Assembly: GCA_029432815.1 (NCBI GenBank)
Contig: JAROBA010000042.1
Location: 1 to 44,928, forward strand
Direction: 5' to 3'
Length of the DNA stretch: 44,928 bases
Source: Pontiellaceae bacterium B1224
Lineage (GTDB): Bacteria; Verrucomicrobiota; Kiritimatiellia; Kiritimatiellales; Pontiellaceae
Shown one piece after another: positions 1-44,928 of this stretch (position 1 is the stretch's first letter; every line of letters starts with the position of its first letter). The position numbers were made by a program, and so were the translations under genes. The notes under the pieces were generated by a model, which had not been told where the DNA came from, did not search any database, and saw only the letters and a program-made list of their open reading frames with translations.

Positions 1-201
1 GGTGTTGATGCATACGCTGAATATACCGGTCTCTCCTCAAGTGGCGGCGTGCTGACATTCACCGTATCTGATTACGCTGATGATGATCTCGCTTCAATTT
101 CACAGATGTCGCTCGCCGCTGTTCCGGAGCCGGCAACGTTGGGGTTGGTAACCGCATTCGGTGGAGCAGTTCTGTTTATCCGCCGTCGGATGATGATGTA
201 A
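1..201 (+). CDS. C-terminal end of a PEP-CTERM-sorted surface protein (5' partial)
   Basis: Frame 1 is open from the window edge to a TAA at 199-201, giving the last 66 residues of a larger protein. The tail has the classic tripartite PEP-CTERM signal: VPEPATLG, a hydrophobic segment (about 14 residues) and a basic end, IRRRMMM. In known systems this signal targets exported proteins to an exosortase, which cleaves and anchors or releases them at the cell surface. The part before the signal is polar and acidic and gives no recognisable domain. The gene ends just before a palindrome and a strong terminator, so it belongs to a transcript that starts outside the window. The sorting call is strong; the function of the protein cannot be judged. 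Confidence 0.85.
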   Translation, partial: GVDAYAEYTGLSSSGGVLTFTVSDYADDDLASISQMSLAAVPEPATLGLVTAFGGAVLFIRRRMMM

Positions 202-211
202 TTATTCAGTG

Positions 212-226
212 TTCCAATATTTGGAA
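212..226. repeat. TTCCAR-N3-YTGGAA palindrome, intergenic
   Basis: TTCCAATATTTGGAA. It lies 10 bp after the PEP-CTERM stop and 3 bp before the terminator stem. Confidence 0.8.
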
Positions 227-229
227 AAG

Positions 230-256
230 ACGTCCCGAAGTATCGGGACGTTTTTT
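230..256 (+). terminator. Intrinsic terminator after the PEP-CTERM gene
   Basis: A perfect 9-bp stem, ACGTCCCGA (230-238) with TCGGGACGT (243-251), a 4-nt loop, and a T tract running from the end of the 3' arm to 256. It ends the transcript that enters from the left edge. Confidence 0.88.
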
Positions 257-596
257 GTATCTGTTCCGGATTGGTAAAAATCTGTAGAGAGCGTTCAGTT
301 CGATAGGATGTATTCCCGGTTATTATTCCCATTTTCGGAGGGACTACTAGGGTGTGATCCTTGTACAGTAATTGGAATCTATGTTGCGGTATAACGTATA
401 TACGTGATAGGAATTTTTTTTCGGATTTAGAAATATATGTGGGCTTTCAATGTCTGGAACGGATAGGAAAACTTCCAATGATTGGAAACGTAAACGGGGT
501 TTCCCGTCGTGCATGGGTGGTGTCCCTGAATAGGTATGAATTTCGTTAAATAGGTACATTCTATTATCCAGTTGGCGACTCAATCGGGTATCGCTA
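257..596. other. Spacer without a supportable gene
   Basis: AT-rich spacer between the terminator and the GH116 leader. Short open frames on both strands have no ribosome-binding site and no family-like composition. The only structured content is one perfect palindrome (473-487) and a one-mismatch copy, TTTCAATGTCTGGAA, at 445-459. Confidence 0.55.
473..487. repeat. TTCCAR-N3-YTGGAA palindrome, intergenic
   Basis: TTCCAATGATTGGAA, 13 bp after a one-mismatch copy at 445-459. It is not next to any gene end. Confidence 0.78.
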
Positions 597-658
597 ACCC
601 ATAGCTTATGATATGGGTAAGGCTTCTGGGCTTACGATGTGACGTGATTGCGCCACAT
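597..658 (+). promoter_or_regulatory. Three consecutive short inverted repeats upstream of the glycan locus
   Basis: ACCCATA (597-603) pairs with TATGGGT (612-618), GTAAG (617-621) with CTTAC (631-635), and ATGTG (637-641) with CACAT (654-658). They lie 55-117 bp before the GH116 start, where a 5' leader or operator would be expected for a substrate-induced locus. The arms are short, so this is only a candidate regulatory region. No convincing -35/-10 pair was identified. Confidence 0.3.
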
Positions 659-713
659 TACATATTTTTTTAAATTTAGTATATTTATGGGTTTAGCCGA
701 AAAGGAATACAGT

Positions 714-3700
714 ATGAGAAGGATTGTTTTAAGTTTGATCATGGGGTTTGCCGGATCTATGGGCGCAATAGCGGCCGATTTGCCGGTTGCGGATTCCGGA
801 ACGTTTTTTGAAGTCAACGGCCGGCAACAGGTGAATGAAGACCTGGTCCGTTTCGGCAACCACAGAAACGCTCCAATTGAATTTATGGGGTACGCTATCT
901 TTGACCTGTCAGGAAAGAGCGGCAAGGTTGCAGAGGGTGGCATTTCCCTGTCCGGCGACCTGAAGGTTTTTCAAGGAAAGCCTGCCGGGTTGGTGGTCGA
1001 GTTTCTGGGAACCTTCGGCGATGGAGACCTTAACGTAACAAGCGGTGGGGAATGGAGCGCTACGGAGGCGGTGGTGAGCCAGTCCGTCACTCCGACGGGA
1101 AACCGCTTCACCGTTCAAATGGGACTTCCGGCGGATGAACTCGTCAGTCGTTATGCCGTGTTTCGTTTCAGAAACGAACAGCCCGCATCGCAATGGGATC
1201 TCTCCTCTCCCATGCTGAGCCTGGCGGAGGACGCGGCAGAGGCGGCGGAGCCGTCAGGGAAGCCGATGGAGACGGCCGAGTTGTATGCCGAAATGGTTCC
1301 GGCCGAAAAAGAGCTCGATCCGGATTGGGTGGCATCGTTGACCGAACGCGGCCATCCGCTGGATGCCGCGATCCGTGGCTCCAAGGCGGAGGATTCACTC
1401 AAATATATCGGTATGCCCGTCGGCGGGATCGCTTGTGGTTCCCTGATTATGGATGGGGCCGGGCAGCTGTATGCGTGGGATATTTTCGGTGCGCAACCGA
1501 AGGGGATTATTTATCAGGATGTGGAACTTCCGGAAGGGTATGTAGGATTTAAAAACGGATTACGAAAGACCATCCGCATTCATGACGGCGCAAACTTTAT
1601 GAACCCGCCGACGGTTGAAAAATTCCCGCCGCCGGTGAAAAGCGGGTTTTCCCTGAAGCTCAATGGCGGTTCGGAACTGGCGATGAATTCCAAAGATTGG
1701 AAAACCGTTGAGTTTGCGGGGCAGTGGCCGATGGGTACGGTGAATTATACCGATCCCGGGGCGCCGGTCAGCGTGGAGCTGAAAGCGTATTCGCCGTTTA
1801 TTCCTCTGAATGTCGGGGACTCCAAACTGCCGGTCACGATCATGGCCTTTACCCTCACCAATGATGCTGAAAAACCGGTGTCGGTCGACTTCGGTGGCTG
1901 GCTGGGGCTCCCGGACCGTAAGGCGCAGCTGAAGCGGGAAACATATGACGACGCCACCGGGTTCACGCTGCAGGTTCCAAAGGCTGGAAAACAGAAGGCC
2001 GGGTCGATGGGGCTGACCGTTATGGGTGATGCTGAACCTATCGTGAAAGAGGGAGCCAATGGGCTGCGTGTGGCACTGAAACTGGCACCGGGAGAGAGTA
2101 AAACCGTTCCTTTTCTGATTTCCTGGCACTTCGGGCACGATGCGTACTCACTGAAATTTAAGAATGCGGCTGAAGTCAGTGCGTATGTGGTGGACGCTTT
2201 CGAGGCATTGTCTTCGCAGACCGAGCTGTGGGTTGATACGTGGAATGACACGAGCCTGCCGCAGTGGTTTATGGATCGGGCCATGGCGCCGGCGAGCACG
2301 ATGCAGACGGCCAATCTTCAGTTTGCCGGAGATCGACTGTGGGGCTGGGAGGGAATCGGCGCCGGATCGGGCACCTGCACACACGTTTGGGCCTATGCTC
2401 AGGCGATGGCCCGACTTTTCCCGTCATTGGAGCGCAACCTTCGCGAGGTGACGGATTTCGGGCTCTATCAGATGCCCGACGGCGGGGTTCCGTTCCGGCC
2501 TTCGAAGGACAAGACCAAGGTGGCGATCGATGGGCAGTGCGGCACGGTGCTGCGCTCGTATCGCGAGCATTTGATGTCGGCAAATGATGAATTTCTGGAA
2601 CGCAACTGGCCGTCGATTAAACAGGCGGTCAACTACCTGATCGAGTTCGATGAAAACGACGATGCCTTTGACGGCCTGCTCGACGGCGAGCAGCACAACA
2701 CGCTCGATGCCGAGTGGTACGGCAAGGTGCACGTGCTCTGCTCGCTCTACCTCGCGGCCCTGCGTGCCGGCGAAGAGATGGCTGCTGAAATGGGCGATAC
2801 GGCCTTTGAGAAGCGCTGCCGCGACACCTATGAGATGGGCCGCAAAAATATCGAGCAGCTCTACAACGGTGAATACTACGTGCAGATCGAAGATCCAAAC
2901 CATGCCGATGCGATCGGCGTCGGGCCCGGGGTTTACATCGATCAGGTCTACGGTCAGTTCTGGGCCAACCAGGTCGGGCTGGGACGGCTCTATAACGAGG
3001 AGCATATACAGTCGGCCTTGAATGCGATCTGGAAATATAATTATGTTCCCGATATCGGTTCGTTCCGCAAGGTTTTCAAGCGTGGCCGTTTTTATGCCTG
3101 GGAAGGCGACGGGGGCCTGCTGATGAGCACCTGGCCCAACGGCGGCATTACCGAGGTGCGGCGTCAGTTTTGGACCTATGGCTATTTCAACGAATGCATG
3201 AGCGGGTTCGAGCATCAGGTGGCCGCCCACATGATTGCGGAGCCCGACCCGGAACTGCGCATCAAAGGGCTGGCGATCATGCGCACGATCCACGACCGCT
3301 ACGCGCCGGCCAAACGCAATCCCTATAACGAAATCGAGTTTTCCGATTTCTATGCCCGCGCCATGGCCTCGTACGGCAGTTTCCTGGCCGCCTGCGGATT
3401 TGAATATAACGGCCCGGCCGGCATGATCGGCTTCGATCCGGTCATACATCCATCAACTTTCCGCGCACCGTTCACTGCGGCCGAAGGATGGGGTACCTTC
3501 AGCCAGACCGTTGGTGAAAAAGAGATGATGGCCGAGCTCAGCGTGAACTGGGGGAAACTGAAGCTTCAGACGATTCGTCTCAATCCGGAGGGGCTGAATG
3601 CCCAAACGGCAAACGTGACGGTTGACGGAAATAAACTCGGCGCCAAGCTGGTGAAGACTGAAAGCGGCGTCTCGGTTAAACTCGAAAATCCGGTCTCCGT

Positions 3701-3737
3701 TTCTGCCGGGCAGTCGCTGGTGGTGGTACTTCGCTAA
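714..3737 (+). CDS. Secreted GH116-type beta-glycosidase (DUF608 family) with extra N-terminal domain
   Basis: Encodes 1007 residues. The start at 714 is chosen over an in-frame ATG at 648 because AAAGGAA (701-707) precedes it and because it opens directly into a signal peptide ending near GAIAAD. Residues about 25-180 form a beta-rich extra domain absent from the next gene, possibly carbohydrate-binding. The remainder matches the GH116/glucosylceramidase-like family (beta-glucosidases and beta-xylosidases, inverting the usual reading of neither linkage nor substrate): conserved stretches are GTCTHVWAYAQAMARLFP and DGEQHNTLD. By family analogy E546 (in WGWEG) would be the nucleophile and D665 (in HNTLD) the acid/base; this is inferred without an alignment. 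It is the first gene of the glycan locus, 22 bp before its paralogue, so co-transcription is likely. It probably acts in the periplasm or at the cell surface. The substrate is unknown. Confidence 0.85.
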   Translation: MRRIVLSLIMGFAGSMGAIAADLPVADSGTFFEVNGRQQVNEDLVRFGNHRNAPIEFMGYAIFDLSGKSGKVAEGGISLSGDLKVFQGKPAGLVVEFLGTFGDGDLNVTSGGEWSATEAVVSQSVTPTGNRFTVQMGLPADELVSRYAVFRFRNEQPASQWDLSSPMLSLAEDAAEAAEPSGKPMETAELYAEMVPAEKELDPDWVASLTERGHPLDAAIRGSKAEDSLKYIGMPVGGIACGSLIMDGAGQLYAWDIFGAQPKGIIYQDVELPEGYVGFKNGLRKTIRIHDGANFMNPPTVEKFPPPVKSGFSLKLNGGSELAMNSKDWKTVEFAGQWPMGTVNYTDPGAPVSVELKAYSPFIPLNVGDSKLPVTIMAFTLTNDAEKPVSVDFGGWLGLPDRKAQLKRETYDDATGFTLQVPKAGKQKAGSMGLTVMGDAEPIVKEGANGLRVALKLAPGESKTVPFLISWHFGHDAYSLKFKNAAEVSAYVVDAFEALSSQTELWVDTWNDTSLPQWFMDRAMAPASTMQTANLQFAGDRLWGWEGIGAGSGTCTHVWAYAQAMARLFPSLERNLREVTDFGLYQMPDGGVPFRPSKDKTKVAIDGQCGTVLRSYREHLMSANDEFLERNWPSIKQAVNYLIEFDENDDAFDGLLDGEQHNTLDAEWYGKVHVLCSLYLAALRAGEEMAAEMGDTAFEKRCRDTYEMGRKNIEQLYNGEYYVQIEDPNHADAIGVGPGVYIDQVYGQFWANQVGLGRLYNEEHIQSALNAIWKYNYVPDIGSFRKVFKRGRFYAWEGDGGLLMSTWPNGGITEVRRQFWTYGYFNECMSGFEHQVAAHMIAEPDPELRIKGLAIMRTIHDRYAPAKRNPYNEIEFSDFYARAMASYGSFLAACGFEYNGPAGMIGFDPVIHPSTFRAPFTAAEGWGTFSQTVGEKEMMAELSVNWGKLKLQTIRLNPEGLNAQTANVTVDGNKLGAKLVKTESGVSVKLENPVSVSAGQSLVVVLR
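1688..1702. repeat. TTCCAR-N3-YTGGAA palindrome inside GH116-1
   Basis: TTCCAAAGATTGGAA, read in the SxxWK frame (NSKDWKT). Confidence 0.65.
1975..1989. repeat. TTCCAR-N3-YTGGAA palindrome inside GH116-1
   Basis: TTCCAAAGGCTGGAA, read in the PxxGK frame (VPKAGKQ). Confidence 0.65.
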
Positions 3738-3759
3738 AGATGGTTGATAGGGATAAGGA

Positions 3760-6387
3760 ATGAAGAAATCTATATACTGCATTTTATGGGGAATATGCCT
3801 TGTGACTGTTGCGTCACTGGCAGAGGACCCGGTGATGCTTTATCGGGAAACCATACCGGTTGATAAACAGCTCGATCCTGCCTGGGTTGCATCGCTGACG
3901 GAACGTGGGCACGCTTTGGATATTGGGATTTCAGGGTCGAAAAAAGACGATACGCTGAAGTATATCGGCATGCCGGTGGGCGGCATTGCCTGCGGCACGG
4001 TCTATCTGAATGGTGATGGCCGTCTCTATGTCTGGGACCTCTGGAGCGATGGACATATCGGCGTCGTGCAGCAAACCGTTCCGATTCCCGATGGTTTTCC
4101 CGCCTGGCGTAAGCGGAAAGATGTACCGGTACATGGTGGCGCCAATTATTTAAAACCACCGACCATCGATGCCTTTCCACCGGCTTTTTCACAGGGATTC
4201 GGTCTTCGAATCTCGGATGGATCCTTGAAAATATTTGAGGCTGCGGATTGGGAAGCGGTGGAATTTGCAGGTAGCTGGCCGATCGGAACGGTTTCCTATA
4301 AGGATTCCAGGAGTGCGGTGCAGGCAACGTTGACGGCCTATTCACCGTTTGTTCCGTTGAATCTGCAGGATTCATCGATTCCGGTGACGGTCATGAGTTA
4401 TACGCTGACCAACACGTCGGATGAACCGGTGACCGCGGAACTGATCGGCTGGCTGGAGAATATGAGCAACCAGCCGGATGCCGAGAAAGCCGGTTCGTTT
4501 TCGAGTAAGTCGGGTTTAACTGTGTTAAGCCATGATTGTGCAATGATGGCGCAGATGAAACGGGAAGGTACGTTTGATCACAGCGGAACGATGGCTTTGT
4601 CGTATCTCGGCACTGGGCAGGAAACGGCGCTTGAGCAGGTTCCCGGGATTGCCGCTGATGTGGTATTGAAGCCGGGTGAAAGCCGCGAGTATACCTTTTT
4701 GATTTCATGGAATTTCCCGGTGGTCCGTATAAAGGACAGCTATAAGCCGAAAACCATTCCTCATAAAAACGAATACTCGGCCCGCTTCAAGGATGCGACG
4801 GCTGTGGCGGAGCATGTAGCTGAATATTTTGACCGCCTGTCGTCGCAGACCAAACTTTGGGTGAACACCTGGAATGACTCCACGCTGCCGCAGTGGCTGC
4901 TGGACCGGACGATTGTAACGGCTGATACCTTGCAGACGGCCAACTGTAATCTTCTGGCCGATGGAGCCGGCGGCCAGTTCTGGGCGTGGGAAGGCATCCG
5001 GGTTTGCCACGGCACCTGCACGCATGTCTGGCACTATGCGCAGGCGATGGCGCGCCTGTTCCCGGAGCTCGAACGCAACCTGAGGGAAAAGACCGATTAT
5101 GGGTTTGCGCAGCAACCCAACGGTGTAGTGCCGTATCGCGGTACGCTCGAAGCGGGTGAAGGCGGCGGTATTGCCATTGATGGGCAGGCCGGAACCGTGC
5201 TGCGTTCCTATCGCGAGCATCTGACAAGCGTAGATGACACCTTCCTGAAAACCTACTGGCCGAACATTAAGCTGGCGCTCGAATATCTGATCGACTTCGA
5301 CCGCAACGATGGCGACTTTGACGGCCTGCTGCACGGGAAACAGCATAACACGCTCGATGCCTCCTGGTACGGAAAGGTGCATGCGCTCAGTTCGCTCTAT
5401 ATTGCTTCACTTCGCGCCGGCGAGGAAATGGCCAGCGTGGTGGGCGATACTGAATTTGAAGCCCAGTGCCTTGCGCTTTACCGAAAAGGCAGTCAGAACA
5501 TCGAGCAACTCTACAACGGCGAATATTTTATTCAGGAAGAAGACCCGAATCATCCGGAAGCTATCGGCGTCGGCACCGGGGTTTACATCGATCAGGTGAT
5601 CGGACAGTTCTGGGCCAATCAGCTGGGGCTTGGTCGACTGTATAATGAGGAGCATATTCAATCGGCGCTGAATACGCTGTGGAAATATAACTTTGTTCCA
5701 GACGTTGGAAGTTTCCGCGAAACCTTCCGTAAAGGCCGGTTCTATGCCTGGGACGACGACGCGGGGCTCATCATGTGCTCCTGGCCGAACGGCGGGGTGA
5801 AAGATGATTTTATGAATCACTGGCAGTATGACTATTTCAATGAATGCATGACCGGCTTTGAATATCAGGCCGCCGCGCACATGGTAGCCGAAGGAACACC
5901 AGAGCTCGTTACGCAGGGACTTGCCGTCACTCGGGCGATTCATGATCGCTATGCACCGGCAAAGCGCAATCCCTATAACGAGATCGAGTGCTCAGATCAT
6001 TATGCCCGCGCCATGGCATCCTACGCCGTATTCCTTGCGGCCTGCGGATTTGAATATGACGGCCCTGCCGGTCTGATCGGTTTTGATCCAATCATCCACC
6101 CAGAAAATTTCCGTGCACCGTTCACTGCCGCCGAAGGGTGGGGGACCTTCAGCCAGACCTTGAGTGAAAAGGAAATGCGGGCAGAGCTCGCCGTGAAGTG
6201 GGGCAGCGTCAAGCTACAGACGATTCGCCTGAATCCGCTGGGTTTGAATTTTAAGACGGTTAACGTGACGGTCGGTGGCAAGAAACTGAACGCCAAGCTG
6301 GTGTCGCATGAAAACGGTATCTCAGTTGAATTCGCTCAGCCGGTTTCCATTACCTCTGATCAGACGTTGACGGTTGCGCTTCGCTAA
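3760..6387 (+). CDS. Secreted GH116-type beta-glycosidase (DUF608 family), second paralogue
   Basis: Encodes 875 residues with a signal peptide (MKKSIYCILWGICLVTVASLAE) and a start preceded by GGATAAGG. From about residue 25 onward it aligns throughout with the catalytic part of the preceding gene: LDPAWVASLTERGH, KYIGMPVGGIACG, GTCTHVWHYAQAMARLFP, GKQHNTLDASWYGK and RYAPAKRNPYNEIE are shared or nearly so. The pair is clearly a tandem duplication; this copy lacks the extra N-terminal domain. The catalytic candidates are kept (Glu in WAWEG, Asp in HNTLD). The two copies differ most around residues 220-330, consistent with a change in substrate detail. Expected to release a beta-linked glucose, xylose or related sugar; the exact specificity cannot be read from sequence. 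Confidence 0.85.
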   Translation: MKKSIYCILWGICLVTVASLAEDPVMLYRETIPVDKQLDPAWVASLTERGHALDIGISGSKKDDTLKYIGMPVGGIACGTVYLNGDGRLYVWDLWSDGHIGVVQQTVPIPDGFPAWRKRKDVPVHGGANYLKPPTIDAFPPAFSQGFGLRISDGSLKIFEAADWEAVEFAGSWPIGTVSYKDSRSAVQATLTAYSPFVPLNLQDSSIPVTVMSYTLTNTSDEPVTAELIGWLENMSNQPDAEKAGSFSSKSGLTVLSHDCAMMAQMKREGTFDHSGTMALSYLGTGQETALEQVPGIAADVVLKPGESREYTFLISWNFPVVRIKDSYKPKTIPHKNEYSARFKDATAVAEHVAEYFDRLSSQTKLWVNTWNDSTLPQWLLDRTIVTADTLQTANCNLLADGAGGQFWAWEGIRVCHGTCTHVWHYAQAMARLFPELERNLREKTDYGFAQQPNGVVPYRGTLEAGEGGGIAIDGQAGTVLRSYREHLTSVDDTFLKTYWPNIKLALEYLIDFDRNDGDFDGLLHGKQHNTLDASWYGKVHALSSLYIASLRAGEEMASVVGDTEFEAQCLALYRKGSQNIEQLYNGEYFIQEEDPNHPEAIGVGTGVYIDQVIGQFWANQLGLGRLYNEEHIQSALNTLWKYNFVPDVGSFRETFRKGRFYAWDDDAGLIMCSWPNGGVKDDFMNHWQYDYFNECMTGFEYQAAAHMVAEGTPELVTQGLAVTRAIHDRYAPAKRNPYNEIECSDHYARAMASYAVFLAACGFEYDGPAGLIGFDPIIHPENFRAPFTAAEGWGTFSQTLSEKEMRAELAVKWGSVKLQTIRLNPLGLNFKTVNVTVGGKKLNAKLVSHENGISVEFAQPVSITSDQTLTVALR
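5696..5710. repeat. TTCCAR-N3-YTGGAA palindrome inside GH116-2
   Basis: TTCCAGACGTTGGAA, read in the PxxGx frame (VPDVGSF). The paralogue encodes VPDIGSF at the same place without the palindrome, so this copy may have arisen by point change rather than by insertion. Confidence 0.6.
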
Positions 6388-6586
6388 CATCGTCCAGGAG
6401 CAGAGAAATCAGTGCGAGCGAGGAAGAAGAGTCGAAGTCTCGCAGTCCAGAGCGCTTTGCATAGGTTTGCTGGAAAATACCCTTTTCAGGCGATATCGCA
6501 TTATTTCTAAAATGCTAGTGTGTGTGTTGCTAAAAGTATTTTACGAAATGTCATGCATGGACCGCTCTCGAATGGCGGAAAGAATT

Positions 6587-8035
6587 ATGAAAAACAAATC
6601 TATTATTTCTCAGAAAAAGTACGGTGTGCTGACTGTGCTCTTTTTGACAACCTGCTTTACGGCGTCAGTTACGGATGCCGAGCAAAAACAAAATATTCAA
6701 CAGGCTAAGGACCGGCCCAATATTGTTTTTATCGTGGCTGATGATTTAGGGCCGGGCTGGGTCGACTTTGACGGGAGTGAGTCGAAAATCAATACGCCCA
6801 ATCTGGAAAGGCTGGCAGAGAGCGGAATGGTGTTCAACAGGGCCTACGCAGCGGCAACGGTTTGTTCTCCTACACGCGCTGCGCTCATCACGGGGATGTC
6901 GCCGGCCCAGATCGGGCTCACAACACATATTCCCGGAATTGCCGGAAGAGAGCGCCCCGCTCCAAAGGGCGGACCGAAGGATGCGGAAACGCTGAAGCAT
7001 CTCCCGTTGGAATTACCCAGCTACGCCCGTGAGTTGAAAAAACTCGGCTATGCTACCGGATTTTTGGGTAAATGGCATTTGGCGGGAGAAGGTTCGGCTC
7101 GGTCGAAAGATGGTATCGTGGACAGCCGCTATCATCCGGAACATTACGGTTTCGACAGTAACATCGGCGGCTGCGCGTATGGGCAGCCTAAATCATGGTT
7201 CGATCCCTACCGGAATGGAACCATTGAGGATCGGGAAAACGGGGAGTATTTGACGGATCGAATGGGCGATGAAGCTGTTGCCTATATTCTGGCCAACAAG
7301 GACAAGCCCTTTCATTTATCCCTTTGGTTTTACTCGGTACACACGCCGATCAAGGCCCCGAAAGAACTGGTGCAGAAGAATGGCGGCAATGCCTATCTGG
7401 CGATGCTCGAGAGTATGGATAATGCAGTAGGAAAAGTACTCGATACGCTCGATGCCACCGGAACCCGCGATAACACGATGGTTGTTTTTTATTCTGATAA
7501 CGGCGGTGACAAGCCCACCGAATGGCTGGCGGATAAAAAGGGCTCGCTGCTGGAAGGCGGCCTTCGGGTTCCGATGGCGGTCAGTTGGCCCGGTGTGATC
7601 GAGCCGGGAACGCAGACCGATGTGCCGGTGAACAGTATGGATTTTTTCCCGACCTTTGTACACGCAGCAGGGGGTTCCACGGATGGGATCACCCAGCTGG
7701 AGGGATTGGATCTGATGCCGCTTTTCCAGGCTTCGGAAAACCTGGACCGCGATGCCCTCTACTGGCACTACCCGCATAACCGCCCTGATGTGACATACTA
7801 TATGGGCAGTTCCATTCTCCAGGGCGACTGGAAATTTTATGAAGGGCACGGCACGATTCCTGACTCACTGTTTAACCTCAAAGACGATCCAATGGAGACC
7901 ACCAATCTGGTGAAACAGAATCCCGAATTGATGGAACGGCTTCGCGGAAAATTGAACCGATGGCTGGAGAGTGTGGATGCAAAAATGCCGCCACCGGTGG
8001 AAGATAAGAGAACGGTTGGAAACTCCAGAAAGTAA
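6587..8035 (+). CDS. Secreted type I sulfatase (formylglycine-dependent)
   Basis: Encodes 482 residues. In-frame ATGs occur further upstream, the first inside the GH116-2 gene. The start at 6587 is preferred because GGAAAGA (6577-6583) precedes it and it opens into a signal peptide ending near TDAEQ. The alkaline phosphatase/sulfatase fold is shown by PNIVFIVADD (metal-binding Asp pair) near residue 45, the activation motif CSPTR with Cys93 as the residue converted to formylglycine, GKWH, and YSDNGGD for the second metal-binding set. The Cys type means maturation by FGE or an anaerobic SAM enzyme; neither is in the window. It removes sulfate esters from a polysaccharide or oligosaccharide. 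A 199-bp gap separates it from GH116-2, but only 12 bp separate it from the GH95 gene, so those two are probably co-translated. Confidence 0.92.
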   Translation: MKNKSIISQKKYGVLTVLFLTTCFTASVTDAEQKQNIQQAKDRPNIVFIVADDLGPGWVDFDGSESKINTPNLERLAESGMVFNRAYAAATVCSPTRAALITGMSPAQIGLTTHIPGIAGRERPAPKGGPKDAETLKHLPLELPSYARELKKLGYATGFLGKWHLAGEGSARSKDGIVDSRYHPEHYGFDSNIGGCAYGQPKSWFDPYRNGTIEDRENGEYLTDRMGDEAVAYILANKDKPFHLSLWFYSVHTPIKAPKELVQKNGGNAYLAMLESMDNAVGKVLDTLDATGTRDNTMVVFYSDNGGDKPTEWLADKKGSLLEGGLRVPMAVSWPGVIEPGTQTDVPVNSMDFFPTFVHAAGGSTDGITQLEGLDLMPLFQASENLDRDALYWHYPHNRPDVTYYMGSSILQGDWKFYEGHGTIPDSLFNLKDDPMETTNLVKQNPELMERLRGKLNRWLESVDAKMPPPVEDKRTVGNSRK

Positions 8036-8047
8036 TAGAGGTGAATA

Positions 8048-10510
8048 ATGAGCTGCATTGGGTTTAAATGTTTTTTTTGTATTTCTCTCGTCTCGGCAAC
8101 GGTTGCGCTGGCTAATGAACGCTATGTGTTGCAGTACGATTCCCCGGCTATAAACAGCTTTCCGAAGAAAGGGCTTGGTTACATCCAGACGGCACTGCCG
8201 CTTGGGAACGGCCGCTTGGGGGCAATGTTTTCCGGTGGTATCGATACCGAGCATTTGGTGGTCAACGATATTACGCTCTGGATGAATGCCAAGCGCGGGA
8301 TGGATGAGGAGGCGCAGTCGGGAACGCGCAGCGTTGCTCCTGCAGATTTTCAGACCGTTCGTCAGGCCTACCGAGACGGTAAATACGGCACGAAGAAGGA
8401 CAGCATGGAAAGTCTGTCCACGGAATATCTTAGCAGCACCGAACCGCTGGGTAACTATGCGCCGTTCACCGATGTTTTTATTTCCACCGGACACGATCCG
8501 GCGTCGGTCCGCGACTACCGCCGCTCGCTCGATTCGCGCACGGGGCTGGGAACCGTCAGCTATTCGATCGGAAACGGAACCTTTAAACGCGAATTTTTCT
8601 GCAGCTATCCGCACGATGTGGTGGCCGCCCGCTATACAGCCAAAGGAGCAACCCTCAACCTGACCGTGAAAACCACGACGCAGCACAAGGTGTCGGCGCT
8701 GAAGGCGGCGGGCAACCGGATCATCCTGACCGGCGAAACAAAAATGGTTCAGAACAATGTCGAGTTTATGCAGGCGGTGCAGATCGATGCAAAAGACGGG
8801 AACGTGGTTGCACAGGCAGACGGCTCGGTAAACATCACGGGGGCTACCGATGTGACGATCATTCTGGCGGGCTATTGCGATTATCTGCCGGTCTATCCTT
8901 CGTTCAAAGGGCGCGACTATAAAAAGGACAGTTTCCAAACATTGGAAAAAGCAACCGCGGTGAGCTACGGAATGCTGAAAAAAACGCATGTGGACGATTT
9001 CTCGGCGTTGATGAAGCGCTGCCAACTGGAGCTGGATTTTAAACCGTCCGGATTGACCACCGATAAACTGGTGGTCGGCAACGGCAGTCTGGAACTGGAA
9101 AATCTATACTTCAACTACAGCCGCTATCTGCAGCTGAGCTGTTCGCGCGGTGCTCCGGTTCCTTCCAATCTTCAGGGACTGTGGAACGAGTCACTCAAGC
9201 CCGCGTGGAACTGCGACTATCACACCGACATCAATGTGGAGATGAATTATTGGATGACGGATCCCGCCAACCTGTCGGAATCGTTTCGTCCCTTTGTGGA
9301 ATGGATGAAGGTGCTGGCGGAATCGGGTGCATACACTGCCCGCGAAACCTACGGAATTTCCAAGGGTTGGAGCATGGGACTCAACGGGAATGTCTTCGGG
9401 TTCACCGCTCAGAATGTGCATGGCCGGCGCGCCCAGCAGGCTGGGCACTGGCTTTGTCAGAATCTGTACGATCACTATGCGTTCAATCAGGATCGGGCCT
9501 ATCTCGAAGAGATCTATCCCATCCTGAAAGGTGCCGCTGAATTCTTCGTGGAGTTTCTCGATCCGTGGAAAGACGGCACGCTCGTGGTCTATCCCACCTG
9601 GTCGCCGGAAAATGCGTATCTGGTAAAGGAGTACGGTAAATTAAACAAGCAGGCCTATGGTGCGTCATGGGACCAGCAGCTGGTGCTGAACCTTTTCACC
9701 GACTGCATCGAGGCTTCCACGATTCTGGGGTGCGACGAGGACTTCCGTAAATCGCTTCAGAATATGATTCCAAATCTCTGTCCCCAGAAGATCGGGCAGC
9801 ACGGTCAGTTGCAGGAGTGGCCGGAAGACTGGGACAACCCGAAGGATACGCACCGCCACATCTCGCACCTGATCGCCTTGCATCCGGGCCGCGATATCTC
9901 GCCGCTTACCACGAAGGAACTCTATGAAGCCTCCCTCGTAACCATGCAGCACCGGGGCGACGCATCCACCGGTTGGAGCACGGGATGGAAAACCTGTTTC
10001 TGGGCACGGCTTCACGATGGAGATCATGCACATAAAATCTACCAATTTCTCACCTCCAAGCGGGCCTATCCAAACCTGTTCGATTTTCATCCGCCATTCC
10101 AGATCGATGGCAATTTCGGTGGCACTGCCGGTGTCTGCGAAATGCTGTTGCAGAGCCAGCTCCGCAGTGTGAATTCGAATGCACAGACGATTGAAGAGGC
10201 GGCGTTTGTGGCGTATGTGCAGGATGCGGAAAATCCGAAACAGTTTGTGCCGGTGGTGCCGGATGCCAGCCTGGCCGAAGCCCCGTATATTCTGCATTTG
10301 CTTCCCGCGCTCCCGTCGGCCTGGCCGAATGGTAAAATCAACGGACTCAAAGCACGCGGCGGTTTTGAGGTTGATCTGGAATGGAAAAACGGAAAGCTTT
10401 TGCAGGCAACTATTCGCGCAAACCGCGATGGAAAATTCCGGGTCTACGCGAACGGTAAACTTAGCGAAGTCATAACTCTGAAAAGAGGGGAATTCAGAGT
10501 CTGGAAATAG
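8048..10510 (+). CDS. Secreted GH95-type alpha-L-fucosidase/galactosidase
   Basis: Encodes 820 residues with an N-terminal signal peptide (ending near VALANE); AGAGGTG precedes the ATG. GH95 hallmarks in order: [16 protein letters not shown] and NDITLW in the N-terminal beta-sandwich, [35 protein letters not shown] (E521, candidate acid), [19 protein letters not shown] and [20 protein letters not shown] (D687). The family uses an inverting mechanism in which two Asn and an Asp hold the attacking water. Here the first Asn position appears to be Asp (D394-I-N396) if the usual NINxxMNYW motif is aligned, which may matter for specificity. Located directly after the sulfatase, it probably removes alpha-L-fucose (or alpha-L-galactose) from a desulfated glycan. 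Confidence 0.9.
8933..8947. repeat. TTCCAR-N3-YTGGAA palindrome inside GH95
   Basis: TTCCAAACATTGGAA, read in the FQxLE frame (SFQTLEK). The same 15-mer recurs at 17424 and 26885. Confidence 0.75.
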
Positions 10511-10615
10511 GATACATTCAATATTTCAGCCACTCACATAAGGCCATGGTGAGTGAAACGGACTTTGTGTACAGAAATTCTTAAGAATACGGCCCTTTAC
10601 AACGCGTTTGCCGGG

Positions 10616-10644
10616 TTGACTTGCTCCGGCCGAATCCCTATGGT
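10616..10644 (+). promoter_or_regulatory. lysS: Candidate sigma-70-type promoter for lysS
   Basis: TTGACT (10616-10621), a 17-bp spacer and TATGGT (10639-10644), 28 bp before the lysS start codon. The -35 box and the spacing are good and the -10 box is fair. It is the only convincing promoter between the GH95 stop and lysS. Confidence 0.5.
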
Positions 10645-10671
10645 TTGCGGCCAATTTTTCAGGAGAAAACA

Positions 10672-12114
10672 ATGAGCGAAGAACTGTCCGGAAACGAATA
10701 CCGTCAACAGCGTATTGAAAATATGAACAAGCTTGAAGAGGCTGGTTTTCCAGCCTTTGGAAAAGCATTCGAGCGCACCGACAGCCTCGATAAACTGCAT
10801 GCCGATTTCGAAGTAGACAAAATAGTCAAGGCCTGTGGTCGGATTGTGGCGATTCGTAAAATGGGCAAGATGGCGTTTGCTCATATTTCCGACGGCACCT
10901 GCAAATTTCAGCTCATGGTGAAAAAAGACCTGATCGGTGACGATAATTTCGAAGCGTTCAAATTGCTCGACCTGGGTGATATTGTTGGAGTCGAAGGTGA
11001 AATGTTCATAACCCGCACCGAAGAAGAGACCGTGCGGGTCAGCAGCTGGACCCTGCTTTCGAAAGCATTGCTCCCATTGCCGGAAAAATTCCACGGCCTT
11101 ACGGACAAAGAAACGCGCTATCGCCAGCGCTCGCTCGACCTGATCTCGAATCCGGAAGTAATGGATATTTTCAAGAAGCGTACGCAGGTGATGCGCGAGA
11201 TTCGGTCATTCCTGGACGGCCGCGGCTACAATGAGGTCGAGACCCCGATGCTGCAGCAGATTGCGGGCGGGGCGGCGGCTAAGCCGTTTATGGCCCACTA
11301 CAATGCATTGAATGTGGATGTCTTCATGCGTATTGCGCCGGAGCTCTATCTGAAACGTCTGATTGTCGGCGGCATGGACCGCGTGTACGAAATGAACCGG
11401 AACTTCCGTAACGAAGGGCTCGACCGTACGCACAACCCGGAATTTACCTGTCTGGAAATCTATCAGGCCTATGGCGACATGCGTACGATGCAGGAGTTGA
11501 TTCAGTCGATGTTCACGCATCTGGCCGAAACCATCTTCGGAAAAATGGAATTCGAGTGGATGGGCAACACCATCAACCTGCAGACACCGTGGCGCGAAGT
11601 TCCGTATCACGATTTGGTGAAAGAGCACCTCGGTGCTGATTGGTTCGATAAAACGTTGGACGAGGCCAAGGCTAAAGCCGCGGAGCTGGAAGTCCATATT
11701 GAAGAGGGCGCCGATTTTAAACAGGTGACCCACGAAATTTACGACAAGACCATCGAAGGAACGCTGATCCAGCCGACCTTCATTACGCGTCTGCCGGCCG
11801 AGCTCGTTCCGCTGGCGAACCCGTGTGCCGACAATCCCGAGCTGGTGGATGTGTTTGAGCTGATTATCGGCGGTAAGGAAATTGCTCCGGCATACAGCGA
11901 GCTGAACGATCCGATTGAACAGCGCAAGCGCTTCGAAGAGCAGGCGGCCGGCGATGGCTCGAAGATTGATGAGGATTTTCTCTCGGCGCTCGAATACGGC
12001 ATGCCTCCGACCGGCGGCATGGGCATCGGCATCGACCGTCTGCTGATGCTGCTGACCGGTTCCGATGCGATCCGCGATGTGATCCTGTTTCCGCAGCTCA
12101 AACCGCGCGGATAA
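10672..12114 (+). CDS. lysS: Lysyl-tRNA synthetase, class II
   Basis: Encodes 480 residues, a usual length for bacterial LysS. The start at 10672 is set by AGGAG (10661-10665). An N-terminal OB-fold anticodon-binding domain (about residues 50-150, AFAHISDGTCKFQLMVKKD) is followed by the class II catalytic core: motif 1 near RGYNEVETPML, motif 2 FRNEGLDRTHNPEFT and motif 3 GGMGIGIDRLLMLLTG. It charges tRNA-Lys in the cytoplasm. It sits alone, with its own candidate promoter and a terminator shared with the converging korB gene. Nothing unusual is seen in the active-site motifs. Confidence 0.97.
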   Translation: MSEELSGNEYRQQRIENMNKLEEAGFPAFGKAFERTDSLDKLHADFEVDKIVKACGRIVAIRKMGKMAFAHISDGTCKFQLMVKKDLIGDDNFEAFKLLDLGDIVGVEGEMFITRTEEETVRVSSWTLLSKALLPLPEKFHGLTDKETRYRQRSLDLISNPEVMDIFKKRTQVMREIRSFLDGRGYNEVETPMLQQIAGGAAAKPFMAHYNALNVDVFMRIAPELYLKRLIVGGMDRVYEMNRNFRNEGLDRTHNPEFTCLEIYQAYGDMRTMQELIQSMFTHLAETIFGKMEFEWMGNTINLQTPWREVPYHDLVKEHLGADWFDKTLDEAKAKAAELEVHIEEGADFKQVTHEIYDKTIEGTLIQPTFITRLPAELVPLANPCADNPELVDVFELIIGGKEIAPAYSELNDPIEQRKRFEEQAAGDGSKIDEDFLSALEYGMPPTGGMGIGIDRLLMLLTGSDAIRDVILFPQLKPRG

Positions 12115-12117
12115 ATT

Positions 12118-12132
12118 TTCCAAACGCTGGAA
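12118..12132. repeat. TTCCAR-N3-YTGGAA palindrome after lysS
   Basis: TTCCAAACGCTGGAA, 3 bp after the lysS stop and 5 bp before the shared terminator stem. A one-mismatch copy, TTCCAATGGTTGGGA (12176-12190), lies on the other side of the terminator, directly touching the korB stop codon. Confidence 0.8.
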
Positions 12133-12137
12133 ATAAG

Positions 12138-12170
12138 AAAAAGGCTGCTCCGAGAAGGGCAGCCTTTTTT
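12138..12170. terminator. Bidirectional intrinsic terminator between lysS and korB
   Basis: AAAAAGGCTGC (12138-12148) pairs with GCAGCCTTTTT (12159-12169), followed by T. The A run on the left and T run on the right make it work in both directions for the two converging transcripts. Confidence 0.88.
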
Positions 12171-12190
12171 ATTGGTTCCAATGGTTGGGA

Positions 12191-13243
12191 CTATCGATGC
12201 AGATTATTCAGTTCTTCAAGTGATGCGGCGCCGGGGCAGAGTTCTTTGGTGCCGAGGTCGCGTAAGGGTCGCTTCGCGGTATTCATGGTTTCATGGATTT
12301 CCTGCGAATGTTCATCCATGAACAGAATGCCGGTGACGACTTTATCCTGCGCTTTGTATTCCTGTACCAGCTTAAGGGCAGAACGCCGGCTGTGGATGTC
12401 GTGCTTCATTTCCAGCTTGTGGAGATTGATGATAGAGCCGTCGTGCATCGTGACTTTCTCGTCCGTACCTTCTTCAAATTCCGCCGTGATCTCTTCCGCA
12501 AACGGAACGTAGTCGACCGTGTTGGTGGAAGCCATGTGCTGACGGATATAGTCGTAGGCTTTGGTGGATCCCGGGACGTTATTGAATGTTACGCAGGGGG
12601 AAATGACATTGATGAAAGCAAAACCTTTATGGGCGATCGCCGCCTGAATGATCGGCACCAGCTGATCCTTGTCGCCGGAAAAACTGTTGGCCACAAAGGT
12701 GGCGCCCAGCTGCAGGGCAATCGAGCAGAGGTCGATCGGCTCCAATGCATTGGGTTCACCTTTTTTGGAGGTGGAACCGATATCGGTCGTTGCCGAGTCC
12801 TGTCCTTTGGTCAGTCCGTAGACGCCGTTGTTCTCGCAGATGTAGACCATGTTGACGTTGCGGCGCACGGCGTGCACAAACTGGCCCATACCGATGGAGG
12901 CGGTGTCGCCATCACCGGATACGCCGATATAAAGTAAATCCCGGTTGGCCATATTGGCGCCGGTGGCGACGGAGGGCATGCGGCCGTGCACGGAGTTGAA
13001 TCCATGGGAGTTGCCCAGGAAGTAGGTCGGCGTTTTAGACGAGCATCCAATGCCTGAAAGCTTGGCGACACGATGCGGGGGAATCGACATCTCAAAGACA
13101 GCATCGATGATGGCCGCACTGATGGAATCGTGGCCGCAACCGGCGCAGAGAGTGGACACCGCGCCTTCATAATCTTTAGAGGTATAGCCCAGATCATTTT
13201 TAGGCAGGTTCGGGTGGCGGAAAGTTGGTATTTTATAGCTCAT
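12191..13243 (-). CDS. korB: 2-oxoacid:ferredoxin oxidoreductase, beta (TPP-binding) subunit
   Basis: Encodes 350 residues. It carries CAGCGH near residue 33 (C33, C36), a third Cys in GIGCSSK and a fourth in ISPCVTF, which together match the [4Fe-4S] ligands of the beta subunit. GVSGDGDTASIGMGQ and NNGVYGLTKGQ form the thiamine diphosphate/Mg site. The enzyme class oxidatively decarboxylates a 2-oxoacid to an acyl-CoA and reduces ferredoxin. Size and pairing with a gamma-alpha fusion resemble 2-oxoglutarate oxidoreductase KorAB, but 2-oxoisovalerate or indolepyruvate-like substrates are not excluded. The AGGAG site overlaps the stop region of korA (9-bp gap), so the two are translated together. 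Confidence 0.85.
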   Translation of the reverse strand: MSYKIPTFRHPNLPKNDLGYTSKDYEGAVSTLCAGCGHDSISAAIIDAVFEMSIPPHRVAKLSGIGCSSKTPTYFLGNSHGFNSVHGRMPSVATGANMANRDLLYIGVSGDGDTASIGMGQFVHAVRRNVNMVYICENNGVYGLTKGQDSATTDIGSTSKKGEPNALEPIDLCSIALQLGATFVANSFSGDKDQLVPIIQAAIAHKGFAFINVISPCVTFNNVPGSTKAYDYIRQHMASTNTVDYVPFAEEITAEFEEGTDEKVTMHDGSIINLHKLEMKHDIHSRRSALKLVQEYKAQDKVVTGILFMDEHSQEIHETMNTAKRPLRDLGTKELCPGAASLEELNNLHR

Positions 13244-13252
13244 GGTCTGCTC

Positions 13253-15100
13253 CTAGTAGAAACGGCTGCGGCGGCGCGGTGAAGTGGTGGTTTGCAGAAT
13301 CCAGTCGCGGATTTCATGGCGGATGTAGCGGGCCGTGATCGGGCTGCCATCGTAGTGCAGCAACGGAACGAGGCACTCCGGATCAAAGTCGTATTCATTA
13401 ATCAGGAGCGTGCGCATCTGTGCATCGCGGTTTTGTTCCACCACAAAGACATATTCATGCTCTTCAATAAACCGGCCGACCTCATCGGAGAACGGGAAGG
13501 CCTGTATGCCCATGCTGTCGAGTGAGATGCCGTGCAGACTGTTGAGGTGATGCAGGGCTTCGATGGTTGCGGCTTCGGAGGTTCCGTAATGAACAACACC
13601 GATGGTGCAAGGTTTGTCTGTCTTACGGATAATGGGTTTAGGTACCGCTGTGCCGGCTGTTTTCCACTTGCGCTGAATCCGGTCCATGTTTTCGATATAT
13701 TTCTCACCGATCTCGGTGTAGACGGCATATTCGTCTTTGGATGTGCCTCTTGTGAAAAAGGCTCCTTTGGTGGGGTGCGTACCGGGATAGGTTCGGTAGG
13801 GAATGCCGTCGCCATCCACGTCCATATAACGTCCGTAACGTTCGGTCATATTTTCCAGATCTTCTTCGGTGTATACTTTGCCGCGGTCGTACTCTTTGGA
13901 GTCATCCCATTCAAACGGTTCCGACATGTTGTCGTTCATGCCCAGATCGAGATCCGACATCACCAGCACCGGGGTTTGAAAGCGTTCTGCCAGATCGAAT
14001 GCCATGGCGGTATACTCAAAACATTCTTTCGGGGAGGACGGATAGAGACAGATATGTTTGGTGTCGCCGTGCGAGGCGTACGCCGCCGAAAGCACATCCG
14101 ACTGTTGCGTGCGGGTGGGCATGCCGGTGGAAGGGCCGGCGCGCTGCACGTCAATCAGGACCGTTGGTATTTCGGCAAAGTAGGCCAGTCCCAGAAATTC
14201 ATTCATCAGCGAGAGTCCGGGGCCGCTGGTTGCAGTGAAGGCACGCGCTCCGTTCCAGGAAGCGCCGATCACCATACCGATGGCAGCGAGTTCATCCTCG
14301 GCCTGTACAATGGCAAAATTTTTCTCGCCGGTTTCGGGGTCAACGCGGAATTTGCGGCAGTAGCGCGAATAGTTATCGATGACAGAGGTGGAAGGGGTGA
14401 TGGGATACCAGGCTGAAACCGTGGCGCCGCCATAAACTGCGCCGAGTCCGCAGGCCTCGTTGCCGTCCATCAGAATCTTATTGCCGACGTTGTCGCGCCG
14501 TTCGATCCGAAAGGCGATCGGGCACTTGTGGAGTTCTAAGGCCATTTTGTATCCGGTTTCCAATGCCTGGATATTCGGGGCAACCAGTTTTTCTTTTCCT
14601 TTAAACTGCTCGGTGATCAGCTGTTTAAACACCTCCAGCTCCATATCGAACAATGCCGCCATGACGCCGACATACATCACGTTGCGGAAAAGCTGCCGAT
14701 GGCGCGGATCTTCGTACATTTCGCGGCATTTTTCTGTGAGCGGAATGCCGATGAAGTCGATGTCGTCCCGTTTAAAGTCGGGATTGATTTCACGCGTGCT
14801 GTCGTAGATGAAATAGCCGCCTTTTTCGACCTCTTTAATATCCCGCTCCATACTCTGCGGATTCATGCCGACCATCACATCAATACCGCCGCGCCGACCC
14901 AGAAAGCCTTTTTCATTGATCCGCACTTCGTACCACGTCGGCAAGCCCTGAATGTTGGAGGGAAAAATATTTTTGGGGCTGATCGGAACGCCCATCCGGA
15001 AGACGGCTCGGCTGAACAGCTTGTTGGCGCTGGCCGATCCGGTGCCGTTGACGTTGGCGAACTTGATTACGAACAGGTTGGTGACAATGTCGCGTTTCAT
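13253..15100 (-). CDS. korA: 2-oxoacid:ferredoxin oxidoreductase, fused gamma-alpha subunit
   Basis: Encodes 615 residues. Residues about 1-190 are the gamma domain (ANVNGTGSASANKLFSRA, LGRRGGIDVMVGMN). From about 210 the pyrimidine-binding alpha domain begins (NEACGLGAVYGGATVSAWYP, ITPSTSV), continuing with AEDELAAIGMVIGASWNGAR, TSGPGLSLMNEFLGLAYFAE, and a C-terminal transketolase-C-like domain. The gamma-alpha fusion is the common architecture of KorA-type enzymes. It forms a complex with the downstream beta subunit; ferredoxin reduced by this enzyme would feed anaerobic electron carriers. The gap from the upstream GltD-like gene is 62 bp with no terminator seen. Substrate identity is an inference from subunit architecture only. 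Confidence 0.85.
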   Translation of the reverse strand: MKRDIVTNLFVIKFANVNGTGSASANKLFSRAVFRMGVPISPKNIFPSNIQGLPTWYEVRINEKGFLGRRGGIDVMVGMNPQSMERDIKEVEKGGYFIYDSTREINPDFKRDDIDFIGIPLTEKCREMYEDPRHRQLFRNVMYVGVMAALFDMELEVFKQLITEQFKGKEKLVAPNIQALETGYKMALELHKCPIAFRIERRDNVGNKILMDGNEACGLGAVYGGATVSAWYPITPSTSVIDNYSRYCRKFRVDPETGEKNFAIVQAEDELAAIGMVIGASWNGARAFTATSGPGLSLMNEFLGLAYFAEIPTVLIDVQRAGPSTGMPTRTQQSDVLSAAYASHGDTKHICLYPSSPKECFEYTAMAFDLAERFQTPVLVMSDLDLGMNDNMSEPFEWDDSKEYDRGKVYTEEDLENMTERYGRYMDVDGDGIPYRTYPGTHPTKGAFFTRGTSKDEYAVYTEIGEKYIENMDRIQRKWKTAGTAVPKPIIRKTDKPCTIGVVHYGTSEAATIEALHHLNSLHGISLDSMGIQAFPFSDEVGRFIEEHEYVFVVEQNRDAQMRTLLINEYDFDPECLVPLLHYDGSPITARYIRHEIRDWILQTTTSPRRRSRFY

Positions 15101-15162
15101 AGTTTATCCCGTGGTGGGTAACAGGTGCTGCATAAGGTCGGTTATGCTGTACTGATTACTCG

Positions 15163-16938
15163 TTATCTCTTTACTGGTTTCGGTGCAATGTATAGGAATT
15201 TCTGCATATCCCAGGCGGACGTCGGACAGCGCTCGGCGCACAGGCCGCAGTGCAGGCAAACGTCTTCGTCTTTAACCATCACCCGCCCCGTTTTCAGATG
15301 ATCCGAAACAAAGATAGGCTGGCCAAGGTTGAGAGCCGGAACATTCAGGTTCCGGCGAAGCTCGGCCTCTTCGGAATTACTGGTGAAGGTAAGGCAGTCG
15401 ACCGGGCAGATGTCGATGCAGGCATCGCACTCAATACACTTGTCGGCCGTAAATACGGTTTCGACATCGCAGTTGAGGCAGCGTTCTGCTTCTTCCAGTG
15501 CCGTTTTGGCATCGAAGCCCAGTTCCACCTCTGTTTTATGGCTGTTGATGGCCTCATCGAGATCAATATGCGGAACCAGATGGCGTTTTTCCTCGGTCAC
15601 CATACTGGCATAGCTCCACTCGTGAATGCCCATTTTCTGGCTGAGCAGGTTGGTGCTCGGGTCCGGACGTTCGATCAGCTCTTCGCCCTTAAGGAACATA
15701 TCGATCGAGATGGCGGCCTGATGGCCTTGTGCAACGGCGGTGATGATATTTTTGGGGCCGAAGGCCGCATCGCCGCCGAAGAAAACTTTCGGGTTGGTGG
15801 ACTGGAAGGTGACATCATCCACTTTTGCCAGACCGATCTTGGTGAACTCAATGCCCAGATCGCGTTCAATCCACGGGAAAGCATTGGCTTGCCCGATCGC
15901 CAGCAGAACCAGGTTGCAGTCGATGGTTTCTTCTTTACCGGTCGGGGCGAAAACCTCGCGACCCTCGTCATCGATGGAATATTCAATGAGTTCGAACCTC
16001 ATGGCTTTCAGCTGGCCGTCTTCGACAATGTATTCCAGTGGACTGTGGTTTTCGAGGATTGGAATGCCTTCGGCCTGGGTGTCCTCAATTTCCCACGGCG
16101 AGGCCACCATGGCCGAGATCGGGGTGCGCAAAAGTACTTTCACGTTTTTCGCGCCAAGCCGCAGGGCGGTGCGGCAGCAGTCCATGGCGGTGTTACCGCC
16201 GCCGATCACGATGACATCTTTCGGGGTTTCGGTCACATGTTCGAATGCAACCTGTGCGAGCCACTCCACACCGACCTGCACATTTTTGCCGTTATCGAGT
16301 TCGAACCCGGGCAGTTTCAACTGGCGCCCCGTCGGAGCGCCGGTGCCGACGAATACAGCATCGTATCCTTTTGCCATCAAATCCTTCATGCTTTCAATAC
16401 GGGTATTGAAGTGGGCATTCACGCCCATATCCAGAATGTAGCCGGTTTCTTCGTCGATCACTTCGGCCGGCAGGCGGAACGAAGGAATCTGCTGGCGCAT
16501 GAAACCGCCCGCTTTGGAGGTGGCTTCAAAAAGATCGATTTCATAACCGAGCGGCATCAGGTCGCGGGCGACGGTGAGGGCAGAGGGGCCGGCACCGATG
16601 ATGGCGAGTTTAAATCCGTTTTTGTTTTTCGGGATTTTCGGCAACATCGATTTGATGTCGTCCTTCATGTCGGCGCAGACGCGTTTGAGTCGGCAGATGG
16701 CCACCGGTTTTTCATCGATACGTCCGCGGCGGCAGGCTGGTTCGCACGGGCGGTCGCAGGTGCGGCCGAGAATCCCCGGAAAAACGTTCGATTCCCAGTT
16801 GATCATATAGGCCTCGGAATATTTGCCGGCTGCGATGAGCCGGATATATTCCGGGACGGGGGTATGCGCCGGGCAGGCGTATTGGCAATCAACTACTTTA
16901 TGGAAATATTCCGGGTTCTTCGTATCGGTTGGCTTCAC
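15163..16938 (-). CDS. GltD-like NAD(P)H:ferredoxin-type flavo-iron-sulfur oxidoreductase
   Basis: Encodes 591 residues with a GTG start at 16938; GGAG lies 7 bp upstream of it, while the nearby ATG is out of frame. Domain order: an N-terminal Fe-S helical domain (CQYACPAHTPVPEYI, CDRPCEPACRRG), an FAD site (AIIGAGPSALTVARDL, about residue 113), an NAD(P) site (VIVIGGGNTAMDCCR), then a C-terminal pair of [4Fe-4S] motifs (CIECDACIDICPVDC and CLHCGLCAERCP). It is first in an operon with korA and korB. The family resembles the glutamate synthase small subunit, but no large GltB subunit is nearby. The likely role is passing electrons between the oxoacid oxidoreductase/ferredoxin pool and NAD(P)H. 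That partnership is inferred from gene order. Confidence 0.82.
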   Translation of the reverse strand: MKPTDTKNPEYFHKVVDCQYACPAHTPVPEYIRLIAAGKYSEAYMINWESNVFPGILGRTCDRPCEPACRRGRIDEKPVAICRLKRVCADMKDDIKSMLPKIPKNKNGFKLAIIGAGPSALTVARDLMPLGYEIDLFEATSKAGGFMRQQIPSFRLPAEVIDEETGYILDMGVNAHFNTRIESMKDLMAKGYDAVFVGTGAPTGRQLKLPGFELDNGKNVQVGVEWLAQVAFEHVTETPKDVIVIGGGNTAMDCCRTALRLGAKNVKVLLRTPISAMVASPWEIEDTQAEGIPILENHSPLEYIVEDGQLKAMRFELIEYSIDDEGREVFAPTGKEETIDCNLVLLAIGQANAFPWIERDLGIEFTKIGLAKVDDVTFQSTNPKVFFGGDAAFGPKNIITAVAQGHQAAISIDMFLKGEELIERPDPSTNLLSQKMGIHEWSYASMVTEEKRHLVPHIDLDEAINSHKTEVELGFDAKTALEEAERCLNCDVETVFTADKCIECDACIDICPVDCLTFTSNSEEAELRRNLNVPALNLGQPIFVSDHLKTGRVMVKDEDVCLHCGLCAERCPTSAWDMQKFLYIAPKPVKR

Positions 16939-17423
16939 TTCGTTTCTCCATTTCCCGAATCAGGGGTAATTCCGCCCTGAGTTAACAGGCTTTGCCTAAC
17001 ATTCGGCAATATAAATCACAGAGCGGTGTGTATTTCAGCATTAAAATACTTAAATCGTACAAATTTTATCATCTATCCCGTATATCAATCCCGGTATTTT
17101 GCTGAAAAGGCCGTTTTTACTAAAGAAAATGTCTTTTAGTCATTGAATCTGAAATGCCGTTCTCTGTTATGAAATCACCATTTATTTTAATGAAATTTGC
17201 CCGAATTTAAAATGCGCAGACGATTCTCGGTTTTACCGGAAATTAAAACAGAAAGTGGCTTCCGCGTAAAACGGGGACTTTTCCAAACCCTGGGGAGGGG
17301 GCTGGCCGCCTTCACTCTTAAGTTGGAGTGGACAGCCTTTGTGCCTCGTATTCACCCGAAATTCAACCATCTGCCAATCTGTACGGGAACCCCGGGGAGG
17401 GCGGTGGTGGGGCATCCCATTGC

Positions 17424-17438
17424 TTCCAAACATTGGAA
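17424..17438. repeat. TTCCAR-N3-YTGGAA palindrome upstream of mraZ (1 of 2)
   Basis: TTCCAAACATTGGAA, about 60 bp upstream of the candidate mraZ -35 box and 16 bp from the next copy. Confidence 0.8.
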
Positions 17439-17454
17439 AAACAGGGTGGGCGGT

Positions 17455-17469
17455 TTCCAATGTCTGGAA
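17455..17469. repeat. TTCCAR-N3-YTGGAA palindrome upstream of mraZ (2 of 2)
   Basis: TTCCAATGTCTGGAA, the reverse complement of the TTCCAGACATTGGAA form seen at 31566, 32634 and 43886. Confidence 0.8.
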
Positions 17470-17497
17470 AACAGTTGAAAAAAAGGAGGAAAAGCCT

Positions 17498-17527
17498 TTG
17501 ACGCGCTGTGGTTTAAAGTGGCATAAG
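17498..17527 (+). promoter_or_regulatory. mraZ: Candidate dcw promoter with MraZ-type GTGG operator repeats
   Basis: TTGACG (17498-17503), an 18-bp spacer and CATAAG (17522-17527). Between the boxes are two GTGG units exactly 10 bp apart (17508-17511 and 17518-17521), the second within AAAGTGG. MraZ proteins are known to bind direct repeats containing TGGG or AAAGTG units with about 10-bp periodicity upstream of their own gene. Placement between -35 and -10 would allow autorepression. Confidence 0.42.
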
Positions 17528-17561
17528 ATCCCATCAAAGGGAGCACAGTGGAGATAAAGGG

Positions 17562-18017
17562 ATGATAGCGACTCAAAATATACCGGCCTTGTTCGTGGGA
17601 TCGTTCACGCATTCCCTTGATGCCAAGCGTCGTATGATTTTTCCGTCGAGTTGGCGAAACCTGACGGGGGAATCGAACCAGCTGTTCGCATTCCCGCACC
17701 CGGAAGAGAAGTGCCTTTATCTCTATACAGCTGCGGAAATGATGCGGCGTATTGATGAGCTGCGAAACAGCGGCACCATCGACGCGAGCGATCAGCAGGC
17801 GATCCGGTCGATCACTGCCGGGGCCGACATGCTGGTTTGGGATGCACAGGGCCGGATTCGGATCGGTGAGAATCTGCTGGCCCATATAGAGGTGAAGGAA
17901 CAGTTGGTATTGGTAGGCGCGCTGACCCGTATCGAATTATGGAGCGCGGAGAATTTTGATTTAGCACTGCCGCAGGAATCGTCCGCGGCGGAAAATGTAT
18001 TTTTTGGCGGTTATTAA
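17562..18017 (+). CDS. mraZ: Transcriptional regulator MraZ
   Basis: Encodes 151 residues. It has two SpoVT-AbrB-like DNA-binding half-domains: HSLDAKRRMIFPSSWR near residue 18 and VWDAQGRIRIGENL near residue 92, the typical MraZ pattern. Family members form ring-shaped oligomers and repress the dcw operon that they head. A GGAG ribosome-binding site lies 8 bp upstream. It is followed by a 66-residue frame and then rsmH, the conserved mraZ-rsmH-ftsL order with one extra gene. Candidate autoregulatory repeats lie in the promoter just upstream. Confidence 0.93.
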   Translation: MIATQNIPALFVGSFTHSLDAKRRMIFPSSWRNLTGESNQLFAFPHPEEKCLYLYTAAEMMRRIDELRNSGTIDASDQQAIRSITAGADMLVWDAQGRIRIGENLLAHIEVKEQLVLVGALTRIELWSAENFDLALPQESSAAENVFFGGY

Positions 18018-18038
18018 ACCACACGAAGGGGAACGAAT

Positions 18039-18239
18039 ATGAGCATGTTGGATGTTGCACGGTTTCTAAGTTATTCCAGGTCGATCGATCATTCAGTTGA
18101 CCGTGAACGCATTTTCAATTTGTCCATGGCGAACAGCGGCCGCTTGTTTTCCTGCCTTTACGGAGATCGCACGCATTGGAGTTTCGGACGTGAACAGGAT
18201 CCGGCGGAACAATTTCCAACGATTGAAAAAGGAGCGTAG
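18039..18239 (+). CDS. Small hypothetical protein between mraZ and rsmH (66 aa)
   Basis: The ATG at 18039 follows AGGGGAA at good spacing. The TAG stop (18237-18239) overlaps the GTG start of rsmH by one base, which suggests translational coupling and supports expression. The product (MSMLDVARFLSYSRSIDHS...) has no signal peptide, membrane segment or family I recognise. Its 3' end contains a one-mismatch palindrome (18214-18228, read as FPTIEK). It could instead be a spacer that happens to be open, since the rsmH ribosome-binding site lies within it either way. Confidence 0.5.
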   Translation: MSMLDVARFLSYSRSIDHSVDRERIFNLSMANSGRLFSCLYGDRTHWSFGREQDPAEQFPTIEKGA

Positions 18240-19168
18240 TGCATATACCCGTCATGCTGAACGAGTGCCTTGAGGCTCTGATCACCGATCCTTCGGGTAT
18301 TTATGTGGACGGTACATTGGGCAATGGCGGGCATTCGGCTGAGATTTTTTTGCAATTGAAGGCTGGCGGCAGGCTGATTGGATTTGACCGTGATCTTGAT
18401 GCGATTGAACGGGTGCAGCAAAAACTGAAAAGCGGAGAAGGAAAGCACGTGGAACTGGTTCACGACAATTATGCCAACATGACCGGGCAACTCGATCGCC
18501 TCGGGATTGATAAGGTGGATGGGCTGCTGCTCGATCTCGGTGTCAGTTCTTTTCAGCTCGATCTAGCGGAACGCGGCTTCAGTTTTCAGCAGGATGCTCC
18601 GATTGATATGCGAATGGACCAGCAGTCCGGTCAGACAGCAGGCGAGCTGGTGAACACGGCGAGCGAACAGGAACTGGCCGATATTATTTATCGCTTCGGC
18701 GAAGAGAAGGCCTCGCGTCGGATTGCCCGGGCCATTGTCGAAGCGCGCGAAAAAGCCCGCATAGAAACCACGCTGCAACTGGCCGGCATTGTGGAGCGCG
18801 CCAAGGGCGGACGGAAAGGCAAAAAAACGCATCCGGCCACTAAGACGTTTCAGGCGCTGCGTATGGCGGTGAATGACGAGCTGGCCGGAATTGAACAGGT
18901 ATTGGAAACGATGATAGGGCGGATGAAGGAGGGCGGCCGGATTGTGGTGCTGACCTTTCATAGTCTGGAAGATCGTCTGGTGAAGCAGTTTTTCAGTCGG
19001 CATGTGCCGCGCGAAGAATCGTTGCAGCAGGGTGGAGTACGGCGGATCTTTGAAGAGCCGCCGGCAAAATGGATTTCGAAAAAACCGTTGATTGCAACGG
19101 ATGAAGAACAGACCGCGAATCCGCGTTCGCGCTCAGCCAAGCTGCGCGCCGTGGAAGTGGGAGTGTAA
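18239..19168 (+). CDS. rsmH: 16S rRNA (cytosine-1402-N4)-methyltransferase RsmH
   Basis: Encodes 309 residues from a GTG start with AAGGAG (18228-18235 region) upstream. Family motifs are complete: HIPVMLNECLEAL at the N-terminus, DGTLGNGGHSAEIF as the SAM-binding loop, LLDLGVSSFQLD, ERGFSFQQDAPIDMRMD, KTFQALRMAVNDEL and VVLTFHSLEDRLVKQFF. It methylates N4 of C1402 in the ribosomal P site. It lies in the normal dcw position, one base before the ftsL-like gene. Confidence 0.97.
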   Translation: MHIPVMLNECLEALITDPSGIYVDGTLGNGGHSAEIFLQLKAGGRLIGFDRDLDAIERVQQKLKSGEGKHVELVHDNYANMTGQLDRLGIDKVDGLLLDLGVSSFQLDLAERGFSFQQDAPIDMRMDQQSGQTAGELVNTASEQELADIIYRFGEEKASRRIARAIVEAREKARIETTLQLAGIVERAKGGRKGKKTHPATKTFQALRMAVNDELAGIEQVLETMIGRMKEGGRIVVLTFHSLEDRLVKQFFSRHVPREESLQQGGVRRIFEEPPAKWISKKPLIATDEEQTANPRSRSAKLRAVEVGV

Positions 19169-19169
19169 A

Positions 19170-19541
19170 ATGGCAGCAAAAAGAAAAACGACTAAAAAGA
19201 AAATGAAGAAGAACCAGGTGCAGGTGCCGTTTCCGGTATTGCTCGCAAATGTGCTGGTTCTGGTTGCTGTTCTTGGTTTGAGCTATATGTGGCTTTGCTC
19301 CCGTTGCGATGCGCTGGGTAAGGAAATCCGGAGCAAGGAAGCGGAACTGGTTGCCGCGCAGAAACGGTTGGTGGAAGAGCAGGATCGCTGGTCGACCCTC
19401 ACCTCTCCGGCAAATTTGGAACGGGCTATTAACAAACACAAACTTTTGATGAGTATGCCGGAAAGCGCCCGGGTGGTTGTAGTGGGCCGTTCGAACGGAC
19501 GGAATCAGACCGCTATGCTCACCCCGCGCCAGGGGCTTTAA
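19170..19541 (+). CDS. ftsL: FtsL-like cell-division protein
   Basis: Encodes 123 residues. A very basic cytoplasmic N-terminus (KRKTTKKKMKKNQ) leads into one membrane segment (about residues 24-45, VLLANVLVLVAVLGLSYMW), then a heptad-rich stretch (KEIRSKEAELVAAQKRLVEEQDR) typical of the FtsL/FtsB coiled coil. Sequence identity in FtsL is always low; position between rsmH and ftsI carries most of the assignment. The start at 19170 is 1 bp after the rsmH stop and has GGGAG upstream; an earlier in-frame ATG lies inside rsmH and is less likely. FtsL joins FtsB and FtsQ to activate FtsWI at the septum. Confidence 0.8.
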   Translation: MAAKRKTTKKKMKKNQVQVPFPVLLANVLVLVAVLGLSYMWLCSRCDALGKEIRSKEAELVAAQKRLVEEQDRWSTLTSPANLERAINKHKLLMSMPESARVVVVGRSNGRNQTAMLTPRQGL

Positions 19542-19545
19542 TTTC

Positions 19546-19561
19546 TTCCAATCATTTGGAA
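19546..19561. repeat. Palindrome variant with 4-nt centre after ftsL
   Basis: TTCCAATCATTTGGAA, 16 bp instead of 15, starting 5 bp after the ftsL stop. Confidence 0.65.
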
Positions 19562-19589
19562 GGTGAATCAGTAAAATAAGGAGCAGGTC

Positions 19590-19724
19590 ATGGAAAAGGA
19601 AAAGGTCAACGTAATGTACGACGAAAACGGAAATGCAGTCCGGGTACAAATGGACTTCGACCTCTACCAATGGTTGGTTGGTCAAGTGCCGCAAACGGAG
19701 CAGTCGTTTGCTGTTGCCCGTTAG
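19590..19724 (+). CDS. Small hypothetical protein between ftsL and ftsI (44 aa)
   Basis: AAGGAG (19578-19583) precedes an ATG at 19590, and the frame runs 44 codons to TAG. The product starts MEKEKVNVMYDENGNAVR and continues with an amphipathic stretch, DFDLYQWLVGQ. The pattern of a short strand, a DENGN turn, a strand and a helix ending in Y-x-x-L is like the C-terminal half of Phd/YefM-type antitoxins; this is a loose resemblance only and no toxin gene is adjacent. A strong ribosome-binding site and acidic, protein-like codon content support translation. No equivalent is known to me at this dcw position. Confidence 0.55.
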   Translation: MEKEKVNVMYDENGNAVRVQMDFDLYQWLVGQVPQTEQSFAVAR

Positions 19725-19799
19725 CATAAACCGTCCCGCTGGATGTGTCCTGCAGGGGGTTGCAGGGCGTCGGCGGGTTTGCCTGTAATTCAAGTTTTT

Positions 19800-19828
19800 C
19801 CCGTAACGCGGCTTTGGCTCGTTACGGG
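19800..19828 (+). other. Stem-loop between the 44-aa gene and ftsI
   Basis: CCCGTAAC (19800-19807) pairs perfectly with GTTACGGG (19821-19828), with a 13-nt loop and only three T after the stem. Too weak a T tract for a clear terminator; it may attenuate or process the dcw transcript ahead of ftsI. Confidence 0.45.
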
Positions 19829-19860
19829 TTTCGCACTCATTAAAGGGAAGGAATACAACG

Positions 19861-21681
19861 ATGGCAGAAGTGCGGTTTAAAGGCCGGATCATTGTCCTGG
19901 TTGTTACGGTCCTGCTGGTTTTTTCCGGCATTGGGGTGCGTCTGGCTCTGCTGCATATTCGTCCGGCTGAATGGGTGCTCGAGCCCATTAAAGAAGGCCG
20001 TATGTATGAGGCCAAGCCGATGGGAAGCCGCGGTCGGATTGTGGACCGGAACGGCGAAATCCTGGCCATGGATCTCGCCGCCTACCATGTGTATGTGGAC
20101 CCCAAATATATCGCCGAACATGGCGATGCCGAAACGGTCAGTAAATATCTTTCACTCGAATTCCGAATCCCGCAAGACGAGCTTGGTGCCAAACTCCGCG
20201 ATACAACCCGTCAATATGTCCGAATTAAAAAATTTGTTTCCGGTCATCAGCTCAAACGGTTTAAACGCCGGGCTTTCGGTGTAGATTATACGCCGGTTGA
20301 TTTGGTGAATGGCGTGGAGACGAATATCTATTTGCGTGGCGTGGGGCTCGAAGAGGCGCCGATCCGCAACTATCCGAAAGGACCGCTCATGGCGCACGTG
20401 GTTGGTTTCGCCAATCAGGAGGGCAATGGCTCTGCCGGGGTGGAGCAAAGGATGGATGAATATCTGAAAGGTAAAGAAGGACACCTCGTCAGTAAGAAAG
20501 ATGGCCGGCGACGCGAAATGTACAGCGAACGAATCATTGATACAAAGCCGATCGATGGGGCAACCGTAATGCTGACGCTCGATCAGCAGCTGCAGTATGT
20601 CGCCGAAAAAACAGTGGAAAAAACCTGCCGCGAATTTAATGCCAAAGCGGCCTGGGCGATTGTGCAGCACGTGCGCACCGGCGAAATTCTGGCCATGGCT
20701 TCTTTCCCCACCTACGATCTCAACCGCTATGCCAAGGCTCCGGTCGAATGGCGCCGCAACCGGGCCATCAGCTTTAACTATGAACCGGGCTCGACCATGA
20801 AAGCGGCCGTCATTGCATCTGCACTCGATAATAATGTGGTGACCGAGGATGATATATTCGATTGCGAGGAGGGCTATTGGGTTTATGGCGGAAAAGCCCT
20901 GCGCGACAGCCACCCTGAAGGTGAAATCTCGGTGGCGGAAATTATCAAGGTTTCGAGTAATATCGGAACGGCCAAGATTGCTCTGGAGATGGGCGATCAG
21001 ATGGTCTACGACAGCCTGCGCAAATTTAATTTTGGAAATCGGCTGGATGTCGGAATCCCGGGCGAAGAGGGCGGTATTTTTTATTCTCCGAAAAACTGGT
21101 CCAAGATCAGTGTCACCCGTATCGGGATGGGACATGAGATCAGCGTCACTGCGTTGCAGATCGTCTCGATGATGAGTGCAATTGCCTATAACGGGGTGCA
21201 GATGAAGCCCCTGTTGATTAAAAAAGTAATCAATCCCGATGGGTCCATTTTGGAGGAGAATATGCCCACGGTTCTAGGCCGTCCAATCCAGCCGTCCGCC
21301 GCCCGGCGGATGCAGAAGCTCTTGTCGGCGGTGGTGATGGAAGAGGATGGAACGGGCGATGATGCCCGGGTGGAAGGATACACCGTGGCCGGTAAAACCG
21401 GAACGGCGCAGAAGATTCGCCCGAAAGAAGAGGGTGGAGGATATTATTCGAAAAACTTCACTTCTTCCTTTGTTGGCTTTCTTCCGGTGGAAAGTCCGGA
21501 GATTGCCATCATTGTGGTGGCGGATGATCCGGGCACGTATACTGATAGTGGCCGTAAGGTCGGATATTTTGGTGGCACGGTTTGCGGTCCGGCATTTAAG
21601 GAGATTGCAGAGTTTGCCGTACGTTATTTACGCATTGCACCCGAGGGCAACCGGATTTATGTTGCGAGGCCGGACGAATGA
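19861..21681 (+). CDS. ftsI: Division-specific peptidoglycan transpeptidase FtsI (PBP3-type)
   Basis: Encodes 606 residues. A short cytoplasmic end and one membrane anchor (about residues 9-30) precede the PBP dimerisation domain (GSRGRIVDRNGEILAMD) and the transpeptidase domain. The three catalytic motifs are present: SxxK at S311-TMK314, SSN at 365-367 and KTGT at 512-515. It forms the septal cross-linking enzyme with FtsW, which is encoded further along this cluster. AAGGGAAGG precedes the ATG. The stop overlaps the murE start (ATGA), so the two are coupled. Confidence 0.93.
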   Translation: MAEVRFKGRIIVLVVTVLLVFSGIGVRLALLHIRPAEWVLEPIKEGRMYEAKPMGSRGRIVDRNGEILAMDLAAYHVYVDPKYIAEHGDAETVSKYLSLEFRIPQDELGAKLRDTTRQYVRIKKFVSGHQLKRFKRRAFGVDYTPVDLVNGVETNIYLRGVGLEEAPIRNYPKGPLMAHVVGFANQEGNGSAGVEQRMDEYLKGKEGHLVSKKDGRRREMYSERIIDTKPIDGATVMLTLDQQLQYVAEKTVEKTCREFNAKAAWAIVQHVRTGEILAMASFPTYDLNRYAKAPVEWRRNRAISFNYEPGSTMKAAVIASALDNNVVTEDDIFDCEEGYWVYGGKALRDSHPEGEISVAEIIKVSSNIGTAKIALEMGDQMVYDSLRKFNFGNRLDVGIPGEEGGIFYSPKNWSKISVTRIGMGHEISVTALQIVSMMSAIAYNGVQMKPLLIKKVINPDGSILEENMPTVLGRPIQPSAARRMQKLLSAVVMEEDGTGDDARVEGYTVAGKTGTAQKIRPKEEGGGYYSKNFTSSFVGFLPVESPEIAIIVVADDPGTYTDSGRKVGYFGGTVCGPAFKEIAEFAVRYLRIAPEGNRIYVARPDE

Positions 21682-23135
21682 AACTGAATGCACTATTAGA
21701 ATCAATTACTTCGGTTGTAACGAGTGGATCCTCTACGGCGGATGTGGTGGGGGTTACCTGCGATTCACGCGCGGTTAAACCCGGCTGGCTGTTTGTTGCC
21801 ATTTCCGGACATCAGGTCGACGGTTCCGAGTTTATTACGCAGGCGGTGTCGAACGGAGCGATTGTGGTGGTCTCAGAAAATGAGCTGTCGCTCGGCTCTG
21901 GCGTAGTGCACGTGCAGGTCAATCAAGCTCGCGTGGCTCTGGCCGAAGCGGCGAATGCATTTTACGGCGATCTTTCCCGCACCATGCCGATTATCGGTGT
22001 GACCGGTACCAACGGGAAAACCACCACCACCTATATGATTCGCGATGTGCTGCGAGCAGACGGGCGGAAGCCGGGCCTGCTTGGAACGGTGGCCTACGAA
22101 ATTGGCGAACGCGTCCTGCCGGCGGCCCGCACCACCCCCGAAGCGCCCGATATTCATGCCCTGTTTGCGCAGATGAAAGATGCTGGCTGCGATGCGGCTG
22201 TTATGGAGGTTTCATCGCATGCGATTGCGCTGCATCGGGTGCACGGCATTGATTTTAATATCAGTGTATTCACCAATCTCACACAGGACCACCTTGACTA
22301 CCATAACGATATGGCGACCTACTTCGATGTGAAATCGAAACTGTTCCAAATGCTGGAAAAAGATCACGACCACAAAGCCGTCATTAATATGGATGACCCG
22401 TGGGGCAGGAAGCTGATCGAGGAAAAAAACCTGAAAGCGGATGTTGTTTCCTACGGTTTTCACGAACGGGCCATGGTGTTTGCTTCAGATGCTTCGGTGA
22501 AAGCCGGCGGTACCTCGTTCAGGGTTGTCACGCCCTGGGGCGATGCTGATATTCATCTGCAGTTGCTGGGGCGTTTTAATATTCACAACGCACTGGCCGC
22601 TCTGTCGGTCGGCGGACTTTGCGGAGTGGGGCTGCCAACGATGGTGCGGGCGCTCGAAAACATCCGCGCCATTCCCGGACGGCTGGAGCTGGTGGAAAAA
22701 CGGAAAGGCCGGAAATTTTTTGTGGATTATGCTCATACCGATGATGCGTTGAAAAATGTGCTGACCACCCTGCGGGAAATCTGCAAAGGACGGCTGATCG
22801 TCGTCTTCGGCTGCGGCGGTAATCGGGACCGGGGAAAACGTCGGATGATGGGGCAGGTTGCGGCTGCGCTGGCTGATTACAGTATTGTTACATCTGATAA
22901 CCCGCGGGATGAAGAACCGGAAGCCATCGTGGCCGATATCGTTGAAGGGTTTGAAGATCCCGCGTCATTCACGGTGGTACTGGATCGATTTGATGCCATC
23001 AAAAAAGCAGTTCGTATGGCTAAGCGTAAAGATGTTGTGCTGATCGCCGGGAAAGGGCACGAAACGTATCAGGAATTTAAAGGAACCATAGTGCCGTTCG
23101 ACGATCGGGAAACGGTACGGGAGCTGATGGGATGA
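21678..23135 (+). CDS. murE: UDP-MurNAc-L-Ala-D-Glu:meso-diaminopimelate ligase MurE
   Basis: Encodes 485 residues. The ATP site GTNGKTTT (K114, T115) sits at the start of the central Mur-ligase domain, and the amino-acid-selecting motif DNPR (407-410) is the form found in enzymes that add meso-diaminopimelate rather than lysine. It adds the third residue of the peptide stem in the cytoplasm. This indicates A1-gamma-type peptidoglycan for the organism. Both ends overlap neighbours by 4 bp (ftsI, murF), giving a tightly coupled block. Confidence 0.96.
   Translation: MKLNALLESITSVVTSGSSTADVVGVTCDSRAVKPGWLFVAISGHQVDGSEFITQAVSNGAIVVVSENELSLGSGVVHVQVNQARVALAEAANAFYGDLSRTMPIIGVTGTNGKTTTTYMIRDVLRADGRKPGLLGTVAYEIGERVLPAARTTPEAPDIHALFAQMKDAGCDAAVMEVSSHAIALHRVHGIDFNISVFTNLTQDHLDYHNDMATYFDVKSKLFQMLEKDHDHKAVINMDDPWGRKLIEEKNLKADVVSYGFHERAMVFASDASVKAGGTSFRVVTPWGDADIHLQLLGRFNIHNALAALSVGGLCGVGLPTMVRALENIRAIPGRLELVEKRKGRKFFVDYAHTDDALKNVLTTLREICKGRLIVVFGCGGNRDRGKRRMMGQVAAALADYSIVTSDNPRDEEPEAIVADIVEGFEDPASFTVVLDRFDAIKKAVRMAKRKDVVLIAGKGHETYQEFKGTIVPFDDRETVRELMG
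22344..22358. repeat. TTCCAR-N3-YTGGAA palindrome inside murE
   Basis: TTCCAAATGCTGGAA, read in the FQxLE frame (LFQMLEK). Confidence 0.7.
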
Positions 23136-24463
23136 TCCCCGAATTCCGGCCAGGAGAATTATCGCAGTGGGTTTCCAAGCTTTGGAAGAACGGAATTCCT
23201 GAACAGAATATTACGGGGGTTTCGCACGATACCAGAACGTTGAAACCCGGTAATCTGTATGTCGCCATTCGCGGCGATCAGTTTGACGGTCACGTTTTTG
23301 TGGATGAAGCCTTTCGAAAGGGGGCCGCAGGGGCACTCGTTGACGACCGATTCCACTGGTCGGAAAATCCCATTCTTCAGGTTCACGACACGATTAAAGG
23401 CCTGCAGGAGTTAGCGAAGGGTTATCGCAAAAAATGGATCGGCTCCTCTGTGGGGATTACCGGCAGTGTTGGAAAAACAACGGTAAAGGAAATGTGTGCT
23501 GACGTGCTGTCGGTGAAAGGCGAAACCCATCGAACCGCCGGGAATTATAACAACCATATCGGACTACCGCTGACCATGCTGGCCATGCCCGCAACGGCGC
23601 GGTACGGGATCTTCGAAATCGGGATGAATCAACCCGGCGAGATCGGAACACTGGCTTATCTGCTCCAGCCGAAAATCGGAATCGTCACCGACATCTGCAA
23701 TGCCCATCGCGAACGTTTCCAATCGTTGGAAGATATCGCCCGCGAAAAAATGAAACTGGCCCAGCGTGTTGCCGGTTCCGGCATGGTAATTCTAGATCGC
23801 GATTCCGAATGGTATGCCATGATGCGGAGTCACACGTGTGCCAGTGTGCGGACCATCTCGTTCGAGGGGATTGCCGACTATGTGGGCCGTAAGGTGGGTG
23901 ACGGCGTGCTGAACGTGGATGGGTTTGATTACACGATGCCGCTGCCGGGCGAGCATATCATGCGCAATGCGCTGCGGGCTGTTGCCCTCGGTCGGGAACT
24001 GGGGATGAATCCATCAGAAATTTCAGAAGGGCTCCGTCGTTTCAAGGCACCGCCGATGCGTTGGCAGGAGTCGGAATTCAATCGAATTCAGTTTATCAAC
24101 GATGCCTATAATGCGAACCCGCTCTCCATGCGCGCCGGGCTGCGAACCTTTGCCCGACTTCCAGGGATTGGAAAAAAATGGGTGGTGGTGGGCGGTATGC
24201 GCGAACTCGGAACGACTGCAGATGAAGAACATGCGGATCTGGGAAAATTTATTGACGGACTCGGTCTTGACGGCGTCATTACGGTAGGCGAACTTGGGCG
24301 GCGTATTGCCTGTTCCGGCCCGCAATCATTTTTCCAATGTTCGGAAACCGCCGAAGCCGCACAGATTTTGAAAGAACACCTTTCCCCCGGCGACCGCGTA
24401 TTGCTGAAAGCATCGCGCGGTGAGCAGCTGGAAAAGGTGCTGACCCGTTTTAAGGAGATTTAG
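23132..24463 (+). CDS. murF: UDP-MurNAc-tripeptide:D-Ala-D-Ala ligase MurF
   Basis: Encodes 443 residues. The ATP loop GSVGKTTVKE (K115), the MurF-type NNHIGLPLTML segment, GMNQPGEIG and NDAYNANPLSMRAGL mark a complete Mur ligase. It adds D-Ala-D-Ala to finish the cytoplasmic pentapeptide precursor. It overlaps murE by 4 bp and ends 4 bp before mraY. It is unusual in holding four copies of the 15-bp palindrome family (three perfect, one with a single mismatch), in all three reading frames, apparently without loss of conserved motifs. Confidence 0.95.
   Translation: MIPEFRPGELSQWVSKLWKNGIPEQNITGVSHDTRTLKPGNLYVAIRGDQFDGHVFVDEAFRKGAAGALVDDRFHWSENPILQVHDTIKGLQELAKGYRKKWIGSSVGITGSVGKTTVKEMCADVLSVKGETHRTAGNYNNHIGLPLTMLAMPATARYGIFEIGMNQPGEIGTLAYLLQPKIGIVTDICNAHRERFQSLEDIAREKMKLAQRVAGSGMVILDRDSEWYAMMRSHTCASVRTISFEGIADYVGRKVGDGVLNVDGFDYTMPLPGEHIMRNALRAVALGRELGMNPSEISEGLRRFKAPPMRWQESEFNRIQFINDAYNANPLSMRAGLRTFARLPGIGKKWVVVGGMRELGTTADEEHADLGKFIDGLGLDGVITVGELGRRIACSGPQSFFQCSETAEAAQILKEHLSPGDRVLLKASRGEQLEKVLTRFKEI
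23173..23187. repeat. TTCCAR-N3-YTGGAA palindrome inside murF (1 of 4)
   Basis: TTCCAAGCTTTGGAA, read in the SxxWK frame (VSKLWKN), near the N-terminus. Confidence 0.72.
23717..23731. repeat. TTCCAR-N3-YTGGAA palindrome inside murF (2 of 4)
   Basis: TTCCAATCGTTGGAA, read in the FQxLE frame (RFQSLED). A phrase like ERxxSLE is common here in MurF proteins, so this copy fits the normal protein sequence. Confidence 0.7.
24159..24173. repeat. TTCCAR-N3-YTGGAA palindrome inside murF (3 of 4)
   Basis: TTCCAGGGATTGGAA, read in the PxxGK frame (LPGIGKK). Confidence 0.7.
24332..24346. repeat. One-mismatch palindrome inside murF (4 of 4)
   Basis: TTCCAATGTTCGGAA, read as FFQCSE; one base differs from the consensus. 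Confidence 0.55.
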
Positions 24464-24467
24464 CAGG

Positions 24468-25607
24468 ATGTTGTTTTATTTATCGTTATTGGATGGCTAT
24501 CTATCGGAGCTGCGTCTATTTCAATATATTTCCACCCGAACGATCGGGGCGGCCGCCACGGCCTTTGTCATTTCACTGATTTTCGCCCCCGCCCTGATCA
24601 ACCGCCTGCGCATCATTAACTTCGGAGACTTGGAGGAAGACGAGCGCGTGGGCGCTCTGGACAAGCGCAACAAGGTGGGCACGCCCACAATGGGCGGATT
24701 GCTGATTATTCTGGCAACTGTTGGATCTTCATTGCTGTGGGCCAAATCCTCGAATAAATATGTCTGGATGACGCTCAGCACTTTTGTGGTGATGGGCATG
24801 ATCGGTTTTGCCGACGACCTACTGAAGATAAGACGCCGCAACGGGTTGAGCGTAAAACTAAAATTTGTTCTGCAGCTGCTCTGGACCGTCATCATATTTG
24901 GAGTGCTGTGGGCCCTGCCCGAAACGAGGGAACGGCTTACGGACTTTATGGTGCCGTTTCTGAAAAATCCGCTTTTTCAGATGGCCCTGATTCCGGCTTT
25001 CATCTTTATGTTTCTGGTCCTCGTCGGTGCTTCCAATGCGGTCAACCTGACCGATGGTCTCGACGGCCTGGCCATTGGTTGCTCGAACTCGGTAGCCGCC
25101 GCCTATCTTGTGCTGACCTATGTGGCCTGTAATTGGAAGTTTGCCGGCTACCTGCAGATTCCTTTTGTGGATGGCAGCGGCGAATTGACCGTTTTTTGCG
25201 GAGCTTTAATTGGCGCCGGGTTTGGATTTCTTTGGTATAATTGTCATCCCGCCAAAATCTTTATGGGCGATACCGGATCGCTCGCCCTCGGCGGTGCCAT
25301 TGCCATGCTCGCCATCCTGATTAAACAGGAGTTGCTGCTTATAATCGTTGGCGGTGTTTTTGTGATGGAAGCCGCCAGTGTCGTGATTCAGAGCTCGTGG
25401 TTTAAATTTACCAAAAAGAAATACGGACAAGGACGGCGCGTTTTCAAATGTGCGCCGTTGCATCACCATTTTGAGTTTGTCGAAAAAGAACGGGCGATGG
25501 ATGAAAACCGTACCCCTGAACTGGTCGAAACCGTCATCGTAACCCGTTTCTGGATCCTCTCCATCATCTTCGCCCTCATCGGCATCGCAACCCTCAAACT
25601 GCGGTAG
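24468..25607 (+). CDS. mraY: Phospho-MurNAc-pentapeptide transferase MraY
   Basis: Encodes 379 residues with about ten membrane segments. Diagnostic stretches are present: GTPTMGGLLI, GFADDLLKI, NLTDGLDGLAIG, CHPAKIFMGDTGSLALGG and APLHHHFE, which hold the catalytic Asp and His residues of the polyprenyl-phosphate transferase family. It moves phospho-MurNAc-pentapeptide onto undecaprenyl phosphate to make lipid I. AAGGAG lies upstream within the 3' end of murF. The usual next gene, murD, is displaced by an AT-rich orphan gene. Confidence 0.96.
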   Translation: MLFYLSLLDGYLSELRLFQYISTRTIGAAATAFVISLIFAPALINRLRIINFGDLEEDERVGALDKRNKVGTPTMGGLLIILATVGSSLLWAKSSNKYVWMTLSTFVVMGMIGFADDLLKIRRRNGLSVKLKFVLQLLWTVIIFGVLWALPETRERLTDFMVPFLKNPLFQMALIPAFIFMFLVLVGASNAVNLTDGLDGLAIGCSNSVAAAYLVLTYVACNWKFAGYLQIPFVDGSGELTVFCGALIGAGFGFLWYNCHPAKIFMGDTGSLALGGAIAMLAILIKQELLLIIVGGVFVMEAASVVIQSSWFKFTKKKYGQGRRVFKCAPLHHHFEFVEKERAMDENRTPELVETVIVTRFWILSIIFALIGIATLKLR

Positions 25608-25714
25608 GTCGGCAGAAAAGAGCGAAAAAGAGAAAGGTTCTAACCACGGATGAATGCTGATGAAATGGATTCAGATAACCCATTTCTCAGCGAGTGTTCA
25701 ATTTTTTATGCGGT

Positions 25715-26749
25715 ATGAAAAAAATGAAAATTGCAGAAACTTTGATTATAGTATTCTTTGCCACTTTGCCATACGTCAGAGGTGAAGTTGAGTTCGATGT
25801 TCCGGATGAGATTTGGAAGTCGCTCTACTTTAAGCCGATTAATGAGCTGACAGTTGCTGCAGAACTTGCCCCACTTCAGGAAAAAACTATTGAGGGGCAA
25901 GATGGAGAGTTGCGTATTTGGAAGGGTTTCGGATTGTCGCATCTTAAAGGCTTAATAATAGAAAAAAGAAAAAACGGCTTTCTCGTTACATATTTACGCC
26001 AAAGCTATAATACTTCGAGAAAGACATTTGATGTCTCACAGAGCCTGATTGAACCTAAGATTCCCCCTAAAATGATATGGGAATGGCTTGAATCGGAGGG
26101 ACTGTTTCATATGCCTGACGATAGCAAGTTGGAGAGCGATGGTATTGGTGTTGTTGATGGGGTTAGTTATGTCTTCGAGTACCGAAACTATTCAGTATAC
26201 AGGACATTCAAATATGGGAATCCCGGATTGCATCTTCAAGACGAGGCGAAGCAGATATATCGCATGATGATGGTTTTGGAAAAAGAGTTTGGCATTGATT
26301 TTTATCAATCGACAGGTGCTTTGCCGGAATACGTGTCCGATGGTCAAGTCGTCTTAGTTAATAAGGGTGATGTGGTTGGTGCCTATCAGCTGTTTGGCCA
26401 AGAGATGTCATCGCCTGGGAATCCACATGGTTCGGCTCTTTTGAAATGGGCATATTGTTCTACAAACAGTGGGGTGCTAAATCTTAATAATTGTAAACAG
26501 GGTGATATTAAAATTTCAAATTCCGAGAAAATTGAGTTCGGTCCATTTTCATCAATCCGGTGGAGTATAAGGTCAGAAGGAAAAGGAAGGGTTTATTACC
26601 CCGATCCAGATGGAACGCTAAAGGGGGATCCTGGGAGAGAGTTCGTCGCCATAACAGATGAATATTCCATGGATGGAATTAATTGGTCTGATTCTAAGTG
26701 GAAATATAAAGCAACACATGTCGAGCTTCCGAAACTTCCTTGGGAGTAG
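25715..26749 (+). CDS. Hypothetical exported protein inserted between mraY and murD
   Basis: Encodes 344 residues. The start at 25715 is chosen because it opens a signal peptide (MKKMKIAETLIIVFFATLPYVRG); a GTG at 25694 is in frame but adds an unlikely lead. No good ribosome-binding site is visible. I recognise no family: the protein is mixed alpha/beta, with FDVPDEIWKSLYFKP near the mature N-terminus and a Cys pair (YCSTNSGVLNLNNC). Base composition is clearly more AT-rich and codon use rougher than in the flanking mur genes, and no palindrome copy occurs in it. A 107-bp spacer precedes it, with murD 6 bp after. This suggests a transferred gene lodged in the cluster; murD expression must pass through it. 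Confidence 0.65.
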   Translation: MKKMKIAETLIIVFFATLPYVRGEVEFDVPDEIWKSLYFKPINELTVAAELAPLQEKTIEGQDGELRIWKGFGLSHLKGLIIEKRKNGFLVTYLRQSYNTSRKTFDVSQSLIEPKIPPKMIWEWLESEGLFHMPDDSKLESDGIGVVDGVSYVFEYRNYSVYRTFKYGNPGLHLQDEAKQIYRMMMVLEKEFGIDFYQSTGALPEYVSDGQVVLVNKGDVVGAYQLFGQEMSSPGNPHGSALLKWAYCSTNSGVLNLNNCKQGDIKISNSEKIEFGPFSSIRWSIRSEGKGRVYYPDPDGTLKGDPGREFVAITDEYSMDGINWSDSKWKYKATHVELPKLPWE

Positions 26750-26755
26750 TGCATT

Positions 26756-28039
26756 ATGATGAAATATCAAACAGCACTCATTCTCGGGTACGGCCGGTCG
26801 GGCAGGGCAGCGGAAAAGCTGCTGCAGGCCGAGGGGTGTGTAACGGTTGTGGCTTCCAATGATCAGATGGACGATGCCGATTTTTTCCAAACATTGGAAA
26901 CCGCGGATTTTGACGTCTGTATTGTCAGTCCGGGTTTCGGACTTTCCAATCCTTGGATAACAGCGGTGCAGAAGGCCGGGCTTCCATTGCTTTCGGAGCT
27001 GGAGCTGGGATGGTCGCGGCACAATGGAAAAACCATTGCAGTGACCGGGTCGAATGGAAAAAGTACGGCGGTGAAGTGGATCTGCGAGAGTCTGATCAAG
27101 GATGGGAAAATGGCGGCGATCGGGGGGAATTACGGCATTCCGGCCTGTGAGGTGGTGGTGGAGCAACCGGATCTGCAGTGGTTGGTGCTGGAGGTGAGCT
27201 CGTTTCAGCTGGAAACGGTGCAGGAATTTCATGCCGATGTGGCATTGGTGCTGAATGTACTGCCCAATCATCTGGATCGGCACGAAACCATGGATTGCTA
27301 CCGCAGGATGAAAGCACGGATTTTCGGAATGAGCAAGCCGAGCAGGGTCTGTCTGGTTCCGGCGTCCCTGCGGGTCAGCTTTGAAGCCGACGCGGCGGGA
27401 AGCCGGAATTGGGTCACTTTCGGAGAAAACGGTGATTTTGAGTATCGGTCGGGCAAGGTGTTCCAAGGATTGGAACGTATCTTGAATCTTGAGGGAACGC
27501 TTTTCGATTCACCTGTAATCGGGGGGTGTACGGGTGCGGCAATGGCTGCTTTGGCGGCTTCGATTGATCTGTCTTTCACGGCTGTTGAGCGTGCGGCCCG
27601 TCAGTTTAAACCGTTGCGGCATCGGCTACAACGACTTGGCGAGGTGGCCGGGGTGGTTTTCGTGAACGACTCGAAGGCCACCAACCTCTCCGCCATGGCG
27701 GCAGCACTGGGGGCGTGCGGAAGCAATATCCATTTGATAGCAGGCGGTTTGCCGAAGGAGTCGGAATACACTTTTGTTAAAGAAATACTGGCAGAACGGG
27801 TAAGGACTCTATACCTTATTGGACAAGCATCTCAGGCGATGTTTGAGGCTTGGAACGAGGTTTGTCCGTGTGTGGTATGCGGGACACTTGAAGGAGCGTT
27901 CAGCAATGCTGTAAAGGCCGCCAGGATAGGGGATACCATTCTTCTTTCTCCCGGTTGTGCAAGCTTCGACCAGTTCGGCAGCTTTGAGGAACGTGGAGAA
28001 TGTTTCGAAAAGCTGTTCAATGGTGTGGAACATGCTTAA
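26756..28039 (+). CDS. murD: UDP-MurNAc-L-alanine:D-glutamate ligase MurD
   Basis: Encodes 427 residues. An N-terminal nucleotide-type domain (ILGYGRSGRAAEKLL), the ATP loop TGSNGKST (K102), the NHLDRHETMDCY stretch of the central domain, FVNDSKATNLSAMAAAL and LLSPGCASFDQFGSFEERGECF are all typical. It adds D-Glu as the second residue of the peptide stem. Two possible ATGs (26756, 26759) follow GGGAG. It contains two perfect palindromes and a near copy at 26944-26958 (LSNPW), so its own sequence looks native in contrast to the orphan gene before it. Confidence 0.95.
   Translation: MMKYQTALILGYGRSGRAAEKLLQAEGCVTVVASNDQMDDADFFQTLETADFDVCIVSPGFGLSNPWITAVQKAGLPLLSELELGWSRHNGKTIAVTGSNGKSTAVKWICESLIKDGKMAAIGGNYGIPACEVVVEQPDLQWLVLEVSSFQLETVQEFHADVALVLNVLPNHLDRHETMDCYRRMKARIFGMSKPSRVCLVPASLRVSFEADAAGSRNWVTFGENGDFEYRSGKVFQGLERILNLEGTLFDSPVIGGCTGAAMAALAASIDLSFTAVERAARQFKPLRHRLQRLGEVAGVVFVNDSKATNLSAMAAALGACGSNIHLIAGGLPKESEYTFVKEILAERVRTLYLIGQASQAMFEAWNEVCPCVVCGTLEGAFSNAVKAARIGDTILLSPGCASFDQFGSFEERGECFEKLFNGVEHA
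26885..26899. repeat. TTCCAR-N3-YTGGAA palindrome inside murD (1 of 2)
   Basis: TTCCAAACATTGGAA, read in the FQxLE frame (FFQTLET). Confidence 0.75.
27461..27475. repeat. TTCCAR-N3-YTGGAA palindrome inside murD (2 of 2)
   Basis: TTCCAAGGATTGGAA, read in the FQxLE frame (VFQGLER). Confidence 0.72.
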
Positions 28040-28102
28040 ATTAGGTGCTTCGTAAAAAAAGTGAAAAGTCGACCTGCGGGGCGCTGGAATAGGAGTTTTA
28101 AC

Positions 28103-29065
28103 ATGAAGATCAGATCAACAGTTTTTGCAATGCACGTTGCTGTATTGTGTGTATTTGCCCTCACGCAGGGTTGTGTCACCACCGAATCGCAGGGCAGTGG
28201 CCGCGGTGCCGGAGCCAGGCACAAAGGACCTTTTAAACATGAGCACAAAGGAAATAGCTCTGAAGTAGCCGAAGGCTCTGCAGTGGCAATGGACCCTTAT
28301 GGTGCATACGAAGATGACGGTGCGGCTGTCTATGAAGAAGCGATCATTTTCGAAAGTACTCCAACCGTTGAGCCAACCCCGGCCGCAACCTCTTACGGGC
28401 AGACGGAAATCTACATTGTTCAGAAGGGCGATATGCTTTCGCAACTGGCCGTTGACTTCGATACCACGACTGCAACGCTGGTTGAAATGAACGGACTTTC
28501 CAATCCCGACGTACTTTATGTGGGACAGGAGCTCAGTGTGCCGGCAGGACGCGGTGCTTCAAAAACCACTTCCAAACCGACCGGAACCGTCAAGAAGGGC
28601 GGAACCTACACCATTCAGAAGGGCGACACCCTGTCCGGTATTGCGGTGGCGGCCGGCGTAACGATCAACGATCTTCGTGACCTGAACGGAATTAAAGGCG
28701 ATAAGATCATGGCGGGCGAAGAGCTTAGTATTCCTTCATACGGAAAAGTGCCTTCTACCGGCCGTTCTTCCAACAAGACCACCACCACGAAGAAAACCGA
28801 AAAGACAGCTGAACCGCAACCGGCTGCTCCGGTTCCGGAACCAGCCCCGCTTTCATTCGATACAGCTGCTCCGGCTCCGATTTCGCCGGCAGCGCCCATG
28901 GAAGTTGAGATGGTCGTTGACGAAGTGATGTATCCCGGCGAAACCCTGGACGACAAAGCCCGTCAATACGGCGTCAGCAAATCTGAAATCATGCGCCTTA
29001 ACGGCATCACCAGCGAATCCCAGATCAAAGAAGGTCAGACCATTCGTATTCCGGTTGCTGAGTAA
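28103..29065 (+). CDS. Exported protein with three LysM domains, probable lipoprotein
   Basis: Encodes 320 residues; AGGAG (28091-28095) sets the start, and an earlier in-frame ATG at 28061 has none. The N-terminus is a signal peptide ending LTQGC, a loose lipobox with Cys as the likely lipidated residue. Three LysM repeats follow: near residues 108-155 (YIVQKGDMLSQLAVDF), 178-222 (YTIQKGDTLSGIAVAAG) and 273-319 (MYPGETLDDKARQYGVSK), joined by Pro/Ala/Thr-rich linkers. LysM binds GlcNAc-containing chains such as peptidoglycan. No hydrolase domain is present, so it may anchor or scaffold at the wall. Its place between murD and ftsW points to a role in division or wall growth. Confidence 0.82.
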   Translation: MKIRSTVFAMHVAVLCVFALTQGCVTTESQGSGRGAGARHKGPFKHEHKGNSSEVAEGSAVAMDPYGAYEDDGAAVYEEAIIFESTPTVEPTPAATSYGQTEIYIVQKGDMLSQLAVDFDTTTATLVEMNGLSNPDVLYVGQELSVPAGRGASKTTSKPTGTVKKGGTYTIQKGDTLSGIAVAAGVTINDLRDLNGIKGDKIMAGEELSIPSYGKVPSTGRSSNKTTTTKKTEKTAEPQPAAPVPEPAPLSFDTAAPAPISPAAPMEVEMVVDEVMYPGETLDDKARQYGVSKSEIMRLNGITSESQIKEGQTIRIPVAE

Positions 29066-29083
29066 TCCGATCGGCGGGAATCA

Positions 29084-30214
29084 ATGCGTAGAACGATTTC
29101 TCTGTTTATCGCCATTGTATTGATTCTCGTCACTCTCGGAATCCTCATTCTCGCGAGCGCCAGCTCGGCGAAATATGACAAAGATGCCTCCTATTTTGTA
29201 AGGCACCAGCTCACGTGGCTGGCGCTTGCGTTTTGTGCCTCCGCTTTTGCAGCGCGTTTCGATTATCGCCTTTACCAAAAGCTGGCCATACCGGTGGCGG
29301 TGATCTCCGTATGTCTGTTGGTACTGGTCCGCATTCCAGGCATCGGAACCATCATTAACGGCAGTTACCGTTGGTTGCGTATCGGCCCGATTACCATCCA
29401 ACCCTCGGAAATTTCCAAACTGTCGGTTATCATCCTGTTCTCCTGGTGGCTGGCCCGCAATCAACGGCGCATCGACGAATTGAAACGCGGTATTCTGATT
29501 CCTTTTGCCATGCTTGGCTGTTTTGCCGTCCTGCTGGTTATTGAGCCGGACTTCGGTACCACCATGCTGGTTTCCTCCGTGGCCGTTAGCATGATGTTCC
29601 TCGGCGGCGTCAGTGTGGCCCCGTTGCTGGTTACCGGTTTAGTCGGACTCCTGGGCGTTCTGGTGCTCATCTTTCATAACCCGGAACGCATGAGCCGTAT
29701 TCTCGCCTTCCTGGATCCTCAGAAATATGAGCAGGATAAGGCCTGGCAGCTGATCAACTCGTTGCGGGCTTTTGCCGGCGGGAATGTCGGTGGAGTGGGA
29801 TTCGGCAACAGCATGCAGAAATATCATTATCTGCCGGAAGCGCATACCGATTTCATTTTTCCCATTATAGGAGAAGAGCTGGGACTAATTGCATCACTGA
29901 TCGTGGTGCTGATGTATGTATTACTGTTTATCTTTGGCCTGCGCATTGCTCTGAGTGCCCGCGATGATTTCGGGCGGTTGCTGGCGTATGGTATTACCTT
30001 GATGATTACGATTCAGGCCCTGATCAATTTTGCGGTGGTCACCGGCTGCGTTCCAACCAAAGGGTTGGCATTGCCTTTCATCAGCTACGGAGGATCGAGT
30101 CTGGTGATTTCCGGCGTCATGATCGGGATTCTGGTGAACGTGGCCTATTCCAGTATGAAATCCCCCTCGAAAGCATCGGCGAATCCCTTTAAAGACCGGG
30201 CCAGAAAGGTGTGA
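29084..30214 (+). CDS. ftsW: SEDS-family peptidoglycan glycosyltransferase FtsW
   Basis: Encodes 376 residues with about ten membrane segments. SEDS signatures are present: GSYRWLRIGPITIQPSE, KLSVIILFSWWLA, EPDFGTTMLV, the periplasmic loop YHYLPEAHTDFIFPIIGEEL with its conserved Asp, and LPFISYGGSS near the C-terminus. It polymerises lipid II at the septum together with FtsI from this cluster. RodA is the alternative; the dcw location favours FtsW. It begins 18 bp after the LysM gene and is the last cell-wall gene in the window. Confidence 0.92.
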   Translation: MRRTISLFIAIVLILVTLGILILASASSAKYDKDASYFVRHQLTWLALAFCASAFAARFDYRLYQKLAIPVAVISVCLLVLVRIPGIGTIINGSYRWLRIGPITIQPSEISKLSVIILFSWWLARNQRRIDELKRGILIPFAMLGCFAVLLVIEPDFGTTMLVSSVAVSMMFLGGVSVAPLLVTGLVGLLGVLVLIFHNPERMSRILAFLDPQKYEQDKAWQLINSLRAFAGGNVGGVGFGNSMQKYHYLPEAHTDFIFPIIGEELGLIASLIVVLMYVLLFIFGLRIALSARDDFGRLLAYGITLMITIQALINFAVVTGCVPTKGLALPFISYGGSSLVISGVMIGILVNVAYSSMKSPSKASANPFKDRARKV

Positions 30215-30291
30215 CGTGATGCGTGATGTTTGAGGCGAGATTAAGACCTTCACGGCTCACGCTTCACTCATCAGGAAAACGGAGTTTTTTT

Positions 30292-31137
30292 ATGAACGAT
30301 CAATACGAATTATTAGATAGCGGAAATGGCCAAAAGCTGGAGCGCTATGGCGATATTATTCTCGACCGCCCGTGTGCTCAAGCCGTATGGGAGCCGCAGA
30401 ATTCCAGCCTTTGGAAAAATGCTACGGCGCGCTTCGACCGCGTCGGCGGCCTGAACTGGGAAGGGCGCGGTAAAGTTTCCAAACCCTGGAATGTGGAAAT
30501 TGCCGGAGTGACCATGAAACTGTCGGCGACCGATTTCGGGCACATTGGCGTTTTTCCGGAAACGCGCGCGCTTTGGAAATGGATCCGGGAAACGCTGGCC
30601 GAGCAGACGAAAGCAAAAGGTCGCACATTAAAGTTTCTCAACCTGTTTGCCTATTCTGGCGGTGCCACGCTGGCCGCTGCACAGGCGGGGTCCGAATGCT
30701 GCCATCTCGATGCCTCTAAAGGCATGGTCGACTGGGCCCGCGAAAATGCGGCACTCAACAGGCTGCAGGACGCACCCATCCGCTGGATTGTGGACGACGT
30801 GATTAAATTCCTGCGGCGCGAAGTGAAACGCGGAAATAAATATGATGGAATCCTGCTGGACCCACCATCGTTCGGGCGCGGGAAAAAGGGCGAGCTCTAT
30901 AAAATTGAGGATCAGCTGATGACAACACTCGATCTCGTGCATGAGGTGTTGAGTGACGATCCGGCATTTGTATTGCTCACCTCGCACACCCCCGGCTTTT
31001 CACCGATTGTGTTGAGCAATCTGCTGCGGCAATATCATCCAACCGGACGTTTTGAATGCGGTGAAATGCTGCTCACCGGAAAGCCGAATGTAAACCAACT
31101 CCCGAACGGCAACTGGGCGCGCTGGATTAATGATTAA
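30292..31137 (+). CDS. Class I SAM-dependent methyltransferase, RlmI/RlmK-like
   Basis: Encodes 281 residues. The ATG at 30292 follows CGGAG; an in-frame upstream start has weaker support. The Rossmann methyltransferase core has [18 protein letters not shown] (motif I), [19 protein letters not shown] (motif II) and the catalytic-loop type motif [12 protein letters not shown] (motif IV), a pattern found in 23S rRNA methyltransferases RlmI and RlmK-C. The N-terminal part ([21 protein letters not shown]) is the small lead-in domain of this group. It overlaps the pseudouridine synthase gene by 8 bp, consistent with a two-gene rRNA modification unit. The exact target base is not known. Confidence 0.85.
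30402..30416. repeat. TTCCAR-N3-YTGGAA palindrome inside the methyltransferase (1 of 2)
   Basis: TTCCAGCCTTTGGAA, read in the SxxWK frame (NSSLWKN). Confidence 0.7.
30477..30491. repeat. TTCCAR-N3-YTGGAA palindrome inside the methyltransferase (2 of 2)
   Basis: TTCCAAACCCTGGAA, read in the SxxWN frame (VSKPWNV), 60 bp after the previous copy. Confidence 0.7.
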
Positions 31138-31813
31138 CTATGTGGCATCTGAGCTGGATCCGTTGATTCTGTTTGCGGATAACCATTTGCTGGCGGTGAA
31201 CAAACCGGCCGGTTTGTTGACGCAGGACAGCGGGACCGGACTGCGCAACCTCGAGGACTGGGCGCGCGAATGGGTCCGGGTTGATAAAAATAAACCCGGC
31301 GATGTTTTCCTCAATGCCGTGCATCGGATTGATAAAGTCGTCAGTGGTGTCGTGCTTTTTGCCCGTACCAGCAAGGCGCTGACGCGTTTGAATGAAGACA
31401 TTCGTAAGCGCAACTGTAAAAAGATCTATCATTGTTTGGTGGAGGGTCAGTTGAAGAAACCGGCCGATACACTGGTGCATTGGATGACCCATGAAAATCA
31501 TCGGGCCCGCATCTGCAGGGAAGGGCAGAAGGGCGCGCAGCGAGCCGTCCTGAGCTATCGAAAACTTCCAGACATTGGAAAGTTCCAATGTCTGGAAATT
31601 AATCTGGAAACCGGGCGCTATCATCAGATCCGCGCACAGCTTGCCGCCATGGGGAACCCGATTGCCGGGGATGAAAAATACGGTGCCCGGCAAAAATCTA
31701 AATCAGGTGATATCGCGCTACACAGCCGAGAACTTTACATCACACACCCGACGCTGAAAGAACCGATTAAAATTGAGGCCCCGTATCCGGCCAACTCGCC
31801 GTGGTGGTTCTAA
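31130..31813 (+). CDS. RluA-family pseudouridine synthase
   Basis: Encodes 227 residues, the short form without an S4 domain. [19 protein letters not shown] opens the catalytic domain. [20 protein letters not shown] carries the catalytic Asp (usual family form HRLDxxTSG), and [27 protein letters not shown] is the RNA-binding core, with Tyr in place of the usual Thr in GRTHQIR. It isomerises uridine to pseudouridine in rRNA or tRNA. The start overlaps the methyltransferase stop. It contains two palindromes as an inverted pair (31566-31597) just before the HQIR motif. A broken second copy of its 3' end lies 4.8 kb downstream. Confidence 0.9.
31566..31580. repeat. TTCCAR-N3-YTGGAA palindrome, left half of inverted pair in the pseudouridine synthase
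   Basis: TTCCAGACATTGGAA, read in the PxxGK frame (LPDIGKF). Confidence 0.8.
31583..31597. repeat. TTCCAR-N3-YTGGAA palindrome, right half of inverted pair
   Basis: TTCCAATGTCTGGAA, exact reverse complement of the copy 2 bp upstream; read in the FQxLE frame (KFQCLEI). Confidence 0.8.
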
Positions 31814-31824
31814 TTGCAGAGCGT

Positions 31825-34800
31825 CTATTCTGCCTGTTCAACACTCACATCGTAGAACCCTTGGTCATTCACGGAGTGCACGGTGTCGGTATAGCTGTCC
31901 TGCGGATAGGCAATGCCGGTTTTTAGATGTTGGAATTCTTCATCGAGCTGCGGTGCCCAGCGCACACCATAGATCCGATTGCTGATGGCATCCCAACTGA
32001 TGATATAATGTGAATTTTCAACGATCTGATTGGATGCCAGCGTGACGGCAAAGCGGGAGTTCGAATTTGTGGGATTTGTGCCACTGATGTATTCATCAAA
32101 GTTCGATTGCCCATCGAGATCAAAATCGTTACCGGGTTCTCCGTCGGGATTGTTTATGGAGTTGAAATAGGAAATTTCCCAGGCGTCGTCTATGCCGTCC
32201 TGATCGTTATCGACAATCGGACTTGAAGCTGCATCCGCAACACCGGGCGAGCCTCCGACCGAACTGCTCTTGCGCCAGTTGGCCACGTCGTTTCCGTAAG
32301 CAGTAAAACTGATTCGTTCAAGAGAATGTCCCGTTCCGTCTGCTTCGGTCGGCCACGGCGCAACGTCGTCATATGTGATACGATCGATGATCACATAAGG
32401 TACATCTCCCGCATATGGGCCCGTTTGCACGGGTTCGTCCGGTGCGCGGAGAGTGATGCTCTCGCCGCCATTGTCCAGTTTTCCCGTGTAGCTGAAGATC
32501 TGAATACTGGCTGGAATGCTGTAGGTGGACCGGAATGCTTCGGGTGTAATCGTATCTCGAACTAACAGCAAGACCCCGCCAGCACCGAGGGAAATGCTAT
32601 CCTCCGGGAATTGGAAGTCGATACCGCCGACTTTCCAGACATTGGAAGGATTATATATTTCGAACAGCGGCACACTGCTTTCCGATGTGTTCAGTAACTC
32701 AATATATTCGTGCCCGTTAGCAGCCGGGTTATACATAATCTCGGAAACGACGACCGGGCCGACAACAGGATCCGTATTGGCAGCCATGGGACTGAATGAT
32801 TTTAGAGAAGGGAACTGTTCCTCGCCCAGGCTGGTTACATGGCGCCCGAAGCTGATTCCGTTGTAGGCCCCCTCGAAACTGAAGCCGTGGCTGTAGCCGA
32901 GTGTTGGGGAAAACAGGTGTACCTCTTCCCCGGTTGCACTGAGAGAAAAGGCAGAACCAAATTCGTCATCGGCAAATTCCAGTATGGAGGAAACATAGTG
33001 ACCTTCATAAAAAACCTGATATCCATTGGGTTGAATAACGGTGCCGGCCGGTATGGCCCATTTCTGTGGCAAATCGTGATCATCCGTCAGATACCATCCT
33101 CCAAGGTCTACCGGCTGGCTGCCGGGATTGTACAGCTCGATTGTATCGCGCTGGGGTTCGTCGGTATGTGTGAGCACTTCGTTTACTTTCACGTTGGCGA
33201 GTCCGGGGATTGGATCGTCGGATCCCGGAGAACCGTTTGCTGTTGCCGAAGCACGCCATGCTTCAGTGATGTCCTGACTGCCCGAAGGGTTGGCGTTGGT
33301 TGGAGTCAGCGAAAATCCGTAGCCATCGGCTGGCAGGGGCCAAGGGGTGCTGTCGCCATACTCTACGGAAGTTATGACATCAAAGAAGAGGGCTTTTGCT
33401 CCTTGAGGTTCGGGGGAGAGTGATTCCTCTACATAAACAGTATTACCCTGTACCGACTGGATCGTGAAGATCCGGTTGTTGCCGTAGTGGCCGGAAAGGC
33501 TGATCTGCATTCTGTCGCCCGCACCGATTCCGGGAGGTATGCTCTGAAGGGTGACGGCCCCGATGCCTTCGCTTGTCGTTTCCATACTAAATATATCGTG
33601 ACGTATGCGTGTGCCCAAGGCCAGTTCCACCCGTTCTCCCGAGTTATCGAGCTTGCTGGCGGGGTAATCACCATCCGGTGTTATGGCAGGATAGCGCTGC
33701 GCAAAGTCCACTGGGTTTCGGGCCAGGACCGCGAAACCGCCGGGGGCGAGTGTTGCTCCGTCGGGAAAGGTGTAATTAATGCCGCGCGTAAACGTGACGC
33801 CACTGAGCGGAAGCATATTTTCTCCGGTATTCTTGATTTCCACAAACTCATATCGGTCACCTGCATATAGAAAGTCACAAGTTATGCTGCCGGAACTTTC
33901 GTCGGTCAGCGGCTCCGTCAACAGCACCTTCTTTGTTCTGGTTTGGCCGATACTTCCTTCGTAGATCACCTTTCTGATCGTGAACGTGCCATTGTTGTCA
34001 GGATTGCTTGCGCCGCTGATAACGACTTTATCCTCTCCGGTGAGGACATCGGGCAGGGTGTCGGAAAACACAAGCAACGCGCGGTTGGCGTAGCTCGGGT
34101 CGATGGACCCGGCATCACCCATAATAGACGATACGGTCGCGCCTTCCTCCATGAGTGCATCCTGTGGATGGTACATGATTTCAGTGATCTTGAGATTGCT
34201 CCAGTCCCGTTCAACGAAAAAAAGAGTCTCGTGCAACGCACTCCAGACATCGCCCTCGAGCGTACGGGCCTTGACGCAAGTGGTTTCATTAAGAGGGATG
34301 GTTGTTCCTGTTCCGGCACTGATTCCCTGGGCGGCACCTCCTTCTGCACGAGGGTCGGTTCCGTCGAGGGTGTAGTAGATGGTTCCCGCAGCACCATCGC
34401 GTTCGATGGAAAGACTGAAGCCGTTGGAAACCTCCGCGCGCGCAACGTCGATGGTGGCGCCACTGTCTTTAAAAAGCGGCGGATTGACCGCAGGATACTT
34501 ACCATCGGCAATGAGCGCTGCAATAAGCCGGTCGGCCTTGCCGATCGTTCCGGCGGCTACGGCCGCACGCGCAGATGCCCATTCATTATCTCTTGTGCGC
34601 GGGGGTTCGATTCGCTCGTCGCCCCACCTTGCTGACTCAGATATTATGGCTGTATAAATCGAATCGCACAACGTGTTCCATCGTTCAAGCACATGGTCAT
34701 CAGTCAAGGCGCCTCCATTGAAACAGGCCTTATAAGCGCGATCAGCAAAGTTTATCCGGTATTCGGCGTTGTTGTTCCACATGTTGTCGAACCCTGCGCA

Positions 34801-36246
34801 CTTGCTGAAGTTTTGCATAAATGGATCGTCGCTGCTGCGCTTGCTTCCACCGCCAAACGCATCTTCGGAATCCCAGTTGAAGAAATGAACTTGTCCGCCC
34901 GGGTTATTGCCTACTCCATAATAGTATTGGGGAAAATCTCCCACGCTCGCATAGGAATTGATCAGGCACATGTCAGCATGGTTATTGATATTGCAGTATT
35001 CGAGTAACGTGGCGAGGCTGGCGCTCTTCGATGCGGTATTCAGCCATTCATCATAGCGGTCATCAACCCCCGCAGTATCGCCGTCCTTGCCCTTCCCGCA
35101 ATAGTAGTCCTCCTCGTTACCTCCGAGATAACTGGCAGCAAAAGCATCATCCTGCCGCTCGCAAGGATTATAAAGCCCCCAATAGATGCCATTCAAATAG
35201 AGGTGAACAAACGAACCATGTCCACCAATACCGGTCATATCGATCTGCAGATCGCGAGCGAGTTGATCGCGCGTATAGACGGTGTTTAAAGCGTCGTAGT
35301 TTATTCCATAGCTTTTGTTATGACCGGCGCGGAGCACCAGTTTATCGAAGCTTTCCGCCGCGTTGTCGGCATTTAGTGGCGCGTGCTCGAAAAATGAGTA
35401 GTTCAGGCTCCCATCCTCATATTGTCGGCGGAAGCGAATGCCGAACGACTGTTTGTGGTCATAGGTTCCTTCAGTCCAGAGGCCGCCCCCTCCCTGATTC
35501 TTTATTCCGCAATCAATTTGAAAGCCCTTGAACCCGGAAAAGTACGGGGTGTCTGGATAGATCAATTCCATGGAACAGGGCATTTCCCAGCCCTCTTGCA
35601 GGTTGTCGCCGCGATGAATACCTTCGACCCCGAAGAGATCCTCGTGATTCATCACGATGGATAAAGTCGGGATAGAAAGTAGCGATTCATTTAATTCATC
35701 GGAATAAGCGGAGTCGTTTACCACATCAGGATCCATTTCTGTTGTGGTCCAGAAAACATAATCTCCGGCTGGACGAATGTCGCCCTGCGTTATGACTTCG
35801 GCTGGGAAAATGTAGGTGTGCGTATCGACATTACTCGGCAGCAATCCTTCATTGGATGCAAAAGCTCGCACCGTAACTGCGGGCGTTGCCTTCCATTTTC
35901 CGGTGGAGCTTTCCGGATCAATCAGGACCGTTACTGGATTTTCGCTGCTTATTGCTGAGGAAGACGTACGAGGATCGCTACCGTCCAGCGTATAGGTAAT
36001 TGTTGCAGCAAGTGTTTCGGATGAAATTATCAGGTTGGTCGCATCGGAATAAAACCCGCGGTCGATGCTGAATTTCGTGTCAGATACATTGCTCTGCGCA
36101 AATGCCGGGCCAGTGTTGCAGACCAATATAAAAGCAGCCGCAATCCACCATTTTAATATGCGCTGTACCCATAAGCTACGGTGCTTTATCGCAATTGTGC
36201 GTAGTGTGTGATCGGCTTTTTTTATTTTTGGTATGATATCTATCAT
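31825..36246 (-). CDS. Large secreted CotH / lamin-tail-domain protein
   Basis: Encodes 1473 residues. A long basic lead precedes a signal segment (ILKWWIAAAFILVCNTGPAFA, ending near residue 50). Domains in order: a chitobiase/Fn3-associated repeat (ITYTLDGSDPRTSSS, about 80), a CotH kinase-like region (about 190-560, with FKGFQIDCG, KQSFGIRFRRQ, LVLRAGHNKS, VHLYLNGIYWGLYN), a second TYTLDGTDP-type repeat (IYYTLDGTDPRAEGG, about 635), three lamin-tail domains (starts near KITEIMYHP, KVNEVLTHTD, VVSEIMYNP), and a C-terminal calcium-type acidic stretch (DNDQDGIDDAWEISYF). No PEP-CTERM tail. Proteins of this build are common in PVC bacteria and thought to act at the surface; whether the CotH part phosphorylates proteins here is unknown. 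It converges on the pseudouridine synthase with an 11-bp gap. Confidence 0.85.
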   Translation of the reverse strand: MIDIIPKIKKADHTLRTIAIKHRSLWVQRILKWWIAAAFILVCNTGPAFAQSNVSDTKFSIDRGFYSDATNLIISSETLAATITYTLDGSDPRTSSSAISSENPVTVLIDPESSTGKWKATPAVTVRAFASNEGLLPSNVDTHTYIFPAEVITQGDIRPAGDYVFWTTTEMDPDVVNDSAYSDELNESLLSIPTLSIVMNHEDLFGVEGIHRGDNLQEGWEMPCSMELIYPDTPYFSGFKGFQIDCGIKNQGGGGLWTEGTYDHKQSFGIRFRRQYEDGSLNYSFFEHAPLNADNAAESFDKLVLRAGHNKSYGINYDALNTVYTRDQLARDLQIDMTGIGGHGSFVHLYLNGIYWGLYNPCERQDDAFAASYLGGNEEDYYCGKGKDGDTAGVDDRYDEWLNTASKSASLATLLEYCNINNHADMCLINSYASVGDFPQYYYGVGNNPGGQVHFFNWDSEDAFGGGSKRSSDDPFMQNFSKCAGFDNMWNNNAEYRINFADRAYKACFNGGALTDDHVLERWNTLCDSIYTAIISESARWGDERIEPPRTRDNEWASARAAVAAGTIGKADRLIAALIADGKYPAVNPPLFKDSGATIDVARAEVSNGFSLSIERDGAAGTIYYTLDGTDPRAEGGAAQGISAGTGTTIPLNETTCVKARTLEGDVWSALHETLFFVERDWSNLKITEIMYHPQDALMEEGATVSSIMGDAGSIDPSYANRALLVFSDTLPDVLTGEDKVVISGASNPDNNGTFTIRKVIYEGSIGQTRTKKVLLTEPLTDESSGSITCDFLYAGDRYEFVEIKNTGENMLPLSGVTFTRGINYTFPDGATLAPGGFAVLARNPVDFAQRYPAITPDGDYPASKLDNSGERVELALGTRIRHDIFSMETTSEGIGAVTLQSIPPGIGAGDRMQISLSGHYGNNRIFTIQSVQGNTVYVEESLSPEPQGAKALFFDVITSVEYGDSTPWPLPADGYGFSLTPTNANPSGSQDITEAWRASATANGSPGSDDPIPGLANVKVNEVLTHTDEPQRDTIELYNPGSQPVDLGGWYLTDDHDLPQKWAIPAGTVIQPNGYQVFYEGHYVSSILEFADDEFGSAFSLSATGEEVHLFSPTLGYSHGFSFEGAYNGISFGRHVTSLGEEQFPSLKSFSPMAANTDPVVGPVVVSEIMYNPAANGHEYIELLNTSESSVPLFEIYNPSNVWKVGGIDFQFPEDSISLGAGGVLLLVRDTITPEAFRSTYSIPASIQIFSYTGKLDNGGESITLRAPDEPVQTGPYAGDVPYVIIDRITYDDVAPWPTEADGTGHSLERISFTAYGNDVANWRKSSSVGGSPGVADAASSPIVDNDQDGIDDAWEISYFNSINNPDGEPGNDFDLDGQSNFDEYISGTNPTNSNSRFAVTLASNQIVENSHYIISWDAISNRIYGVRWAPQLDEEFQHLKTGIAYPQDSYTDTVHSVNDQGFYDVSVEQAE
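32634..32648. repeat. TTCCAR-N3-YTGGAA palindrome inside the CotH/lamin-tail gene
   Basis: TTCCAGACATTGGAA; on the coding (minus) strand it is read as PSNVWKV, within the third lamin-tail domain. It is the last perfect copy before an 11-kb stretch without any. Confidence 0.75.
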
Positions 36247-36415
36247 TCTCTAAAGTTATTCCGTTCTGGGTCTGGCTATAACTGCCCTCTATGAAGCTCT
36301 TTTTATGCCAGATCGTATGGAGATGATTTCCCTGGCTCAGAATACGTTGTGTGTGCGTTCAGAACCAAGACAGCTGCTTGAAGAAAGTGCTCAAAATTAG
36401 TTCTTCTTATAAAGC
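36247..36415. other. Upstream region of the CotH gene; nothing else seen
   Basis: The CotH start codon lies in an inverted repeat, ATGATA-TC-TATCAT (36233-36246). The rest of this spacer holds no gene, repeat or promoter I can support. Confidence 0.4.
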
Positions 36416-36553
36416 CGCGCGCAACTTGCCGCCATGGGGAACCCGATGGCCGGGGATGTGATATATGGGTCAAAAACAAAATTAAAAGATGGATGCATTG
36501 CTCTGCACAGCCGAGAGTTTCCTTTTGGAACCGCTAATCTCCGTCTGTTGTAG
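36416..36553 (+). pseudogene. Remnant of an RluA-family pseudouridine synthase 3' end
   Basis: In one frame the sequence reads [19 protein letters not shown], then KTKLKDGCIALHSREF before diverging to a TAG at 36551-36553. This matches the C-terminal part of the intact pseudouridine synthase ([18 protein letters not shown]... DIALHSREL). A 23-bp block (36425-36447) is identical to 31640-31662. No start, catalytic Asp region or ribosome-binding site remains. It is a fragment of a duplicated or related gene, in the same orientation as the intact one and on the far side of the CotH gene. Confidence 0.82.
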
Positions 36554-36578
36554 GCAGTGTGCTAGCTGAATTCTTAAT

Positions 36579-39263
36579 TTAAGACTGCCAGCGGTTCAGG
36601 CGCCGGGTTTCCTCGCGGAAAGCATTGGTGAAAGAGTGGGTTTTTGCATGGAGTAAAGTCGAGCGCCCTTCATCGCTCCGAGTATAAATTAAGTCGGAGG
36701 GCCCAACATGCCGCGCCCAGTTTCGGTAGAAGATTTCGGCCCGCTCTTTTTTTATTCCCAACCGGGCCGGGACGGCATGAAAGTCATCGCGCCGAAAGCC
36801 GAGAAACGAGCCTTCACGAATCACCAGATAGCGCGGGTTTTCAATAGGGCCAAGTATTTCGGCGAGGCAGTCTGCAAAGATGGATGACTCAAAGTAGGTG
36901 CCGCCACTGAGGCAGAGATAAGAACTTTGATCAGGCGCTTTAGTTGAACGAATATGTAAGCGCCGAAAGCCCGTTTCAATTAAACCCGCTTCGCATAAGG
37001 AACGACATAAAGCGGTGCCGATTTGACGTAATGCTCCATCAACAGGGAGATACCGAAGGCCGATTCGCAGGGCGGTGAGGGACTCTTTAAATCGAGTGCA
37101 TACCATCCATAAAGACGCAAGTCCCAGACCTATAAAGAGGAACGATACTCTGTGGTGTACAAAGATTGCATTCCAGCAATAGAAGGAGGTGAGGGCACTT
37201 AGCAATCGGAACAAAACGTGTCCCAGCGTATTGCGCAAATGGAAAAGCCGGAGCTGAGGGAGTGTGTTGGCTTCAACGGAAGGAATTACGCGTGCACGAT
37301 CATCAACAATGAGTGCCGCATTCCAGCGATCAGCAACTTTATCGATCCGGCGAAACCGATGTATCATCTGCCGGTTATTTGCGAAGCAGGCGAATGTATG
37401 CAATTCAGACTGTATGGTTTCCAATCCGGTTGCTTTCATGCGTTTGAATCCGCTCTCAATACACGGATCGGACTCTGACAGCCCGACGAAGGTATCGAAC
37501 CTACGCGTTAGGTCTGTAAGATCAGCCAGACCGCTTTCACTGTTGAAATCAAGAGCCAGCAGGTGCCAAATGCTGCTGACTTTTTCCGGGTGTGTTCTGT
37601 CGAGCCGAATGGCACGCCCGCGCATCTGATTGGTCAGCATGTAGGTGCCGACGGAGCTGGCAAGGATCAGCGAGTTCACAACCGGGGCATCCCAGCCTTC
37701 TCCAAGAAGGGCTCCTGTTCCAACCAGTGTTTTTATCTCTCCCCGGATCAATAATGCAGTAAAAACTGTGGTTAAAATGTTAAGCGAACCGCTGACTTTT
37801 ACATAACCCGGGATTCGATTAAATGGCTCAAAGGTGAGCTTTTCTCCTTCGGGAAACTGGATGAGAGTCGGGACCAGCGTTTCGTGCAACACACTAAGCC
37901 GTCCTGTCAGCATTGCAATGGATTCTGCAATGGGTGAAATAGAACAGAGCCTTCGAAAAACCGGCCATGCTCCAAGGGTGGTTGTTCCCAGTGCATCGGA
38001 TGAATTCAGCGCTTCGTCCCGAATGTAATCCGTTAGGATCACCTGCCGAAGTTCATCTCCCCGCTGTTTCAGCTCCAGCTTATGGATTGAGATGCAACCC
38101 TTTATCTTGTGTTCGCTCAAAGCCAGCGAACGCGACAGCCGGCGGGAGTGTACAATCGCGAGCTCATTTTTTCTTAATAGCTCGAGGGAGCGCAACCGTT
38201 TTTTAAGTTCTGAAAAATAGGTGGCATCAGCATCGCTCCATTCGACTTTTTTTCCAAAAAGCAGATGCTCCAACAGGATTTGCCACCAACTGCGCGTTAA
38301 GTGGGGAATGTCACGAGGAGAGAGGTCTAATTCCTTACGAAGCTTGGCGGAGCTTTTGCCTGTTTTATGATGTTGGAATGCCAAAAGTGCCAGTGCCGCT
38401 TTTGGTGCACTGTATACGCCTGTTAAATCGGGCTGATCCTTCAGCCATGGATGTGAAAGAGTCGCGGAGCAGAAGTCGTCATCATCGATCAGGTGCTGCA
38501 GCAGTTTTTTGACCTGTGAGTCGTAGGTGTGGATTCGTTCTTTTTCCGAGGGGCTAACTTCTACGGCCCAGATGTAATCCTGATGGGGACAGAGCGTTTT
38601 GGCTTTAATCAGTTCCGGAACCGAGATTTCCTCATCAATCGGGCCGCAAAGCTCCTCATAGCGACTCCACTCCCTTCCTATAGAGTCGTAGGGGGGTGTT
38701 GCGGTAAGAGCCACCAATACGAGGTTCGGAATTTCCCGACAGACCTGATCAAGTACTTTCCACCATTCCGTCCGCAGGTGATGAGCCTCATCGAGAATGA
38801 TGACTTCCACCCGATGCTTCTTAAAGGTTTCAATAACAAAGGCGGCATCCACTCGTTCGGTTGGTTCATCCTGGGGGTCTTCCTGATCTAGGATTTCCGT
38901 GCGGGATTTGGCGTGAAGCGCCTGATAGGTAATGGAGGTCAATACGCCGGGTGCGTCTAACTGGTTGCTGACCCATTCGAGGCTCAGCGGATCGTCCGTC
39001 TCGCAAAAGTCTTTCAGTCGCATCAACCATTGGTCACGAATAATGCGAGTGGGTGCTAAGATGAACGTGCGTTTGCGCAGACGACGAAATGTCTCGAGTC
39101 CCAGCACTGTTTTTCCTGCCCCGGGCGCAGCCACCACATGCAGCCGCTGATCGCTTAAATGATGATCAATCGCATCCAGTACACGTTTTTGATAGGGCCG
39201 CCAATCATGACGGAATTTAAGAGAGTGATAATCAATTTCATCTTTTCGGGCGCGTTTGAACAT
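36579..39263 (-). CDS. SF2 DEAH-type helicase with C-terminal membrane hairpin
   Basis: Encodes 894 residues. Walker A AAPGAGKT is at residues 45-52, DEAH at 158-161 and TATP (motif III) at 187-190. The second RecA domain has VGTGALLGEGWDAPVVNSLIL and QMRGRAIR (motif VI) around 515-565. After the helicase core, near residues 685-725, come two hydrophobic stretches (LFRLLSALTSFYCWNAIFV and VSFLFIGLGLASLWMVC) that look like a membrane hairpin, then a C-terminal domain of about 165 residues (RYLVIREGSFLGFRRDD, AEIFYRNWARHVG). I do not recognise the full architecture. It stands alone, upstream-divergent to a GH13 gene, and lacks palindromes. Possible roles are restriction- or defence-like DNA translocation or RNA handling; none is shown by sequence. 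Confidence 0.75.
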   Translation of the reverse strand: MFKRARKDEIDYHSLKFRHDWRPYQKRVLDAIDHHLSDQRLHVVAAPGAGKTVLGLETFRRLRKRTFILAPTRIIRDQWLMRLKDFCETDDPLSLEWVSNQLDAPGVLTSITYQALHAKSRTEILDQEDPQDEPTERVDAAFVIETFKKHRVEVIILDEAHHLRTEWWKVLDQVCREIPNLVLVALTATPPYDSIGREWSRYEELCGPIDEEISVPELIKAKTLCPHQDYIWAVEVSPSEKERIHTYDSQVKKLLQHLIDDDDFCSATLSHPWLKDQPDLTGVYSAPKAALALLAFQHHKTGKSSAKLRKELDLSPRDIPHLTRSWWQILLEHLLFGKKVEWSDADATYFSELKKRLRSLELLRKNELAIVHSRRLSRSLALSEHKIKGCISIHKLELKQRGDELRQVILTDYIRDEALNSSDALGTTTLGAWPVFRRLCSISPIAESIAMLTGRLSVLHETLVPTLIQFPEGEKLTFEPFNRIPGYVKVSGSLNILTTVFTALLIRGEIKTLVGTGALLGEGWDAPVVNSLILASSVGTYMLTNQMRGRAIRLDRTHPEKVSSIWHLLALDFNSESGLADLTDLTRRFDTFVGLSESDPCIESGFKRMKATGLETIQSELHTFACFANNRQMIHRFRRIDKVADRWNAALIVDDRARVIPSVEANTLPQLRLFHLRNTLGHVLFRLLSALTSFYCWNAIFVHHRVSFLFIGLGLASLWMVCTRFKESLTALRIGLRYLPVDGALRQIGTALCRSLCEAGLIETGFRRLHIRSTKAPDQSSYLCLSGGTYFESSIFADCLAEILGPIENPRYLVIREGSFLGFRRDDFHAVPARLGIKKERAEIFYRNWARHVGPSDLIYTRSDEGRSTLLHAKTHSFTNAFREETRRLNRWQS

Positions 39264-39395
39264 GATTTCACTCTAGGTAAAAGTGAGCAAAACGCGAACT
39301 TTTGATTCATGGAAATGTTACAGCGCACTTTGAGATGTAACATCCATAAATAAAGCTCTTTATGTTTGCTGAGAAGTCCATATCCTAGGCGCTTC

Positions 39396-39409
39396 TAAAC
39401 GGTCGTTTA
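39396..39409 (+). promoter_or_regulatory. Candidate operator upstream of the GH13 gene
   Basis: TAAACG-GT-CGTTTA, a perfect 6+6 inverted repeat with a 2-bp centre, 28 bp before the GH13 start. Size and form resemble LacI/GntR-class operators of sugar genes. No regulator gene is adjacent. Confidence 0.35.
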
Positions 39410-39437
39410 TCGGAAAATTAAAAATATGGAGGTCAGC

Positions 39438-41390
39438 ATGTCGGTAGCAGATACAAACAGTCGCAATATCGAATTCAGTCTGGACCAGGTAAATTTGTCA
39501 GAGATGACGCGTGGTAGGAGTTATTATCCATCGCCGGCTTCATGGGATGATGAAGTTCTATATTTTTTGTTTGTGGATCGTTTTTCAGACGGTTGTGAAT
39601 ACGGAGGTTTTGGCGATGTCGAGGGTCAGGCGGTAGGGGGACCAACAGGGGACCGCAGTACAGCCCGTTTTATTTTTCCGGATGATTCACATACCGCGGA
39701 GCGGGAAAGCTGGTTTGAGGCGGGGCGTACGTGGTGCGGCGGAACCTTGTCGGGACTGACGGATAAATTGGGATATTTAAAGCGTTTGGGTGTCAGCGCT
39801 ATTTGGCTCAGTCCGATTTTCCGTCAGGTCACTGAGAGTAATGATTACCACGGCTACGGCATTCAGAATTTCCTTGATGTTGATCCGCATTTCGGCACGC
39901 GTGAGGAGTTGAAAGCTTTTGTTGAACAGGCGCATCAGCAGGGGATCCGTGTGATTCTGGATATTATTCTGAATCATGCGGGGGATGTTTTTGCCTATAA
40001 AGATGGCCATAGTTATGACTACTATAATGGCCGTGTTTGGCCTGTGAATGGATTTCGAAAAGATATTAATGATGCCGGGAGCCTGCCATTCGGTCCGGTT
40101 GCGCATTCGGAAGAAAAGGGTGCGGTTTGGCCGGAAGAGTTTCAAACGCCGGATGCATGGACGCGGCAGGGACAGATCCAAGGCTGGGACGCATATCCAG
40201 AGTATTTGGATGGCGATTTCTGTACGCTGAAAGATCTGTTTTTAGGGGATGCATCCAAAAACCCGGACGAAGCGTGGGATGTTCAGAAGCGCATTAAACA
40301 GTTTAGGGCATCGCAAACGCTGATGCATCTGGCCGAGGTTTATAAATACTGGATTGCATATGCAGATTTAGATGGATATCGCATCGATACGGTGAAGCAT
40401 ATGGAGCCAGGGGCGGTCCGGATTTTTGCCAACGTGATTCATGAATTTGCGCAGTCGCTTGGGAAAGAAAAGTTCTATCTGATCGGGGAAGTCACGGGCG
40501 GACGGCCCCATGCGGTGAATATCCTGAACACGACGGGCATTGATGCCGCGTTGGGAATTAATGATATTCCCGATAAACTTGAATTCCTTGCAAAAGGCTG
40601 GCGCTCGCCGGGAAATCCCGAAACCGAGGAGCAGGACGGCTATTTTGAATTGTTCCGCAACAGTCTGCTTGATCAGAAGAATACGCACCAGTGGTTTGGT
40701 CAGCATGTGGTAACCATGTTTGATGATCATGATCAGGTGGGTACGAAGCATAAGTTTCGGTTCTGCGGCCAGGATGCGGATAGTCATCAGTATCTGCCAG
40801 CGGCTTTGGGGCTCAATCTGACAACCATTGGTATCCCGTGTATTTATTATGGAACCGAGCAGGCGTTCAGTGGCGCGGACCATCGCTCCGGTGACGAGAG
40901 CGATTCGTATAGTGATGTCTTTCTCCGTGAATGTATGTTTGGCGGACCGTTCGGAGCTCTTCAGAGTACGGATCGTCATTTTTTCAATGAAAGTCATTCA
41001 GTGTATGGATTCATGGCTTCGTTGTGCGCTGTTCGGCGGAAGCATATTGCGCTGCGCCGGGGGCGGCAGTATTTACGTCAGGTTTCGGCAACCGGACAGG
41101 AGGGTGATTTTCATTTTCCTCAACCGATCGGTGGCGAGTTACGGTGGGTGGTTGCCTGGTCGCGCATCTTTGCGGACAAAGAGTATATTTGTGCAATGAA
41201 CACGGATGCCACGCAGTCGTTATCGGTGTGGATTACGGTTGATAAGCATCTGAATCCGGCTGGCTCCACGTTAAGTTGTCTGTTTTCCAGCGATGAAAAT
41301 CAGCAGGGGTCGACCGTTCCGGTTGTTGCTACGAACGGGTCCGCAGTTCAGGTCTCCATTCCGCCAGTCGGTTTTGCAATCTTCTGTTGA
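39438..41390 (+). CDS. Cytoplasmic GH13 alpha-amylase-family enzyme
   Basis: Encodes 650 residues. The start is placed at 39438 because GGAGG (39428-39432) lies 5 bp before it; an in-frame ATG at 39426 would put that site inside the gene. No signal peptide. GH13 regions: DIILNH (D175, N179, H180), DGYRIDTVKH with nucleophile D317, IGEV with acid/base E351, and FDDHD with H431 and D432, where the usual Asn before HD is Asp. Family members hydrolyse or transfer alpha-glucosyl units; with this intracellular type a role in glycogen or maltooligosaccharide turnover, or glucosyl transfer, is possible. Subfamily and product cannot be set by eye. It converges on rlmD with a 41-bp gap and no clear terminator. 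Confidence 0.88.
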   Translation: MSVADTNSRNIEFSLDQVNLSEMTRGRSYYPSPASWDDEVLYFLFVDRFSDGCEYGGFGDVEGQAVGGPTGDRSTARFIFPDDSHTAERESWFEAGRTWCGGTLSGLTDKLGYLKRLGVSAIWLSPIFRQVTESNDYHGYGIQNFLDVDPHFGTREELKAFVEQAHQQGIRVILDIILNHAGDVFAYKDGHSYDYYNGRVWPVNGFRKDINDAGSLPFGPVAHSEEKGAVWPEEFQTPDAWTRQGQIQGWDAYPEYLDGDFCTLKDLFLGDASKNPDEAWDVQKRIKQFRASQTLMHLAEVYKYWIAYADLDGYRIDTVKHMEPGAVRIFANVIHEFAQSLGKEKFYLIGEVTGGRPHAVNILNTTGIDAALGINDIPDKLEFLAKGWRSPGNPETEEQDGYFELFRNSLLDQKNTHQWFGQHVVTMFDDHDQVGTKHKFRFCGQDADSHQYLPAALGLNLTTIGIPCIYYGTEQAFSGADHRSGDESDSYSDVFLRECMFGGPFGALQSTDRHFFNESHSVYGFMASLCAVRRKHIALRRGRQYLRQVSATGQEGDFHFPQPIGGELRWVVAWSRIFADKEYICAMNTDATQSLSVWITVDKHLNPAGSTLSCLFSSDENQQGSTVPVVATNGSAVQVSIPPVGFAIFC

Positions 41391-41431
41391 TGGAAAATAA
41401 CCCAACCTAGGAATTTCGCCTAGAGACCAGT

Positions 41432-42865
41432 TTACACTTTTTCGAACCGGGCCACGCTTTCAACGTGGTTGGTTTGCGGGAACATATCGATCGGCTGGCA
41501 GGAGACGAGTTTGTATAGCCCTTCTTCGCAGAGCATCTGTCCATCGCGGGCGAGCGAGGCCGGGTTGCAGCTGACGTAAATGATGACGGGCGGCGCAATC
41601 TCGCGCAGTGCCTGGACGGCTTTGGGGTTCATGCCGGCGCGCGGCGGATCGGTGATGACCACATCGGGGGCACCGAAGTCGGCCATGTCCTTGCGGATAT
41701 GTTTGATATCTTTCAGGTCGAGCCGGATGAACTCGCAGTTATCAATATCATGGCGTTTAGCGTTTTCGCGCGCATCGTTCACAGAGCTTTCGACCAGTTC
41801 AACGCCGAGCACTTTTTTACAGTGGCTGGAAGCGAAGAGGGTGATCGAGCCGGTTCCGCAGAAAAGGTCATAGACGATATCCGTGGGTTTGAGCTGTGCG
41901 GCTTCCAATATCTGGATGTACAGCTTTTCAGCCTGAATCGAATTGGTCTGAAAAAAGGAGTTGGCGGAGATGCGATAGGTGTAGTCGCCGAGCCGATCGG
42001 TAATGTAGCCGGGACCGTAGAGCACGAATTCCTTTTCACCGAAGGCCACGGTGTTTTTGGCGGAGGTGATATTGTTGACGAAGGTGGTCAGTTTATCGCC
42101 GAGTGCTTCCTGAAGTGTGGCCGATAGCTTTCCCATCAGCTCCGCATTGTGCGTAGACGTAACGAGGTTGACCATGAATTCGCCGGTGTTCCCGCCGTGA
42201 CGGACCATGAGATTGCGAAGCTCGCCGGTGTGGGAATGGGTGGAATAGATGGGCAAAGCCTCTTTATGTTTGAGGCAGAAAGCGCGCACCGTATTCAGTG
42301 TAATGTTCATCTCTTCGGTAGAGAGATCGCAGTGGTCGATATCGATGGCTTTCGAATAGCAGCCGGGAGCGTGGAAGCCGAGGGCGAAGTCGAGAGGTTT
42401 TTCGTGGTCGCCCGGTGCAATATCCATTTCGTCGGGCGTCAGGTAGCGAAGATCGGTGAACGAGAAATCCATTTTGTTGCGGTAGCCGAACAAGGACGGA
42501 GCGGGAATGCAGTCGTCGCATTCAATACCTTCAAAACCGCCGAGGTGTTCAAGCGCATCCTGCACCTGTTTGCGTTTCAGGCGCAGCTGTTCGGTGTATT
42601 CCATGTGCTGCCATTTGCAGCCGCCGCAGAGTCCGAAGTAGCGGCAGATTGGGTCGGTGCGGTGGGGTGAGGGTTTGACCAGACCTTTGTAGCGCGCAAC
42701 CAGATACTTTTTCTTAATCTTAAAGATCTCGGCTTTCACCACGTCGCCTACGGCGGCGGGGCCCTGCACGAAGATCGAAATACCGTCTTCCAGCCGCCCG
42801 AAGCTCTGGTTCTTGTCGCCCAGGTCGATGATTTCGACCTCCACCATCTGTTTCTTTGTATACAT
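41432..42865 (-). CDS. rlmD: 23S rRNA (uracil-5-)-methyltransferase, RlmD/TrmA family
   Basis: Encodes 477 residues from the ATG at 42865; the open frame extends upstream to 42961 but that lead is unlike the family. An N-terminal TRAM domain (about 5-62) is followed by the [4Fe-4S] cysteines C74, C80 and C83 (CRYFGLCGGC), the SAM site (DLFCGTGSITLFA), the DPPRAGMNPKA loop and the catalytic Cys in SCNPASLARD. It makes 5-methyluridine in 23S rRNA; U1939 is the usual RlmD target, but RlmCD- and TrmA-type targets cannot be ruled out. It is transcribed away from the nitroreductase gene across a 116-bp spacer. A near-palindrome (TTCCAATATCTGGAT) lies at 41903. Confidence 0.85.
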   Translation of the reverse strand: MYTKKQMVEVEIIDLGDKNQSFGRLEDGISIFVQGPAAVGDVVKAEIFKIKKKYLVARYKGLVKPSPHRTDPICRYFGLCGGCKWQHMEYTEQLRLKRKQVQDALEHLGGFEGIECDDCIPAPSLFGYRNKMDFSFTDLRYLTPDEMDIAPGDHEKPLDFALGFHAPGCYSKAIDIDHCDLSTEEMNITLNTVRAFCLKHKEALPIYSTHSHTGELRNLMVRHGGNTGEFMVNLVTSTHNAELMGKLSATLQEALGDKLTTFVNNITSAKNTVAFGEKEFVLYGPGYITDRLGDYTYRISANSFFQTNSIQAEKLYIQILEAAQLKPTDIVYDLFCGTGSITLFASSHCKKVLGVELVESSVNDARENAKRHDIDNCEFIRLDLKDIKHIRKDMADFGAPDVVITDPPRAGMNPKAVQALREIAPPVIIYVSCNPASLARDGQMLCEEGLYKLVSCQPIDMFPQTNHVESVARFEKV

Positions 42866-42981
42866 AGGCGCGGAACATAGTGGAGCATCGGTTTTGTGGC
42901 AAACTTGAACTCTATTGTAATTCGGGTTTGATGCCGTGGAGCAGGGGAGTATTCTGATCATTCAACGAAAGGATTTTTGAA

Positions 42982-43488
42982 ATGGAAACGATCAAAGCAA
43001 TTATGACGCGCCGCAGTATTCGCAGCTGGACCGATGAACCGGTGAGCCCTGAAGAACGGAACATTATTCTCGAAGCAGCCATGAACGCGCCCTCGGCTGC
43101 CGATGCCCGTCCGTGGCATTTTGTCACAATGGATGATCCGGCGGTGATCAAACAGTTTTGCGGGATGGGCGGAACGGAAATGCTGGCGGAATCCACCTTC
43201 ATGGTGCTGGTCTGCGGCGATGTTTCGAAAGAAATTTATCCCGGCTTCTGGCCGCAGGACTGTTCATGCGCCGCGCAGAATATGCAGCTGGCGGCGCACG
43301 ATATCGGAATCGGTTGCGTCTGGATTGCGATCCACCCATTAGAAGAGCGGGAACAGGTGTGCCGTAAGGTGCTGGATATTCCCGAGGCCATTACCCCGTT
43401 TGCCCTGCTGGCCATGGGCGTGCCCAACGAAGTGCTGGGTCCGGAGGTCCGGTTCGACGAAGAGCGGGTCCATACGAATAAATGGTAA
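42982..43488 (+). CDS. Nitroreductase-family flavoprotein
   Basis: Encodes 168 residues. TRRSIRSWTDEPV at the N-terminus gives the FMN-phosphate-binding arginines; NAPSAADARPWHFV and the C-terminal GIGCVWIAIHP and LLAMGVPNE segments complete the small nitroreductase fold. Members are NAD(P)H-dependent FMN dimers that reduce nitroaromatics, quinones or, in other lines, unrelated substrates; the native substrate is not predictable. AAAGGA precedes the ATG. It is followed 73 bp later by thioredoxin, so the two may share a redox role or simply be neighbours. Confidence 0.9.
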   Translation: METIKAIMTRRSIRSWTDEPVSPEERNIILEAAMNAPSAADARPWHFVTMDDPAVIKQFCGMGGTEMLAESTFMVLVCGDVSKEIYPGFWPQDCSCAAQNMQLAAHDIGIGCVWIAIHPLEEREQVCRKVLDIPEAITPFALLAMGVPNEVLGPEVRFDEERVHTNKW

Positions 43489-43561
43489 CAATTTGGTATT
43501 TAATTTTTGAACGCAACGTGGAATGATTCGTCTGATTTCAAAATAACACTGGAGATGAAAA

Positions 43562-43882
43562 ATGGCAGAAGGCGTAATTGAACTGAGCAGCAGTAACTAT
43601 GAAGACACCACCAAGAGTGGCGTTGTACTCGTTGATTTCTGGGCCCCTTGGTGTGGCCCTTGCAAAATGCAGACCCCGATCCTTGAAAAAGTTGCGGCGC
43701 AAGTCGGCGATAAAGCAGTAATCAGCAAAGTGAATGTGGATGAAAATCCTGAGCTGGCGGCTAAATACGGCATCCGCTCCATCCCCACCCTGATCCTGCT
43801 CAAAGACGGCGAAAACAAACAGCAGTTTGTCGGTCTGCAACAGCAGGCCGCACTGGTGTCCGCCATTGAAGCAGCACAGTAA
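43562..43882 (+). CDS. trxA: Thioredoxin
   Basis: Encodes 106 residues, the standard single-domain length. VDFWAPWCGPCK holds the redox-active Cys pair (WCGPC), and the cis-Pro loop is at RSIPTLILLKDG. It reduces protein disulfides in the cytoplasm using electrons from thioredoxin reductase, which is not in the window. GGAGATG precedes the start. The gene ends 3 bp before a palindrome, which is followed at once by a terminator. Confidence 0.96.
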   Translation: MAEGVIELSSSNYEDTTKSGVVLVDFWAPWCGPCKMQTPILEKVAAQVGDKAVISKVNVDENPELAAKYGIRSIPTLILLKDGENKQQFVGLQQQAALVSAIEAAQ

Positions 43883-43885
43883 AAA

Positions 43886-43900
43886 TTCCAGACATTGGAA
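43886..43900. repeat. TTCCAR-N3-YTGGAA palindrome after trxA
   Basis: TTCCAGACATTGGAA, between the trxA stop (43880-43882) and the terminator stem that starts 2 bp later. Confidence 0.82.
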
Positions 43901-43902
43901 CG

Positions 43903-43931
43903 AAAAAGGCGCCTCCCAGGGCGCCTTTTTT
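43903..43931 (+). terminator. Intrinsic terminator after trxA
   Basis: AAGGCGCC (43906-43913) pairs with GGCGCCTT (43920-43927), loop TCCCAG, then T to 43931; the A run before the stem extends the pairing. Confidence 0.9.
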
Positions 43932-44011
43932 GTTGGGTAGCCGTGAGTTGGGTCAGCCCGTACATTGTAGCAAAATATTATCGGTACGGGTTCGCTTTCC
44001 GCCCTTCGGCC

Positions 44012-44060
44012 GGTGAAGCGAAGCTACACCGTGACGGTTTTGGTGTAGCAGCGTTTCACC
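44012..44060. repeat. Imperfect 19-bp inverted repeat (REP-like hairpin)
   Basis: GGTGAAGCGAAGCTACACC (44012-44030) and GGTGTAGCAGCGTTTCACC (44042-44060) pair at 16 of 19 positions with an 11-nt loop; the inner GCTACACC/GGTGTAGC is perfect. An alternative hairpin, CGCTT (43993-43997) with AAGCG (44016-44020), shares the left arm. The form is typical of dispersed intergenic REP-like elements; only one copy is in the window. Confidence 0.55.
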
Positions 44061-44321
44061 TGAGCTTGCGAAGGAAAACGTTTCACGGAAGCGTTGAAGT
44101 CTCAAACAGGGTTTATGTCCCTTGAAAACTGACTGGTAGAAAATACAATAAAAGAATTTGTAAAATATTGCAGGGGAGGGGTGGATGTGTTTGTTTATGC
44201 AGATCAAAAAAGAGTTGCCTTTATAAATCGTGTGGTTAAAGCGTAAAGGGGAATTCCAATGTCAGAAATTGCTCTGTTTTGAACCAAGTGCTTTCATCTT
44301 TTATTTAGGCATAAGGGTCAG

Positions 44322-44382
44322 GTACAGGGGTAAGCTCGCACATGGTGGCAAAACATGAAAAGTTACATTGTGACCCCTGTTC
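44322..44382. repeat. Inverted repeat ACAGGGGT / ACCCCTGT, possible mini-element
   Basis: ACAGGGGT (44324-44331) and ACCCCTGT (44373-44380) are perfect inverted copies, set in GGTCAGGTACAGGGG and GTGACCCCTGTTCC contexts. The wording is like the ends that flank REP-associated (Y1) transposase genes in many bacteria. No transposase is present here, so it may be a leftover or non-autonomous unit. Confidence 0.4.
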
Positions 44383-44404
44383 CGCAATTGGAAGGTAAAT
44401 TAAT

Positions 44405-44863
44405 ATGAATATAAAATATATGGCACTCTGTTTTTGCGCGGTTTTTTTGCTAAACATGCGTTCAAATTCAAGACAAGCTCTGTTTCCAGAAGAGCAAAAA
44501 GTACTTGTTGAGAATAATCTCCAGTTTCACGAATCTTTGGAGCTCTGTAGGGATCTGTCGATTGAATTTTATTCTGATCGTGGAAATTGTGTGCACGTGC
44601 TTGTGCACAAAAGAGAGGATGTGGATAGAGTCCTGCAGGTACTGAAGAAATATCCACCAGAGTTCGCAGTTAAAAAGTATAAAACTGAAGAGTCGAATTA
44701 TGTCACTATTTTCATAGGGGGGCCATTTCCTCAAGACAAGGCGGGGGAGGAGTTACGGAAACGTTATATCATTACGGTAAAGGCTGATGAACTGAATGAT
44801 GAGATTTGGAGAGTTGTTCGTGTTATTTCGAGTAGGGGGCAGAGTAGAATGGCGCTAGTTTAA
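44405..44863 (+). CDS. Small hypothetical exported protein
   Basis: Encodes 152 residues; GGAAGG lies a short distance before the ATG. The first 20 residues (MNIKYMALCFCAVFLLNMRS) form a signal peptide or membrane anchor. The rest is a mixed alpha/beta domain rich in Lys and Glu (VLVHKREDVDRVLQVLKKY, NYVTIFIGGPFP), which I cannot assign to a family. It is more AT-rich than most genes here, much like the orphan gene at 25715, and sits just after two repeat elements, which fits recent arrival. Confidence 0.65.
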   Translation: MNIKYMALCFCAVFLLNMRSNSRQALFPEEQKVLVENNLQFHESLELCRDLSIEFYSDRGNCVHVLVHKREDVDRVLQVLKKYPPEFAVKKYKTEESNYVTIFIGGPFPQDKAGEELRKRYIITVKADELNDEIWRVVRVISSRGQSRMALV

Positions 44864-44928
44864 GCGTCCTTTAGCCGTTCGTTTTCCCCGATGCGGCGTC
44901 TCTTTCATGACCTCGCGCGGAGCCGTCA

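Follow-up and report, generated by a model that had tools for sequence, protein, structure and literature searches.

The palindrome TTCCARNSNYTGGAA, a 15-bp element recurring throughout a 44,928-nucleotide stretch of DNA from Pontiellaceae bacterium B1224 (hereafter, the window), is probably a recognition site on DNA and is not a part of a terminator. We hold with moderate confidence that it represents the genome-wide site of a putative dimeric, cooperative DNA-binding protein with an architectural or nucleoid role. The core pattern of this consensus, TTCCAN5TGGAA, has 22 exact matches in the window compared with 0.04 expected from base composition, which rules out a chance origin there, and 2,237 matches in the whole genome (5.38 Mb, 204 contigs) compared with three for the reversed control. 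The arms are invariant, about 95% of copies have C or G at the centre, and the palindrome is flanked by T before and A after. In a sample of the genome, perfect sites (510) outnumber sites with one mismatch (382), while the control pattern yields 0 and 27, respectively. With a density of 0.42 per kb, the sites are distributed along the genome in a nearly Poisson manner (variance/mean 1.2). Two hallmarks of known systems are present: the large genomic excess of uptake sequences, with perfect sites well above near-misses, and the strong over-representation of a palindrome differing between relatives, typical of HIP elements. We found no description of the palindrome, of such a motif system or of palindromes in Kiritimatiellota or Verrucomicrobia in open-access papers; publications on Pontiella isolates do not mention palindromes, and no Rfam family matched within the window.

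The following sites and terminators were located in the window:

212-226, motif TTCCAATATTTGGAA, between stop codon (201) and terminator stem (sequence and terminator scan)
225-256, + strand, intrinsic terminator after the end of a PEP-CTERM gene (terminator scans; PEP-CTERM motif by Pfam)
473-487, motif, intergenic, with no clear adjacent terminator
1688-1702, motif in gene 687-3737, frame 2
1975-1989, motif in gene 687-3737, frame 1
5696-5710, motif in gene 3802-6387, frame 1
8933-8947, motif in gene 8048-10510 (GH95-type glycoside hydrolase)
10748-10762, motif in lysS (ortholog comparison)
12118-12132, motif between lysS stop (12114) and terminator
12137-12170, + strand, intrinsic terminator of lysS (terminator scan)
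12176-12190, near-motif TTCCAATGGTTGGGA with one mismatch, beyond the lysS terminator
17424-17438, motif, first of a 31-bp-spaced pair, intergenic by gene call
17455-17469, motif, second of the 31-bp-spaced pair
31566-31580, motif, first of a 17-bp-spaced pair, in a pseudouridine synthase gene
31583-31597, motif, second of the 17-bp-spaced pair, in the same pseudouridine synthase gene
32633-32647, motif in gene 31825-36126
43886-43900, motif between trxA stop (43882) and terminator
43900-43933, + strand, intrinsic terminator of trxA

Three strong terminators lie 3' of sense genes in the window (stems 225-256, 12137-12170 and 43900-43933 in the terminator scan), and the genes ahead of them encode the end of a PEP-CTERM protein, a class II tRNA synthetase of the lysine type and a thioredoxin. 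In each of them, according to the first-pass annotation, the stop codon is separated from the stem by the palindrome. Coordinates and stops are confirmed, with stem starts shifted by a few bases because A/T pairs are counted in. It had also found no clear terminator devoid of the palindrome, and indeed the scan gives no fourth one downstream of a gene, all other candidates scoring far below the three motif-flanked terminators. A less elaborate scan over the initial 20 kb ranks no candidate above 225-256, although its laxer rules yield about as many sites there as in shuffled DNA. The lysS terminator is terminator-like on the minus strand as well, for the convergent gene 12191-13243.

An absence of motif excess next to stems genome-wide had been set in advance as the outcome that would refute the association, and the excess was found. 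The comparison was based on 1.365 Mb of the same genome (stitched), with genes called by a simple hexamer model (90% coding) and both genes and terminators coming from our own simple predictors. Among the 89 terminators whose gene-end gap measures 60 bp or more, 17 are abutted by an exact motif that ends no more than 12 bp upstream of the stem (14/86 without the window); the matched-offset rate in 424 gaps of that size lacking a terminator is 2.8% (binomial p = 4e-10). The corresponding values are 7/59 versus 2.0% for tandem gaps and 10/30 versus 5.1% for convergent gaps. With the window excluded, the motif is present anywhere in the gap in 30 of 72 gaps with a terminator and in 43 of 319 gaps without one. 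The association of motif and terminator is genuine yet partial, involving a minority of terminators, and terminator-linked copies make up about 5% of all motif copies. Given a genome-wide rate of about 20%, the three out of three in the window were a lucky sample. In another genome, G028, the abutting excess at terminators is not significant (3/40). Stop-to-stem distances are alike (medians of 22 with and 23 without the motif), so that the motif occupies the usual slot instead of extending it. A part of intrinsic terminators is expected at most terminators and mainly at terminators, whereas 73% of the sites reside in genes and about 80% of terminators have no abutting site; a terminator component as the main function was therefore rejected. 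Stems of a few terminators in G000, on contigs C44 (minus-strand 48308, 51060) and C77 (44988), are themselves made of paired or near-motif copies, as with uptake sequences in Neisseria.

Across 388 sampled genomes from the phylum, high copy numbers are confined to the class Kiritimatiellia, where they occur in many families and reach about 2,000, whereas the rest of the phylum has 0-9 copies per genome. Within one genus, copy number ranges from none to about 2,000. G096, a distant member of the phylum, has 52 reversed non-complemented control patterns and no motif. The studied organism is close to Pontiella, as its lysS is 93% identical (best segment) to that of P. sulfatireligans. Motif density is 0.33-0.56 per kb in the examined loci of three named isolates (P. 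sulfatireligans F21, Pontiellaceae B12227 and B12219), so that an assembly artefact can be ruled out as its source. Other families carry a TTTTCCAANSNTTGGAAAA-like form of the site in intergenic arrays; of 92 pairs of neighbours no more than 60 bp apart, 91 show a spacing of 22, 30, 31 or 32 bp, corresponding to two or three helical turns, and the spacers differ in sequence and are unconserved. For G050, phase coherence is R = 0.93 with a helical pitch of 10.5-10.6 bp; the values for G122 and G028 are about 0.87 and 0.93, respectively, near 10.25-10.3 bp. None of the 58 sites of G050 is fully inside a gene, arrays in its tandem gaps are closer to the stop (13 vs 2), and its divergent gaps are as motif-rich as the others. 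Arrays by secA, hypD and ligA directly follow the gene end. The variable centre is lineage-specific (GACAT-like, AGGTT-like and AGCCT/AGGCT-like in G466, G417 and G050/G100, respectively), as if the centre preference evolved while the arms stayed fixed. Phased arrays are also borne by viral contigs that encode a Mu-like terminase, portal and protease (L220:3034-3164, L221:2786-2946 and L225:650-767 in IMG/VR); those of L220 and L221 precede the gene for the large terminase subunit by a few hundred bases.

In Pontiellaceae, sites are mostly single and many are genic, namely 420 of the 573 in the genome sample (73%; 0.34/kb), occupying all three frames, with 144 in spacers (1.07/kb). Helical phasing is weak there (R about 0.33, p about 0.003). 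Pairs spaced by 17 bp, which is not a whole number of turns, occur seven times in the sampled genome, and the pair at 31566-31597 has exactly reverse-complementary centres (GACAT/ATGTC). Motif density is maximal in the first 10 nt past stops, and convergent spacers are the richest (2.9/kb vs 1.0 in divergent gaps). Together with the stop-proximal tandem arrays, this bears out the proposal of the first-pass annotation that the element is preferentially kept at gene ends. Its other proposal, that the element acts there through RNA processing, antitermination or a roadblock, does not suit the bulk of sites, considering the genic majority, the many terminators with no abutting site, the 11 of 89 that have the motif just downstream of the stem and the lack of RNA-level selection. 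A roadblock or insulator, in which a protein bound at operon ends halts read-through, separates convergent transcription and backs up intrinsic terminators, would account for the excess at terminators, the rich convergent gaps, the arrays lying nearer the stop than the start and the few intrinsic terminators predicted in the small gene-based samples of G050 (9 per 123 genes) and G122 (2 per 72). Nevertheless, we consider it unlikely, because most sites in this genome are genic, the divergent gaps of G050 are equally rich, and stems are flanked both upstream (17) and downstream (11), an upstream block being of no help to termination. Far less credible still is an RNA element at 3' ends, with the transcribed palindrome folding into a small hairpin or being processed ahead of the terminator. 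Its position in the transcript between stop and stem and a possible 6-bp hairpin with a 3-nt loop would be compatible with this role, but wobble pairs show no bias towards the sense strand, G..T being about as frequent as A..C (76 vs 83 in coding and 10 vs 7 in 3' non-coding sequence) and positions 5 and 9 do not covary, for which reasons an RNA hairpin is disfavoured. The genic location of three quarters of the sites, the helical phasing and the lack of an Rfam match in the window point in the same direction.

The few cases that could be aligned suggest that copies arose by point substitution, genic sites being free of indels among these orthologs. The lysS site (FPAFGK) is perfect in motif-rich relatives and substituted, without indels, in motif-poor ones, and one site in L108 was created via an amino-acid change from FGKME to FQKLE. 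The site at the lysS terminator is retained with another centre in B12227, has one mismatch in B12219 and is mostly absent from the remaining relatives. Substitution-made genic copies, one of them altering a protein, are in line with a DNA uptake signal, where the competence machinery would prefer the motif and biased transformation (molecular drive) would spread copies into tolerant DNA, terminator flanks included. The roughly even density, the strong copy variation in one genus (0-2,000) and the presence of ComEC also agree with it, and USS occur in 17-29% of Pasteurellaceae terminators (PMC1852404), close to the 19% observed here. Yet a palindromic core and helically phased arrays have not been described for uptake signals, none of the 58 sites of G050 lies fully within a gene, ComEC is encoded by 57 of 60 genomes irrespective of their motif content, and the motif adjoins the stem, whereas USS make it up. 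We regard an uptake signal as rather improbable, although uptake signals offer the closest genomic picture (PMC1852404, PMC1939737), into which phased palindromic arrays do not fit. The resemblance drawn in the first-pass annotation is apt for density and spread by substitution and suits less well the palindromic core, the phased arrays and the exclusion from coding sequence in a related family.

The copies might alternatively be HIP-like remnants of a bias in methylation or repair, or REP-type elements propagated by a Y1 transposase, in either case without site-specific architecture. Cyanobacterial HIP1 is also a palindrome, present at 1-2 per kb and gained and lost by lineage (PMC4390886), and Y1 transposases are common in these genomes. 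However, no known HIP resembles this bipartite, degenerate target of 15 bp. We know of no methyltransferase with such target specificity. As for REP, Y1_Tnp is encoded in most motif-rich and most motif-poor genomes (35/40 in all), so that its presence does not track the motif across these 40 genomes, and there is neither a conserved linker nor an insertion signature, genic copies having arisen by substitution. This origin is accordingly very improbable.

Invariant arms around a permissive centre, spacing by whole turns and spacers of differing sequence argue for a DNA-bound dimeric protein and not for an RNA structure. According to the preferred reading, a sequence-specific, probably dimeric protein of Kiritimatiellia would recognise TTCCARNSNYTGGAA, and adjacent dimers, sitting on one helix face two or three turns apart, would build phased arrays. 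Its role may be architectural or nucleoid, as in Lrp-type arrays or dispersed anchoring sites. Point substitution and selection would create and keep copies, mostly in tolerant non-coding DNA off promoters, and in Pontiellaceae the slot of about 20 nt from stop to terminator would be the best tolerant one at an operon end, giving rise to the stop-palindrome-terminator pattern. Lrp-type regulators bind sites two or three helical turns apart (PMC2995911), a spacing that the motif arrays share. Lrp itself was rejected as the binder despite the fitting spacing, because the single ortholog is present in 30/30 motif-rich and 26/30 motif-poor genomes, and thus does not track the motif, and the lrp gene has no array. 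The single and genic sites, weak phasing and common 17-bp spacing in Pontiellaceae speak against the architectural reading, as does terminator adjacency (19% vs 2.8%) exceeding plain tolerance of non-coding DNA. Tentatively, one could go further and envisage a class-wide chromatin system, in which one sequence-specific protein on hundreds to thousands of phased spacer sites would organise the chromosome and insulate transcription units, its sites being carried on Mu-like phages as well; we view this as possible, though doubtful.

A site that reaches about 2,000 copies in a genome, is confined to one class and is arranged in whole-turn arrays implies a major putative DNA-binding system. The outcome would be either a new nucleoid or insulator system or an uptake signal in a group other than Neisseria and Pasteurellaceae, and the terminator pattern is accounted for without invoking a new kind of terminator. 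The motif comes from a marine bacterium and is directly testable in cultured Pontiella.

Several known systems resemble the one described here in part. DNA uptake sequences (Neisseria DUS and Pasteurellaceae USS) likewise number about 1,000-2,000 short copies per genome, are enriched in non-coding DNA and at terminators while also being genic, as the motif is in Pontiellaceae, spread by substitution and are lineage-specific. The motif differs from them in its palindromic core, in its phased arrays, in sitting beside and not within the stem, and in its absence from genes in a related family. With cyanobacterial HIP1 it shares genome-wide over-representation of a palindrome gained and lost between relatives, but it is a 15-bp bipartite site with a degenerate centre, lower density, helically spaced arrays and no known methyltransferase link. 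Operator arrays of the Lrp/FFRP type are similarly composed of short odd palindromes with a variable centre, two or three turns apart (PMC2995911), whereas the motif has thousands of class-wide sites at gene ends instead of promoters, and the only Lrp ortholog does not track it. REP/REPIN elements with RAYT transposases are palindromic, intergenic, clustered and located at 3' ends of genes, as is the motif, which in contrast has no conserved linker, is phased, includes genic copies made by substitution and is uncorrelated with Y1 transposases. Finally, matS and NBS are short palindromes scattered over the chromosome and bound by a dimeric protein (MatP and Noc, respectively), with 20-100 sites and no known phased arrays; the dispersed short palindromes are common to both, while the motif has about 2,000 sites, phased arrays and a putative binder.
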